From contig FMBT01000292.1 in NCBI GenBank assembly GCA_900095095.1, forward strand, positions 1-64,000: a stretch of DNA of 64,000 bases, given 5' to 3'. Shown piece by piece: positions 1-64,000 of the stretch. The stretch comes from Fragilariopsis cylindrus CCMP1102 (lineage: Eukaryota; Bacillariophyta; Bacillariophyceae; Bacillariales; Bacillariaceae). The position numbers were made by a program, and so were the translations under genes. Under the pieces are notes generated by a model. It was not told the DNA's origin and did no database searches. It saw only the letters and a program-made list of their open reading frames with translations. How positions within the stretch are numbered: position 1 is the first letter of the stretch; every line of letters starts with the position of its first letter.

Positions 1-12
1 ACTATGTATAAT

Positions 13-768
13 TTAACAATGTTCTTGTTTAGAAAGATAGTCGTAATTAATATTACCTTCTTGATCATAGCACTCGTTGATAGCGGAACGTGGCATAGGA
101 GGAAATTGCTTGAGCATTTCTTCAGGTGTACGGCTATCGTCATTCAGATTAGGATTCCATTCCGCAGGTGAAGTAAACTGTACATGTGTAAGCTCTTTAA
201 TCTCATCATTGGTAGGATATGTTTGGCGAATGTACGGTAACCCAGAGCGTATAGATAATGGTAACTGATATCCGTCTGCAGTTTGAATACGTTGTGGTCC
301 GCCATAAGCTGTCGCTGTATCTCCAACGAGATTATTATGCGCTTGGAACTGACATTTCGAGTGGATCGATTTTTCTTGTTCAGGTACATGAGCATATTGA
401 TGAAATATGGCTAGAATCTTTCCTCTGTTAGTAACAATTACAGAACAAAATGTTCCAAGTCTCTTGCCAGTCATCTGATGATCACCTGCAATACCTATGT
501 TGACACGTCGTCCGTCAGCATTGTACGACATGAGTCTCATATCTCTACCACCAATTCCACCATTAGCTCCGCCATCCATTAATGCGAGTGGTTCATTAAA
601 GAATTTCGTTGCATTAACTGAGACGACGTAGTTGTCTTTGGTAGTATTTGGTAAATGACAATCGACTTGATCAAAACGATGATTGATTTTAGCCATAGCT
701 GCCGTATATGCGATATGACCAACAACTTTACCATCTTTACCTATTACTGGTGTGGTTTTGTTGGCCAT
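13..768 (-). CDS. Retrotransposon protease-like ORF
   Basis: 251 residues. The segment LALMDGGANGGIGG (near residue 60) has the Asp-Gly/Ser-Ala core of a retroviral-type aspartic protease. What follows (FHQYAHVPEQEKSIHS, then GGPQRIQTADGYQLPLSIRSGLPYI in two blocks) matches my memory of the region after the protease in diatom LTR elements, where integrase and reverse transcriptase normally follow. Here no such domains follow and the reading frame ends at the LTR. It lies directly downstream of the gag-like ORF and was probably expressed with it. Part of a fossil, non-autonomous element. Confidence 0.65.
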   Translation of the reverse strand: MANKTTPVIGKDGKVVGHIAYTAAMAKINHRFDQVDCHLPNTTKDNYVVSVNATKFFNEPLALMDGGANGGIGGRDMRLMSYNADGRRVNIGIAGDHQMTGKRLGTFCSVIVTNRGKILAIFHQYAHVPEQEKSIHSKCQFQAHNNLVGDTATAYGGPQRIQTADGYQLPLSIRSGLPYIRQTYPTNDEIKELTHVQFTSPAEWNPNLNDDSRTPEEMLKQFPPMPRSAINECYDQEGNINYDYLSKQEHC

Positions 769-771
769 GAA

Positions 772-3264
772 TCAACGTGGGTCGGCTAAAGGCAGCTCAG
801 TCTTTCTTGGTAATTTCTTCTTCTTGAGTATACCTTGATTGGGCTGTCTTCGTCTTGCTGCATTTGCCGTCAAATCAGTTGCTTCTATGACAGATGTATC
901 GTCAGCATCATCAGCATCGTATACGTAAGTATGTTCTGATTGGCCAGATGCGTCGGAGTCATATCCCTCAAAGTCGCTAATGTAGACACCTAACTCACTA
1001 TTTTTCTTAGCACCTTGCTTAGTGGGATGGTTTTTGATTTTAAGAATTTGTTTCTTAATATCATTGGGTGCCTTACTCCATGCAATCCGTAAATCTCTTG
1101 GACACTTTTCGAAGATTGGTTTCGGTATTTCAGTGTCTGGGTCTCTCTCACGAGGAGGACGACGATTCTTCTGGAATGCTGCATAGGCTTGCATTGTACT
1201 TTCAGCGTCTTCGGTCATAGGTTCGTTGGATACAGACATATGAGCTAAGAACTCGTCAATTCCATCGTCAGTGTTGCCATAGTCTACATTCATTTCTTCA
1301 TTGTAAAATGATTCTGATGTAGCTTGATGAGCTTGACGGGATGGTTTCTTGTATGGCGTATATAGATCATGATTCTTGGCTGATTTGATAAGAAACGTGA
1401 TGTACTCATGATACGTAACAGGTCTAGATGATCCAGCTAAAGCGTTTCCTTGTTTACTATCTTGACATGATTGCCAGGAGTTAATTAACGCGGAATCGGC
1501 CATGACTGCTGCTTGCAATAATGTTATCTTTACCAAATCATCCATGAGGTTAGTAGCTAGTAGATCGTACCGTCTGGAGGTATCTTGAAATGAAGTAAGA
1601 AATTCATGTCTTGTGTTGAAATCGCTGAATTTCAATGCAATTAATTTCTTCATCAGTGTAGTTGTAGCTATCTGAGCTGCATCTGAGTCATTCTGATGAT
1701 CTTCGTGATTTCTCCATACATATAACGGATCGTCTGGACGGACCATAAGAAGACCTAGACCTTCGGGGTTCTTAAGAACTACACACAAGATTTGGGCGAA
1801 GTAATTAACTTGAAGTCTTGCTAGTTCCGCATCGGGTCCACTCCGTACTGAGCATGTTGATGATCGAAGATCGGGATTGAAATTAGGATCTAATACTCTT
1901 TCCAATGTATCTTGGATAATTTGTCTCTTAAAATTTAGTTTCCAATCTTGATAGAAAGCATCGTTGTTGATGGTCGGGTATTTTACAGGATCTCGAGGCT
2001 TTCGATTCCAACTAATAAGTGCGGCTTCATCATCTTTTAAAGTGATAGGGCCTGAAACTATCATTGTTGGTGAGCCAGGAGCACCTGTTGTAGACGTTGC
2101 CGGTATAACTAACGTTCGAAGATATGCAGCTTTACCAGTTATTGCACGTTTCCAGTTTAACATATCCGCATAATTCCATGTAGACGGATCGTCACAATCG
2201 ATGACTCCACCAGCAAGGGCAATGGCAGGAGCGGTCTCTAGATAACAACAATAGTGTACACAGTTTTGTACTTCCTTGAGTGGTGTTATATGGAGAGTTT
2301 CTTCGTTGCCTGCAGTGGTTGGCTTTTCGTATTTAAACGTTGGCAAGTCATCAATATCAATAGAACGAAATTGTTCAAATGTGTGGATGTGGTTCTGATC
2401 TAACACAAGGTATATCGGATTTGTTGGTGTCGTACATTTCATCATATTCACCAAGAGGACTTCGAGTTGCGCATCGAAAGGAGTAGTCGCCATCGTGGGT
2501 GAGCTAGTATTACTAGGCGTAATGTTAGTAGCAAATGCACGTCGGTTGTTTATAGCTGTTAAGTTACGGACTCTGAAATTGCAGATCTCGGTTAGCAATG
2601 TATCAAGGCGTTCAGTCAACGGTAACTCTGGAAGAGAAGGTAGAGGTGGAGTCTCTGGAAGGGAAGGTAGAGGTACGTTGATAGGAATCGGATTTCTGGC
2701 AGTAATTTCGTAACCTTTTACGTAAGGATCGTGTACTGTTGGGAATGTTCCGAGCGTAAAAGACGTATCAATAACTTCTTCAATAGGTTCAGGTGGACTG
2801 GGGCGTTCCGGAACACTAGATGTATCTGTACTTGAACTATCCGGTAGAGGTAGTCTAGGCGGAGAGACGTAGAGTGGATCGCCGGGGCGTAAGCCGCTAG
2901 AAGCGCTTGCTGTGCTTTCTTCTTCGTCTCTAGCTGTGTTTACTTCTAACTGGATATTTAAAAGATTATTTTCTATATCGGCTTCCTCTTGATTAGTATC
3001 ACCAGGTGGTGTATATCTATTAATCGGAGCTCTTAAACGAGTAGTTCTACGCGGGTTCGGTGTGTGAACGTTATTACCTAGAAAGGTTAGTTCAGTCCGA
3101 AAGTTAGCGTCTGCCCAAAAAGGGGGACTACGAGTTCCTTCACCTAACGCTTCGGGCGCTTGGCTTCCACTTGTCGCTTCGGAATAAGTGGATCTACTAT
3201 CGTTATCACTTCCTTCAGTAGGTAGTGTTTCGTTAGTATCCTCTTGTTCTTCTTGCTGGCTCAT
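772..3264 (-). CDS. Gag-like ORF of the left-edge LTR element
   Basis: 830 residues. The first about 200 residues are acidic and rich in Ser, Thr, Pro and Glu. The middle (about 250-660) is a mostly helical region without a motif I recognise. The C-terminus is acidic and then ends in a basic tail (KKKKLPRK). No CCHC zinc knuckle is visible. The call of gag rests on its position between the LTR and a protease-like ORF, its size, and the lack of any enzyme motif. It could instead be an element-specific structural protein of another kind. Confidence 0.55.
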   Translation of the reverse strand: MSQQEEQEDTNETLPTEGSDNDSRSTYSEATSGSQAPEALGEGTRSPPFWADANFRTELTFLGNNVHTPNPRRTTRLRAPINRYTPPGDTNQEEADIENNLLNIQLEVNTARDEEESTASASSGLRPGDPLYVSPPRLPLPDSSSTDTSSVPERPSPPEPIEEVIDTSFTLGTFPTVHDPYVKGYEITARNPIPINVPLPSLPETPPLPSLPELPLTERLDTLLTEICNFRVRNLTAINNRRAFATNITPSNTSSPTMATTPFDAQLEVLLVNMMKCTTPTNPIYLVLDQNHIHTFEQFRSIDIDDLPTFKYEKPTTAGNEETLHITPLKEVQNCVHYCCYLETAPAIALAGGVIDCDDPSTWNYADMLNWKRAITGKAAYLRTLVIPATSTTGAPGSPTMIVSGPITLKDDEAALISWNRKPRDPVKYPTINNDAFYQDWKLNFKRQIIQDTLERVLDPNFNPDLRSSTCSVRSGPDAELARLQVNYFAQILCVVLKNPEGLGLLMVRPDDPLYVWRNHEDHQNDSDAAQIATTTLMKKLIALKFSDFNTRHEFLTSFQDTSRRYDLLATNLMDDLVKITLLQAAVMADSALINSWQSCQDSKQGNALAGSSRPVTYHEYITFLIKSAKNHDLYTPYKKPSRQAHQATSESFYNEEMNVDYGNTDDGIDEFLAHMSVSNEPMTEDAESTMQAYAAFQKNRRPPRERDPDTEIPKPIFEKCPRDLRIAWSKAPNDIKKQILKIKNHPTKQGAKKNSELGVYISDFEGYDSDASGQSEHTYVYDADDADDTSVIEATDLTANAARRRQPNQGILKKKKLPRKTELPLADPR

Positions 3265-4242
3265 TCACAGTTGAATGGCTTCTCTAGTTCTTATTTGTTA
3301 AGACTTGAGGTTATTGTAATTTAGACTTCTTTCGAGATCGTTAATTCAATAATTACAATTAAATATAATTGGATCTCCGGTCCTTTTGTCGTTCAGATGA
3401 ACTAAAAAGAAAGTTGATCAGCACGTTTATAGGATAAACCGTGCGACTGTTAATCTTGTACGTTTCACAGACAATCGATGATTGGTGAAACAGGATTAGA
3501 ATAGTCTTACTCTTCGGTCTTGTAAGATTCTATTAAAGCTGGAAGGGTTGATACTCTTGACCCTTATATTGAAAGACTACTCACGGTTGTTCTACCAGGA
3601 TATCTAACCCCTTCTTGTCAGCGAAACTTCCCTAGAAGAATGGCGTAACTTTCTGTAGATATATCTATAGTAACGTCGTACGATACTAACGATGATGTCC
3701 AAACGCAAAAGTTGTTATTAACACACTTGTTTATTTAGTCTATGGTTATTACAATTTCTCAACAATAAAAGACAGCAATTGTTCATTTCTCGTGATTGAG
3801 GTAATTCTGCTCTTTTCTTCGTATTTTAGTATTGCGGTTTCCAGTAACCCTGTATACAACTTTCTGTTCCTAACTCACTTCGCCTTGATACATATATATC
3901 GTATTAGCGGTTCAAAGGGGACATCGACATCTACTTCGACTTCCATATGTATAACACTCTTTTTGATCGTGTTCTATATATTCGGACACTCTTCCTAATC
4001 GTGTTCCGGTTTGTATAAATATACCTAAGCACTTCTCTTATTTGCGCTCGGTTCCAATTGCTTCGACAACGGCTTCGACAAGGTCACTTCAACTCAAACG
4101 GTGCGAGTTTGGCTTTTAGCTAACTTTCGGTTCTCTTTTATCTCAATAATGCATACACGTGCATTTCTCCTCACTAATCCACTCGCGCTTGTATTTCTAC
4201 TCCGCGGGGCTTATGTACGACATATGACTCCTACGCTCGAGT
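3265..4242 (-). other. 5' LTR body and leader of the left-edge element
   Basis: This non-coding stretch lies between the outer LTR end and the gag-like start. It must hold the remainder of the 5' LTR and the untranslated leader. Possible inner LTR ends (TAACA on the minus strand) occur near 3295, 3448 and 3713, and I cannot choose among them because the second LTR lies outside the window. No convincing tRNA-complementary primer site was seen. Confidence 0.4.
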
Positions 4243-4260
4243 ACTATGTATAATTTAACA

Positions 4261-4338
4261 GGGAGAAACTCCCCTACAAAAATTACACCCCAAAAAGTGG
4301 CACCATTAATGGTGCCATAATTGGAATTCTGTTAATGG
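4261..4338. repeat. Two-hairpin repeat module, copy 1
   Basis: Two hairpins flank the conserved string TACACCCCAAAAA. Hairpin 1 is GGGAG-AAA-CTCCC (4261-4273). Hairpin 2 is a perfect 20-bp palindrome (4298-4317). A diverged copy with the same order lies at 39297-39376. The copies agree in the spacer (TACACCCCAAAAA) and downstream (GAATYCTGTTAA) but differ inside the hairpin arms while still pairing. The left LTR element ends exactly at 4260, so it probably inserted into this older repeat. Confidence 0.6.
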
Positions 4339-5055
4339 TTGAAGTAAAAACAATATATATATATAAAAATTATTGTTTATTAAGGTAGCTGCTGCTTTGA
4401 TCCTCAAAGTCTTAGAAAGACAGAAAGTCACCGGTCGACCCACCACTGTATTACACTACTACATTTATATTGATTAAAGCCCTGATAAAGAACACAGATA
4501 CGCGAAAGATATCTGTGCTCAACAGATCTTAAGCCGGACCCCCAATCCTATAGAAGGGCGTGAGACTAGGTAACGATGGCAATACAAGACAATACATAGC
4601 ATAACCTAAAAAACACCACCACTCAGTAGTTAATGATCATCTCTGGGATGTGGCAGAAAAAACCCCACCTATATGGGGAAATCCCATGAACAATGTGGGT
4701 ATAGAAACCCAAACTTGTGCTGTTGCAACAGCACTGATTGATTATGAATAGCACTTAACTAGTAACACCTGAATCGTGCCATGGCATCAAGTTAACACTA
4801 GTTAAATACCTAATCATATCAGGAGTATCAATCATCTATATACATAAGATTGTATACGGAATGTGTGTGGTCCATTCTCCTTTGAATGGAGGCTCCGCAG
4901 ACTAGGCCGACAGGGTCATACTTACTAGGAATCTTGCTACTACTTCTGTTCCTATCATGAAAGGATAATCAAAAGAGAAGCTCACCTAGCTTGTATGTGG
5001 GTTTCCTTGTAACTACCATTCGGTCTTGTCGCCAGCCACGTACTTCTTAAGTAAC
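4339..5055. repeat. Repeat-derived DNA with segment shared with 56.2 kb
   Basis: No gene is visible. Around 4385-4460 there is a block (AGCTGCTGCTT, then CTTAGAAAGACAGAAAGTCA, then CCGGTCGACCC) that matches a block at about 56224-56300 in the same order at roughly 70 percent identity by eye, both preceded by an AT-rich TATATATA tract. This marks a dispersed repeat family of unknown class. Confidence 0.45.
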
Positions 5056-5272
5056 GGTTTCACTGCGCGCTTGTGCGCGATCTGGAGGAGTGACCTATAA
5101 GTAGTACGGACTTAGTCCCAAGCTGGCTGTTTCCTCAGTCGTGTGTAATCAATATGGTTTCACTGCGCGCATGTGCGCGATTCCCTGGAGTGACCGATAT
5201 ACAGACAGACGTTTTTGAAAATGACGTCATCACTTCAATTTCACTGCGCGCATGCCTGCGCACAGTGAACTG
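5056..5272. repeat. Three GC-rich hairpin repeats
   Basis: Three related units begin near 5056, 5156 and 5240. Each carries CACTGCGCGC followed by a short loop and GCGCG or TGCGC, then an outer arm ending in AGTGACC (units 1 and 2) or CAGTGAA (unit 3). Each unit folds on itself by an inner GCGC stem and an outer CACT/AGTG stem. They stand out sharply from the AT-rich surroundings. Confidence 0.6.
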
Positions 5273-6059
5273 ATGTACTGACAGACAGGATGTGATACAA
5301 GAAAATCCCATGGTTCCGATGAACCGCACCTCCGCTTCGTCGTTCCTCTGCTAACCTCTGTTTAACTTGTACTCGCACCTCACAAGGGTGAAATGCAGGA
5401 CGCTGTAACAAGCTAACAACCAACATTTTCCTCCTATTCTTTCAACCATACTATCCTACTAGTTGGTGTCAAGACACACAGAGTTCACCAGTCAAAACAA
5501 GGGACTGGATGACAGCGTAAAACACCGTCGTGAATTTAACTCGTCGCAGTGAAAACACGTGTAAAATCACGTGAAAAACACGTGCGAGGACAAATTCTGT
5601 TTCGATTTATCGCGCTATGGAATTGTGAAGTAAAAACAATAGCAACAGTGAGGAAACATCCATATCATCTAACACCTTCCAAACTAAGTTAAGCCAGTGA
5701 TGAAGATCAGAAGCAGAAAAAGTACCGACACGGTCTGGCTGTGTCTATCTCTTGTCAATTATCTACTGCAGCTACTAGCACTACTGTTGCTCTTCACTGT
5801 TGTTGTATTATTGTCACAGAATGATAGTCTAAGTATTGAAGTACCATTCTCTGCACAACCTTATACTATGATAGAAAAATAGTTGCTTTAGGAGGAGGTG
5901 ATTGTATAATAAATATAGATATATTAGTGGTGCAACAGGAGCAATTGTGTCATGACTTGGCAGAACAACATAATAATAGTATGTCTCAGCAACAACAAGA
6001 ACTTAATAACATCATAATGATTTCACCAGACCATTGGTTCTGAGGAGAGAGAATATTTT
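5273..6059 (+). other. Non-coding or decayed stretch with a small membrane-like ORF
   Basis: CACGTG occurs three times within 5556-5586. A 60-codon ORF starts at the ATG at 5700 and ends at 5882 (MKIRSRKSTDTVWLC), with one long hydrophobic segment. In a second frame from about 5881 to 6044 the sequence stays open and reads like protein rich in Gln and Asn. I do not recognise either. They may be pieces of a decayed gene in which the Copia element landed just downstream. Confidence 0.25.
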
Positions 6060-6455
6060 TGTTGGGGATTCAATTATTAATACGAGTCCTGTGAGGTTTT
6101 CACAACAGTCATTATGTGTCACGAACGTCGTGACATCTGTGCATGTTGTTTCCTCACAATAAATATATATATGCTGCGCATTATCGTGTGGTTGGCAATT
6201 GAAGAGAAAAGATGTGTTGTATTTGCATTGCGTTAATGTAACTCAATGTAAGCACCTCCATCGGCACCTCGGATTGCCATCACCAATGTTAGTCATTATT
6301 TATTATAAAACTTATGCAATAGGTAAATAATAATAACAAGTTAATAAGCTAGCCATACATAGTATTCAAACCTATATATCACTCTAGTATCTTCAAGCAT
6401 TACGTAATAAGCAACATACCAATACCCACGGCGTTGCGATTACTGTATTTCAACA
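6060..6455 (+). repeat. 5' LTR of the Copia element
   Basis: 396 bp, starting TGTTGGGG and ending TTTCAACA, preceded by the target duplication ATTTT. It contains an AT-rich TATATATATA stretch near 6165-6175 that could serve as the core promoter. It is identical by eye to the copy at 13522-13917. A 38-bp relic of the same sequence lies in reverse orientation at 34653-34690. Confidence 0.92.
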
Positions 6456-6567
6456 TTTTATAATAAATAATCACAGTCATTGATTAGATCAATTGAATCG
6501 AATCAACAACAACAACCATCCTATAAGATATACCTATTAGTATCCTAAATACTATCACCTTATAAGA

Positions 6568-8883
6568 ATGGCTGTCACCGACAAACCTACCGATACCACT
6601 AGTACAACTGGTGGTACCGGTAACGCCCTCTCTGCCAAAGAGAAGGAAGCAAAGGCTGCCGCCGCAGCCGCAAAGAACACAGCAAACCAAAAGAAGAAAA
6701 ATCATCCATCCAATGCCTCAAGCAAGAAGAACAAACAACAACAAGTTGCGAAATCCAAGTTTGAAGGTTTAGCATCTGGTACCAGTCCTATGAAAGGAAT
6801 TGTCGTTGCATTAGCTAATGGCAATCTACTGGGACAATATCGTATTCTCCAGAACACGATGGCAGGTACAGCAGCTAGCGAGAAAGCCTATGGACTTGAT
6901 TCATCTATTCTTGAATTGGTTGCCAAAGTTGAATCTGATTTCGTTACATCGAAATCAGATCCGTTAAAACATTCAACCGTCGTTACCATCTACACCAAAG
7001 ATGCTACGGGTGCAGATACTACTACACCAACAGGAGAGAAACGACTAGTCTGTTTCGATCCTATCCTAAAAGCAAGTATGGATTCAAACTACTTCATCGA
7101 TGTAAAGATACAAAAAGCCAACTGGAATAACTATGAAAGATTCTCTCAAGCATACTATCGTACAGCAATTGGGAATGTAGAGGATGTTATCATCACCTAC
7201 TGTCGCGCCGACAAGAGAATGGCTCTTGTCGAAACTAACAAAGATTTAATAGGATTCTTACAAATCCTCCGTTCAGTATGTGCACAAACCAATGGGATTG
7301 TTAAAGTCGATCAAGAATTTCAGAACCTCCACACCTTACATGCTGCTATTGCCTTCAAGCAAGCAGCTAATGTAGATGACTCCACATTCTCAAAACAAGT
7401 ACAGGACCGATACAAATCAGCTATTTTCACATGCGGAAGGTTCGCATTTGGGGAAGTTTCACTTGAAAAGGTACTGTCAGCTCTTCCTACGCCCACCACT
7501 TTCACTGCATACCTTGCATTGAAACCGGCGGATCAAGTGCCTATTGACAAACTTGTTGAAGAGCGAACGGTCGCTCGACTGATTGTGAAGAATTCATTAA
7601 ATAAAAATCTCAAAACTCATTTAATGACTACTTACTCTACTGCTACAGGAGATTGTTACCCCAATACAATCAGTGACGCGCTAGCGTTGCTATCAACCTT
7701 CGCTGTGCAACCAGCCAAGAATACTACTACTGAGGATGCTATCGTCTCATATCATGAAGCATCATCACCGGATCCAGTGTCATCTATTAAAGAGGAGGCT
7801 GAAGATGACTTATCTGATCCAGAACCAGAACTAACTATCGAAGAATTGCCATCGGATACCGAAACCAACCAAGCATCAGTCATGGCAACAGTCATCGCTG
7901 AAGCTACAAAGGAAGATGATGATGATCGATTCTTCGGAGCTAGTTTTGCACAACTACAAGATGTTGATGATATCTATGACGACAATGAGCCAGACTTTGT
8001 AACTTGTGCTCATGTCGTTGATCGCCCAGGCGGTCGACAAGGTGATTCAACTGATTTCGACAGTAACTCTGATATTGACCATGCGGGAGACCGACATGGT
8101 AATTCAAGTGACTGGGACACCGATGAATGGAATCGTGAACTTGATGAAAACAGAAATCGTCCTAAGATTGGAAAATCTCCCATAACAATCAACAAGGCGC
8201 ATTGTTTTGAAACAGTTGTGTACCTCACAGCACAACGTGTCAAAAATACAGGCACCGTCCGAATCAAAAGCTACGATACGGATGATGATGACGTTCCTCT
8301 CGTCAGTTATGAATACGATAGTCCTACTCCGGAACACATCATTGACTACTCTGATGTTGTTCGCGAGAAATTGAAACTCTCTGGAATCCGGAATATCGCT
8401 GCACTAGATGATCTCTTTGAAGGTTGCAGTGTTGCAGAAGCTGCTAGGAGACTACGTCAGCAACTTATCGATGTCAATCAAACTGCTCTACATGGTGACA
8501 CAGTACGTTATCTCAAAGAGGAAACGGACCGACACCATGATCATCTGAGGTTCTACAAGGCTCGGTATGATCGAATGATAACTGAAATTGGTCCCGATGA
8601 TGAACGCGTGGTCTTTCCACAAGCCCATGTTCTATTACACCACACAGTGGTGGCTGTGTCAATCAATCAACGACGACGAAAGCCCAATCGATGGATTAAT
8701 AAAGTGACCCGTAAATTGGTCAACTGTGGTATCAACACAGTTGAACTACTTGAATCCGCACTAAAAGGGCATCAATTGAATAATATACTCCATCGCCATG
8801 GACTACCAAAATTCCATCAAATGACTGTCTCCGGATTCCATTTGATTCTGAATACATCGGATTTTCATCAGGGCCTTTCTTAA
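6568..8883 (+). CDS. Copia gag-like protein
   Basis: 771 residues from an ATG about 110 bp after the 5' LTR. The N-terminus is low-complexity (Thr, Ala, Lys). Residues about 70-390 form a globular region consistent with a Copia capsid. The C-terminal half is acidic and then basic. I see no classical CCHC knuckle. The pol ORF starts 12 nt beyond the stop in another frame. Identification rests on position within a clear Copia element. Confidence 0.75.
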   Translation: MAVTDKPTDTTSTTGGTGNALSAKEKEAKAAAAAAKNTANQKKKNHPSNASSKKNKQQQVAKSKFEGLASGTSPMKGIVVALANGNLLGQYRILQNTMAGTAASEKAYGLDSSILELVAKVESDFVTSKSDPLKHSTVVTIYTKDATGADTTTPTGEKRLVCFDPILKASMDSNYFIDVKIQKANWNNYERFSQAYYRTAIGNVEDVIITYCRADKRMALVETNKDLIGFLQILRSVCAQTNGIVKVDQEFQNLHTLHAAIAFKQAANVDDSTFSKQVQDRYKSAIFTCGRFAFGEVSLEKVLSALPTPTTFTAYLALKPADQVPIDKLVEERTVARLIVKNSLNKNLKTHLMTTYSTATGDCYPNTISDALALLSTFAVQPAKNTTTEDAIVSYHEASSPDPVSSIKEEAEDDLSDPEPELTIEELPSDTETNQASVMATVIAEATKEDDDDRFFGASFAQLQDVDDIYDDNEPDFVTCAHVVDRPGGRQGDSTDFDSNSDIDHAGDRHGNSSDWDTDEWNRELDENRNRPKIGKSPITINKAHCFETVVYLTAQRVKNTGTVRIKSYDTDDDDVPLVSYEYDSPTPEHIIDYSDVVREKLKLSGIRNIAALDDLFEGCSVAEAARRLRQQLIDVNQTALHGDTVRYLKEETDRHHDHLRFYKARYDRMITEIGPDDERVVFPQAHVLLHHTVVAVSINQRRRKPNRWINKVTRKLVNCGINTVELLESALKGHQLNNILHRHGLPKFHQMTVSGFHLILNTSDFHQGLS

Positions 8884-8894
8884 AGGAAGATCGA

Positions 8895-11800
8895 ATGCCC
8901 TATCACCCGCACGACACTGGATGGATCAGAACGATCTATTCATCCATTTGTCTAGGATGGTTTTTACTCTCTACCGGTTTACTACCCAGATTTACATGCT
9001 ACTCGCTATACAACAATGTTTGGATCACATATTGCAAAATCATTGCATTTATGTGTGAAGAAATTGGCAATGCTGTTATAACCTTAGGTGAAACAATCAT
9101 GGAGATCGATTCCATTGTATTCAACAAAATCAACTATATCAACCCAATTTACAACGTGTTTCAACGATTTGAGCACATGCTATCTCGACTTAATATTTTT
9201 ACTCATCCAGTCATTGGCATGCGCCCAAAATCGATCTCCAGAAAACACAACTCTAAGAACAACAAGACCTCTTCAGGAAGCCATCTACATGTCTTCTTTG
9301 CACGCAAGCGCAGACGTAAGAGGCACTCTGTTATCTCAGGGCCGATTCCACATTCGGCGAATGGTAACAGTCGAACCAAGGATCGAACCAATACTGGATC
9401 CAGTACCCAGTCTCGATCCGAGCACCAAACCAAGGTCCCTCGTATCCCTTCGGATACGTTCGTGTCCGCGTCCACCATCTATCCTATAGATGACCCATCA
9501 TGTCAAGATACCTCGTGGTACGATGCCATCTCTCCCTACTGGACTGGTGGTATGATTTGGGACGGTGCCTATGTCCTTAATCACCAAGTTGTCTCTGTTA
9601 CAACTGATCCTATCTTTGTTTCTGATTTACTTCCGGCATTTGAATTGTCTGCTACAATTCAAACACCGAAAGCAAGGAGTGGGGGTAAGCATGTCGGCCC
9701 ACGGACCACCATTGCTATTGATAGCGGATCTAGTATTCACATCTTTAAAGATGCCTTCCTTCTGGCTGACATCCAAGCTGATGAAAACAGTTCTATCTCT
9801 GTACGGACTACAGATTCGAAGTTCCAAATCAAGGATATTGGACGTCTATGCGATGACCTTGACACCCTGCCTCTCCCATCGGATGGCTACTATTTCTATC
9901 CGAATGGAGTAGCCAACTTGCTATCGCTAGCTATGCTTACTGATACCAAGCGAGTGGTTATGGACAGCGCCATTGACAATGCAATATACGTATTCAATGA
10001 TGATGGTTCATATGTAAGATTTGGTAAGACATCCAATGGGATGTACTGTATCGACATCACGACCGATGACGACCACCATATCGTCATGGCACATCAAACT
10101 GTAAAAGGGGAGAGTGCACACTTTTCTGCAATCGACTGTAGAAGAGCTGCAAAGGTCAGGGATCTCCAAGAAGCACTAGCATGCCCTAGTGACTTTGATC
10201 TGGCTAACGCAATTGAACATAATGTTATTGGCAACAGCCCTTTCACAAGGAGGGATGTACGTATTGCCAAACAGATATTTGGACCTGACGTCCCAGCAAT
10301 GAAAGGAAAGACTGTCAAGAACAAGAGCATTATGCCAAGAGAGGATGACGTAACAGACATCCCATCTTTCATCATGAAAGAATACTCCAACATCCACTTA
10401 GCAATTGATATCATGCATATCAACGGGATCAAGTTTCTTATATCACACTCCAAACACATTGGATTGATACAAACATATTGTGTTAGAAAGAACAATCGCG
10501 ATGCCATACTGGCATGCATCCTGAAGATAATACAAACATACAAAAGTAGGAGTGTGTTTAAGGTCGTGACAATTGAAGCGGATGGTGCGTTTGAATGCAT
10601 CAAACATGAACTACAAGACAAACCATACAACATCACACTATCAACATGTGATGCTGACAGGCACGTCGAGACTGTTGAAAGACAAATCAGATTCCTAAAA
10701 GAAAGGATCAGAGCAGTAAGACTGATGATGCCGTACAAGAAGATTCCAAAACGATTTACTGTCGAGATGGTACTCCGAGTTACAATGCTAATCAACTCAC
10801 TACCTAAGCAGAATGGCATCCATTCCATATTATCTCCAAGGGAAATAGTAACAGGAAAGAAGTTTAGATGCCCCACTGTCAAGGTAGGACAGTATGTCCA
10901 AGGGCATACTGGGGGAACTAATAGCACTGATGAGGAAAGATCTATCGATGCTCTATACATCGGTCGCGCTGACAATGGCAGTGGTCATGTTGTGTTTAAG
11001 CTAAGCACTAAGCAACCCGTTTCCGTCAATAGGGTTACAATCATTCCAACCACCGAAGCTCTGATCAATACTGTCAATGAGATTGCAGAACAAGAGAAGC
11101 AACCGGAAGGAATTGAATTTGCTGACATCAATGGAAGAGTTACATTAGACGACTTTGCTGCTAATGTGATCAATGATGATGACAGTAATGCCTCCGATGT
11201 TGATTTCAAAATGGATGAAGAATATCGAGAGGAGCTTAAAAAAGAACTAAAGCTGGAAGCAAAAGACAAGACAGTTGATGAATCGGATCCTGACTCAAAA
11301 GGATTCGGCGGTGATGAACCTGATTCACAAATCGACTTCTTTCAGAATCCAATACAGCAACACAACAGGGACACTCTCAATGAAAACGAAGATGCACCTA
11401 TTATCCTTGACAGTCGCACCCGATCTGGCATGAATCTCGCTAACTCAACATCAAAGCAGGAGTGTGGGAAGGATAAGAAGAGGAAGAAAAGAACCATCTT
11501 TGAAAATGATACTAATTTGATTGAAGATGATCTTGAAGACGATGATATGATGGAACCCACCATAACATCCAACGATGACATTATTACTAACGATACATCT
11601 GAAGAAGAAGATGAACCATCTGCTCCGCGCGAGCTTGATTCGGACCTGGGTTCATATTGGAACCTAGCACACTCGAAGCAAGCGTGCGTCCTTAGCACGA
11701 TCGCCTCATACAGTCATGTAGAGGCATCGAAATCAACTCCACAGTATGGTTTCAATAGAGGGTTAAAGGAATTTGGCGCAATGGGATATGAAGCAACTAT

Positions 11801-13454
11801 GAAGGAACTTGATGACAACCTCCTAGGAATGGGAGCAGTCAAAATGTTGCGACCATCGGAAACAAGCAGTTCAATACGGTTTGAGGCTCTAAACTATCTT
11901 ATGTTCTTGAAAAGAAAAAGATGTGGAAAGATCAAAGCAAGGGGATGTGCAGATGGTAGACCCCAACGTGAATACATATCGAAAGATGAATCCAGTTCGC
12001 CAACGGTATCTATATACGCCCTAATGACATCATGTTTAATGGATGCCATTGAAGGCAGGAAAGTCGCAACCTGTGATATACCAGGTGCTTTCCTGCAGGC
12101 TGATTACCCAGCTGATAAGGACTGTTACCTCAAGTTCGAAGGAGCAATGGTGACAATGATATGTGCCATTGATCCTAAATACAAGCAAAATATAGTGGAG
12201 AGGAATGGAAAAGAATATTTATATGCCAAACTGACCAAGGCTGTGTATGGTACACTCCTTGGAGCCATCCTATTCTACAAGAAGCTCAGTAAACAATTGA
12301 TTGAGTGGGGGTATGAACCAAACTGCTATGATAGATGTACCTTCAACAAAATGATTGAAGGGAACCAATGCACTATCCAATTTCATGTGGACGATTTGAA
12401 AATATCTCACATGAAGCAGTCCGTAATAGACTCAGTACTTGATGACGTAAACAAAGAATTTGGTACCGTCAAGAAGCCATTATCAGCTACCACTGGTGAC
12501 ATACATGATTATCTGGGTTTAACCATCGACTATAGTGAAAAGAACAAAGTGAAGTTCACTATGTATGACTATCTAGAAGACATACTGGCTGAAATGCCAA
12601 GTGACATGAATGGAACAGCTCCCACACCAGCGAGTAATAATCTATTTGATGTGGACGATGATTCGGAACTATTGAATGAAAAAGAAGCAGATTTCTTCCA
12701 CCGATCTACAGCTCGGTTGTTGTTTGCTGCCAAGAGGGCAAGACCAGATCTCCAAGTGGCTGTCGCTTACCTCTGCACCCGAGTCAAAGCTCCTACACGC
12801 TCTGACTATCGGAAATTAACCAGAGTGATGAGGTATCTAAGGTTAACTATATCCATCCCTCTAGTGTTAGGTTGGGATGGAAGTGGGAAGCTGCTATGGT
12901 CGATAGACGCATCGTTTGCAATACACAAGGATATGAGAAGCCATACTGGTGCCGTGTTGACAATGGGCCAGGGTGCTTTAATGTCAATGTCCCTGAAACA
13001 AAAGATCAACACAAAGAGCTCCACTGAAGCAGAATTGGTTGGAGTTGATGACGCTATGAATTTTATTGAATGGATTCAATTATTCGTTGGGGAGCAACTC
13101 AAGTCAATTAATCCTGATTCAATCCTTAATAAGATTGGTTCAGATGTTGTCATTCAGCAGGACAACACAAGCACAATACAGCTCGAAAACAATGGACAAG
13201 CATCTAGTACCAAGAGAACTAGACACATCAATATCCGATACTTCTATGTGACAAGCAAGATCAAAGAAGGAAGCATTCGTGTGATATATCATCCCACAAA
13301 GGAAATGGTATCAGATTATTTGACTAAGCCATTGCAAGGGAGCCTGTTCAGAACTCATCGAAACTCCCTTATGGGCCACGATGAAGATTCAATAGCGCGT
13401 TATGATCAAGAGTATAACGACGCTAAGGCAGCCGCTGCCAAGGACCTTTCATAA
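8895..13454 (+). CDS. Copia pol polyprotein (protease, integrase, RT, RNase H)
   Basis: 1519 residues. Order of domains: an N-terminal extension of about 270 residues with one hydrophobic stretch (near residues 10-35); aspartic protease with IAIDSGSSIHIF (near 276); integrase core with the D...D...E pattern (AIDIMHI, EADGAF and DADRHVETVERQ, about 500-600); reverse transcriptase with CDIPGAFLQADYP and the HVDDLKISH form of the YVDD box; RNase H with IDASFAIHKD, STEAELVGVDDA and HINIRYFYV. Integrase before RT is diagnostic of Copia. The long N-terminal extension ahead of the protease is unusual for simple Copia elements. Confidence 0.93.
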   Translation: MPYHPHDTGWIRTIYSSICLGWFLLSTGLLPRFTCYSLYNNVWITYCKIIAFMCEEIGNAVITLGETIMEIDSIVFNKINYINPIYNVFQRFEHMLSRLNIFTHPVIGMRPKSISRKHNSKNNKTSSGSHLHVFFARKRRRKRHSVISGPIPHSANGNSRTKDRTNTGSSTQSRSEHQTKVPRIPSDTFVSASTIYPIDDPSCQDTSWYDAISPYWTGGMIWDGAYVLNHQVVSVTTDPIFVSDLLPAFELSATIQTPKARSGGKHVGPRTTIAIDSGSSIHIFKDAFLLADIQADENSSISVRTTDSKFQIKDIGRLCDDLDTLPLPSDGYYFYPNGVANLLSLAMLTDTKRVVMDSAIDNAIYVFNDDGSYVRFGKTSNGMYCIDITTDDDHHIVMAHQTVKGESAHFSAIDCRRAAKVRDLQEALACPSDFDLANAIEHNVIGNSPFTRRDVRIAKQIFGPDVPAMKGKTVKNKSIMPREDDVTDIPSFIMKEYSNIHLAIDIMHINGIKFLISHSKHIGLIQTYCVRKNNRDAILACILKIIQTYKSRSVFKVVTIEADGAFECIKHELQDKPYNITLSTCDADRHVETVERQIRFLKERIRAVRLMMPYKKIPKRFTVEMVLRVTMLINSLPKQNGIHSILSPREIVTGKKFRCPTVKVGQYVQGHTGGTNSTDEERSIDALYIGRADNGSGHVVFKLSTKQPVSVNRVTIIPTTEALINTVNEIAEQEKQPEGIEFADINGRVTLDDFAANVINDDDSNASDVDFKMDEEYREELKKELKLEAKDKTVDESDPDSKGFGGDEPDSQIDFFQNPIQQHNRDTLNENEDAPIILDSRTRSGMNLANSTSKQECGKDKKRKKRTIFENDTNLIEDDLEDDDMMEPTITSNDDIITNDTSEEEDEPSAPRELDSDLGSYWNLAHSKQACVLSTIASYSHVEASKSTPQYGFNRGLKEFGAMGYEATMKELDDNLLGMGAVKMLRPSETSSSIRFEALNYLMFLKRKRCGKIKARGCADGRPQREYISKDESSSPTVSIYALMTSCLMDAIEGRKVATCDIPGAFLQADYPADKDCYLKFEGAMVTMICAIDPKYKQNIVERNGKEYLYAKLTKAVYGTLLGAILFYKKLSKQLIEWGYEPNCYDRCTFNKMIEGNQCTIQFHVDDLKISHMKQSVIDSVLDDVNKEFGTVKKPLSATTGDIHDYLGLTIDYSEKNKVKFTMYDYLEDILAEMPSDMNGTAPTPASNNLFDVDDDSELLNEKEADFFHRSTARLLFAAKRARPDLQVAVAYLCTRVKAPTRSDYRKLTRVMRYLRLTISIPLVLGWDGSGKLLWSIDASFAIHKDMRSHTGAVLTMGQGALMSMSLKQKINTKSSTEAELVGVDDAMNFIEWIQLFVGEQLKSINPDSILNKIGSDVVIQQDNTSTIQLENNGQASSTKRTRHINIRYFYVTSKIKEGSIRVIYHPTKEMVSDYLTKPLQGSLFRTHRNSLMGHDEDSIARYDQEYNDAKAAAAKDLS

Positions 13455-13521
13455 TTGAATGGAAGGGACATATTGATTACATTCGTATCGATGCTAACAC
13501 ATCAATAGGAATGTAGGAGTG

Positions 13522-13917
13522 TGTTGGGGATTCAATTATTAATACGAGTCCTGTGAGGTTTTCACAACAGTCATTATGTGTCACGAACGTCGTGACATCT
13601 GTGCATGTTGTTTCCTCACAATAAATATATATATGCTGCGCATTATCGTGTGGTTGGCAATTGAAGAGAAAAGATGTGTTGTATTTGCATTGCGTTAATG
13701 TAACTCAATGTAAGCACCTCCATCGGCACCTCGGATTGCCATCACCAATGTTAGTCATTATTTATTATAAAACTTATGCAATAGGTAAATAATAATAACA
13801 AGTTAATAAGCTAGCCATACATAGTATTCAAACCTATATATCACTCTAGTATCTTCAAGCATTACGTAATAAGCAACATACCAATACCCACGGCGTTGCG
13901 ATTACTGTATTTCAACA
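13522..13917 (+). repeat. 3' LTR of the Copia element
   Basis: 396 bp, identical by eye to the 5' LTR and followed by the target duplication ATTTT (13918-13922). It starts 67 bp after the pol stop codon. Confidence 0.92.
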
Positions 13918-13922
13918 ATTTT

Positions 13923-14728
13923 GACAGGGGAGGAGATATTTAAAAGTCAAGAACTTCTAGGAATTCAGCCAGGACCATTGCATTGTTTTCAACAACTTGA
14001 AAAGTGCATTGTCATTTCTCTAATTTAAGAGTGTTATGTTAGAGAAGAAAATTGTAGTATTAGAAAGGAATAAATTACAACTGATAGAACCTTTATAGAA
14101 TGAAACACACTGAGTAGTGCCAATGATCCACGACAGCAGAGATTGGGGGTATAAAACAAGATCAATGTGAGAGGAACCAATGCTACCAAAGGATAATGGT
14201 GAGGAATAATAGGACGAAAAAGCAAAAGAGTATAAGAAGAAGTATGGATGGTCATGATACGATTACACATGAGAACAATCAATCGAAAAACAGTGTGCAT
14301 CATCAAAGAATGGAACACAACACCATACCAGACATACAATTTTGAAATGAAGTGATGTGCGCCGTAGCAACAAAGAATGGAACAAACAGATAGCAATGGA
14401 ACATGAGATGGAGTACCAACTGAATATAGACCAAACAAGCAATGAAGAAGCAAGCATTTACACAGCGAGAAATGTATGTGTAACAAAAAATAAATAAAAT
14501 AATGATAAACAAGCATGACGACGATAATAATCCGGGACTGATACAATCACGAGTAGTCACATTAATTGCCACCGCCAAAAAAATAGTACAGTACATTGAA
14601 CATATGTGAAGATCATCACACCCTACAGTACTGTACTTAGTAGGTCCTACCATCATCTACACACTACACACCACAACACGACAATAACTAGGATTGACAG
14701 AAGATAGCTCTACCGGTATACAGTATTG
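13923..14728. other. Intergenic region, no gene supported
   Basis: Open frames here on the minus strand are made of low-complexity AT-rich sequence and match nothing. The right half carries several TACAGTA/TACTGTA motifs (near 14585-14640 and 14720), as other intergenic regions of the window do. Confidence 0.5.
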
Positions 14729-14736
14729 TATAAAAG
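14729..14736 (+). promoter_or_regulatory. TATA-like box upstream of the Pfs2-like gene
   Basis: TATAAAAG lies about 31 bp before the ATG at 14767, in a suitable place for a core promoter with a short leader. This is sequence resemblance only. Confidence 0.3.
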
Positions 14737-14766
14737 TTGTCTTCAATAAGTTTTACCGATCGCAAT

Positions 14767-16495
14767 ATGTCGAATCATTATGGTGCTTCCAATCATCGTG
14801 GAGGAGGTGGGGGTAGAAACAGCAACGACAACGAAACACCTGAAGATGCTGAACAGAAAGCTGCCGAACGAAATCTTATACGGCGTTGCATTGATTACCA
14901 CGGTCCCGCCGTCACGGATGTTACCAATCGTCTTTATTACAAGTCATGTCGTTCTTCTCACGTTAGGAATCATTACGCTAACCATTTACAGCCACATTCG
15001 GACTATTTGCGTCTCATGGGGATGCCCATTTCTACCGTATCTGATACGAACCCGTCAACTGCCTTCGTAACTTATTTGGCTCACGTGACGCGTGCAAAGA
15101 ATTCTACTCCCATCATGTGCCTAAGTTGGACGCCTGGAGGTAGACGATTATTGACGGGAAATCAAGAAGGAGAATTCACTCTATGGGATGGTATCACATT
15201 CGGCTTCGAATTAATAATGAGTGCCCACGATGTAAGCTTTCGGAGCATGGCATGGAGTCATAATCGCAATTATTTGTTAACGAGTGACGCGGGTGGCAAC
15301 ATCAAATATTGGTCGCCCTCTATCGCACCAGTCCAATCTATCGACTCTCACAATGGACAATCAATCCACGGATTAAGTTTTTCACCCAGCGACACAAAAT
15401 TCGTCTCGTGCGGAGACGACTCGAAACTTCGAATTTGGGATTGGGCAACGGCTTCTGAGGAGAAAACTTTAGAGGGACACGGATGGGACGTCAAATCGGT
15501 TCAATGGCATCCCCGTTCGAGTGTCATAGCCAGTGGTAGTAAGGACAATTTGGTTAAATTGTGGGACCCTCGTTCGGGTGGATGTCTATCGACCTTGTAT
15601 GGGCACAAGAACACTGTTACACGGGTGGCATGGAATAACAACGGGAACTGGTTAGTTACAGCAAGCAGAGACCAACTCATTAAGCTATATGACATTCGTA
15701 CCATGAAAGAACTAGCCAGTCTTAAGGGTCACCATAAGGAAGTTACTAGTATCGCATGGCATCCCTTACATGAAAGCGTATTAGCATCAGGTGCGATGGA
15801 TGGGACGATTCTATTTTGGAATTTAGGCGCCAAGGGAAGTGAGGAACCAGCCGCTCGAGTTCCATACGCACACGATATGGCTGTGTGGAGTTTAGAATGG
15901 CAGTAAGTGTTCAAATTTTCCCTTTGTGTTCTTATACCCGTATGAGGAAAAGGCTTTTTGCCTATTATTTGTTGGGTGTGACGTTGTATTTTACCCTATT
16001 TCTACTTTGTATTCCAAACGATAATTTTGACTTGACTTTTTCTCACTTAAAGTACTATTTCTCTTTAAAACTATCTTCGATATAATGCTGTTGTTCAATC
16101 ATATACGCTCGACGTTATGTTTTTTACTGTATAGTCCGGCTGGACACATGCTCGCCAGCGGCTCAAATGATAGACAAACAAAGTTTTGGGCACGAAATCG
16201 ATTGGGCAGCACCGCTGGATTGCAAGATGCATCTGAAGATAAGGATGAAGAGAATCATACTGCAGAAATTGAATTGGGCAACCACGTGGGTATCGTCATT
16301 GGACGAAGGGGAGCAACGATTATTAGCATGCAACGATCGACTGGATGTAAAATGTATGTTGACCAAGTCCGAAGGGTCTTGTTAATACAGGGCACAGAAA
16401 AGCAAATCGATACCGTGCAGAAACGTGTGGGGGCGTTGTTAGATCGAGTTTCGAATGAAGAAGGACGAGATCATCATGGAATGGCTATATCATAG
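14767..16495 (+). CDS. Pfs2/WDR33/FY-like mRNA 3'-end processing WD40 protein with C-terminal KH domain
   Basis: Two exons, 14767-15902 and 16135-16495, joined across a 232-nt GT-AG intron (CA|GTAAGT ... TATAG|T), giving 498 residues. The junction restores the family motif EWHPAGHMLASGSND. WD40 repeats run from about residue 105 to 420; the segments MCLSWTPGGRRLLTGNQEGE and WGITFGF-like TLWDGITFGFE are characteristic of Pfs2/WDR33, the subunit of the cleavage and polyadenylation factor that helps recognise the poly(A) signal in the nucleus. After the propeller comes a KH-like RNA-binding domain with the GxxG loop as IGRRGATI (about residues 430-485). The usual WDR33/FY proteins have a proline-rich tail instead, so this tail is odd. 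The first ATG in frame is used; the frame is open slightly upstream without an ATG. Confidence 0.88.
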
Positions 16496-17093
16496 TTTCT
16501 GGTCTCGTTAGGGTTGTATATAGATTAGAAAATAATAACAATTATTATAGACTGTTCCATTAAAAAAAATTAACTAAAAAAGTTACTTAAAACTTAAACA
16601 CCTTCCGCTTAAGCGAATCCTGCAATTTGCGTAAGTGTTGTCATATACTGTATAGGTATATGTCGTTAGCTAATATATGAACCTAATTGTTACTATCGGT
16701 AGGCGTACAATTGTAGCTACGATGTTAATAATTGAGCTTGGCTGGCATTTTGTGATTGGGGGGAGGGGGATTTGCTCAATCTTGCTCCATTTTTGGTTTT
16801 GTACTGTACTGTACTAACGATAGAGCACGTGACATACAATTTCAGAAATTACTAACACTTTTACTGTACTGTACATCAACACATTAAACATTTAAACATA
16901 TCGGCACAGTACCTGGTACAGTACAGTCAATAAACAACAACAATCGATCAATCGATCGACGATAGACTAGATTAAAACCAAACCATATCTTCTTATGATT
17001 CTTGTTAGCTGCATCCGTTCTATCGGTGCAGACTACTGGGTTCAAGATCGTAATAACGACATAGCTTCAATAGACCTATAATCATTGTGCTAA
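16496..17093. other. Intergenic region with TACTGTAC-type motifs
   Basis: No coding signal. It holds clusters of GTACTGTAC-like sequence (near 16800, 16862 and 16905-16930) and AT-rich tracts. It must contain the 3' end of the Pfs2-like gene and the promoter of the next gene. Confidence 0.5.
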
Positions 17094-17464
17094 ATGAATA
17101 TTATGATTCGAAATAGTACCCGCAGTAAAGAAGTCGAAAAATATGATGATATCTGTGACGATGACAGTGTTGACAGTGGCTGGTGGCGGAACGCAAATAT
17201 AGGTGAATGTCCCATTACATTGGAGTGTCTTTCAACGTTAGAATACCCTCCTTTTGCTTTATACAGGAACAACGACAACAACAGCGGAAGTAACAGTACT
17301 ACAAACCATGGAAAAGTATCTGCTTACTTTGATGGGTTAGCTTTGGCTTCGTATGTTGTAAGTCGGGGAGTATTTCAAAATCCGCTTACTAGAGCCGACT
17401 TAACAGCAAATGACTGCCGTCGTCTCGATCGTTATCTCGAAGATCATTGCTACAGTAGCTATAC

Positions 17465-17495
<31 letters not shown>

Positions 17496-18728
17496 GGCAA
17501 TAACGTGAGCGATAACCATAAACATTATGACCTGGAAACGAAGACGATGTTGACGATGATGATGGGGAAGAGGGGTGGGACAAAAGCAATGTCAGTAGCT
17601 GAAGCATTCGCATTGAGAAATTCGGTGCACGTAGCTCGATCAGATGGAGTAAACGATAACAACAACGCGAGAATCCAAACATTGCAAAACGCGGCAACAG
17701 CTGCACTCGCCGGTCTTTTCGTCTACGGGAACGACCGTAGTGGTCCTCGAGGTCATCGCTCTGCTAATGAAAGCGATCGGCAAGTACAATCCAGCAGCGA
17801 TCCATTTAATGAATGGGGTTACGATTTGTCTCGTCGGGTGGAAGACACATCGACTGAAGGAGGACATGGATACACTGTCATTGACGACGACGAAGCGATT
17901 GTGGTAGCGTCACAGCGATACGTATACGAAGCGGTGCAAATTGCATTCCCTCCTCTGTCAAACGAAACTTTAAACAATACTTATGATGGTGAACCCAGAA
18001 ATAATAATGTTGCCTCTATCGACGAACGTTTGTTGGAGCGAGTCCGGACCTTGTCTATTCAAGATCAAGAAAATAAAAGAAGGCACGCTCGAGAATTAGA
18101 ACAAGCGCGAAAAGAATTGTTGCGTCAAGCGTTGGAACGTCGACGACAGAAACAAAGGGAGCGAATTGATTGTTCTGCTCGAAACACAGAACATTACCAA
18201 TCACAACAAAAGGACGAAGAAGAACTCATGAAGGCTCGGGGAGAAATCGAGCGATGGAGAGATGATCAGTGGGAAAAGCTAAGAATACTTTCGGAAGAGC
18301 GACAATCAAATGAAAAGATATCGAATGCCATTATTCGTGATTCATGCGATCCAGAGGACCATATAGATACCACTAATCGAGATAAAGATAACGGTAGTAG
18401 TGCCATTACCAGTAACGACGACGAGGTAGCCGTCATCGACAACGAAATACCTACTACCGCCACTGCGCATGAAAGGAAAAAGGCTAAGGCAGCTGCGAAA
18501 AGAAAACGTGCCAAGGAAAAGAAGAAGACTCAGAAATCTTTGGAAAAAAAAGAAACGGAAAAGCTTCAACGAGAAGAAGCCAAAGAGGCGAAAAAGGCGG
18601 CTAGTGTTCTCAAATGTCGATTATGTGGTACTGGTATTCCAAAACCTTCAATGGCTTTTTCGCGGTTAGATCAACTGTTCTGTTCTTCCAAATGCGCTAG
18701 AACCGCTGTGAAATCAGATTCGACGTAG
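17094..18728 (+). CDS. U-box/RING-like protein with C-terminal zinc finger
   Basis: Single exon, 544 residues. Residues 38-116 begin CPITLECLSTLEYPPFAL and continue with YFDGLALASYVVSRGVFQNP and LTRADL, which resembles a U-box (CPI..., then a hydrophobic-rich segment before NPLTR) as in ubiquitin ligases. A poly-Ser run follows (near 124-137, encoded by AGC repeats). Residues about 320-500 are a highly charged coiled coil rich in Glu, Lys and Arg. The C-terminus has C-x2-C and C-x3-C pairs (KCRLCG ... FCSSKCAR, about 507-536), probably one zinc site. Role in ubiquitin transfer is inferred from the U-box likeness only; a splicing- or chromatin-linked role is equally possible. Confidence 0.6.
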
Positions 18729-19541
18729 ATGATAGTGATTCTTTCTGCAATACAAATAATAAAAGAGAAGATACGTATCAATACAACGAATTGAACTGAA
18801 TCAAACTGATTGTTGTGATAGTAGCAATAGTAGTAAAAATACTATTATTTATTGTTGTTGCTGTAGTATCGGTCCACACATCTACGAATGTGTGCTTTAC
18901 TGTTATTTTTTGCTAGTTGTTCCCAATTTTTTTTATACTTATGATATCCAACAAATCGACCATTACTCTTTTCGATTTATTCATAATTGCATTGACAATT
19001 TTACCTTTTTTTTCTCATATTGTGAGATGGAAATATGATAGAAAGTTTTACTGATCAAAACTTGGAAGTCAGAGTTGCCGTTCCATTGATTGATATTACT
19101 TTGATGACCACCATTCATAACAATAATATCATTCTTATGCGGAAGATTCCCTCGCGCTTTTAGGGATTTTTGTGCTCACATTATTATTGCAGCAAGTCCA
19201 AAGAACTACTACCACTTGTACGAGTAGTTACACAAAATGACAAATGACACATCGTACAACATGTAACGTTAGATTATAGATAATTCGATTGATTCATTCG
19301 TATTAAAACTCGAAAAAATTGACAACATAGGGTTTTGGAACGCCAATAGGCTAGTAGAACTCTACAGCAGTTAGAATATATATTACTACGAGTATTACCA
19401 CTACTTGTTTGTTTTAAAATGCAACGTTAGAAATGCGAATTACGAATTCATTTTAATATTTGAAACTGCAATGATTCTACTTATGCAAATAGCACATGTA
19501 TTCTTGTATGTAAGAAGGATTTCTTTCAGAACGATCACTGT
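18729..19541. other. Intergenic region between convergent genes
   Basis: AT-rich, without a supported gene. It separates the U-box-like gene (plus) from the ferric reductase (minus), so it should hold two 3' untranslated regions. Nothing repeated was noticed. Confidence 0.5.
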
Positions 19542-22001
19542 TCACCATTCCCAATCTTCTTCGGTGAATGAGAAGAAAACCTGCTGATCACGTTCTAACC
19601 ACGATCTGGAAGTTGACGGAACGTTACAAATAGAATTAATTGATTTCACCATTTGAGCAGGACCACAAGCTAAAACGCCTATTTCAACCGTGCTATCGGT
19701 TTTCGCGAGAGCATTGACTTTTAATACCTTCTGTGCAATAGAATCAAATTCAATAGCAAAGTTAGGACGGAGACCAACATTCCCAATAATCATTGATTGT
19801 AATATTTCATGTTCGGTTTTGGCCCCTCCGTCTTCTATTTCTTCTTCTTCATTTTCATAGCTGCTGCATTTCGATTGATGTTCCGTCATCTCAAGAAATG
19901 AAACGGTGGCGTCGATATTTTCGCCCGTAGCTTTGAACTTCTGAACGTAGTAATCCACAAGAGGACGCACAATTACGATAACAAGACCAATCCAAATTAT
20001 CACAAACGAACACACCATGCAAAGCTCAACGAGGGATACCTTGTCTTGGACAACAGAACTGTATTTCTCATGTTGAAACGTCTTAGTAGTAAAGGCAAAG
20101 GCGATCAATGCTAGAACCATCGAGAAGCACATGACCATTGCGTTGAATGCTCCCTGTATGCCTGGTTCGTTCATTCGAAAGACACGAGATCGCGATGGTT
20201 TCTGTTCTAGCTTGTCTACTTGTTTTAATGGAGTCACGGATCGTAGAATGTATTCTACCCGATCGAAATTATTGAGTTCCAATACTTCTGATTTAAGGAG
20301 ACACCCATCATTATTCCCCGACTCTGGCATACTAAGGGTGATCCAAACCTTTACTTCGAAGTGCTTATAACGAAGTTGCGCTTCAGCAAATTCCGACGAG
20401 AAGATACCAAACTCTTCGATTGTACGGACAACCCAGAAGAGAGTTACTGGCATTGTGTTAGTCTGACACATTTCTAATGCTAGACTGATCATTGGAGTGA
20501 TGCCAATACCACCACCAATTAAGACTGCCCCGTGCTTGTTCTGAAGTTGATTGTGGACGTCATTGGCTCCATAGAAACCGTCCAATCGAACATGGAGTGT
20601 ACCATCATCTTTCTTTGCAGCTGCCTCAATAACTTTTTTCGTCCAAGAACCGGAGTCTTTCAGATGAAAGAACACCTTGTTGCCGTCAACACTTGGCGCT
20701 GATGTAAGCGAGAAGGGATGCCACTCTAAGAATGATACTTCCGGTACGTTCAAAAAGATATAATCGCCCGCTTCATACGTTACATCATGTCTAATTTCAA
20801 ACGAAATTTCTACTACAGTACTACTCAGCATCCTTGTTTTGGCTGGGGCAGTTCTGAGATAGGATACGAGAGCCATGAGCTTGTCGACGGCATAGACTGC
20901 AATTCCGGGAATCAGATAGATGATTGCACCCTTATAGTGAAGACAAATAAACAAAAACACAAAGATGAACAAGTGATGTGTGTAATAAAACCATTCGAAC
21001 TTATTTCGCCGGATCCAAGGTGTAGAAAATACAGTCATGATCCCTATGAACAAGAGTGTAAGGAAGCCATAGATGTTCACTCGGAGTTGCCTTGCCTGCG
21101 CTTCGTCACAATCATTCCTGGAACAATACCATGGCACCATATTTTGTTGGATCATCTCTCCCTCAAGATCGTAACTGGGGTTACCATCGCCATGGATCCA
21201 GATGAAAAGGTACTGAATACTGTGAATGACAATGATGAGTACGGTGTAGTAGCCAACCCATCGATGGTACTTGACTGCCCGCTCCCACGAAACTCCCACG
21301 GCCTCTAGAAGTACAGATTTTTTACCAATAGGTAGTAATAGATACCATCCGAGATTTAAGATGGCAATCACACCTAAAGTCTTGGCCCAAACTTCGCAGG
21401 CCTGCCAAGAGAACGGATCGATGGGTTCTCTACTAGCATCATCATCTTCATCCACCAGAAAAGTTATCTTTCTTGAACCTCGTGGTAAAGAACGCCGGAC
21501 CCGTACAAACATTGTACCAACGTTAAGGATCAAGAAAGCTACAATACCGAGCAATTCACCCATTGATACGCGATGAGGTAAGCCCACTCGGGTCAAGAAG
21601 GACGGAAATGCGAATGTTCGTCGAATGATTGACCCTGCAATACGTTGTGGTCGCTGGCCGTGATGGATAGTAGCCGGAAGACTTAATGGGATCAACAGAG
21701 CGACCGAAACTAGAAGAGCCGATATAATATACGGAACTATAAAGAAGTATACTCGCATGAGCACTTTTGCACTATCAAAATAGGACTGGAAAGGTACAGC
21801 TGGATTAGAAAACCAATCTATCGCATTATCGTAGACAGATGGTTCTCCTTCTCGAAACCAGTGACTCGTTTCGTACATCTTGATCACAGATGGAAACAAG
21901 GCCAGTAGAAAGGCTAGCGAGAAGAAGAACTTTCGCAGGGCATATTTTACAAGGCTTGAATTCTCGTTCTGACGAGGAGCGACAATTTTTCTTTTCATCA
22001 T
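19542..22001 (-). CDS. Ferric reductase / NADPH-oxidase family transmembrane protein
   Basis: Single exon, 819 residues. It moves electrons from NAD(P)H through FAD and two hemes across a membrane, most likely reducing extracellular Fe(III) for uptake. Membrane segments lie near residues 25-40, 83-110, 146-166, 205-223, 250-270, 308-326 and 340-356. Heme-ligand histidine pairs are H246/H260 and H342 or H343/H355. The FAD-binding motif is HPFSLTSAP (428-436), the NAD(P)H motif GGGIGITPM (496-504), and a late LACGPAQ lies near residue 785. Two extra membrane segments interrupt the NAD(P)H domain (about 625-700), as in plant FRO-type reductases. The next gene upstream, divergent, is an FEA1-like iron protein. 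A superoxide-producing oxidase is the main alternative. Confidence 0.88.
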   Translation of the reverse strand: MMKRKIVAPRQNENSSLVKYALRKFFFSLAFLLALFPSVIKMYETSHWFREGEPSVYDNAIDWFSNPAVPFQSYFDSAKVLMRVYFFIVPYIISALLVSVALLIPLSLPATIHHGQRPQRIAGSIIRRTFAFPSFLTRVGLPHRVSMGELLGIVAFLILNVGTMFVRVRRSLPRGSRKITFLVDEDDDASREPIDPFSWQACEVWAKTLGVIAILNLGWYLLLPIGKKSVLLEAVGVSWERAVKYHRWVGYYTVLIIVIHSIQYLFIWIHGDGNPSYDLEGEMIQQNMVPWYCSRNDCDEAQARQLRVNIYGFLTLLFIGIMTVFSTPWIRRNKFEWFYYTHHLFIFVFLFICLHYKGAIIYLIPGIAVYAVDKLMALVSYLRTAPAKTRMLSSTVVEISFEIRHDVTYEAGDYIFLNVPEVSFLEWHPFSLTSAPSVDGNKVFFHLKDSGSWTKKVIEAAAKKDDGTLHVRLDGFYGANDVHNQLQNKHGAVLIGGGIGITPMISLALEMCQTNTMPVTLFWVVRTIEEFGIFSSEFAEAQLRYKHFEVKVWITLSMPESGNNDGCLLKSEVLELNNFDRVEYILRSVTPLKQVDKLEQKPSRSRVFRMNEPGIQGAFNAMVMCFSMVLALIAFAFTTKTFQHEKYSSVVQDKVSLVELCMVCSFVIIWIGLVIVIVRPLVDYYVQKFKATGENIDATVSFLEMTEHQSKCSSYENEEEEIEDGGAKTEHEILQSMIIGNVGLRPNFAIEFDSIAQKVLKVNALAKTDSTVEIGVLACGPAQMVKSINSICNVPSTSRSWLERDQQVFFSFTEEDWEW

Positions 22002-22185
22002 GTTGAAGTATGAGCTTATGTTGATTTCTTGGAAGAAAAATTACAAGTTTTCAAACGATACTATTCATCATCGTTGTGAGGTTATGTTGAATAGCGAAAA
22101 GAGAAGCTGTTACTCGCTAAATAATTCAAGACGAGGAATGAATGGGACTTTTACCATTACCAATGAAGAGAGTATTCTTGTTTGA

Positions 22186-22350
22186 TACCTTTCTTTCTTT
22201 CCCAGGCTTTCTTTCTTTCTTTCTCAGGCTTTCTTTCTTTCTTTCTCAGGCTTTCTTTCTTTCTTTCTTGTTCGTTCGTTTGTTTATTCGTTCGTTCGTT
22301 CGTTCGTTCGTTCGTTAGTTCGTTAATTCGTTCGTTCGGTTGTCGGTCGG
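22186..22350. repeat. TTTC and GTTC microsatellites
   Basis: Three blocks of (TTTC)n separated by CAGGC or CCAGGC spacers, followed by (GTTC)n and (GGTC)n runs. This lies in the upstream region of the ferric reductase. The open frames across it are products of the repeat and not genes. Confidence 0.9.
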
Positions 22351-22388
22351 TCGGCCGTTCGCTTGCATAGTAATTTCCGCATCGTATT

Positions 22389-22526
22389 GTTTTTAACGGC
22401 ACGATCAATGACACGAACCACATTGAAGCGCGACGTTTTTAATGGCACGATCAATGACACGAACCACATTGAAGCGCGACGTTTTTAATGGCACGATCAA
22501 TGACACGAACCACATTGTAGCTCTAC
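22389..22526. repeat. 46-bp tandem repeat, three copies
   Basis: Copies start at 22389, 22435 and 22481. The unit begins GTTTTTAATGGCACGATC and ends CATTGAAGCGCGAC; the third copy diverges at its end. The last 14 bases are the core motif that recurs through the 34-44 kb island in both orientations. It lies between the two divergent iron-related genes. Confidence 0.9.
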
Positions 22527-23146
22527 GAGGAGGAGTATTATACAATAGCCCCGATAGAACTTAAACGCATGCTTGACAGGCATCAATAATAAAACTTACT
22601 TCGTTACCTAATTAGACAGTGTACGTTAAGTTAGTTATGTTGGTTGAGCGAAGATGATGATTTGATTTTGTATGGGAGATGACCCACCAAAATAACAGAT
22701 ATCACATGATACCGGTTCAGTACGAAGATCTAAAGTGGATCCGCTTCCACCACTATTACTCTGTGCACTGTCGTAGTTAGCGCTATGTGTGACTCACTCG
22801 ACAACTTTAAAATTGGAGACGATCATATTGATCGTGCCATTAAAAACAATAAATGCCGGAAATTGTCTCCAATTAGAGGTGTCGTTACGAAAAATGATTA
22901 AATCTGTGATACAATATATACCGTATTAACAATGAAGTTGAGAACTTAAGGTATCAATTATAATATTTATATTTATTTTATTTATGATTATGACCGGTGG
23001 TGGTTATTCGGCTATATATTATAATAAACTGGTAGCGCGAAATAGGAAAGAGAAGATTTGAAAGAGAAGATTTGAAAAAGAGGATTGAAAAATGAAAATA
23101 ATATATATAAATATATGTGAAGAAGCAACAAAATGCCCGCAATATA
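22527..23146. other. Intergenic region, remainder of the divergent iron-gene spacer
   Basis: No coding signal. It includes GTGCCATTAAAAACAATA near 22842-22860, the same string as in the 23.2 and 23.4 kb repeats, and the reverse complement of its core in the 46-bp repeats. Confidence 0.4.
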
Positions 23147-23517
23147 TCATTGTAACATATGCTTGGCATGGTCCATTCCTCTGCCATTAAAAACAATAGC
23201 TAGCATGCGATTGAAATGGTATGCGCCTGTGCCATTGAAAGTGTTACCGTACAAATGCACCATTTTTGGCAGAACGGCAGGCACGAAGTAAATCTGTGCT
23301 TGGCATGGTCCGTGCTCCTATTAAAATGCGCTGGTATAGAGATCTATATGTCATTATAACATATGCTTGGCATGGTCCGTTCCTCTGCCATTAAAAACAA
23401 TAGCCAGCATACGATTGACATGGTCCGCGCCTGTGCCATTAAAAGTGTCAAGGCACAGATGCACCATTTTTGGCAGAACGGCAAGCACGAAGTACATCTG
23501 TGCTTAGCATGGTCCGC
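23147..23517. repeat. Direct repeat of about 166 bp, two copies
   Basis: Copy 1 spans about 23147-23312 and copy 2 about 23351-23517, at about 90 percent identity by eye. Each contains internal shorter repeats: GCATGGTCCG or close forms three times, CTGCCATTAAAA or close forms twice, and a common GCACCATTTTTGGCAGAACG. Copy 2 ends about 220 bp before the start codon of the FEA1-like gene. Confidence 0.85.
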
Positions 23518-23738
23518 ATATATTACATACATAACTGCCGTTGAATTTGTGTGGTCAGCGAAGCTCCATGAAAATTTGGCGGTAGGATATGAAGGCCTTT
23601 TAAGGTCCGATCCTAGGAGATACATTTCTTTCCTATGAATTTTCCATGAGATCTTCTGCTCTCCTGAAGGAGTTTTCACTAAAACAAGTTAGTTCTCACT
23701 TTTCTTTTAATCAACAATTTACATCCGCCTACTGAAAA

Positions 23739-25367
23739 ATGTTTCTTTCGAATTCTTGTTACGTTCTTGCCATCGTGGTATCATCTTCCCTGTTTGATCT
23801 AAGCTCTGCGGCAGATTTCCCGCGCATTGCCGGATACAAACCAACTACTGATGTGGAAGAAGTGGTAAGTTATCCTTGGTTAGGTGTGATTAGGTGTGAT
23901 TCGGGTCGCTCACTTTAGATACTATCAATAATATACAGCTATAAATATATATATATATTGATTTGATTTGATTTGATTTGACTGATTGATTGATGTGGCC
24001 TCAAATCTTTTTGTTATCGTTTCTCTGATATATGCTTATTTTCTAAACAGCTTGACCAGGATTTGATTCAAGCAAAATTTCAAGAAATTCTTGGAGACGA
24101 ATCATGTAGTAGTGTAGACGCTGGCTTGACGTATTACGAAGGTGACGGTTCATTGTTGAAGAATCTACCCACCTACAAAGAAAATAAAGGAGCTATTTGG
24201 AATCTCTACGAACAATACTACGGTAGTAAGGACTTTTGCGACGAATGGGTCACTAAAGCACTTAAAGGAGGAGTGTTCAAGTTCGATAATGGAAAAGTAG
24301 ATTTTAGCAAATTTCCAGGTAACCTTGGAGACAAAGATGACCCAGATGGAGAATGTGTCGGACGAGAAGGTGAGTAAATGTTGGTAATCTTCTTTTTACT
24401 GTTGCATTTATAGTAAATTGTCATATAAAATATCATTCATACTGCTGCTCATCAACAAACTTCTATCTCTACCAATAACACAGAGTGTGCGAAGAAAGCA
24501 ACTGCTTACATATGTGGGTATATCAATGTTTTCCAGTACTTGGAAAAAGCTGTCGTAAAAATTGAAGAAGGAGAAGGTTGTGTAGAGCAAAAGGGGGGGT
24601 GTACAACAGCCTCAAAAGCGTGGGACAGTGCTGTTGCTTTCTTTGTTGGATCGGCAGAGGGCGTAGACGGTAATAATACAGGTGGGCCAGGTAACGGTGG
24701 ACAGTATGGAACCCAATTCTACGCACTTGGTGACAAGCGGTGTGACGATTTTCGTACATGCGGTGCTACTGGTGATACTGCCGACAGGAGTACACCATCC
24801 AAGGCAAACATCCTTATGCTTGGTCTCTTTCAACAGGGGGCCTCAGCAATCTACGCAGGTGACGTTACCAATGCCAGGGCGATCATTAAGAAAATCAACA
24901 TACAGGCCGCTGTTCCTTTCATTCAAGGTACTCTCCGTTACGCCTATCGTTTGGGCCAGGCCAAAGGGAACAAACCCAAAGACAAGGAGGTCGCCGAAGG
25001 AGGTACCTTTTTAGCTGGTGCCCTTCCTCAGCTCTGGAAATGTGACAAAAAGGCAGCTAAAATTGTCTTTAAAGAGCTGCAAATTGGCAGTAAGAAAGTA
25101 AACAAAGGAAAAACTAATTTCAAGAAAGTACTTAAAGCCTTCGAATGTAACTATGAATGCTTAGGGATTACATGTGCACAAATTGGTGTTTTGTTCGACG
25201 GCGATGAGTTCGATGCAGAAGACCCAGAAGCGGAAACAACCAAACCCCGTTTCCCTCAGTGCACAGACCCCCGTACAGATGTATGTGCGAAATTGGATGA
25301 TAAGACTATTAAGGAATGCAAGAAATACCGTTCGAACAAGAACACGTTGGATTTTAAGGGTTTATAA
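23739..25367 (+). CDS. FEA1-like secreted iron-assimilation protein (probable)
   Basis: Three exons, 23739-23864, 24051-24369 and 24484-25367, with GT-AG introns of 186 and 114 nt (G|GTAAGT...CAG| and G|GTGAGT...CAG|); 442 residues. A signal peptide is clear (MFLSNSCYVLAIVVSSSLF, cleavage near residue 25), so the protein is secreted or periplasmic. The middle has AWDSAVAFFVGSAEG (about 190) and YALGDKRCDDFRTCG (about 222), matching my memory of the FEA1/H43 family, iron-deficiency-induced periplasmic proteins of Chlamydomonas with homologues in marine algae related to phytotransferrins. Many paired cysteines fit an extracellular protein. The ferric reductase sits divergently upstream, which supports an iron role. 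The family call is from memory and not from a search. Confidence 0.65.
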
Positions 25368-25592
25368 GCTTAATAAGTCGATACATACGCGTAGGATGAT
25401 GGGTGTGAATGGACTGAATAGTTTATTCATACCGTGAGAAATTTTTAGTTTTTGTTTATGACAAGTACTATTATAATATGATATCATGAGATAGCTTTCT
25501 AATTTTAAATTATAATAGTAACGTTATGACCTTTTTACATCAAAAAACAATTGTTTAAAGAAAGAAGAATAATCTGTACAGAAATGTGTTCT

Positions 25593-27300
25593 CTACGGTT
25601 TTTTATGTTTTTCGTACGATGCGCCTAGTGCTATACAAAATGCACGTATCTCTTCCTCCGTATTACTGTATGAAACTGAGGCTCGTACTAGATCATTTTC
25701 TGTGTCATCACATGGTGTCGACGTTGCAGGAACTACACTCAATTCAAAGCCATCTTTCCACATATCAGATACAACAGTCCTTGGTTCCAAGTTTTCAAAA
25801 TAAAAGGTCACAATTCCACATTTCGTGGTATTGCGGTGATGAATGCGTATTGTCGGTAATTCTTTTTCCAGTTCGTTCCGAAGAAATACTGATAATCGTT
25901 GGATATCACGTGAAATTTTTGGCAAACCCAAGTCCAAAGCAACACAAACTGCTTCTCCAAGTCCCAATCGGCTTGCTACGTTAGACTCCCAGAATTCGAA
26001 TCTTTTTGCAGATCCTAGTGGAGCAAATTGAATCACACTAGCATCTTGTAGCTGTACGCCCTGTTGGTACATTGATGCCTTAATCGGACAACCGTAATGG
26101 TCGATATGACTCGGCATGATGTCTTTTGCTATATTATCACTGGATACGAAGAGAAATCCTGTCCCTCTAGGTCCTCGTAGATATTTCCTCCTTTTTATAT
26201 TCAGTTTTTATCGATGATACAACCAACAATGTGATAAGATAAGAATTGTGGTCTGTATTTTGTTAGGTTACAAAGGTCAGTATTATCATATACATTACAC
26301 CTATCTATAGATCTTTTACTTACCCTGTTGCGACCAAGCAATCACATTTTATCTTCCGTACGTTGACATCCATTTGACCGACACTCTGGCATGCATCGAC
26401 AAGATATTTGATGGCAGGGTATTTGGTATTTACTTTTTGCTGCTGCTGACGCTGATTGTTGTAAGTCGTAATTCTATCCCCGATCGCTTCCACAGGATTG
26501 ACAATTCCTGAGTTTGTTGGTACGTGCGTTATACAAACGATTGCGATAGAGGTGGGATCTAAACGTATGTCATTGCCTACCTTATCTTTGTAATAAAATT
26601 TTCCCTCCAACATACGATCAAATACTTGTAAATCTACTGTTCCGGTGCTACTATTATTGTTGTTCTCGTCATCATCACCAACTTTTGCAGAAGGAATCGC
26701 CAATACCATCCAGTGATCCTCATGATCTCTTGCCCATTGGCATGCCGCTACGATATTTGCTGCGTATTCCGCCTCACTGACTAAAATAACTCTACTATTA
26801 CTAGTACTACTATCGATTTTGAATCGTGTTCGTCGTTCTTTTTCATCTCGTTGCACCATAGTATAAAAAATACGAGTCCAACCAACCGTCGCCGATTCAA
26901 CTAAAGCTATTTCTTCCTTTTCGGCATGTATCAATCTTGCAACATTATTATATACGTTCTCCATTTCACCATCTTCTTGCACAAGCTTCTGGGCCGCATA
27001 TCCTCCGTAAATTTGTTCACGTTGGAGGTGTCTACTGACTCGATCCAACACCCGTTTTGGTGAAGTTGAATCTCCAGCATGATTCAAATGTATAATTTTT
27101 TGATCCAATTGGTTGAAGGACGACGATGATGATGACGATGATGACATTATGTTGTTCGACGCAAGATATGTCGTAGGACGGTATGAGTGCGTAGATAAAC
27201 AAGAAAAACCTAGTGCCAAATTTTGGTTTGAACGAGAGCGAATAATTGCTGCCAGTGTGAAGCAGGACAAGAACAAACGATTGTTTCTGTTGCAGAGCAT
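25593..27300 (-). CDS. PLP-dependent class V aminotransferase / cysteine desulfurase-like protein
   Basis: Two exons on the minus strand, 27300-26324 and 26190-25593, split by a 133-nt GT-AG intron; 524 residues. The junction restores VATGRKYLRGPRGTGFLF, whose Lys (about residue 328) is the expected PLP Schiff-base lysine. LNHAGDSTSPKRVLDRVSRH followed by IYGGYAA near residues 70-100 and the LVDACQSVGQMDV Asp-containing motif before the lysine are typical of the class V group that includes cysteine desulfurases, isopenicillin-N-epimerase-like and EgtE-like enzymes. The exact substrate is not readable. The N-terminus (about 35 residues, hydrophobic, ending LALGF) may be a targeting signal. The first in-frame ATG is 27300. 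Confidence 0.85.
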
Positions 27301-27724
27301 TTTCAATCTATCCTAATGTTCGAATATTGTTTTCTAAATGTCGGACTGTATCTACGAAGTACGGTATTGAAGATTGATTTATGCTGAGAGCTGAGAGGAG
27401 AGAGGAGAGAAAAAGAAAAAAATATTTTGGACTTTAAAGATATCACGAATGAATTGAATCGAATGAATCGAATGAATATCGGGGGAGATGGGAATTTATT
27501 TATTTTATCAAAAAAGCAGGTGAGTGAGTCCTGCGAGAGCAAATCATTCATGTCCACCGATGGCGATGTTTGATGTGTCTGTTAACAGTGGAGAACAGTG
27601 TCCATCCGAAATTTAAAATTTCGAGGAATACCCATCATGTTAACATTTTAACATAACAAGGTTAAAAGTACAATTTGTAGTATTGATTGCTTATATAATT
27701 ATAATTTTTCTTCTTCTTGAAGTG
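27301..27724. other. Intergenic region, divergent promoter space
   Basis: It lies between the aminotransferase (minus) and KsgA (plus). The region 27390-27480 is purine-rich and contains short GAATC repeats. No gene is supported. Confidence 0.4.
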
Positions 27725-29098
27725 ATGGGACAACAATTCAATATGGACTTCAGTTATCGTCAATTCATTAGATTCGTTATACTCGCGGCGATTGCAGTCT
27801 CGCCCAGTACACTATCTTTTGCGAATGGATTTACGGAGACTGTGCCACACAATAAGAATTCTCGACAATACGTACCGTTTTCAGGAATATCTTATGATGC
27901 ACCAGTTTCGACAAGATCTTCGTCGACCCAAACAAATGGATGGACACAAGGGGGTGATGGTGAATGGGAATGGGAGGAAGATGATCCCAATTTTGTTCCA
28001 TCGACACCCATCGGAAATTCAATAGTAACTGAATTCTTGGACACAGCCACCGCTACTCCGCAGCTTCCATCTGGAAAACTGAAACCGAAACAATCATTGG
28101 GACAAAACTACCTAAGAGATGGTAACACAGTCGCTAAGATCATAAAAGCATTCCACAAGGATGCAACAATTCACGGAGATCGACAGGGAAAACCTTTAAA
28201 ATCAATTGTCGAATTAGGTCCTGGGGCGGGTGCTTTGACTGATAGGCTAGTCGATAAGTATGGTACCGATATCTTACAATGTATCGAAATCGATATCCGG
28301 TCGATTGAACTTTTAGCTGAACGATATCCAGATTTATCCGTCCATCACGAGGACGTTCTACAAGTTAGTTATCCTGAGATGGCCGAAAAGGAGGGTCAAC
28401 CACTTGTAGTTATCGGTAATTTACCATATTACATTACGAGTCAAATCCTATTCGCATTGGCCGATGCTAGTCATTACGGTGCAGTAGACTGTGCCACGGT
28501 GACTATGCAATGGGAGGTTGCTCAACGTATGGTAGCACCAACCTCGTGTAAGGATTATGGTATCTTATCAGTTGTATTTCAAACATATGCGGATGTTCGT
28601 TGTCATTTCAAAATCCCACCGACAGTATTTTATCCTGCACCGAAAGTTGACAGTGCATTGATTGGGTTACACTTTTTGGGACCGTCAAAATTACGAGATC
28701 GTCTAGCGGGAGTCTCACCAAAGGACTTTCGATCTGTTGTAACGACTGCCTTCCGACAGAGACGGAAAACTATCCGTAATACGTTGAAAAAGATACCTGG
28801 TATTGAAAAGGAACTACTAATGGAAAAGTTAAGTTCCTTGCCTCTGCCCCTACCAGAATCTGTTGTGGCTGCACAACAGCGAGGTGATGCTTTCGCACTG
28901 GAACAACAATTACCTGATGACTGGTTCAGTAAACGACCAGAACAATTAACTCCTGGACAATTTGTTGAAGTTACAAGACTTTTATTTGGTGATATCGGTA
29001 GTAAGAACACTAACGAAGATGGGGAAAACGAATCATCAAACACCAAAGAAGTAGATCTAGGGAGAAAAGTATGGCGAAAACTTAAGCATGGAGTTTAA
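27725..29098 (+). CDS. ksgA: rRNA adenine dimethylase (KsgA/Dim1 family), probably plastid
   Basis: Single exon, 457 residues from the ATG at 27725 (a second ATG lies at 27743; the open frame further upstream has no ATG). The enzyme dimethylates two adjacent adenines near the 3' end of small-subunit rRNA. Seen: QSLGQNYLRD (about 123-132), the SAM motif VELGPGAGALT (162-172), the acidic IEID (187-190), and the catalytic NLPYYITS (232-239), then FYPAPKVDS and FRQRRKTIRNTL. These fit the bacterial-type KsgA rather than the cytosolic Dim1. The N-terminal hydrophobic segment (about 14-34, ending LSFANGF) followed by a 90-residue extension suggests import into the plastid. Confidence 0.93.
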   Translation: MGQQFNMDFSYRQFIRFVILAAIAVSPSTLSFANGFTETVPHNKNSRQYVPFSGISYDAPVSTRSSSTQTNGWTQGGDGEWEWEEDDPNFVPSTPIGNSIVTEFLDTATATPQLPSGKLKPKQSLGQNYLRDGNTVAKIIKAFHKDATIHGDRQGKPLKSIVELGPGAGALTDRLVDKYGTDILQCIEIDIRSIELLAERYPDLSVHHEDVLQVSYPEMAEKEGQPLVVIGNLPYYITSQILFALADASHYGAVDCATVTMQWEVAQRMVAPTSCKDYGILSVVFQTYADVRCHFKIPPTVFYPAPKVDSALIGLHFLGPSKLRDRLAGVSPKDFRSVVTTAFRQRRKTIRNTLKKIPGIEKELLMEKLSSLPLPLPESVVAAQQRGDAFALEQQLPDDWFSKRPEQLTPGQFVEVTRLLFGDIGSKNTNEDGENESSNTKEVDLGRKVWRKLKHGV

Positions 29099-29253
29099 CT
29101 AATAATAACGAACTCAGAGACATAAAGACATATAGGTCAGTAGACAAATACTAAATACGACAGACACGCCGACGATCAAATAGGTCTAAAGAACACGATA
29201 AACAGATTTCATTTTTCTACTGTGTGTCATAACAATAATTATAATAATTATAA

Positions 29254-29881
29254 TTATTTTCGGCTTTTTGCTTCCTCTTCTAGGAGTCGGCGTTGTTTAC
29301 GTAATTCTATTTCTTCCTTCTGAACTCTAGCAATCTCGATTCGTAAAGAGTCTGATTGACCCATTCCGTTGTAGTCACCTTCTATCCTTCCACTGGGATT
29401 GTATTTTCTTTTGCCATACCTATTTGACGAATCAGATAGAAAAGCAAAAACAAAAACAGAAGAACGTAAACGTGTTGGAAAAAACTGATGTGCCGATAGG
29501 ATAGGGTAGGATAGAACAGGACAAGACAGGACTGGACGATATTATTGGTAAAACAGTCAGTAACGGAGATGCTAAAGGATTCATACAGAGGAAATCATCC
29601 TAAAAATAATGCTCGTACCATTGTTCACCAGCACCCATTTTCTTGTAGAAAAAATCATCAACAACTTCGTCAAGATTTTCAAACATTCCCTTTAGGTCGC
29701 CAAATATACCCATTTTTGCATAAGTATCTGTATCCGCCGCATCGTCGACCTTCGTTTCATCATTCTTCTTGCTTTTTCCAAAGAAATAAAGACTCGTCGA
29801 ACAAACATGAGGGGTTTGTTGAATGAAACCTTCGACAACGTAGATACATATGGTAACGAATAATAGAGCAACAACCTTCAT
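29254..29881 (-). CDS. Small plastid-targeted protein, spliced, function unknown
   Basis: Two exons on the minus strand, 29881-29619 and 29419-29254, with a 199-nt GT-AG intron (ATG|GTACGA ... AATAG|G); 142 residues. The splice is inferred because it joins GEQW to YGKRKYNPSGR in frame and the second part then runs YNGMGQSD and a charged helix ending EEEAKSRK. The N-terminus is a signal peptide ending VEG|F, the plastid import pattern of diatoms. The unspliced first exon would end soon after the junction. I do not recognise a function; the helical Lys/Glu-rich tail suggests a structural or binding role. Confidence 0.65.
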
Positions 29882-31277
29882 AATATTATTTTTTTAATGA
29901 AAAAGCTTAGATCAAGAAGAAATCGTAAAATAAATAAAATCGAGGAATCAAAAGTTTAAAAAAATACTTAATATACTTTCTTTTATCATTTTATTTCGTT
30001 CGCTTTTGAACACGCGCTCAAAAAAGCTTTTTCTTCACATCTTCACGCAACGTGTTCTAATCATCATATGTGCGTCACTTGTGTTGTGTCGACTTTTTTG
30101 TGGGTGCCCGAAAGGTTGTTTACACGTATACTGATATGATTAGATTACAAGACACAATAACATCACTCTAGAAACTTTCTGTTCTTGTCGCTTCCTGTTC
30201 AACTATAGTGTACGGTCCTGTTATTACGCGGGGAGTGCGTTAACGTTAAATCGTTAACGTGGCGACTGTCCTGCTAAAGGAATTTACTGGCACTGAACCT
30301 TTTCGAACGACAATGAACGGTTACAACTATAGTGTACGTCCTCTACATCTCTTTTGTTGGAACCTGACACAACATCATCGGCTGGTGGTGTTGTCCGTTA
30401 GTTTGAAAACAGTTGGTTGTTTGTGTAAGGACAGTATCATGATGCTAATAATAATAATAACAACAACAACGCAACAACAACGCAACAACAACGCAACATA
30501 CCATGTCATATGACAGAGCTGAGTTTGCTAGCAGCAAATTCGTGAATGCTATGGGGATAAGAAGGATGTACAGTTTGCTGGAAAGGATCTTCGATCGTTC
30601 CGCACATCTCCCGACAATCTCCATGGCGCGTCATATGATGAATTGAACTCATCTCCTTCTAATACAATACAATACAATATGTACGTTATGATCACCGGCG
30701 ACATAGACAATAAGCTAGTAGGTCTATTACAATGACAATGACCACCATTAGGTGATATGTATAATGATGTATAATGATTCTCATCATAAGTTATTACTAT
30801 TACTATTTAGAAAAAGAGTGTGGAATCCCATGGTCAGTATTCCATCTTCTTCTTAAATCAATATCAATCGAAATGAATCTTGCGTCTCCATGGTTAGAAA
30901 CAAAAGAAACTCATAATAAAGTGTTCCAAGTGGGCTTTTCCACTTGGCAGACCCAACATATGATCATACGGTATAATCGTATGATCATATGTATGTTAAT
31001 ATTCATTTCGGATAGTCGTGAACTCTTTTACTCACTATCGACTAGGGACTCATTTACTTTTTTGATTGAATAATGAAGTGTTGAAATCCTCAATCGTGCA
31101 TGTATCAAATCGCGACGATGTAAAAATCCATTTGAAAAAAATGATTGAAATAATAGTACCGCGTTGCGCTATCGCTATGCGAGTAGCCAACACGCGAAAT
31201 ATCATCGATTGATCGGTGAGAAAAAGAAAAACAATCGCGTAGAGGTGCTCCCGCAAAATTATTGCGTCAATAGAAAA
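29882..31277. other. Intergenic region with a long perfect hairpin
   Basis: No gene is supported. It holds an (AAC)n/(CAACAA)n tract near 30445-30500, a duplicated AACTATAGTGTACG string (about 30203 and 30327), a CCAAGTGG/CCACTTGG hairpin near 30927-30948, and the palindromic hairpin listed separately. Confidence 0.45.
30956..30992. repeat. Perfect 15-bp inverted repeat with 7-nt loop
   Basis: ACATATGATCATACG is followed by a 7-nt spacer and its exact reverse complement. It is close to a second, 8-bp hairpin (about 30927-30948). It could be a transcript terminator, a small hairpin RNA or a transposon relic. Confidence 0.7.
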
Positions 31278-31355
31278 ATGAGCATTGCCGATTCTTGCTT
31301 CTTCTTCATCCGTCGATTCATTCCAACCGAAAGACGACGGCAAAGAACAAGAAGG

Positions 31356-31402
<47 letters not shown>

Positions 31403-33237
31403 CCATCAGCGGTTCGATATGGCAAAGAATAATGCCGACGTTGACAACGCCACCGACAACAATATCAATAACAACGAATATAATGATGGTGATGGTGACG
31501 ATGATGGTAACATGACTACGGATGATACTACTACAACTAAAATCGAATCGGGATCGGCATCGGTATCAATGGCGGTTGGTACTACTAGTACCAATAGCGA
31601 AAATAATACTACTATTCAACCATCACCGCAACAGCAACAACCTCAATCGCAACCCCAACAACCTCAATCGCATAATGATGAAATGTCTTCTTTGTCGTCA
31701 AAAAAGCCGAACCATGTCGGTGGTGATTATCATGGTCGGGGTGTTCCTCCTACCGTGGCTACTAATGCTACCACTACTGCTGCTACTCCTCGAACAGGTA
31801 AATGTACGGTTGGTGATTGTGATAAGCCTGTCCGCCAAGGTGGACTATGCAGTAGACATGGAGCCAAACGCAAGCACTGCAATCAACACGGATGCATGAA
31901 TATTTCAATATTGGCTGGACTATGCAATACACATGGAGCGGCACGGAAGCAATGCGAGTCCGAAGACTGTGATAAGGTTGCCCGCCAAGGTGGACGATGT
32001 TACGCACATGGAGCCAAACAGAAGCAATGCGACTACGGAGACTGTGATAAGGTTGCCCGCCAAGGTGGACGATGTCACCGACATAGAGTACTAAAAGAAG
32101 AACAGAAAGCAGAGACGGATAGAAGAATAGGAGAAGAAGAGAAAATCCGTGACGACAAGATAGCAGAGACGGAAAGAAGAAGAAAAGAAAAAGAGAAAAT
32201 CCGTGACGACAAGAAAGCAGAGACGGAAAGAAGAAGAAAAGAACAGAAAGAAACTGCAGAGCGGAAGGCAAAAGAAACTGCAGAGCGGAAAAGAAAAAGA
32301 AAAGAAAATAGAGAGGTAAGATTATCGTCGTCATCCTTGTCATCATGTTGTTCGACGACCACACCTTCTGTATCATATTCTAACCATGTATTGTATTGTA
32401 TTATATTCTTTTGTTTAGGACGGCATCACACCTACCAGTACTTACCTGTTTGATCATCAAAAACCCACCAAAACCCCCACAATTGAAGTATTGCATGATG
32501 TTGAGTATAATAAAAGATTTGTACGTCCTTACAGTTGTGGTGGCTTTGTTTATTCTCCATCAAAGGGTGTTAGTACAGACAATTTGGTGGTAGCTTTAAT
32601 CAAGGAAATTATGTTATTATTGGATCAGAAGCTTCTCACAACAACAGACGATGTTTCTGCTTTATTTCCCAAACGAACCCCTCAAGATGGTGCGTACATT
32701 CAATTGAACTTAAAAGGAAGTGGGGCAGACAGGATTCTTCAAAATTTCCAAAATATAGCACCTATTATCTGTTTTCTAATTAAAAAATGGAAAGATAATC
32801 CAGATACTTCCAAAGGTGATAAAATGTTGATATATCCTCCTGGAGGAAGCACAAAAATACATAATGACGCAGACAAAACTCATCGTATCAATCTTCATTT
32901 TGGAGAAGGGAAGACCTTACAGTTAGTAAAGGACAAACAACTCGAAACATTATATGACGAATTGATTTGTAAACCCAACTGTGAGTATCAAATTTATGGG
33001 GGCAGTGGGGACATGTTCTGTGAACCCACCATTTGTAACCATAGAGGCATGATAAATGGAAAATCCGCTGGTTTTACCATTGTAACTAATCCACAATCGG
33101 ATGAGATTGCACTAAAACGTCCTGCATTTCTTTCTAAAGTTTTTCTCGAACTTAATGCATTGGTTGACTTGAAAGGTTCCCAATCTGTTGAAGACTGCAG
33201 TCGTCTTTTAAAGGACAAATTTTATAAATTATTTTAG
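31278..33237 (+). CDS. Cys/His zinc-cluster repeat protein with C-terminal possible oxygenase domain
   Basis: Two exons, 31278-32315 and 32419-33237, with a 103-nt GT-AG intron (GAG|GTAAGA ... TTTAG|GAC); 618 residues. The N-terminus is low-complexity (Gln/His, then Asn/Asp/Thr). Residues about 174-273 hold four repeats of the type C-x4-C-x3-A-x-QGG-x-C-x2-HG (for example CDKVARQGGRC), a zinc-binding repeat known from WRKY19-like plant proteins and abundant in diatoms. A charged Glu/Lys/Arg helix follows (about 273-346). Exon 2 is a distinct globular domain with HNDADKTHRINLHFGEG and CEPTICNHRG, where H-x-D and a distal His could be an iron(II)/2-oxoglutarate site; this is a guess. A second ATG at 31419 is the alternative start. 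Confidence 0.6.
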
Positions 33238-33795
33238 AGAAAAACTATAAACCTTCATTCATAATAATTGCCTATTTAGTTACGTTTGATAGACAATAAA
33301 AAGTTTTGTCAATATTGATGAGCTGGCTTAATGCTAATTACGCGCGCGCTTGACACGTTCTAATATCTTCATTCGAAATATTTCAACAATCTCCTGAAAA
33401 AAAAATTACGAGTATTGCTAGTATTAACTTAGACGAACTCTGACTGTTCTTGTAGCTAGCAATGCTTTAAAATTGATTCTTTCCCATTTCTTCTACATGA
33501 ACAATAGAGGTACGAAAAATGTGAAATATAAAATCGTTCTATTTTAGTGCTAAATATGTATTCCCATATCATTATATATATATGTATTCCCATATCATTA
33601 TATATCATTAAAATATAGACCGGACTTCTGCTTTCGCGCCCCATTGGTAGGTAACTTATAATCATCCCAATCCCCTTTCCCTTCCTTTTCTTTTTATCTA
33701 CATAAATTAAATATTTCCCTTTCAATCTCATCTAAACCTTCGTGTAATGCCTAAAACGGATCTAGATTTGACATTGATTCGGAAGCTATCCTTTC
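33238..33795. other. Intergenic region
   Basis: No gene is supported. A duplicated string ATGTATTCCCATATCATTAT lies at about 33554-33605. AT-rich throughout. Confidence 0.4.
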
Positions 33796-34266
33796 CTAAC
33801 GACGCTTGTTTTTTTCAGTTTCAAATGAAACGTGGACAGAATGACCACGCTTGTTGCCTCTTTTGATTCCCTGACCTTCTGATTCCTTACGTTTACTGTA
33901 GCAGGCTGGTAGTGGTGGGTAAGGGTTGGGCTTTCCTTTCGGTTCTTCTTCGTGGCCATACTTATCACACTTCGTTTGGAAGTACTCTTTTTCTTTTTCT
34001 TCAATGGTCTTGCGACTCGAACCAGTCACCACTGCTGTTGTTGCTGTTGCTGTTGCTGCTGTTGGTGTCGTCTTAGTAGCCTTCTTCTTCTTCGTCATCA
34101 TCGTTGCATCAGCATCAGTACTTTCTGTTGCTTGTGATAAGCTCGTGATGGAAATGTCATCATAGTAGCAGTCCTTGTCTTCCTCCCCACGTATCATAAT
34201 CGTGCAAGTATTGTAGTCGTAGTAACGGTCCTTGTGGACAACATCAAGAATGATAGATTTTGACAT
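33796..34266 (-). CDS. Hypothetical basic low-complexity protein
   Basis: 156 residues from an ATG. It starts MSKSIILDVVHKDRYYDYN, has an acidic patch, then KKKK and Thr/Ala-rich runs, and ends basic (SVHVSFETEKNKRR). The short motif NPYPPLPACY lies near residue 115. No family is recognised. It could be a small nuclear protein or a chance frame; the balanced start and composition favour a real gene slightly. Confidence 0.4.
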   Translation of the reverse strand: MSKSIILDVVHKDRYYDYNTCTIMIRGEEDKDCYYDDISITSLSQATESTDADATMMTKKKKATKTTPTAATATATTAVVTGSSRKTIEEKEKEYFQTKCDKYGHEEEPKGKPNPYPPLPACYSKRKESEGQGIKRGNKRGHSVHVSFETEKNKRR

Positions 34267-34529
34267 GCTTGATGTTCGTTGGTGTTATTGATAGTCGAAA
34301 AACTGATAACAATGTTTTGCTTTTGGTTAATCTTATCTTATTTTATTGTATTTGAATGAGAAATAACCAGAGAATGAAGCAGAAGGAAATTGAAGAGCTA
34401 CCACGAATCAATCAATATCTTGACCGTCACAAATTCGATACTCCACTTTGCACCTCTTTTACTTAGAAAATATATTAAAGCCCAGCTTAGTTCAATCTTG
34501 GTCCATTTTTTTTTCTAAAATTTACATAC

Positions 34530-34591
34530 ACAAAATGGTGTCAGTACGTCTATAATACTAAGTGGTGATGTACGTACTGACACCATTTTGT
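34530..34591. repeat. Perfect 20-bp inverted repeat with 22-nt loop
   Basis: The arm ACAAAATGGTGTCAGTACGT (34530-34549) is exactly complementary to 34572-34591. Such a long perfect stem with a 22-nt loop could be a small-RNA precursor, a terminator, or a snap-back transposon remnant. Confidence 0.8.
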
Positions 34592-34652
34592 CATTTATTT
34601 TCGATAAAAACGACATCTCGGGTTATAAAGCTAACAAATCGTCATTCTCATA

Positions 34653-34690
34653 TTTTCTCTTCAATTGCCAGCCACACGATAATGCGCAGT
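34653..34690 (-). mobile_element. Relic of the Copia LTR
   Basis: These 38 bp match, in reverse orientation and nearly perfectly, the part of the Copia LTR that includes the string CACACGATAATGCGCAG on this strand (LTR positions near 6177-6214). The match is far too long for chance. It is a small fragment of an older LTR of the same or a closely related family. Confidence 0.75.
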
Positions 34691-35100
34691 TGTCGATTCG
34701 ATTCATTCTGACAAATATTGGCGCATGAGCTGCGACAGGATTTAGATTTGATTTAGCTCGTGCGCCAGGTTCGAATTTGAAATAAAATGTTTAGCACGGT
34801 ATGTGAGATTGTATTCACTGTTCACACGACCCCCTTTTCGAAAATACTTAATATTCTTTCCTTTATGCATTTTTCCTTTCATTCGCTTTTCGTCAGCTTC
34901 AATGGCGTGTGCCAAAACACATGTCAATCAATAAATACTTAGTATTCTTTGCTTTATGCATTTTTCGTTTCATTCGCTTTTCGTCGCGCTTCTATGGCGT
35001 GTGCCAAAACACATGTCAATCAATAAATACTTAATAAGCAAAAACACAACCATTGAAGCGCGACCATTGCAGCACGAAACAATTGAAAGCAAAAACAGGC

Positions 35101-35283
35101 CAAATGAAATTAGTCCTCGTGAAACATACCATGTACAATGTATCACACAGCAATACAATTACAATCTTTTACTTGGCTGTCAGATTTTTTAGCTGTCACT
35201 TTTTATCTCTTTTACTTGGATGTCAGATTTTTTATCTGTCACTAAACAAACCCACACTTCCAAATTGTTTACGATACCAACCT
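35101..35283 (+). repeat. Leader-like repeat, copy 1 (no gene attached)
   Basis: Starts GAAATTAGTCCTCGTGAAACAT and runs through TTTTACTTGGCTGTCAGA, a second TTTTACTTGG block, and CCAAATTGTTTACGATACCA. It matches 36898-37048, which is the leader directly in front of the orphan gene at 37049. Here no such gene follows, so it is a promoter or leader copy that lost its gene, or a mobile repeat. Confidence 0.7.
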
Positions 35284-35515
35284 CACCATTATTCACTTGT
35301 TGTGACATCACATCACCTCCTCTCAATAAGAACGATGCGGCAATCTTACGTATTTCTTGCATTGTGTGTTTGTTCGAGGATGCTTCTTCTAAACATTTGA
35401 TCACGGTGGCATCCAAAACCAAAATTTGTAAAATCTTGTAGATAATAACCAACGATTGCATCCTTGGCAACTTTGACACCCGCTTTTCCGTTGGTACAGT
35501 TGGACCACTAAAAGT

Positions 35516-35938
35516 TTGTATGAGTACACCGGCTATTCTGATAATGAGGGAATTAGCACCGCATCAACTACTGATGACGACACATCGACTACCGATGTCG
35601 ATACATCGTCCACTGATCACATAACGCCCAATGTGAATGATATTTTTTTAGGTAGAGGTGGAAAGAACAGCCAATGGTCTGGTAACAATTGGCTTTGAAC
35701 TATGGCATAGCGTCGTTCTATCGAATATCATACAGCCCAAAGAAGGATACCAAAGATGGAAATATTAACAGAATTAGTTCAAGGTATACACAATCTGGAT
35801 CCTCCAGGACAATTTTTACGTGAATGTTCGAACACAAATGGGTCGATAGGATGGGAGATTGCAACAAACAAGGTTACAAGAGAGTATACAATCACTGTGC
35901 TTAAACACACAAAGTCAAATGCAATGTTGATCAAGTAA
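35516..35938 (+). pseudogene. DUF6824-domain gene, disrupted
   Basis: The segment reads NVNDIFLGRGGKNSQWSGNNWL and then, in the same frame, EYHTAQRRIPKMEILTEL and IHNLDPPGQFL, which is the DUF6824 pattern (NDVLLGRG...GN..., later LDPPGRFL) common in diatoms and also seen in the intact gene at 51559-53211. Two in-frame stop codons lie between the halves (TGA at 35696, TAG at 35708), and no ATG fits the start. No plausible intron removes the stops. The N-terminal part is Asp/Thr/Ser-rich as in active family members. Confidence 0.65.
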
Positions 35939-36897
35939 CTTTGGCGTTGATGAAGGACCAACGATGATGATGATGACAGATAGCCGGCAGCGGTACTATA
36001 ACCAACCAATGCGAACAACAACAATGCCACACCACATCCATAACACCATGACGTCAATTACAAAGCAGCAATTAAAAGGACATAATATTATTACAAATAT
36101 ATATCGGCAATATGTATCGGCAATATATATCGGCACGATAACAGAAGTCGGGACTATTTAATGAATAGGAAATACATAATTTAACTTAAAATTTACTCTC
36201 TACTGATGTCGTTGTTTGAAAATCTGTAAATTACAAACTGTATTTTTATTATAAACACTTAAGTCCATTTAAAATAGTGAGCTCCTGCAACAGCTGTTCT
36301 TCCGGTAATTCCTGGAATATTCCGTCGTCTTGTACTGTGCGCCTCAGGGCGTCGTAAGCGTAATCGTTGTATCTAAATCCCTGGCATCAATGCTTCCGAA
36401 TACAGATTGAACCGTCGTTATTGATTTGTAAAAAGAAGATCACGTTCCATTATTCTTTGTTGTGGTACTGTTGTCGTCGAATTCAAATAGTCATACTTGT
36501 TCTCGTTTCTTTTTGAGTGTTGTGTGTGTTGTTGTGGTTCGAAGAAGATAGCATTGTTGCTTTGTCCGACAAGCAGATGTGTATGCAGCATTTGAATCTC
36601 CGCATCGAATGCTTCTCCTTTAATCGTATTTGCATCGGACAATTAATTAATTAAGTATTGTGTGAGCACAGCGAGACAAAAAAACCTACGAATTACACCT
36701 TCTTTATTATGCACCAACACTTAATATTCTTTGCTTTTCTGCATTTTTGCTTTCCTTCGCATATTTCGTCGCGCTTCAATGGCGTGTGCCAAACACGCGT
36801 CAATAAATACTTAATATTCTTTTATTCATACATTTTTGGTTTCGTTCGCGCTTGCCCAATGCATTATTGCTTTCATTCTACGTGATATGAAACGATT
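35939..36897. other. Repeat-island spacer, no firm gene
   Basis: A minus-strand frame at 36418-36642 (74 codons from an ATG, MSDANTIKGEAFDAEIQ) is not supported by any family. Around 36760-36840 there is another copy of the block CGTCGCGCTTCAATGGCGTG followed by TGCCAAACACGCGTCAATAA. Confidence 0.4.
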
Positions 36898-37048
36898 GAA
36901 TGAAATTAGTCCTCGTGAAACATTTTGATATTTTACTTGGCTGTCATATTTTTTAGCTGTCTCTTTTTATCTCTTTTACTTGGCTGACAGATTTTTTAGC
37001 TGTCACTAAACATACCCACACTGCCAAATTGTTTATAGTACCAACCTC
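36898..37048 (+). repeat. Leader-like repeat, copy 2, in front of the orphan gene
   Basis: Matches 35101-35283 with an internal length difference. It ends with TAGTACCAACCTCATGATG, so the start codon of the gene at 37049 lies at its edge. Contains two TTTTACTTGGCTG blocks in tandem. Confidence 0.7.
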
Positions 37049-38023
37049 ATGATGAAAGCTACATCGATTTCCATGACACCAGCAGCAGTGCGGAAACGAA
37101 AAAGTCGATTGAATTTGGATGTAAAACGACGTGAGACAGAATATAATAGAAATCGAAACCAGAATCCGAATCGCATTCCAATTATTCCCAAGACACAAGC
37201 ACAGCTGAAACAAAAAAGTCGTTTGAATTTGGATGTAAAACGACGAGAGACAGAATATAATAGAGATCGAAATCGGAAACAGAATCATTCAAATCAAATG
37301 GATTCCACAGTACCATACAATTTAAAGGTATTAGTAGGGGGTGTGGTTATTATGTCTTTGATGCCAAACATACAAAGGAAGAAGAAGAAGAAGAAGGAAG
37401 CTACACCAAAGAAGACAAAGAAGAGGTCGAGTAATAATAATAGAGATCGATTGATTATTAGTGGTAGGATGAAAATTAACCATCCGGATTTTAGAACAGG
37501 AAAATATAAAGATTGGCGCCAAGGCGATTTGGTTAATAACAACGGAGTACATGGTACATGCTCCATAACTTGGAAAGATGATGATGATCCTAATAACATA
37601 GACATAGTTGGTCTTGAATATATTGAATTTGATTTCAAATCTAGATTAAAATCTAAGATGTTGTGTAATAAATGCGGAAACCTAATTGATATTCATTTAC
37701 GTAGATGTTCCGCATGCGATAATCGTTGTAAAAATAGAGATCCCAAAGCAAATCGTCTTTCATTACAACTTTATGGTAATTCATCAACTGATACAGCTAT
37801 AGTGAATGATTTAATAACTATGAAAAAATATAAAAATAAATTTACCGCAGAACACGAAAAAGAAGCACGCATTCTAATTGAAGATTTATATTTTAATACA
37901 ACAACAGAATACCCAAATCAAAAACATATTGTATGGAATGATAATAAGACCGAAAAATTGGAACAGACAATTACACAAGGTGATATATATTTATATTCTT
38001 CTGACGGTAAAACTCGTTGTTAA
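37049..38023 (+). CDS. Orphan protein with duplicated N-terminal motif and Cys4 zinc motif
   Basis: 324 residues from an ATG (a second ATG follows directly). The 16-residue motif SRLNLDVKRRETEYNR occurs twice in the first 75 residues. A very basic stretch follows (KKKKKK, KKTKKR). CNKCGNLIDIHLRRCSACDNRC (about residues 211-232) is a probable zinc ribbon. No family is recognised. The next open frame (38017 onward) begins in another frame, overlaps the end by a few bases and lacks an ATG, so the two may be one gene joined by an unseen intron or broken by a frameshift. The leader-like repeat lies immediately upstream. Confidence 0.5.
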   Translation: MMKATSISMTPAAVRKRKSRLNLDVKRRETEYNRNRNQNPNRIPIIPKTQAQLKQKSRLNLDVKRRETEYNRDRNRKQNHSNQMDSTVPYNLKVLVGGVVIMSLMPNIQRKKKKKKEATPKKTKKRSSNNNRDRLIISGRMKINHPDFRTGKYKDWRQGDLVNNNGVHGTCSITWKDDDDPNNIDIVGLEYIEFDFKSRLKSKMLCNKCGNLIDIHLRRCSACDNRCKNRDPKANRLSLQLYGNSSTDTAIVNDLITMKKYKNKFTAEHEKEARILIEDLYFNTTTEYPNQKHIVWNDNKTEKLEQTITQGDIYLYSSDGKTRC

Positions 38024-38835
38024 GAGCAAGTGTGGATGTTTTTAATGCAAACGAAATCAATAATAATGATAGTATTCAATTACAAGCTACACCACCATCT
38101 GAAGGCTTGATAAAAAAAGTCTATCCTCACAACGTTAGTCTATTATTACTAATAAATAAATTAGATGTTATCAGTGAACAAGTTAAAAGAATATCTGCAG
38201 AGGCATGTGTTGTAGTTGCTGCTGCTGCTGCTACTATCAACAACAATGAAGATGGAGTATTTGTGTTGAAAGAAGGAAGAAATTCTACTATATATACCAA
38301 AACCAATTTATCAACCGATGTTGGACACAATAACTTCGAAGAAAAAGTCATTCCAATAAAAATAACAGAGATTAATTCTGAACAAAATGTTAAATTAGAT
38401 GAAATAATATCATTTATTGAATCACACAATATCATGGAAGTATTATCATCGAATTGTCAGGGTCCTGGTGATGTAAACGAAAATTCAATTATGTTTGGTG
38501 TGTGTTCTGGTCAGAAGCGACAAGAAGGTATAAGTAACAGATGTGGTGAATATTGTACCAATGATGGAATATTGATGACTAAGTTGATGAAGATGATTAA
38601 TGAATATATTCAACTAACGGAATTGGTACTCCAACACGAATTTCCTATCGTTTATAATAAACTTAAACGGTTGAAACAATTATTATCTCCACATCAGGTA
38701 TGGGATCAAAACAAATGGTCTATGAAATCTGAGATATTTTTCAACGGTTATATCTCAATTGGTCACCGCGCCAGTAGACGTCATACCAATTATAAGAATT
38801 CGCATTTGACTCATTTAACAGGATTCAGGTTATAA
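38017..38835 (+). CDS. Open frame continuing the orphan gene, no own start
   Basis: About 270 residues without an ATG near its beginning. It contains an Ala run (VVAAAAATINN), a helical segment (about residues 20-60) and, near the end, the conserved-looking PHQVWDQNKWSMKSEIFFNGYI. No family is recognised. I take it as the C-terminal part of the gene starting at 37049, either through a frame change or as a decayed gene. Confidence 0.35.
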   Translation: MLRASVDVFNANEINNNDSIQLQATPPSEGLIKKVYPHNVSLLLLINKLDVISEQVKRISAEACVVVAAAAATINNNEDGVFVLKEGRNSTIYTKTNLSTDVGHNNFEEKVIPIKITEINSEQNVKLDEIISFIESHNIMEVLSSNCQGPGDVNENSIMFGVCSGQKRQEGISNRCGEYCTNDGILMTKLMKMINEYIQLTELVLQHEFPIVYNKLKRLKQLLSPHQVWDQNKWSMKSEIFFNGYISIGHRASRRHTNYKNSHLTHLTGFRL

Positions 38836-39296
38836 GGAATTTTGCAGTATTTTGCGCGTGTTAAAAGCACGCGATAATTTCCATCTAAAACAAATAAAAA
38901 AAAGATGAAAGTCTTCAGAGGTGCAAATATATGTGATGTGACTGTCGAAATAAATTAAGATTCGACGCATTAGCAACTCGAACACAGGGCTGTTTTATGG
39001 ATCCGGTGGGGTGTCACCATCTCCACTATGACAGTAGATATTTGATTCGTACTGAGTCTTAAACATTTTGAGTATTTAAATTTTTTTAAAAATCGCGCAG
39101 GCATACTGAACGCGATACTTAGCGCTAACCGCGAATTTTCCCTTTTGGCTCTTCCGATTTATTATTACTGCCCCGTATTATGCTGTAGGTGCGGCCCATA
39201 CAAAGCTTTTTCCGCGTATTCTAAGTATATAAAAAGACACGTGCCCTTATTCGGAGACGCGCTGTGTCTCAATAGGGGGGTGTAAGTCCAATTTTT
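38836..39296. other. Spacer before the hairpin module
   Basis: No gene. AT-rich, with the inverted string GGGGTGTAA at 39277-39285, the reverse complement of the TTACACCCC part of the module that follows. Confidence 0.4.
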
Positions 39297-39376
39297 GGGG
39301 GAGATATGTCCCCCCGAAAAATACACCCCAAAAATTGGCGTCCCGTCGGGAGCCATAACCTGAATCCTGTTAACTA
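39297..39376. repeat. Two-hairpin repeat module, copy 2
   Basis: Hairpin 1 has six-base arms GGGGGA and TCCCCC (39297-39302 and 39309-39314). Hairpin 2 is GGCGTCCCGTCGGGAGCC (39337-39354) with one bulge. Between them is TACACCCCAAAAA, and afterwards CCATAA and GAATCCTGTTAA, as in copy 1 at 4261-4338. An alternative larger hairpin pairs CCAATTTTTGGGG (39288-39300) with CCCCAAAAATTGG (39326-39338). Confidence 0.6.
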
Positions 39377-39514
39377 CACGTAAATTTAAGGAAATTGGGA
39401 AAATGAAGTGCTTACGGGACAAACAATATTAATGGATCGCTATTCACAGAAAGTAGTAGTAATACAAGATAGTGAAAATGGTAAACAATTAATGGGTGGA
39501 TTAAATGCGTTTGC

Positions 39515-40721
39515 TCACGCCAACTTATCACCTAAATTCAATGATCCTCCCCAAACCCGATTGTGAAAAAGTGATACAGAAGTAAAAAAATATAATATAT
39601 AGTTGAAGTAGTTACTTATAACGAAGTGAAACCATCGATTAGAATTCTCGTGAACGTCTTCATAAAGAACTACTAGTACGTTCAAATTTAAGGTACCATT
39701 ACCACCATTATTAGCGCGAGCTTCATCGTGAGCATGTTGATAGAGAACTACTAGTTGCATAATGGCAATAGCATCATTTTCTGTTTGAACGTTGGCGATG
39801 GTATCATCATCAACATCATCATCATCGTGAACAAAAGGCATCATCTTGCACTTGACTTGGAGTAGAGTTACTAGTTGCTTAATGGCAGTATTAGTATTAT
39901 CTTCATAGATCGGAACTAATTGCGTTACTGCAATAGTATCATCGTTGCCGTGTTGCACTGATCCTGATTGTAGTAGATCTTCGGTCGTTTTTACTAAAGC
40001 TTTACTTAAAACAAAATAATACTCCTAATAAACTCATCTTTATACTTCGATTGACTAGTATCAGTATATTTCTCCCCATTGGCTTGTACGTTGATTTGAA
40101 TTTGATACATCAATCGAAACAATAATATCAAATCCCCATTCTTCCTCATCATACCATCTTGATTCATTACTTGTATCATTACCTGTACTTGTAGTAACAG
40201 TAATATTAGTTGGTCCATCACTTCATCTTTGTCTTGAACGACTTGATAGAGAAGTACGTGGCAATAGTATGTCCGTTGTCGTCGTGAATACCATCGTTAT
40301 CATCAAAGATTTCGATAACTTGATCTTGATCGTGATAGATCAATCGAAATAACGGTATCTCCTTATCGGTTGTAGTAGTAGAGTAACAGCATCGACCGTC
40401 AATGTAAAGATTATTATTATATTTACTATAATATTCTTCTTTATATTGTTGTATAATAGCAATAGTATCATCATTCTCATTCTAAACGATATCCTTTGCA
40501 ATGCAATTACGTATTAAATGATATGGTAGTATCATTTTGTAATTGATTTGATAAAGAATTACTAGTTGCATAATCATGTCAGTAGTTTTGTCGTTGTCGT
40601 TGCTGTTAACATCATTGTTATTGTCGTGAACGCGATACTTTCTACCTACGCGATACACTAATCGAAATAAGAATATCAATATCGATATTAAATCTCCATC
40701 TAAGTATAAATGTAAAAAAGA
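39515..40721 (-). pseudogene. Decayed repeat-protein gene (degenerate modules)
   Basis: On the minus strand, broken frames repeat two module types: QLVxLYQ preceded by an Ile/Ala-rich run (AIAIMQLVVLYQ, MIMQLVILYQ, AVTQLVPIYE, AIKQLVTLLQ) and LFRLxY (LILLFRLMYQ, IPLFRLIYH, FLFRLVYR). The DNA shows the same repetition, for example ACTACTAGTTGCATAATGGC and its near copies at about 39745, 39870 and 40560, and CAATCGAAAC/CAATCGAAAT at about 40110, 40340 and 40645. Frames are interrupted many times. I read it as the remains of a tandem-repeat protein; the family is unknown. Confidence 0.4.
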
Positions 40722-40805
40722 AAAGTATAATGTTAACTATGTTCGGGACTACTGTAGATTAGATTTAGAACTTTTTCGATACGATAACTCAAACTTCCAA
40801 AAGAA

Positions 40806-42833
40806 TTATACATTTCTATTATTGCTGTTGTTTCTGTTGTTGATGATGAGGGCTGGCTCCAGAGGTAGTCCATGTTCTTCATAGTGTTCGGCCATACAAT
40901 CGTTGCAAAAAAAAGTACCAAATGTGGCCCAATTCCGTGGTTTGTGTTTTTCTATTTTATTTTTAGTATGCTCAGGGATATGTATTTTTTTACGTGCCTT
41001 GATCTTTTTAGCGGCACAATTTTCATCTGTACAAGCATACCTGAATCGGCCAGATTTCCCACAGGATCCTTGACATGCGCTGCATAACATATTTTCCGCC
41101 TTTTCAAAAACGTGAGTTAAATAACCGTTGACAGGGTTGGGTTTCGTTGTTTTATCAAATGAAGCCCACCTCCCGTGTTTTTTACCATTACATATCACAC
41201 TTTGGTAACCAACCAATGCGTGGGACTGCTGACAAACCAAATACTGATCAGGCTTGAGTGTGTCGTTCTCCTTTAGGGCTTGTTTTTTGAGAACTGTACG
41301 GGGGCACCAACAAAACCGACAGACAATCTCAACATAATTGCCGTCAGATAGACCAAATTTATCTATACGGTCAGCTGCCAGCTTACGTCTATATTTACCA
41401 CGATAAGGAAAGTGCCGATCGTCTAACTTGAGTGCCACAAACCAAAATAGATAGTAGTAAACACCGAACTCTGCATCAAGAGAGGCGTTTGCACCAGCTT
41501 CATTCAAGTTCCATATTATCTCATCGTTTGCTAATTGATTTTCAAGACAGGTTACCCATGCTTGTTCCCCTATACTAGCATGGGTATTTGTAGACCCTAA
41601 TGGGAAACGAAAATAACTATAACACGATTGCACATATCCAACTCTACCTCCAGTGATACCATTTGCAAAGATATCGCTTACGTTTGGAGCACAGTGAACC
41701 CTTAACCTTTGTCCAGGTTCAATTGTACTTCCACCATAGATACATATCTTTGCATTATCTGGAAGATTCTCCGGCAACTGCTTACGATAACTAGGAAGTT
41801 TGTCAATCATCCACTTAAAATACTGGTTGTCAATTACTTTATTTTGGGGGACAACAACTGTTTTTGGATTTTGATGACAATTCGCAAGTTGATAAACACC
41901 ACGTGGCATTTCATTTTGATTCAATCCACTTGAAGACTCCACCATACCTGATAATTGAATATTAGCTTCTGCAGACCGAACACGTTTACGTGTTGTTGAT
42001 ACAGCACCTATCTCGTTTACTGATACAGTTTTCTCGGCAGGTCTATAATACCCTTTTGATATTTTGTTTCTAATTGCTTTATCATAATAATTTGATGCCT
42101 CACCAAATGTTGGATGTGTTTTCTTTTTAGGATGAGGATTCTCGCTGTTATTTATAGAACCAAAAGTAACTGTTGTATTACAACCGTTGTGTTCAATTTT
42201 CCAAAATTTACCACCAGTTGTACTAGTCTGCACTAGATACGTGGTATCAGTATTATCAGCAACTATAGGTAAGCTAGTTTCGGTGTCTTGCGGAAGATCC
42301 GAAATTCCTTGTACTGCTTTACTAATATAAGTGTAACAATCCACACACTCTTTACCAGTATAGACGTTGTTGCAGGCTTTGCATAATTTTGTCAATGTAG
42401 GGTCAACTTGACTACATAGTTCATCCTCCACCATGTAGTCGCTCCAGTCAACATCAAACTTTTTGGCTTTCCACTCGTATTGCGTATTTGCAAATGTGGA
42501 TTGGGGTATTTGCAAAGCGTTAGCCATATTTGTTTGGGTCGATCGATGCACTCTTGGCAGTCCTTCCACTAATTCAATTAATGCGTCTTTTGTTATTCCC
42601 ACATGTGCTCCTGATGTTGTTGACATAGAAGCAGTAGGTGCGGTTTTCGTTGTTGGGAGTGGTACGCTATCTACTCCATTTTCATCGTCATCCGAATCTA
42701 AACAAATCACTTCATTGGTAGCGGATTGCTTCCGATCCACTTCTTCTTCAACGTCGTCGACTTTCCTCCTACAATTCCCACAGACTAGCCACAATGGGGG
42801 GTTACAAAAGGTGCAATGTACACATTCCCACAT
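40806..42833 (-). CDS. RanBP2-type zinc finger and WGR domain protein
   Basis: Single exon, 675 residues from an ATG. Residues 1-22 are a RanBP2-type zinc finger (W2, C4, C7, C18, C21). Residues 42-52 (VICLDSDDDEN) look like a SUMO-interacting motif. Residues about 78-118 could be a helix-turn-helix (DALIELVEGL ... MANALQIPQSTF), a pattern that also occurs in transposases. A C-x2-C...C-x2-C ribbon lies at about 151-166. Residues about 198-264 (TTYLVQTSTTGGKFWKIEHN ... TFGEASNYYDKAI) resemble a WGR domain, known from PARP-type and other DNA-linked proteins. The remaining 400 residues have many Cys pairs and no PARP catalytic motif. Function unknown; a nuclear DNA- or SUMO-linked role is inferred. 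Confidence 0.6.
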   Translation of the reverse strand: MWECVHCTFCNPPLWLVCGNCRRKVDDVEEEVDRKQSATNEVICLDSDDDENGVDSVPLPTTKTAPTASMSTTSGAHVGITKDALIELVEGLPRVHRSTQTNMANALQIPQSTFANTQYEWKAKKFDVDWSDYMVEDELCSQVDPTLTKLCKACNNVYTGKECVDCYTYISKAVQGISDLPQDTETSLPIVADNTDTTYLVQTSTTGGKFWKIEHNGCNTTVTFGSINNSENPHPKKKTHPTFGEASNYYDKAIRNKISKGYYRPAEKTVSVNEIGAVSTTRKRVRSAEANIQLSGMVESSSGLNQNEMPRGVYQLANCHQNPKTVVVPQNKVIDNQYFKWMIDKLPSYRKQLPENLPDNAKICIYGGSTIEPGQRLRVHCAPNVSDIFANGITGGRVGYVQSCYSYFRFPLGSTNTHASIGEQAWVTCLENQLANDEIIWNLNEAGANASLDAEFGVYYYLFWFVALKLDDRHFPYRGKYRRKLAADRIDKFGLSDGNYVEIVCRFCWCPRTVLKKQALKENDTLKPDQYLVCQQSHALVGYQSVICNGKKHGRWASFDKTTKPNPVNGYLTHVFEKAENMLCSACQGSCGKSGRFRYACTDENCAAKKIKARKKIHIPEHTKNKIEKHKPRNWATFGTFFCNDCMAEHYEEHGLPLEPALIINNRNNSNNRNV

Positions 42834-43584
42834 CTTAACAGATATATCTATTTTTTGTCACAGTCTATTATTTATGATAGTAACACTACCCACCTTGTAT
42901 AGAGCAGAATTAAAAACGCTGAAATACAGCCATTGAAGCGCGATAAAATACGAGATAAGAAAATAATCCTCATGAAACTTTGAACACATAATAATAAATA
43001 CTTAATAATGTAAGCAGTATTTGTATATTTTTCTATTCATAGTTATTTTTAGTATTCATTCGGCATTACGACAAGTAATTGAAGGAGAACAAACAGCTTA
43101 ATTCTATATTTTATTTATTTGGCACTTGTCTTCTTATGTCGCGATAGCAATATATTACTTCTCTATATAACATCTTTGTAGTCTAACGTAATCTAGTTGG
43201 AGAACTAATTAACATTTATTTATTTTCACAATCTTCGTTTGTATCGCTCTCAATCCATTAAAAGGAATCATTTTATTTATTGTATGCAGTGTGTAACTTA
43301 ACGTATGTTGTTACGGTATTTTTGGATTGGAAAAAAAAGAAGAATATCGTGACGTGCGCGTGTAGTCAAGTGTCCTTTCATGTATTTTGCTGTCGTTCGC
43401 TTATTTCATCGCGCTTCAATGGCGTGTGCCACACACATGTCAATAATACTTAATATTCTTATTTTCATTGGCTGTCATATTTTTCAGTTGTCTAAATACT
43501 TAACATTCTTTTATTCATACTTCGTCGCGCTTCAAGGGCGTGTGCCAAACACGCGTCAATAAACAAGTACTTAATATTCTTTTA
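42834..43584. repeat. Repeat-island spacer with core-motif copies
   Basis: Contains the forward core form CATTGAAGCGCGAT at 42931 and reverse forms at about 43408 (TCGCGCTTCAATGGCGTGTG) and about 43522 (CGTCGCGCTTCAAGGGCGTG), each of the latter followed by TGTCAATA or CGTCAATA and TACTTAATATTCTT. It also contains TTGGCTGTCATATTTTTCAG (near 43468), a piece of the leader-like repeat. No gene. Confidence 0.6.
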
Positions 43585-43690
43585 TCCATATGTATTGAAT
43601 ACGGTTCTGTACTAAATACTGTACTGAATACAGTTCTGTACTGAATACGGTACTGAATGCGGTACAAGGTACTGTACTGAAAATGGTACA
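43585..43690. repeat. Degenerate tandem array of a TACTGAATACGG-like unit
   Basis: Six or seven imperfect units of about 11-16 bp (TACTGTACTGAATACAG, TACTGAATACGG, TACTGAATGCGG and close forms). It lies about 190 bp before the orphan gene at 43875. Confidence 0.75.
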
Positions 43691-43874
43691 TTCGACACAT
43701 CAACTACAGCAATTTGTACAAACACATGATTTAGCAACTTTATTAACTTCGTCTCGACATATACCTAACTTACCATAATACTTTTTTACTCTACTACGCA
43801 ACCAAACTAATATATTAATTCTTTTTAATCCTCCAATCTACAGTACCATACAAATAATAATAATTAACACCACC

Positions 43875-44504
43875 ATGAGTCGATATGACGAGGCTTTTAA
43901 ACATCCAAACACAGGCAGTATGGATTTTGGAGTAGAGGAGGTATGTCGCAAAATATCATGCGAACCTAATTTTGAGAAACTATCACTCTCACCGACGATT
44001 GTCGCACAAAAATCAATTCAATCGTTTCCGAAAATGCAAACAGCGGTATGGCCTTTCCCACCAGCTGTGGTTCCGGATTCGTTGACGGGTGACAGGGGTT
44101 ACATGTTATATCCAAATAGTATAGAAGTATTGGCTGCTTATGATAATACATTTGCTTCTAGATTTGATGAGGATCCCATCCTTCAAACTGTATTATTTCA
44201 TTTGGGTCGGAAAACAGCAGTAGAATATGATGGAAACGATATGTTCAACTCATTTAAATTTACTTTGAAACAAGCTTTGGTAACACGAGCTAAATATGCC
44301 ATAGCTTTATATATGGCATTTGTATACAAGTTAAAACAGGCTCAAATTAATGGTGAAAAAGAAACATTTTTTACCATTGAGACTGATCGATATAGAGTAC
44401 TAGAGGAGATGTATAATACAAGTGGTATTCTATCGAATTATAAGAAAGTTATGTCTCCAGATCTAGATGAATACATGAAAGTGATATCACCTTCAAAATT
44501 TTAA
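43875..44504 (+). CDS. Orphan protein, 209 residues
   Basis: Single exon, starting CACCATGAG, a favourable start context. The protein is well balanced in composition (MSRYDEAFKHPNTGSMDFG ... VISPSKF), without signal peptide or membrane segment. The middle is probably helical (FTLKQALVTRAKYAIALYMA, about 125-155). No family is recognised. It lies in the repeat island, preceded by core-motif repeats and a degenerate tandem array. Confidence 0.6.
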   Translation: MSRYDEAFKHPNTGSMDFGVEEVCRKISCEPNFEKLSLSPTIVAQKSIQSFPKMQTAVWPFPPAVVPDSLTGDRGYMLYPNSIEVLAAYDNTFASRFDEDPILQTVLFHLGRKTAVEYDGNDMFNSFKFTLKQALVTRAKYAIALYMAFVYKLKQAQINGEKETFFTIETDRYRVLEEMYNTSGILSNYKKVMSPDLDEYMKVISPSKF

Positions 44505-44607
44505 GAAACAGTAGAGGAGATGTGCATTCAAGTCAAAGCAAAATATTCCAATAAATAAGTATCGAGTATAATACATATTAAATAATTACATATTACATAA
44601 ATACATA

Positions 44608-44825
44608 TTACATTAATACTCCAATCAAAAATATTCGGTTATGAATATCAAATCCGCCGCCACCCATGACGTGTTTGTAAAAGACTCTGGCTTGTCTAAT
44701 GATATCATTAGACCATTCTAATTTCGATGCTGCTAACCAAACCCGTTCGGAGGATGGATTCATTTCATAGGCCTTTAAGAGGATTTCACGTGCCTTATCA
44801 ACCTCCCCTGCCAACCAGACCCTTC
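44608..44825 (-). pseudogene. Fragment of a PRPF6-like splicing factor gene
   Basis: The minus strand reads GEVDKAREILLKAYEMNPSS and ERVWLAASKLEW, then RQARVFYKHV. This is the HAT-repeat signature of pre-mRNA-processing factor 6 (Prp6), where ARxIL...NPxSERVW...KLEW recurs. Only about 60 residues are present, the full protein having some 900, and both ends run into unrelated sequence. It is therefore a captured or duplicated fragment and not a functional gene. Confidence 0.6.
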
Positions 44826-45181
44826 TCCTCCTCCTCCATAATAATAGCCTTGCGGCAGTAATAAATTTTGGGGGTTTCGTAGAAACTAATTTTTATTTTA
44901 TTTTAAAGAGGGTATGCTCAGCGAGCGTACCCGCTTCCCTAAAATGCGGGTAGGAATACCGCTTTATCTACTACATACAATGTATTATATTGGTTTCTTC
45001 GCAATGTTATATTCAATATACTGTAGGAAAGTTCTTATCACAGGAGCTAAAACAACTAGGATATGTTATTCGAATCATAGTACTGTTTAGAGAGTCACCA
45101 GATTGTAGTCCAGTTATTTATTTACATCTCGTCCGATTTACTACATAGTACTAGTATTTTTCTCTTATATCTATTCAATTT
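44826..45181. other. Intergenic region with a hairpin
   Basis: GGGTATGCTC-AGC-GAGCGTACCC at 44910-44932 is a 10-bp stem with one G-T type pair. No gene is supported. Confidence 0.4.
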
Positions 45182-46487
45182 TTAAGGCCAAACAACATCC
45201 AGAAGGTTCCCCTCAAAGCATTGTCCTATATTTTTCTCTTCTCCCCAAACAACCTGCTTCGCCAGAATTTGTACGCCTTTTTCCTTCGCCTCCCTGAGGT
45301 ATCTAGTAAATGATGGACAGGCGTCAACATTAGGACGAAAGGCCTCCGCATCATGACGAATAATGACAAATAAAACCGTACAATCAAATTGTTTCGAGTC
45401 GTCTACGACCATTCTAGTTAGTTCACGAACATGTTTTATTGCACGTGCTGATACGACGTTTTCGCCTTCTGGTCCTGTTTGCTTGCTATTTCCGTATGGA
45501 AAGATTGCAGTTCTGCGATATGGCTCTTCGTCACTTGTAAAAACGCATTGGGTTCGATTAGGCAAGACTAACGATGACGAATAATCCGTATCCACAACTG
45601 TCTTTACTTCTAATAAACGTGGAGGTAGATCGGGATCTTCGTGCTCGATAAGAAAATCTACTCTCATGTCTGTACCACCTACATTTCGTACTTCCCGTTT
45701 AAAATTCTTAACTGTTGGGAAACTAGGTCCTAACAAATTTCGTTCTACAAGTTGCTCAGCGATCTTTTCTCCTAAAGAGGGATGCGCACCTACCCAACAT
45801 GGCTCATACCCAAGTTCGGACTCGTCTACACGTAATAGTTGGGCAATAAACTCACACTTCGGCGTTCCGTACTTAGGATTAACAGCATCTTTACCGACCA
45901 GGTTACCCTTTCTATCTCTCGCAGGTCTGAGAAAAAGTTTGGCACCCTGTGCACATTTACCTCCCCTAAATATTGATGTTATAAGTTAGTAAAATAATTG
46001 ACGTACAGTACATATATGATCTCAAAAACTTTGAAGGATGGAAAAATTATATGAAGTAAGCTACTTACATGTCGAGGTTGGGAAGATGGACTATAGCTAA
46101 ACGTTGTTGTTCGGGGATCCATACATCACCAACGTACGGAGATCGATTTCGTTTGGATGGTCGTTGTTTTAATTCCCCCATGATGCAATCGTCAGGAAGA
46201 GAAAGAAGTAAATTTGACTTCTTTTTGATCTCTTCGAGGTTGTCGGATTGATTTTTAGTGGTGATACTTTTCGTTTCCTTCTTTGTGGTCTTCTTGATGC
46301 TATTACTTGCCTTCTTGATAGACGCACTGGATGCAACTTTTTTTGACTTGGACATAGCAGTTGGTTTCACATTCTTTATAGCGCTACGTGTAGTCGCATT
46401 CTCTTTCGTCCGACTGGATTTAGAAGAAGAAGAAGTGAAGCCGGAAACTGCGCGACTACCTCCACGACCCGATCGAGTGATTACCAT
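45182..46487 (-). CDS. SfsA-like nuclease family protein with basic N-terminal extension
   Basis: Two exons on the minus strand, 46487-46069 and 45965-45182, with a 103-nt GT-AG intron (GACAT|GTAAGT ... TTTAG|G); 400 residues. The junction joins LPNLD to MGGKCAQGAKLFL in frame. The second exon carries the SfsA pattern: DFLIEHEDPDLPPRLLEVKT (the D...EVK nuclease core, about 270-290), a later AIFPYGNSK...ARAIKHVRELTRMV, then CTVLFVIIRHDAEAFRPN and REAKEKGVQILAKQV. SfsA is a bacterial protein first linked to sugar fermentation and later described as a DNA/RNA nuclease. The first about 110 residues are Lys/Ser/Thr-rich and may direct or tether the protein. A bacterial family in a spliced eukaryotic gene suggests old transfer or endosymbiont origin. 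An upstream in-frame ATG at 46535 is the alternative start. Confidence 0.78.
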
Positions 46488-47102
46488 TGTTGTAAGAAGA
46501 AGATACTTTATTGGCGTAACAGAAAGAAGGTTCATGAAATGAAATGAACAATATATGTATTGCAACGCCAATTTAATAAAAATTCGATTTGGCCTGCCAC
46601 AATCACGACACAATGTAGAAGTAGGTCGATATTTATTCCTAAAAGAGACGGTCTTCGTAATAGGATGAAAGATAGGTTATTGGTGATGATTTTGTTGCTT
46701 TACTGCAGTTATTCTTCGTCGTTGGTTTGAAATATTTAAGAATAGAGTAGGTACAGTATGCGATGACGCACAGGACTATTCTTTAACTTTTTCCTGCCGC
46801 GCGCGTGTTTCAAAATGTTCCAGTGAATTTATTATTTTTTGACGCGTCGATCAAATTTTTTTTTTTTCGCGTCGATCTTATTTTTAAATAACAGCGCAAA
46901 ATGCTCCAAATTGAATAATAATATTTTATCATAAAAAATATAGATGAATTGGCATAAAATAATGACATAATGCATCTATGTTCAATAAAAAAGACACACG
47001 GCTTCTACACAGTTTCAATTATTATGTTAAAGATTTCCTCATATACTGTAGCTATTCTAGTAGAGAATGGAAGTATTTGCTATTATTATTTTCATGAGCC
47101 TA
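46488..47102. other. Intergenic region
   Basis: No gene. It contains a poly-T run and the duplicated short string GCGTCGATC (near 46843 and 46871). Confidence 0.4.
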
Positions 47103-48395
47103 CTATACTGCCACCACTTCTTCTGGTGTTTTAACATATCGCACGGTTCTTCCCTGAAGACCATTCACGAAGGAAAGTGAATCAACTGGTTTCTTAGTGG
47201 CTGGTTGAAGGCTATTAATTTCTAGAATTGATCCATCAAAGCAAACGAGCCGTAGACCATCCTTTTTACTGGGACCAGCTTCTACAATATCCGTTCCCTC
47301 GGTCTTTTCTTCTAATAAGCGGGTTTTTAGTATTTTGAACTTAACCGGTTTCGTCCCTTTTCCCACCTCAAGGTACATAAAGCAACCGGGCCACATAGAA
47401 AAACCATTCAGTCGATTGTGTAGAGTGGTCGCAGTCTCCTCCCATGGTTTCATTTCGGCTTCAGACGAGTCGATCATGGCGGCTTGTACCACTTGTGATT
47501 CATCCTGAATCTTTGCTGTATCAAATTTCACGGCTCCTGACAATATATCAGGTAGTTTTTCTATTAGTAAATCGGTTCCAATCTCGAAGAGCCATGGAAG
47601 GACCTTGGTAGCTGTCGCATCCTCGATATTTTTGTCAACAATACTTTCTTCCTTTTGAGCAATGATAGGTCCTGCATCCATTTTTGATACAGTGTACAAG
47701 ACAGTAACTCCAACGGGATTGTCACCGGCCTCTAAGGATCGTTGAACGGGACTAGCGCCTCTCCATCTAGGAAGCAAACTTGGGTGGATGTTAACGGTCC
47801 CAAGAGTAGGCGCGGCCAAGAAACGCTTCGGTAGATATTGACCATATGCGGCCGTAATACACAGATCAGGGTTAATATTTTGTTCTAGACTGTCAAGGAA
47901 GTCCGAGTCTTTCATTTTTTCGGGGGATAGAACCAAAATGCCTAACTCTTCGGCTACTCGTCCCACCGGACTGGGTTCTGCTTTGTCACCCTTACGTCGT
48001 CTCCGTTTGGGGGGTTGTGTAATAACGCACACAATTTCGTAACTCTCGTTATTGTTCTTTGGTTTTATACTATCTTGGTGCAGTTCTCGCAATGTTGTGG
48101 CGGCCACTTCAGGTGTTCCAAGAAATACCACCCGTTTCTTTCCAGCTTCTCTTTCGGTCGGATCTTCATCTTCGTTAGTCGTTGAGAACAATCTCAAAGA
48201 AAAAGATGAATATTGCTGTCGACATTGAGGTAGCGACGATGATAGCGATACCGGTATATCTCGCAAATTCGTCGAAGCAGATCTACTACTAATATACCTT
48301 CCAGCGCGTTGTATATTGGCGAATCGCATGTGAAACGAACGGACAGGGTGAGCCGTAAGAATCGGATGGAAATAGAGTAGCGAAAGAAACTTCAT
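47103..48395 (-). CDS. Methionyl-tRNA formyltransferase, organellar
   Basis: Single exon, 430 residues. It formylates initiator methionyl-tRNA for protein synthesis in mitochondria or plastids. Seen: RVVFLGTPEVAATTLREL (88-105), the folate-site SLLPRWRGASPVQRS (206-220) with the catalytic Asn202 and His204 in VNIHPS, and Asp240 in SKMDAGPI. A C-terminal tRNA-binding domain with NGFSMWPGCFMY follows. The first about 85 residues are an extension rich in Arg, Ser and hydrophobic residues, consistent with an organelle presequence. Length and motif order are normal for the family. No neighbour is functionally linked. Confidence 0.93.
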   Translation of the reverse strand: MKFLSLLYFHPILTAHPVRSFHMRFANIQRAGRYISSRSASTNLRDIPVSLSSSLPQCRQQYSSFSLRLFSTTNEDEDPTEREAGKKRVVFLGTPEVAATTLRELHQDSIKPKNNNESYEIVCVITQPPKRRRRKGDKAEPSPVGRVAEELGILVLSPEKMKDSDFLDSLEQNINPDLCITAAYGQYLPKRFLAAPTLGTVNIHPSLLPRWRGASPVQRSLEAGDNPVGVTVLYTVSKMDAGPIIAQKEESIVDKNIEDATATKVLPWLFEIGTDLLIEKLPDILSGAVKFDTAKIQDESQVVQAAMIDSSEAEMKPWEETATTLHNRLNGFSMWPGCFMYLEVGKGTKPVKFKILKTRLLEEKTEGTDIVEAGPSKKDGLRLVCFDGSILEINSLQPATKKPVDSLSFVNGLQGRTVRYVKTPEEVVAV

Positions 48396-49517
48396 TCGTC
48401 TTCAGTGATTTTCGTTTCGGCGGTTTATGTTGCTTTGAAAAATCAATCTTTCGTGTACGAACTTGATTCAGCTATGTAAAGTGTAGATCAGTATGATCGA
48501 TGATGATGTGATGTGCTTTTAATCATCTCTCGTAACAAAAAAAATGAGCAAAATCTCCATCACTCAATTCACAATCGCGCGAATTCCGCGCGGCATCCCA
48601 TGTCCTAATTGCTAATTGCTACTAACGTTGCTGTAAGTTACTGTGAGCGTGAAAAGTATACGTGTACTTCGTGTGGTTTTAGTGGAAATGGCTATCCTCC
48701 AGAAAGCATGACAAAGCACGACAAAATTATATAAAAAACAACAAGACAAAAATATCAAGTTAGAATAATAAATATTAAAAACAACCACAACCACATACAG
48801 TACACAACAACAACAACTTTTTAGCTAGTCCAGTTTAGCTAGTGGAGTTTAGCTAGTGGAGTGGAGTGGAGTGGGTGGAGCTACATTACAGTAGCTACAG
48901 TAGCTACAGTAGCTACAGTAGCTAGTGCGCAGCAAATTATTGCGGTGAAAATTTTGAATTTTGTGCGCTGATTGACAATTTTTCCTAATTTTGATGAGTA
49001 AAATAGAACTATCCCTCTCAGTAATTAATAGTACTGGAGATTAAGCAGTACATGTCTGAAAAGTATACCAGGGGCTGTTCAAATATGTATACATTTCACA
49101 GAGTACAGCGAAGGACAGTACTAATAAATTGCAGTACAATCAGTACAGTATGAGAAAGTACCCACCAGTACTTTTGAAAAGTATACGTATTTGGTATACT
49201 ATCTCTAAAAACAAGCGAATCCCGTATACTTTTACGTAAGACTGTACAGTACTGTAGTAATTAGTTTCTATTAATAGTTTGGAAAGCAAGGCAAAAGATG
49301 TAGTTTGATCGCATACTCCCCAACTATATACTAGCCTATAGAATATATATGTTATAACAATACTTGGGTATACAGACTTACAGCGCAAGACCAATTCAAT
49401 TGCGTTTATTTGCTAGCCAGACAGGTAGTATATCTTAAATTGGAAGTAATTACCTGATGCATGGAATGAAAGGGTTGATTAAGATGCACAACGCTTTTTA
49501 GTGTAGGATTCTTATAT
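48396..49517. other. Intergenic region with tandem repeats and TACAGTAC motifs
   Basis: No gene is supported. It contains the tandem array at 48820-48928 and many TACAGTA, AGTACT and AAGTATAC motifs between 49020 and 49250. Confidence 0.5.
48820..48928. repeat. Tandem repeats of TTTAGCTAGTGGAG and AGCTACAGT
   Basis: Three imperfect copies of TTTAGCTAGTGGAG lead into a GGAGTGGAGT run and then about five copies of a 9-bp AGCTACAGT unit. Simple-sequence expansion upstream of the formyltransferase and downstream of the plastid gene. Confidence 0.85.
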
Positions 49518-50933
49518 TTATTGTCTCATGTTCTCTCCACCATCATTGGGTCTGTATATATCAGCCTCTGCACCCTGTACTTCCGACAACTCAAGCGTTC
49601 GAAGACCTAAAACATCTTTACCAGACTTTACTTTTCGATCCAATTGGTATCGAAGCTTACCAGGTGTCCAGTCTAGAGAGGTCACCCAGCCAACAGAACC
49701 GGGATGGACATCTGGATCTTGGTCCATGCAATAAGGTAGAAGGACGGTCGCTCGACCCTCCAAATCGAGCGAAAGGTATTGACTAGTTTGTTCGTCACTA
49801 CCAACTGGCGGTGGATCGTACAAACCTCCATCTGCACCACGTCTTCCAAAGAAAGCATCTTGAGTCACAGCTTCAATGGCCGATTTATATTTATCGGCTC
49901 GTGGCCACATGTCAAGAGTTTCTCGACATATTGTTAATGTCTTCAAGTGAAGGGAGGGGCAGTCTGGGTTCTTATGTTCCATTCCGGTTATAACACTGTA
50001 ATCTAATTTGATGCGAAATCGTAATGCGTCCGATACGATTCCCAGTTCGGCCCGGTAACTGGCAAATGGACCTACGTCGTTCAATTTTTGTGGTGAAGAT
50101 TTCAATGGCGTTGCGGTACAAATTGTATACCCATTACCGACAACCATGACTCCTTGTGGTCCCCTGAAATCAATATCTGACAACTCGTCCGGCCAAAATT
50201 TGGTATTCATACTTAATTCTTCTTGCTTGGCCCAATCGGCAGTCCTTCCATCTTTTGAAGAATCTGGGTCTATAAATATTTTTTCGTGATGTAGGATGCG
50301 TTCATATTCCAATCTGTTTTTCCCTGACTCAGAAGATGGTGACGGTCCGTTATTGATACGTTCTCCTCGACTGATAACCTTAAACGGACCGGCTACCTTG
50401 GCTACTTTGGGAGGTCCATTAACATTAACGTCGTTTTCACCATCTACAAAGGTGGATGTTTTAAATACCGTCCACTCTCCCTTGAACTCTTTCCCTTCCT
50501 TTAGAATGTCTCTGTAGTAGGTTTCAAATTGATATTCGTCATTCTTCACTCTCCGTTCTTCCCTCATCGCTTCCACCTGGGCTTCGGTGCTGGTGTCGTC
50601 GAAGAATTCGTCTTGTACACCCTGGTCGACTTGATAATCCGGATCATCATAATTGACAAATTCGATTCCAGGGTAATTTGGATCCTGATAGGGATTTTCT
50701 ATCTTTTCCTCCTCTCCTTCATCCTCGGACATTTGGGCCATCAAACCATTATAACCCTTACTAGTAGGAGAGGTGGTGGTCGTGGACTCCAAAATATTAG
50801 TAGCAAAATTCCCAATCTGATGCCGACTGTGCGGCGGTAATATGAAAGCATTGGCGGAACTCAAAATGACGGCGACCAATAACGCAGTCGTCCAAAGTGC
50901 TGATTGACAACTAGAGTCAGAGAAACCGTTCAT
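49518..50933 (-). CDS. Plastid-targeted protein of unknown function
   Basis: Single exon, 471 residues from the ATG at 50933 (the frame is open a little upstream without an ATG). The N-terminus is a signal peptide ending SSANA|FILPP, the classical diatom plastid import signal. After an acidic linker (EDEGEEEKIENPYQDPNYPG) there is a long conserved-looking globular region (EGKEFKGEWTVFKTSTF ... WPDELSDIDFRGPQGVMVVG ... AELGIVSDALRFRIKLDYSV). The style is that of soluble stromal proteins of secondary plastids, but I do not recognise the family or any catalytic motif. Confidence 0.75.
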   Translation of the reverse strand: MNGFSDSSCQSALWTTALLVAVILSSANAFILPPHSRHQIGNFATNILESTTTTSPTSKGYNGLMAQMSEDEGEEEKIENPYQDPNYPGIEFVNYDDPDYQVDQGVQDEFFDDTSTEAQVEAMREERRVKNDEYQFETYYRDILKEGKEFKGEWTVFKTSTFVDGENDVNVNGPPKVAKVAGPFKVISRGERINNGPSPSSESGKNRLEYERILHHEKIFIDPDSSKDGRTADWAKQEELSMNTKFWPDELSDIDFRGPQGVMVVGNGYTICTATPLKSSPQKLNDVGPFASYRAELGIVSDALRFRIKLDYSVITGMEHKNPDCPSLHLKTLTICRETLDMWPRADKYKSAIEAVTQDAFFGRRGADGGLYDPPPVGSDEQTSQYLSLDLEGRATVLLPYCMDQDPDVHPGSVGWVTSLDWTPGKLRYQLDRKVKSGKDVLGLRTLELSEVQGAEADIYRPNDGGENMRQ

Positions 50934-51558
50934 CTTTACACAATTTAATACCTTCAATGGAAACGTGGACCTTAATAAGCTTTACGGTCTTGATTTTGTT
51001 CTGGCAATACAAGTGTATTAAAGATCTGTCGATGCGTGTGCTGTTAGATCATAAAGAAAAATTACATTTCACATTGAACATTGAACATGGTGTTAAATTG
51101 CGTGAAATCTATTATTTCTCATAATGCATATTACTGACGCATGCTAAAACATGGCAATGAATCATATGCTTTGTATGTACATCTGGTATGTATGCATTTT
51201 AAAACTAACCATGTACGTACGTACTACGACGTAAGAGCAGGTACTCATAAAAAACCTGAATGTGATAATCCACGGAGGATAGTATGAACGTTTTATTTCA
51301 AGCGCCGATGACGACGACGATGTGACAAGATACAGAAGATCGATAGGTGCACATGTAGTATATCTACTTTTCACAATTGTATGTGGCTTGCCGTTGATTG
51401 ATGCTGCGACGCCAACGCTTCGCCCTATAAACTGGATCTCATGTTTAAAATATGAGAAATTGCGCAGTATTAAAGATCTAAATAGTCTTGAAATTTGTGT
51501 TCTAATATCAAAATCATCAATCAACTAGAGTTAATTTTTGCTTTTTGAGTCAGCCGTT
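50934..51558. other. Intergenic region
   Basis: Two overlapping open frames on opposite strands (51162-51528) have no family support and are treated as chance. Nothing else noticed. Confidence 0.4.
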
Positions 51559-53211
51559 TTAATCTATTATGTTCAGTTCCTGACGACATTTTTTCCGGAT
51601 CTTTTCTTCTTCGTGATCTTGTGTACCGCCAAACGCTGCAAGAACAGACAGAAGTGGAGTATCTCGTTTAATGGATGATGGCAAAGACGACGATGACAGT
51701 GAGTATTTTACGGGATTTTTTCTTCTTAGTTGTCGAAAGTAATGCGAAATCTTTTCTCGGGCGGCATATCGTCCAACTTCGTCCCAGCTAGCCTCCTCTT
51801 TGTTAAACTTCAAAAAACGCCCACCGTACTCGACATGAATAAACGATACAATCCGTTCAGCGATAGCAGTCTTTGCAAACTTGGTTGCTTGTTCGTACTC
51901 TACTTGATATGTCTGTACCAAAGTACGATAATCACGGTTACCAGGGTGCTGTGTTATCTTTTTATGTTTTCCAAACAAGACATCGTTTTGCCCAACAGTG
52001 ATATTTTCTGCGCAGTCATCATCATCAGCTTCGACATTATTAATAATAATAATGGTGTTGCGAACCACTGGTAGATTTTGATTTTCCTTAAATTTTTGCA
52101 TCATCACCCACTCTTGGTGAAATTTCAAAGACACAAATTCATCTGATTGGATATAGTCATTGTTGACAGGAATGCCGTACGTCTGTAATTTAAATATAGC
52201 CTCATTGTGGTCTCCAAAATGAGATCTTAGGCGTGCGCGGTCGCATTTACTCAGAAAGTAAAGTTTTTGCATTGCTATCAGAGGTCTAGTGTTGTCGTCA
52301 TCATAGCAAATGTGGATGGCGTTAATCTTGTAAGGTATCGCTTTTCTTCGGGGGCAAATAATCGAAGCCACTGGAAATTTACAGTTTAATAGTCCAACCA
52401 TGTATAAAATCAGAACCATACCTTTCTTCTGAAATTCTTCGTCTTTGAGAAGCTTGCTAAAGATGTAGAACCAAACCTTACCAACCCTCCCTCCGCCTTC
52501 TCCTCTCTCTTTTAGACGATAGAGCATTGCTGGCCGAACTACAAATATGAACCTTCCTGCAGTATCACGAATAGGTAGCACTTGAAGCATTCCCGATTCC
52601 AAAATATTTATATCAGCTCGAGATAAGTCCGACAGCTCAACATCTCTGCCCATAACACCATCACCGTAACCGAATTTAGCTTTCTTTTCTTGAAAATGAT
52701 TGACCATCTTTCGAGCCGCTGATTTGGCATTAAATCGAACTGATCGTAGGAACATAAGAATTCTATCCTCGAAATAATCGGGATGTAACTCCATAACTTC
52801 CTTCATTGCTGCAGTTATTGCCGTATTCTTATCACAAGATAGTAGTTTTTTCATCTCGTCGTTGAATTCAGAGAATTTTTCCTGTAAATGTTCTGGTTCC
52901 TCGTTATCCTCCACTCGATCTAGTCCATGAACATCGAAGCTCACTTTGTCATGATCCATAATATTTAAACTTGCAATCTCGTTTGCTAATGCAGTATCAA
53001 CAATGTCTGCGTCGTCTTGTGTAATTGGAACTGTCACATTGCTCATCGCACCAGGCGCAATGAGTGGCTGGGAGATAAAATTGTCGTCATTAATGCCCCA
53101 CAATGATGATGATGATGATGATTGGGAGGAGTTGTCATCGTCGCTTTCGGTCCTGTGGTAAGCTACTCGATGGGGGGAAAGTGGTGATTCATGCTCCTCT
53201 GTATTATTCAT
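51559..53211 (-). CDS. CRAL-TRIO-like domain fused to DUF6824
   Basis: Single exon, 550 residues. Residues 1-60 are acidic and Ser-rich. Residues about 145-355 resemble a CRAL-TRIO lipid-binding region with its helical N-terminal part (ILMFLRSVRFNAKSAARKMV, then SDLSRADINILESGMLQVLP and RDTAGRFIFVVRPAML). Residues about 405-505 are DUF6824 (QNDVLFGKHKKITQHPGNRDYRTLV ... YAAREKISHYFRQL), a domain of unknown role expanded in diatoms. Normal DUF6824 starts NDVLLGRG; here the last residues are changed to FGKH. A lipid- or phosphoinositide-linked function is inferred from CRAL-TRIO. Confidence 0.75.
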   Translation of the reverse strand: MNNTEEHESPLSPHRVAYHRTESDDDNSSQSSSSSSLWGINDDNFISQPLIAPGAMSNVTVPITQDDADIVDTALANEIASLNIMDHDKVSFDVHGLDRVEDNEEPEHLQEKFSEFNDEMKKLLSCDKNTAITAAMKEVMELHPDYFEDRILMFLRSVRFNAKSAARKMVNHFQEKKAKFGYGDGVMGRDVELSDLSRADINILESGMLQVLPIRDTAGRFIFVVRPAMLYRLKERGEGGGRVGKVWFYIFSKLLKDEEFQKKGMVLILYMVGLLNCKFPVASIICPRRKAIPYKINAIHICYDDDNTRPLIAMQKLYFLSKCDRARLRSHFGDHNEAIFKLQTYGIPVNNDYIQSDEFVSLKFHQEWVMMQKFKENQNLPVVRNTIIIINNVEADDDDCAENITVGQNDVLFGKHKKITQHPGNRDYRTLVQTYQVEYEQATKFAKTAIAERIVSFIHVEYGGRFLKFNKEEASWDEVGRYAAREKISHYFRQLRRKNPVKYSLSSSSLPSSIKRDTPLLSVLAAFGGTQDHEEEKIRKKCRQELNIID

Positions 53212-54182
53212 TGTCTTGCTTCGTTTCTTCTTGTGTTTGTATTATATCGGGTCGTCTGTATTATCTTTCTTCTAGTAAGTTGTAGATTTATGAGGGATTG
53301 GAGATCGTACATTGTATTCATTGTTTTCTTTTTCCCACTTTCGGTGTATTGTACAATCAGACAAAGTCGTTGTTCGAGAATGAATTCGAAAGCGCGGATG
53401 CTAATCGACAGAATGCTCAGGATGGATTCGTGAAGTTAATTCTCGACACTTAACATATCGTATCACACACGTACATGCTGATTAAAAACTTTAAGAGAGT
53501 TACTTAACGTATTGACTTTCTCATCGTTTTGTCGTATTTTACGCTGTAAGATTATTTCATTTTTTATTTAATACGCGCTTACAATATCGGCATAGGCTGC
53601 ATCTATGTACTATTACCAGTATGTATAAAGTGGTGCACGAGTTAATAGGTCACTCCTTCAGTGTAACCCTACCATGGATATGGGATATTATGATGACACG
53701 CCAACATCATCACAGCAGCGATGCGACGATACCAGCGCCTCAACAACCTTCGATGGCTTGGATATGAATACTACTTCAATGGGATAGACTAGGTATGACA
53801 ATATCATTAACATAAAGTGGTGTATTATGAAAGAGTGAAAAGTCGCGCGATAATATTATGATACTTACAGTATAATAATGATGTAGAATAGTGTACAGTA
53901 CTGTAGACAGGGGTAATAATCTATACAATCGCCGCACGGCGATAGTTAAGTCGTGCGTCAAGTGAAAGAAATCTTTCAAAATGCAGGATACGGTACGAGT
54001 ACATTGTATGCAATCTCAAGGCGAAACAATATTCCTGCGCTGTATACAGTATTTGTACTTTTATTCGATCACTAAGAAATACTAGTCACAATTCACAATC
54101 GAATACAATACAATACAAAAAAGTCAGAAGAGAAACAAGAAGAATCCTGTAGGAACAAATAGATAGAAAACAAAACAAAGTA
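53212..54182. other. Intergenic region with a small possible ORF
   Basis: A 37-codon frame starting MDMGYYDDTPTSSQQRC at about 53673 and ending at about 53786 has composition like a protein C-terminus, but nothing supports it as a gene. TACAGTACTGTA occurs near 53893. The right edge is the promoter of the next gene. Confidence 0.35.
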
Positions 54183-55910
54183 ATGATGAAAACCACCCAA
54201 GATGAGAAGACTGGTCTCGTTAGTGTCGGACTTGAAGACGACGATAACGATAACGAAAACGAAAACAAGGAAAAGCATCAGCATCAGCATCAGCATCGGC
54301 ATCGGCATCGGCAACAACTCACGAGATGGAAAACGATATCGTATATATCAATGCTTTTACTGGTCGTTCTGGGTACGATTATGATATCAATGTACAAGAA
54401 TAATTCTAGTAGTGGTAACCATGTTTTACGACAACGACTACAAAACAAGAAATGTATGTTTTGTGACATTCAATCACCACCAACTTTACATGAGGATAAA
54501 AGTTACAAAATTAAGATTGCGAGTGGTGGTTTCGATAATACCGACAGCAGCAGCAGCAGCAGTAATATGCATACGAATGATGGCGGTAATGACGGTGGCA
54601 ATGATGATGTTATTGTAACACCGATGACTATTACGTATGATTATGAATTATATGATGGTCAATTACTTTTTACGAGTAAAAAGCTAGAGATTATTCCTAA
54701 TGTAGATTTTGATTACTCAATTCTTGGTATGAGTTCTGTACGGAATATAAATGTTGAAACGAATGAGCCGGTATCACTTGATGAAGTTTATGTCCATCAC
54801 TTCACCTTCTCTCCAATGGGTATGTTAGGAGCAGAGGTATTAACAAGGAATGGATCATCCCCTTATATGAAATTCCCTAACGGGTATGGATTACACGTCA
54901 TATACGACGATACACCATATATTAAGATCAATGCACATTTATTATCCAATAAAGATCTTGAACCAATTGATGGTAGTATATCTCTTGCACACAAGCATTG
55001 TAATGAATGTTATTACGCACCTGGAAAAGGTTCCGATTGTACACCAGATAGTTCTGGTACATTCAAATGTTGTGGTGATAGTACCTCTTGTATAGTCGAC
55101 CGTGAACAATGTGCTTGTGCAACAACAACAACGAATAATATCAATGACAGGAGTGATAAAGTAATGGCGACAACGAAGTATCAGGTACAAATTGATCTAC
55201 TAATTTCACGTGATATTCACAAATTTAAACGTGTCGATCAATGGAACTTTGCAGCGCCAGCTTGTTCTGTTAATCTACATGGGGATTCTGTATTTCATAA
55301 ATACTCTACCGATAGTTTTTGTTTCAACAGAACAAGTTCTATGATTTTAGGAATTGGTGGTGGATCATTATTTCATCAGATTGAACTTCAGGAGGATGTT
55401 GATCATCCATATGTGGAAACAAAAATTAGTTCCATTGCACCAGCATCCGGAAAAATTGTTTGGGCACAAAGTCATTTACATACCGGTGGCGTGAATGCAA
55501 CATTACGTCTTAATGGAGAAATTGTTTGTTCTGCTGGGGCAGTATACGGAACTGATACTGACGTGAAAAAAAATGCACGGAATGAACAAAATCATCTTAT
55601 ACATATTGAATCATGTTATGATACTCAAATTTATCAAAATGATAATAGCAGTACAGTAGGCATCAATTTTAATGAAGGAGATGTGTTAACAACAGAAACT
55701 ATTTATCATGGTGGTATCGACGATGATCGTTTTGTTGGGTATGGTTCTAGTGGTGAACACAAAAACGTTATGAGTATGTTCTTCCTGGGTGTTGTATTTG
55801 AAGGGGATGCTGAATACTTAACAAAGAAACGTACATCCTTTAATCTATGGAATGATTTCGTCCGTATTGCTGGCTATAATAACACTAGTAATCAAACATT
55901 GTCAAACTAA
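54183..55910 (+). CDS. SURNod19-like type II membrane protein
   Basis: Single exon, 575 residues. The N-terminus is cytosolic and low-complexity (Asp/Asn/Glu then a His/Gln run), followed by one membrane helix (about 51-71), so the bulk faces the lumen or outside. The outer domain has HHFTFSPMGMLGAEVL (about 204-219), a Cys-rich loop (HKHCNECYYAPGKG ... FKCCGDSTSCI), and SHLHTGGVNATLRLNGE (about 429-445). The paired HHxxF and HLHxGG with NxTxxLNG resemble the plant stress-up-regulated Nod19 family, whose biochemical role is not known; a copper-monooxygenase-like fold is possible given the histidines. Several N-x-S/T sites fit secretion. Confidence in the family is moderate. Confidence 0.55.
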   Translation: MMKTTQDEKTGLVSVGLEDDDNDNENENKEKHQHQHQHRHRHRQQLTRWKTISYISMLLLVVLGTIMISMYKNNSSSGNHVLRQRLQNKKCMFCDIQSPPTLHEDKSYKIKIASGGFDNTDSSSSSSNMHTNDGGNDGGNDDVIVTPMTITYDYELYDGQLLFTSKKLEIIPNVDFDYSILGMSSVRNINVETNEPVSLDEVYVHHFTFSPMGMLGAEVLTRNGSSPYMKFPNGYGLHVIYDDTPYIKINAHLLSNKDLEPIDGSISLAHKHCNECYYAPGKGSDCTPDSSGTFKCCGDSTSCIVDREQCACATTTTNNINDRSDKVMATTKYQVQIDLLISRDIHKFKRVDQWNFAAPACSVNLHGDSVFHKYSTDSFCFNRTSSMILGIGGGSLFHQIELQEDVDHPYVETKISSIAPASGKIVWAQSHLHTGGVNATLRLNGEIVCSAGAVYGTDTDVKKNARNEQNHLIHIESCYDTQIYQNDNSSTVGINFNEGDVLTTETIYHGGIDDDRFVGYGSSGEHKNVMSMFFLGVVFEGDAEYLTKKRTSFNLWNDFVRIAGYNNTSNQTLSN

Positions 55911-56223
55911 ATGCCACATACATTGCAGGAAAAAAAAAGGAAATGATGATAGCGGTCAGAGCATACAAGCTTATACTATTAAAAATGCATTAAACATACA
56001 TAATCCCCATTCACTTTAAGTGCACACAAAGTTAGAGCAGCAAATCAACCTCCTTCTAAAGACGTAGTCACAATGATTTATATTTTCTCTGGGGAAGCTT
56101 TACATAATATTACATTACTAGATGTGGCTGCTTCGTAGTCAAGTTTCGTGATCATAAACAGATCATCAAATATATGTGTGGGATGAGTGAGTCAAGGTAT
56201 ATATATAACTTTATTATTTAAAA
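55911..56223. other. Intergenic region
   Basis: Probable 3' untranslated region of the SURNod19-like gene and spacer. Nothing repeated was noticed. Confidence 0.4.
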
Positions 56224-56664
56224 GCTGCCGCTTCATTCCTCAATGCCTTAGAAAGACAGAGAGTCAATGACCGGCCCGCCAGATTAATCTACATTATTTG
56301 TTATTACATCGGTACATCTCCATATCGGTCATCAATTGTTCGTGTCTCCATTTCCTTTACAGTTTGCTCTCTACTAGTTGATCTTTTCCTTCCCAATGTA
56401 TTGTACAGTTTTGAAATCTGTTTATTGATTTTGTACTTTACTTTGATTGCTGGTAAAACTCTGCTTGATGATCGCTTCTTCTTTAACCTGATGTGCATAT
56501 TTGTCAGTGGATTGTTGGAGTATTTCTTTACCTTCAGTCGCTGTGGTAGTCTCCTTGACACTTTTGTCTTTGCTGGTTTGTTTTTGTGAAGTGTTGCCAT
56601 ATTGGTTTACTATTTGCTGTTGCCATTTCTTTCACTCTCTTCATGCTGTGATCTATTTGAATTA

Positions 56665-56691
56665 ATTAAACTTGTTTCAAACAAGTTTAAT
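56665..56691. repeat. 13-bp perfect palindrome, copy 1
   Basis: ATTAAACTTGTTT, one spacer base, then its exact reverse complement. It corresponds in position to the longer palindrome at 56986-57026. Confidence 0.85.
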
Positions 56692-56985
56692 TTATTCAAC
56701 TTGTTTTTAGGGATTTTTTCTTCTAAATATAGCTCCCCCTTTCGGTCAAGTGCAAAAACAGTTTCCATTGGGAGGACACGCTCACAAAAATTTGTCATGC
56801 TCGCTCGCTAAATTGTCAACGGGTATGTTGGACGTGTTTTTTCTCTCGAAAATATTGTATCATGTGTGACGTTTTCTAAACGAGAGTTTAAGCAGCAATC
56901 ATTAATTAATTGTAGCTAGTCCTGCACAGTGACATTTAGCTGGGGTGCTAGAGATAATTATTTTCTAATTCATTTTCCAGACTTT

Positions 56986-57026
56986 GAATTGATTCAACTT
57001 GTTTCACAAACAAGTTGAATCAATTC
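56986..57026. repeat. 19-bp perfect palindrome, copy 2
   Basis: GAATTGATTCAACTTGTTT, three spacer bases, then its exact reverse complement. The arms differ from copy 1 (for example TCAAC against TAAAC) but pairing is kept on both sides. Confidence 0.9.
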
Positions 57027-57130
57027 AACTTGTTTCTAGGGGATTTTTTAAAATTTAGCTCCCCCAAAATAATTTCATTGTGGACAAGCTCCAAAAATTT
57101 GTCACGCTTGCTTGCTAAATTTTTAATCCC

Positions 57131-58116
57131 ACATTTATCTTGATTACAATTGTGTTCAGTACACGACTGACTTACTAACGGAAGGCTCAGTGTGACTCGG
57201 AACTAGCCTGGTGCATATTTGTATATCTTTCTATGATTCTAATTCATCTGATGGAATATAGCTGGCATCATTTTATTTGATTTCATCATGATAAATCAGA
57301 TACAACAGATGGCATTAATCGTACTTTCATTGAGCTAAAGATGCATCCCCCTGGACTCACAGTAATGTTTAGTCATGGTAGTAAATAATAGTCAGCCCTT
57401 CTTACAAACCGCCAAAAGGTCCTGTCTCTGGCTGGGGAATTAGTTAGGAATAGAATCTTTCTCAGTTCTCTTGCATGCTAATAAAATTGCAAATTGTTGA
57501 CAAGTCTGATTCGACTCCAGCTAAGCTTAGATACTAAATGCACAAACTTCAAAGGTGTACTACCGTAGTACACGTGAAAAATCTGATTTTTGAAAGAAAG
57601 AAATATTGAATTTGTAACATCCGGGTTTTCCTTGTTGAAGAACAAACACGTGACAACATGATGGCTCTCTTTTCTGTTCAAAAAAATGGCGCTTGTCCAG
57701 CCGGCGTGTTTTTTGTGACGTCAAAGAAATGCAACAATGCACAGTTTAAATAACTTAAAAAATGCATTACATCTTTATGAAAAGAGATCATTTTCATCTG
57801 TTGACCCTCTTAAACTCTTACTAGTTAGTACGAGAGAGACGACAGAAAGTACGAAGTAGAATACACAAAGCAAGTTCTTTCAGCTTTCTAGGCCCTGAAT
57901 TAGATTTGTAGTTGATAAACCAAACCAAACCAAACCAAAACGAAATCTAAGCGTCTCCTTTGTATGTGTGTCGATCCAATTCTGTAGTACGGTTTTCTAT
58001 TGATACGTTGAGTGAGAGTATTAGCATCATTGCAGTAAACAACAATCAATAAGGCTAAATAAATAGAGATTGAACGAGCACAAAAGGAAACAATAGGATT
58101 ATTCTTTTTCTAAGAT
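57131..58116. other. Intergenic region
   Basis: No gene is supported. The short run CAAACCAAACCAAACCAAAA lies near 57919. The right part (58000-58116) must hold the promoter and leader of the next gene. Confidence 0.4.
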
Positions 58117-60672
58117 ATGGTTTCAGGTAGACGCTCTTCCTCGGGGACAGGAGGTACTCATGGTCCGTTGCCTCCGATCTCTTCTAAAGCTAAAGACTAC
58201 AGTCAAAGGCCTGAAGAAGTCGTCGATGAATTGGATGATTTACGAACGAGAGGTATTGCAAAAGTATTGAACAAGCACTTTACACAGACGACGAAACAAC
58301 TTGCAATGGAACAGGCGCAAGCTGATTCGGCGCTTGCTGATCTTGAACGTCGTAGGGCTCAAACTAAGACATTCGTACCGAGCAAAGGTGGAGATCTAAA
58401 CCCGTACGATCAATTGTACGTCCAACTTCAACAAAAAAGGACCGAATGTCGACGGAAGGAAAAAGAAACTTTGATGTTATACCAACGATATGTAATGAAG
58501 TACGGAAAGTCTGCTAAGGCTGCACCCTTAGTAGATGCAGCAGCAGCAGCTCAAGCGTCGTCGAAGCAGCAGCATCCTCAAAATGACGGCGAGGGAGGAG
58601 GAGGAAAGGAAGATTCAATCATGGACAATAGTGATCACCACAAGCAGGGAGACCCACCGGGAAAATCGGCCTTGGGAACGCTAGATGAAAACTCGGAAAT
58701 AAATTTTTCAAAATTCTACGAAAAACAGAGAGTAAAACAACAACAAGAGAAAAAATCAAAGGAAGAAAGTGAGGAAAATGCGGTTCATTTTATGTCCGCG
58801 TTGAATAAATTTATGACGGTTCCAGACGAGGATGAGCAACAGCAACATCAGACCAATAATAATGGTGATACGGACGACGACGCCGGTGTTCCACAGCTAG
58901 TTCCAACACCGAGCAAGGATGGTAGTCATGTAACAGATTCACCGGTTTCGGCTCAAGTGAACACATTCAATTCTGCAATTTCTAACTTTACTACTACTTT
59001 GTCAGATAATAAAGAAAAGGTAGAATCAGAGAAAGATGATGACATTCAAAGTGATATAGCGATACGAATCGCCGAGGATGCAAATATAATAGAACACGAT
59101 ACCGACAATGGCAATGAGCAAGTGGAAGACGCAACAAAAGCTAATAAAATTATTTCTTCTGACACTGCCCATATTGAGGAGCATAACGACGAGGATTTAC
59201 CTTCTCCTCGAACATCTCAAACCTCAAAAACCAAAATAGATTATGCGGCCGGAAATCAAGGCAACCCAACTCAAGAAAAAGAATATGATGAGGATGAAAT
59301 CGCACCTTCGACACCTGCTATTATACCGGAAGCATCGGCTACAATTGTTTCACCCTCTAGTCGCGAGACTCCCTGCTTCTCCACAACCACAGTTGAAGGG
59401 TATGATGCCGACGATCGGTCTATAATTTCTGAACTGACGACGGCAAATTCTGCTTATACACGTCAATTACTGGGTGAGGTTGAATCAGAAATGGAGGACT
59501 TCATCAAGAATGAGATGGAAGCCATCCGAATGATGCTGGACTCGGAGGAGGATAGCTCTACCATTAACCATTCAGTTTTCGGAGATCACCAATCTGAAAC
59601 TTCTTCTCTTATGGCAGGAGATGAATCGGTACACGTCGCAATGAAGGCGGAGGCGATGGCTCTTGAAATGCAAAAAATCTTGGACGACTTTGCAAAAGAA
59701 GACGCCGCTTCTGTTTCTGTTCACGATGAATCGGCACAATCTGATAAGAACGAAACGGCTACAGTAAGTGTATATCCTTATAAATTTGATCCAGCTCTTG
59801 CTGGTGAAGAATGGTATGTACACTTTGACGAAACGTATCAAAAAGAATTTTACGTTGAGAAGATATCCAAACGGACACAATGGGACTATCCGTCAAAATC
59901 ACTTACCCCACAGATTGAACAACAGACCCCCATTTCATCTGACGAATTTCTATCGGACATGCACTCCGTTGCAAGCAGCAGGCGATCTCTTTCCCGCAAG
60001 TCTTCTCGTCGTAGCTTATATCGTAAGCAACGAAAAAAACGTCGTGCACGCAGATTGATGATGTCATCTGTTGCTCTTATTTGTGTCCTGCTTACCGTAT
60101 TTTATTGGCGTATACATCATCCCAATGAAACAGTTTTGAGCGGTATGGCTGCGTTCGTGGTTAGCCTTAAGAGTATTGATATTGTCGAGACAAAAGTATA
60201 TTTCATGAATCAAGTAGAACAAACGAAGATTTGTGTCATTGATCAGATTGAATATTTAACTACGGATAGAAAAGCGAGAGAAGAAGCGCGTGCAGAAGAA
60301 GAAGAGGCAGCTCGTATTCAAGCGCACGCCAGGGCCGAAAAACAACGAAAAGCGAGAGAACTTGTTGCAGCTCAGAAAGCCAAGGAGGAGGAAGAAATAG
60401 CCAAAAGCATTGCTCGTGAAGAGGCTGCTCGACGTCTTGCACGTGAAGAAGCCGAGCGCCTTGTCGAGATTGAGAAGAAGATGAAACAAGACGAGGACGC
60501 GATGAAGATAAAGAAGGATGCTGAAATCGAACAAAAACGCTCCAAGGAGGATCGGACGGGTCGTCGTACCTGGGGTTGTAATATCCCTTTCGCTTATATC
60601 GTTCCGTATTGTTTTCGTTTGTCGAACACGAATCCTATCTATAAAGAAGGTGATTTGGTTTTCTTGCAGTAA
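58117..60672 (+). CDS. WW-domain protein with one membrane helix and coiled coil
   Basis: Single exon, 851 residues. The N-terminal about 130 residues are helical (RTRGIAKVLNKHFTQTTKQL ... YDQLYVQLQQKRTECRRKEK). A long acidic, low-complexity middle follows (about 140-550). A WW domain is at about 562-592 (EEWYVHFDETYQKEFYVE, KRTQWDYP), able to bind proline-rich partners. A Ser/Arg-rich basic segment precedes one membrane helix (about 648-666). After it lies a Glu/Lys/Arg/Ala coiled coil (about 715-805), ending in a short hydrophobic tail. A role in tethering or scaffolding at a membrane is inferred. No orthologue is named. Confidence 0.75.
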   Translation: MVSGRRSSSGTGGTHGPLPPISSKAKDYSQRPEEVVDELDDLRTRGIAKVLNKHFTQTTKQLAMEQAQADSALADLERRRAQTKTFVPSKGGDLNPYDQLYVQLQQKRTECRRKEKETLMLYQRYVMKYGKSAKAAPLVDAAAAAQASSKQQHPQNDGEGGGGKEDSIMDNSDHHKQGDPPGKSALGTLDENSEINFSKFYEKQRVKQQQEKKSKEESEENAVHFMSALNKFMTVPDEDEQQQHQTNNNGDTDDDAGVPQLVPTPSKDGSHVTDSPVSAQVNTFNSAISNFTTTLSDNKEKVESEKDDDIQSDIAIRIAEDANIIEHDTDNGNEQVEDATKANKIISSDTAHIEEHNDEDLPSPRTSQTSKTKIDYAAGNQGNPTQEKEYDEDEIAPSTPAIIPEASATIVSPSSRETPCFSTTTVEGYDADDRSIISELTTANSAYTRQLLGEVESEMEDFIKNEMEAIRMMLDSEEDSSTINHSVFGDHQSETSSLMAGDESVHVAMKAEAMALEMQKILDDFAKEDAASVSVHDESAQSDKNETATVSVYPYKFDPALAGEEWYVHFDETYQKEFYVEKISKRTQWDYPSKSLTPQIEQQTPISSDEFLSDMHSVASSRRSLSRKSSRRSLYRKQRKKRRARRLMMSSVALICVLLTVFYWRIHHPNETVLSGMAAFVVSLKSIDIVETKVYFMNQVEQTKICVIDQIEYLTTDRKAREEARAEEEEAARIQAHARAEKQRKARELVAAQKAKEEEEIAKSIAREEAARRLAREEAERLVEIEKKMKQDEDAMKIKKDAEIEQKRSKEDRTGRRTWGCNIPFAYIVPYCFRLSNTNPIYKEGDLVFLQ

Positions 60673-61333
60673 TTTGATAACTTTGACGATTTACGGAGTT
60701 TGCCAAACGGCTCGTTCATGCCTTACCCCCCCCCCCCCCTAAAAAAAAAATAATAAAAAAAAATGCAATGATTGGATTGAGGGAATGATCGACTCAAATC
60801 ATATGTCTGCCTAAAGTTCAATACTACGTGGACTTTTTGTTCTTTTCAATTCCAGTTAGTAGAAGATCATAAAGAATATTAATTAATTGCAAGTGACTAC
60901 AACCGGAGGACAATCAACACTGACAGACAAACACACATACGCACGCACGCACGCACGGGGTATTCAGAAACAAACTACAAACCAGCTAATATATACATTA
61001 TTATATAGAGAGGAATAATAATGATAATAACATAGTATATGAATAATAATCATAGTTTATCTAGTCCTACTTCTAGTAGTATCTACGACTTGTACACATT
61101 TTGTTTTGTTTTATTCTATTAATGTTATTATTGCTTATATGTTCAATGTATTTATTTATATATTTATCTTATCTTACTTCCAAAAATTAGGTTCTTAAAC
61201 TGAGCGACGACTCCCGCGCCATTTCATCAGAATTAATATTATTATTCGTACAGTATCTACACCAGTACAGTACATATTGTATCCCATCGTTTGCATTCAT
61301 TCGTTTATATCTTTATCTTTATCTTACATTTAT
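60673..61333. other. Intergenic region between convergent genes
   Basis: It opens with a poly-C then poly-A run (60725-60765) and has a (GCAC)n tract near 60940. Many ATAATAAT strings. No gene. Confidence 0.5.
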
Positions 61334-62506
61334 TTAAGCCATAGTTCGTTTCGTTGTCAAAGTTAATCCACTTTTTTTACTGTTATTTTGCTCCTCCTCC
61401 TCCTCCTCCTCCTCCTCCTCCTCCTCCTCCTCCTCCGAGAAATCATAAGATTCAGTTTCACATAACTGCTCTCCGCCCCGTTGTTCACTTTTGTTACGCC
61501 GTCCCGACCATGAGAAATCAATTTCACGTAACATATTAACTCTAATTTTTGTTATTGTTGTTGATTTGCCTTCACATAAAAATTTATATTGTCTTCTTTG
61601 TCTTTTAACCCATACAGCCAATTGTGGATTTGGTGGATATAAACTTGGTACATTCGTATCACCATGATTAACATGTTTGAATTCTTTTAATTCCTTTAAA
61701 CGTTCCTCCCAAACTGCATCATGTGAATTCCAAACAAAACCTAATTTTTCTAATGCAATAATACGATCATTGGACATTGATGTATGTTTTCCCATTCCCT
61801 TTAGTTTATATTGATACCGTTGACGTTTTACCCATTCTGCTAATGATGGATTATCAGAATATTGATTAGGAACTAAGCAATGTCCAAACTGTAGTCGATA
61901 ATCTAATAGTTCTTCATACTTAGACATCCAACCCTCTGCCTGATGAGAACGGAATCGTGGTGACGATGATGTTGATGATGATGTTGATGATGATGGTAAT
62001 GATGGTAATCGCGTATTATATCGGTCATCATTATTATCCTCCTTCTTTCGTTTACGTGACATCATCGGTGGATCTGGTGTAACAACAGCAATAGATGATG
62101 ATCGTGATATTCTTGGTGGTGGTGGTGGTGGTGGTGGTGGTGGTGGCGGTGGCTTCTGATTCTTGTTCTTGTTCTCGTTCTGATGATGATCATTATTATT
62201 AGTAGGGTAGGCAATGGCATCATCAAAGGTTGAGATGTCAACTTTTTCATCTTCTAACTTCGTTAATACAGTTGTTGTTGTACTACAATTAGTAGTAGCA
62301 GTAAAGTTGCTGTTACTAAATACATTTTCTGGTCGAAATATCCCATCATCAAAAGTTGAAAAGTCAGCTTTTTCGTCTTCTTCTGCAAAGTAGGAGATGG
62401 ATGATCTTCGACAAGGATTTACACTTCTGACGTCATTACCATTATGATTACCATTATGATTATGATTATTATCGTATAAGTTTGTTGAAAAGGGAGTGTT
62501 ATTCAT
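61334..62506 (-). CDS. Helicase-associated-domain protein, two domains
   Basis: Single exon, 390 residues. Two helicase-associated (HA) domains lie at about 193-260 (WMSKYEELLDYRLQFGHCLV ... LAEWVKRQRYQYKL ... ALEKLGFVWN) and 267-334 (WEERLKELKEFKHVNHGDTN ... LAVWVKRQRRQYKF ... MLREIDFSW). These small helical domains are widespread in diatoms without a helicase attached and may bind nucleic acid. The N-terminus repeats DEKADFSTFDDGI (44-56) and DEKVDISTFDDAI (86-98). There is a run of 15 or so prolines (about 119-132) and, near the C-terminus, a run of about 17 glutamates, both from simple DNA repeats. No neighbour hints at a role. Confidence 0.85.
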   Translation of the reverse strand: MNNTPFSTNLYDNNHNHNGNHNGNDVRSVNPCRRSSISYFAEEDEKADFSTFDDGIFRPENVFSNSNFTATTNCSTTTTVLTKLEDEKVDISTFDDAIAYPTNNNDHHQNENKNKNQKPPPPPPPPPPPPPRISRSSSIAVVTPDPPMMSRKRKKEDNNDDRYNTRLPSLPSSSTSSSTSSSPRFRSHQAEGWMSKYEELLDYRLQFGHCLVPNQYSDNPSLAEWVKRQRYQYKLKGMGKHTSMSNDRIIALEKLGFVWNSHDAVWEERLKELKEFKHVNHGDTNVPSLYPPNPQLAVWVKRQRRQYKFLCEGKSTTITKIRVNMLREIDFSWSGRRNKSEQRGGEQLCETESYDFSEEEEEEEEEEEEEEEQNNSKKSGLTLTTKRTMA

Positions 62507-64000
62507 TGTTGTAATGATTTTATGTTATGCTTTTTATGTATATACAAAAGTATGTTTTTTTATGGGTTCGCTCTACCGGTTTTTGTGAGTGAAGTTTGTT
62601 CAAATTCTCACAAAATCAAACGAGAATGGACTTGGGCTTATTTTACTATTTACTAACGTTAGGTTAAAAGATGCATTCAAAGATAAAATAATGAGACCCA
62701 AGATAGATTTGTCTCACTACAGTACAATAATTTTATTTATTACTCTATTTCTCTCGGCGTTTTTTTTTTGGGCTGAAAACCCCTTTTGTATCATAATAAA
62801 TTTTTATTTCAACAGTCATAAAGGAATCAATCATCAATCAATCGTTTTTTAGTTTTATTAAATACCGTATATTGTTATGTACAAACAATTCTGTTTCATG
62901 AGCGCTCATCACGAGGCATATTTAAGACTACTTGAGAATTATTTGAACATATATGCCTCACGCGATGAATCGAATCATCCGTGTCAGTGACTTCTAAAAA
63001 AATTTACTTCAACTTGCCGTTTTTCCTGGAGATCTGTACTATGCCACAGTAGTACATCATTGTACTCGTAGTTCGCTTTTTGTAGATTTTGAATGTAGTA
63101 GTATGTTACGATTAGCTACAGTGTAGTATATGCATTTTCTTCATGACAAAATATGTTCTTCTGGTTTTATTTTGCTTTGCTTTGCTTTGCTTTGCTTTGC
63201 TATACTAGTATCTAAAACATTTACCTGGAATGATTGCACTGGAAAAGATAAAAAAAATAAACAAGAAAGAGGAGCAAACACAAATGCAACATCAATCAAA
63301 TTGAATCAAATGCTGCTGCACAATAACATCAACTGGTGAGTTCAGAGTGCAACAACAAAAAGCATGCATTTTCTTAAGTGCCTTATATTATTATCATAAA
63401 TCATAATCATATGATCATGTGCAATTTCCCCCTCTGTATTTTACATTCATATGATGGGAAGTATGATGCATAAACCTTCTACACTATCGCTTATCCTACT
63501 ACACAAATCTATGGTTATATTACATCATTATCATATGATGCCGCAAAGAAGGCATATCTTCAGTAATGTGAATCAAATTGACTGATATTACTCCCTACTC
63601 TCCAACCTATGGAAAAGGCAACACAGCAAAATGGGACAATGATAGCATTAACAATTACTATGTAACACATTTTGTCAACTTCAATTTGACTGATTATGTG
63701 GTACTCGTAATACTCTAGAAATGGCAATGAGTTGCATGCATGCATGCATTTATACCAGAGATAAAGTGAGATTGTACATATGTGTGTGTGTGTGTGTGGA
63801 TGTTTAAGCCAGCAGATCTCATTTTTGCAAGGAGTTGCATGTATGTTGCTGCAAGCTCATGATATTATTTTAGACCCTCTGATATGGAATTTGTTTCCCA
63901 TTGTTGTGTGAGTGTGTTTGTTTCACCTCTCTATGAGTTTGGGGGTGATACACCTTTGAGAGTGAAGCAAGTTTAATCAACGTCACACAAAGAGCTGTCT
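62507..64000. other. Intergenic region to window end
   Basis: No gene is supported. It contains a (TTTGC)n run (about 63168-63200), a (TG)n run (about 63780-63800), TGCATGCATGCATGCAT near 63733, and repeated CATATGAT strings (63400-63540). The last 300 bp read as ordinary AT-rich spacer. Confidence 0.5.

Follow-up and report, generated by a model that had tools for sequence, protein, structure and literature searches.

The window analysed here, a stretch of 64,000 nucleotides, carries two copies of a module that an earlier note had described as a pair of hairpins whose arms change in sequence and still keep pairing. Both copies, together with their common spacer TACACCCCAAAAA and the downstream GAATYCTGTTAA, are present where that note had placed them, at 4.3 and 39.3 kb. 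The two loci are homologous: TACACCCCAAAAA and GAATYCTGTTAA occur together at 7 places in the 68-Mb genome (a reversed control pattern gave 0), and 34 full-length copies of the surrounding element can be aligned. The 39.3 kb module forms the right end of a complete element at 38815-39373; the module is one end of a non-autonomous element (a MITE), and not a stand-alone RNA. The features of the two loci are as follows, CRD standing for the C-terminal cysteine-rich domain of the transposase.

38815..39373, + strand: complete non-autonomous piggyBac-like element (MITE), TTAA to TTAA, 551 bp plus two TTAA (inverted arms, 34 aligned copies, empty sites)
38815..38818, no strand: left TTAA target-site duplication (a single TTAA in the empty sites L060 and L061)
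38819..38833, + strand: left terminal inverted repeat CAGGATTCAGGTTAT, the counterpart of the autonomous element's 3' end (inverted-arm and end comparison)
38855..38873, + strand: left subterminal palindrome CGCGTG-N7-CACGCG, of putative role (copy alignment)
39277..39329, + strand: upstream hairpin, comprising both helices analysed (outer and inner); most arm positions are constant, altered on one side only or without a partner (aligned ends)
39336..39355, + strand: subterminal palindrome occupying bp 15-34 counted from the tip, a proposed binding site of a CRD dimer; imperfect, with a one-base bulge (aligned ends)
39355..39369, + strand: right terminal inverted repeat ATAACCTGAATCCTG, the counterpart of the autonomous element's 5' end; it begins with the final base of the palindrome (end comparison)
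39370..39373, no strand: right TTAA target-site duplication (empty sites)
4200..4260, no strand: right end of an LTR-like repeat, as covered by a query that started at 4200
4261..4335, + strand: right-end remnant of the second copy, terminal 75 bp; left side cut by the LTR-like repeat, the rest absent from the window
4298..4317, + strand: perfect 20-bp palindrome TGGCACCATTAATGGTGCCA of the 4.3 kb copy (sequence read)
4318..4331, + strand: right terminal 14 bp of the 4.3 kb copy (CAGAATTCCAATTA from the end inward), with TTAA at 4332-4335

The repeat that cuts the 4.3 kb copy was found at 40 places at least, the window's own included (the best 40 of 120 candidates were scored), and 12 same-strand pairs spaced by about 8.6 kb among the scored places suggest that it is an LTR. 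CAGAATTCCAATTA together with the TGGC that follows it had no further exact match in the genome. The flanks of the complete MITE (38215-38814 and 39370-39533) are themselves repeated sequence, and an ORF of the window (38017-38835) extends into its left end. Elsewhere in the window, a scan of 10 of the 22 ORFs of at least 230 aa identified a reverse transcriptase (RVT_2; 8895-13454), a ferric-reductase-like protein (19542-22001) and a DUF6824 protein (51559-53211).

Searching the genome with the right part of the 39.3 kb copy yielded at least 42 matches (best 40 of 132 candidates scored). From 40 candidate intervals, 6 were removed as overlapping, duplicate or misjoined; the 34 MITEs aligned are skewed toward intact ends, with L042 and L053 among the loci without an interval, where an end is missing or changed. 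Members of the family are 508-595 bp long (one TTAA not counted) and possess TTAA and inverted repeats of 14-15 bp at both ends; in the window copy the inverted arms are perfect over 19 nt, TTAA included. TTAA flanks 34 of the 34 MITEs on the left and 33 on the right, in a set whose selection pattern itself included TTAA (with up to two mismatches), and the left and right 14-bp tips are identical in 26 of 34 copies (shuffled mean 14.6, largest 24). Two paralogous places (C78 and C72), 96-97% identical over about 760 bp, are devoid of the element and have one TTAA.

The palindrome of the left end (38855-38873) has alternative forms, ACGCGTGTTAATAACACGCGT and TTTTTACTAGTAAAAA, the latter seen in other MITE copies; in such a form it is absent from the terminal 110 nt of the 3' ends examined in autonomous elements. 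The MITEs look mosaic, with discrete alternative segments in varied combination, such as TATATAAAAAGACACGTGCC versus GAATAAGAAAGCACACGCC near 39225-39250. Many copies contain a TATA-like sequence upstream. By eye, tRNA-like A-box and B-box words can be found on the minus strand of the interior (window positions 38950-39050 and their equivalents), and many of the longer copies have a second B-box-like word on the plus strand, for instance GGGTTCAATCCC. A tRNA at this site was considered and rejected, as ARAGORN reported none in 32 loci or the window and Rfam none in the loci searched.

The genome holds 53 matches to PF13843. Five complete autonomous elements, 3.51-3.55 kb in length and each with an ORF of 819-822 aa, share their ends with the MITE: its right end corresponds to the autonomous 5' end, 575-600 bp ahead of the ATG, and its left end to the autonomous 3' end. 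In all five, 14 bp separate the palindrome from the tip, and about 540-560 bp lie between it and the ATG of the transposase downstream. The three proteins scanned (P0001-P0003) all exceed the PF13843 (DDE_Tnp_1_7) cut-off. By its transposase, its TTAA duplication and the terminal inverted repeats common to MITE and autonomous copies, the element is a DNA transposon of the piggyBac superfamily.

Eight Cys/His residues are invariant among 9 aligned sequences within the C-terminal stretch of about 100 aa, which we accordingly predict to be a CRD. AlphaFold runs on the CRD and on the whole transposase reached pLDDT values of 42 and 27 and gave no usable model; comparison of the CRD or P0001 with solved structures by sequence returned no piggyBac match, and phmmer found none between P0001 and the piggyBat structure up to E=1. 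P0001 contains valine and serine runs at about 319-345 (VVVVVVSNRLL..SSSSSS) that may represent either an in-frame intron or an insert of low complexity. The genome's top PF13843 score belongs to a different piggyBac-like transposase, P0004 (889 aa; L081, C63:44500-50500), which matches the piggyBat structure (E 9.6e-5) and, weakly, the structures of T. ni piggyBac (E 0.0078); the terminal inverted repeats of the MITE family (up to 1 mismatch) were not found in the L081 piece examined. One autonomous 5' piece, L089 (C354:219770-220040), carries a telomere-like repeat, CCCTAACCCTAACC, and no tip. Beyond this genome, viral contigs scanned once with 6 short peptide patterns revealed no relatives, and 2 patterns run against prokaryote genomes produced 22 pattern matches, 0 of them confirmed.

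The proposition that the arms change and yet pair holds for the downstream hairpin. Our census of this structure relied on a pattern that is anchored outside the palindrome, does not require pairing and fixes the length at 20 (reversed control 0); 67 matches were obtained, and removal of 3 unrelated ones left 64 family members, among which 25 different 20-mers occur. Watson-Crick pairing is present in 282 of the 320 cells of pairs 5-9, compared with a mean of 172 and a maximum of 214 when the 3' halves are shuffled; for the 25 distinct sequences the corresponding figures are 98 of 125 versus 63 (largest 83). Among the 64 members, pair 5 is G-C in 33, T-A in 25 and mismatched in 6 (T/C or T/T); pair 7 is C-G in 37, G-C in 16, T-A in 8 and mismatched in 3; and pair 8 is C-G in 36, A-T in 20, G-C in 5 and mismatched in 3. 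Further copies, to which the earlier note had looked for a loss of pairing, mostly retain paired downstream arms, the six mismatched at pair 5 being departures from the rule. The two window copies differ in this respect, since the one at 39.3 kb pairs only by way of a one-base bulge and the one at 4.3 kb is a perfect palindrome (20/20). No G-T cell occurs at pairs 1-9 on the strand read; A-C cells, which are G-T on the other strand, do occur. Some palindromes with asymmetric centres exist in both orientations (TCGCGGTGGCGA 5, TCGCCACCGCGA 3), as a symmetric reader would allow.

In 38 aligned ends (37 distinct), 94.9% of the cells of the downstream hairpin are paired, and both-sided change affects 4 of its 9 pairs. 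Over the whole structure, 61 cells show both-sided change versus 26 in shuffles, and 52 of these 61 lie in the downstream hairpin. Three of five whole-structure measures exceeded all 500 shuffles; the number of pairs with both-sided change (6 versus 6.1 shuffled) and that of further pair types (16 versus 15.8) showed no excess.

For the upstream hairpin this behaviour, and with it the earlier claim, is not confirmed. In the 4.3 kb copy the LTR-like end at 4260 truncates the 5' arm of this hairpin, so that the GGGAG/CTCCC match of that copy is not a homologous pairing. Its outer helix shows no both-sided change in the 38 aligned ends (37 distinct). Of the 11 inner pairs, 4 are invariant, 3 change on one side, 2 differ solely by unpaired cells and one has a single both-sided cell, with 16 of 37 unpaired; the remaining pair, in which 15 of 37 are unpaired, is the only one with repeated both-sided change (AU 12, GC 8). 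With repeated both-sided change at one pair only, the two-hairpin reading is good for one hairpin.

These data bear on the suggestion that a structured RNA or a small-RNA hairpin is at hand, in which folding of the transcript would keep the arms paired. Pairing and covarying arms in most copies would fit such an RNA, as would the TATA-like sequence upstream in many MITEs. However, Rfam gave no match for the window and 7 loci at gathering scores, nor for 4 loci at E<=1; neither membership in a known RNA family nor covariation across the module was found, as the upstream hairpin hardly covaries. Moreover, the palindrome sits next to the transposon tip and well before the ATG in the five autonomous elements, its length is exactly 20 bp in 32 of 34 MITE copies, and its changes follow the CRD, a relationship that an RNA model does not predict. 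We therefore regard an RNA as highly unlikely, and the structured RNA of the earlier note finds no backing in these results.

Our analysis of how the palindrome relates to the transposase started from 25 autonomous elements with 5' pieces and C-termini, for 21 of which the rest of the ORF, whole or partial, was at hand; the best 55 of 276 candidates of the transposase search were scored, so that copy numbers are lower bounds. Three elements have no 5' tip in the piece examined (C354, C567, C715), C788, whose transposase is 100% identical to P0001, was unmapped, and the near-identical C278 and C50 were removed, leaving 19; a non-redundant set of 16 further omits the diverged C59, C195 and C279. 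In the 16 elements, palindrome distance correlates with CRD distance (r=0.68, p 0.001, a permutation value that, like those below, is too small because the elements are related) and not with that of core residues 1-320 (r=-0.02). The terminal 14 bp, the tip, behave conversely, with r=0.74 to the core and r=0.08 to the CRD, and CRD and core (r=0.0004) as well as palindrome and tip (r=0.002) are mutually unlinked.

In windowed Mantel comparisons on the same set, the palindrome reaches at most |r|=0.17 with residues 1-680 and 0.55-0.66 with 681-800 (p 0.0005). The tip attains 0.64-0.84 with 40-aa windows in 41-320 and 441-680, is unlinked to 1-40 and 321-400, is weakly linked to 401-440, drops to 0.34 at 681-720 and shows no link to 721-800 (0.06-0.09). 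The linker, residues 681-733, goes with the palindrome (r=0.55) and weakly with the tip (0.24). When all 19 elements are used, the tip reaches 0.44-0.46 with CRD windows and the palindrome up to 0.21 with core windows (p down to 0.046); the contrast is blurred because the diverged group differs everywhere, and the dissociation of palindrome and tip is clean only without that group. Trees were also calculated with FastTree for the 19 elements. On that of the CRD, palindrome class requires 4 changes, the fewest that five classes allow, and tip class 7 (4.7% of shuffles as low or lower); on that of the core, 9 changes are needed for palindrome class (9% of shuffles as low, their mean being 10.7) and 3 for tip class. 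Collectively, and as a statistical finding, the palindrome has changed type along with the CRD on several occasions in this genome, and the core and the outer 14 bp have stayed together. Selection is the probable cause of this co-switching.

Mere linkage would provide a different explanation. Gap repair after excision can replace element interiors, and if recombination exchanged the middles of elements and kept both ends, palindrome and CRD would travel together. The mosaic make-up of the elements agrees with such a process, as do the weak ties of some non-coding stretches to the CRD (5' bp 91-150, r=0.26, p 0.002; 3' end 51-90, r=0.20, p 0.03). Yet the outermost 14 bp, which linkage would equally retain, go with the core and not with the palindrome, and bp 35-90, the region of the upstream hairpin that adjoins the palindrome, are weakly linked to the core (0.31-0.35) and unlinked to the CRD (0.06, p 0.2). 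With an order of tip, palindrome, core, CRD and tip along the element, simple linkage would not yield the observed pattern, and we judge this explanation extremely unlikely. The symmetry of the palindrome might also be a mutational artefact, in that template switching copies one arm onto the other without any selection. Palindromes in both orientations, the existence of hybrids and the visible mosaicism of the family speak for this process, and it would account for symmetry; it leaves unexplained, however, why palindrome class follows a CRD about 2.7 kb away rather than the intervening core. As a full explanation it is very unlikely, even though template switching may be a source of new palindromes.

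Residue 754, five residues ahead of the third conserved cysteine, ranks first of 429 variable columns for palindrome class in the set of 16 (0.93 of the label entropy; the largest of 300 shuffled maxima was 0.80). In this set, proline goes with GCCAA palindromes in 7 of 7 elements, arginine with GCCCC in 4 of 5, methionine with TCG in 3 of 3 and lysine with TCTCA in 1 of 1; the exception, C303 with K754, contains an internal stop, and its palindrome is of reduced length. An expectation written down beforehand was right for residue 754 in all four further copies (C89 R, C476 R, C504 M, C54 K), the C504 pair being less sure because its palindrome lies about 8.5 kb from the matched transposase piece and an insertion between the two is assumed; for the residue before the second cysteine, the written expectation was right in 2 of 4 and wrong in the other two. 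One more element, C91:425800-428800, for which no expectation had been noted, combines K754 with a decayed TCTCC/GGGGA palindrome. Residue 754 is thus, as a correlation, the best single predictor of palindrome type, and we infer that it contacts the DNA. The code appears to be loose toward the palindrome centre, as TCGG and TCGC palindromes are paired with nearly identical CRDs in C44 and C52. With respect to the tip, residues 238, 594, 623 and 694 of the G000 transposases fully separate 6 AGG-tip from 7 CTG-tip elements (n=13), and they are candidate readers of the terminal inverted repeat in a ranking made without a shuffle control.

These observations lend themselves to a coherent model. 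The downstream hairpin is, very probably, a double-stranded DNA palindrome that belongs to the 5' end of a transposon of the piggyBac superfamily and to MITEs that share its ends, and whose symmetric half-sites switch together with the CRD. By analogy to T. ni piggyBac and piggyBat, a CRD dimer would occupy the 5' end at bp 15-34, and the transposase core would read the outer 14 bp of both ends. Because the two CRDs of a dimer are identical, an altered CRD specificity needs matching changes in both half-sites, and this looks like compensatory change in a hairpin. The transposon end bound by a protein that the earlier note had offered as its other option fits the downstream hairpin, with the binding itself being suggested by these analogies. 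MITEs carry several of the palindrome classes found on autonomous elements and may be substrates of the different transposases. Tentatively, and with rather less than even confidence, we propose in addition that new end specificities arise within one genome through exchange of a CRD-plus-palindrome module on a shared core, so that several orthogonal transposase-end pairs coexist, their choice set largely by residue 754 and perhaps driven by escape from the MITEs that parasitise each specificity.

Membership in the piggyBac superfamily, contact between CRD and palindrome, and engineered transfer of a CRD together with its site to another core are already known, the last from the portion of PMC13405395 available to us. 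The earlier note's suggestion of an undescribed element is consequently right only in part; what is new is the natural and repeated co-switching of CRD and palindrome within one genome. The open-access literature, covered by titles and the beginnings of abstracts and with most subscription papers outside its scope, contained no description of natural co-switching of piggyBac CRDs and palindromes that we could find, and a prior description elsewhere is possible. If our reading is correct, nature has provided a set of CRDs with matching palindromes on one common core, through which the piggyBac recognition code becomes directly testable and orthogonal ends for genome engineering come into reach. 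A transposon could then change its specificity and keep its partner DNA, and a symmetric DNA-binding dimer could produce hairpin covariation, which therefore need not imply an RNA.

Strong diversity of CRDs among relatives of PiggyMac and piggyBac, across species and folds, has been reported (PMC8086355). The CRD varies likewise in the elements studied here, and joint switching with DNA sites is not described in the accessible part of that report.

In T. ni piggyBac, according to the excerpted text of PMC7351741, a CRD dimer sits at one end on bp 17-33, which form a palindromic repeat, and Y558, R567 and K569 are crucial for recognition. As far as these partial sources go, our element resembles the T. 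ni system (PDB 6X67/6X68; CRD, 5LME) in its TTAA target and in the position of the palindrome, bp 17-33 there and 15-34 here. K569 of the T. ni protein, with letters matched to the PDB entry, precedes Cys574 by five residues, just as residue 754 precedes the third cysteine, a correspondence that is suggestive only since the loop lengths differ. Whereas the available text places a 19-bp repeat at both ends of T. ni piggyBac, the palindrome of our element turned up solely at the 5' end, a half-site (up to 1 mismatch) being missing from the 3' piece of about 800 nt in 22 of 22 elements. The first cysteines are spaced C-x2-C there and C-x4-C, with a longer loop, here, and one specificity there stands against several in one genome here.

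With piggyBat from Myotis lucifugus, in which CRD palindromes are present on the left end only (PMC11707139, as available in part), our element shares the restriction of such palindromes to one end. CRDs behave as modules: when the piggyBat core was equipped with two piggyBac CRDs and a right end bearing the piggyBac palindrome, activity was restored only together with a second variant, each alone being inactive (PMC13405395, in the portion available). As far as the accessible text tells, piggyBat has three imperfect palindromes of one motif; the family described here has, unlike piggyBat, one palindrome with several alternative sequences.
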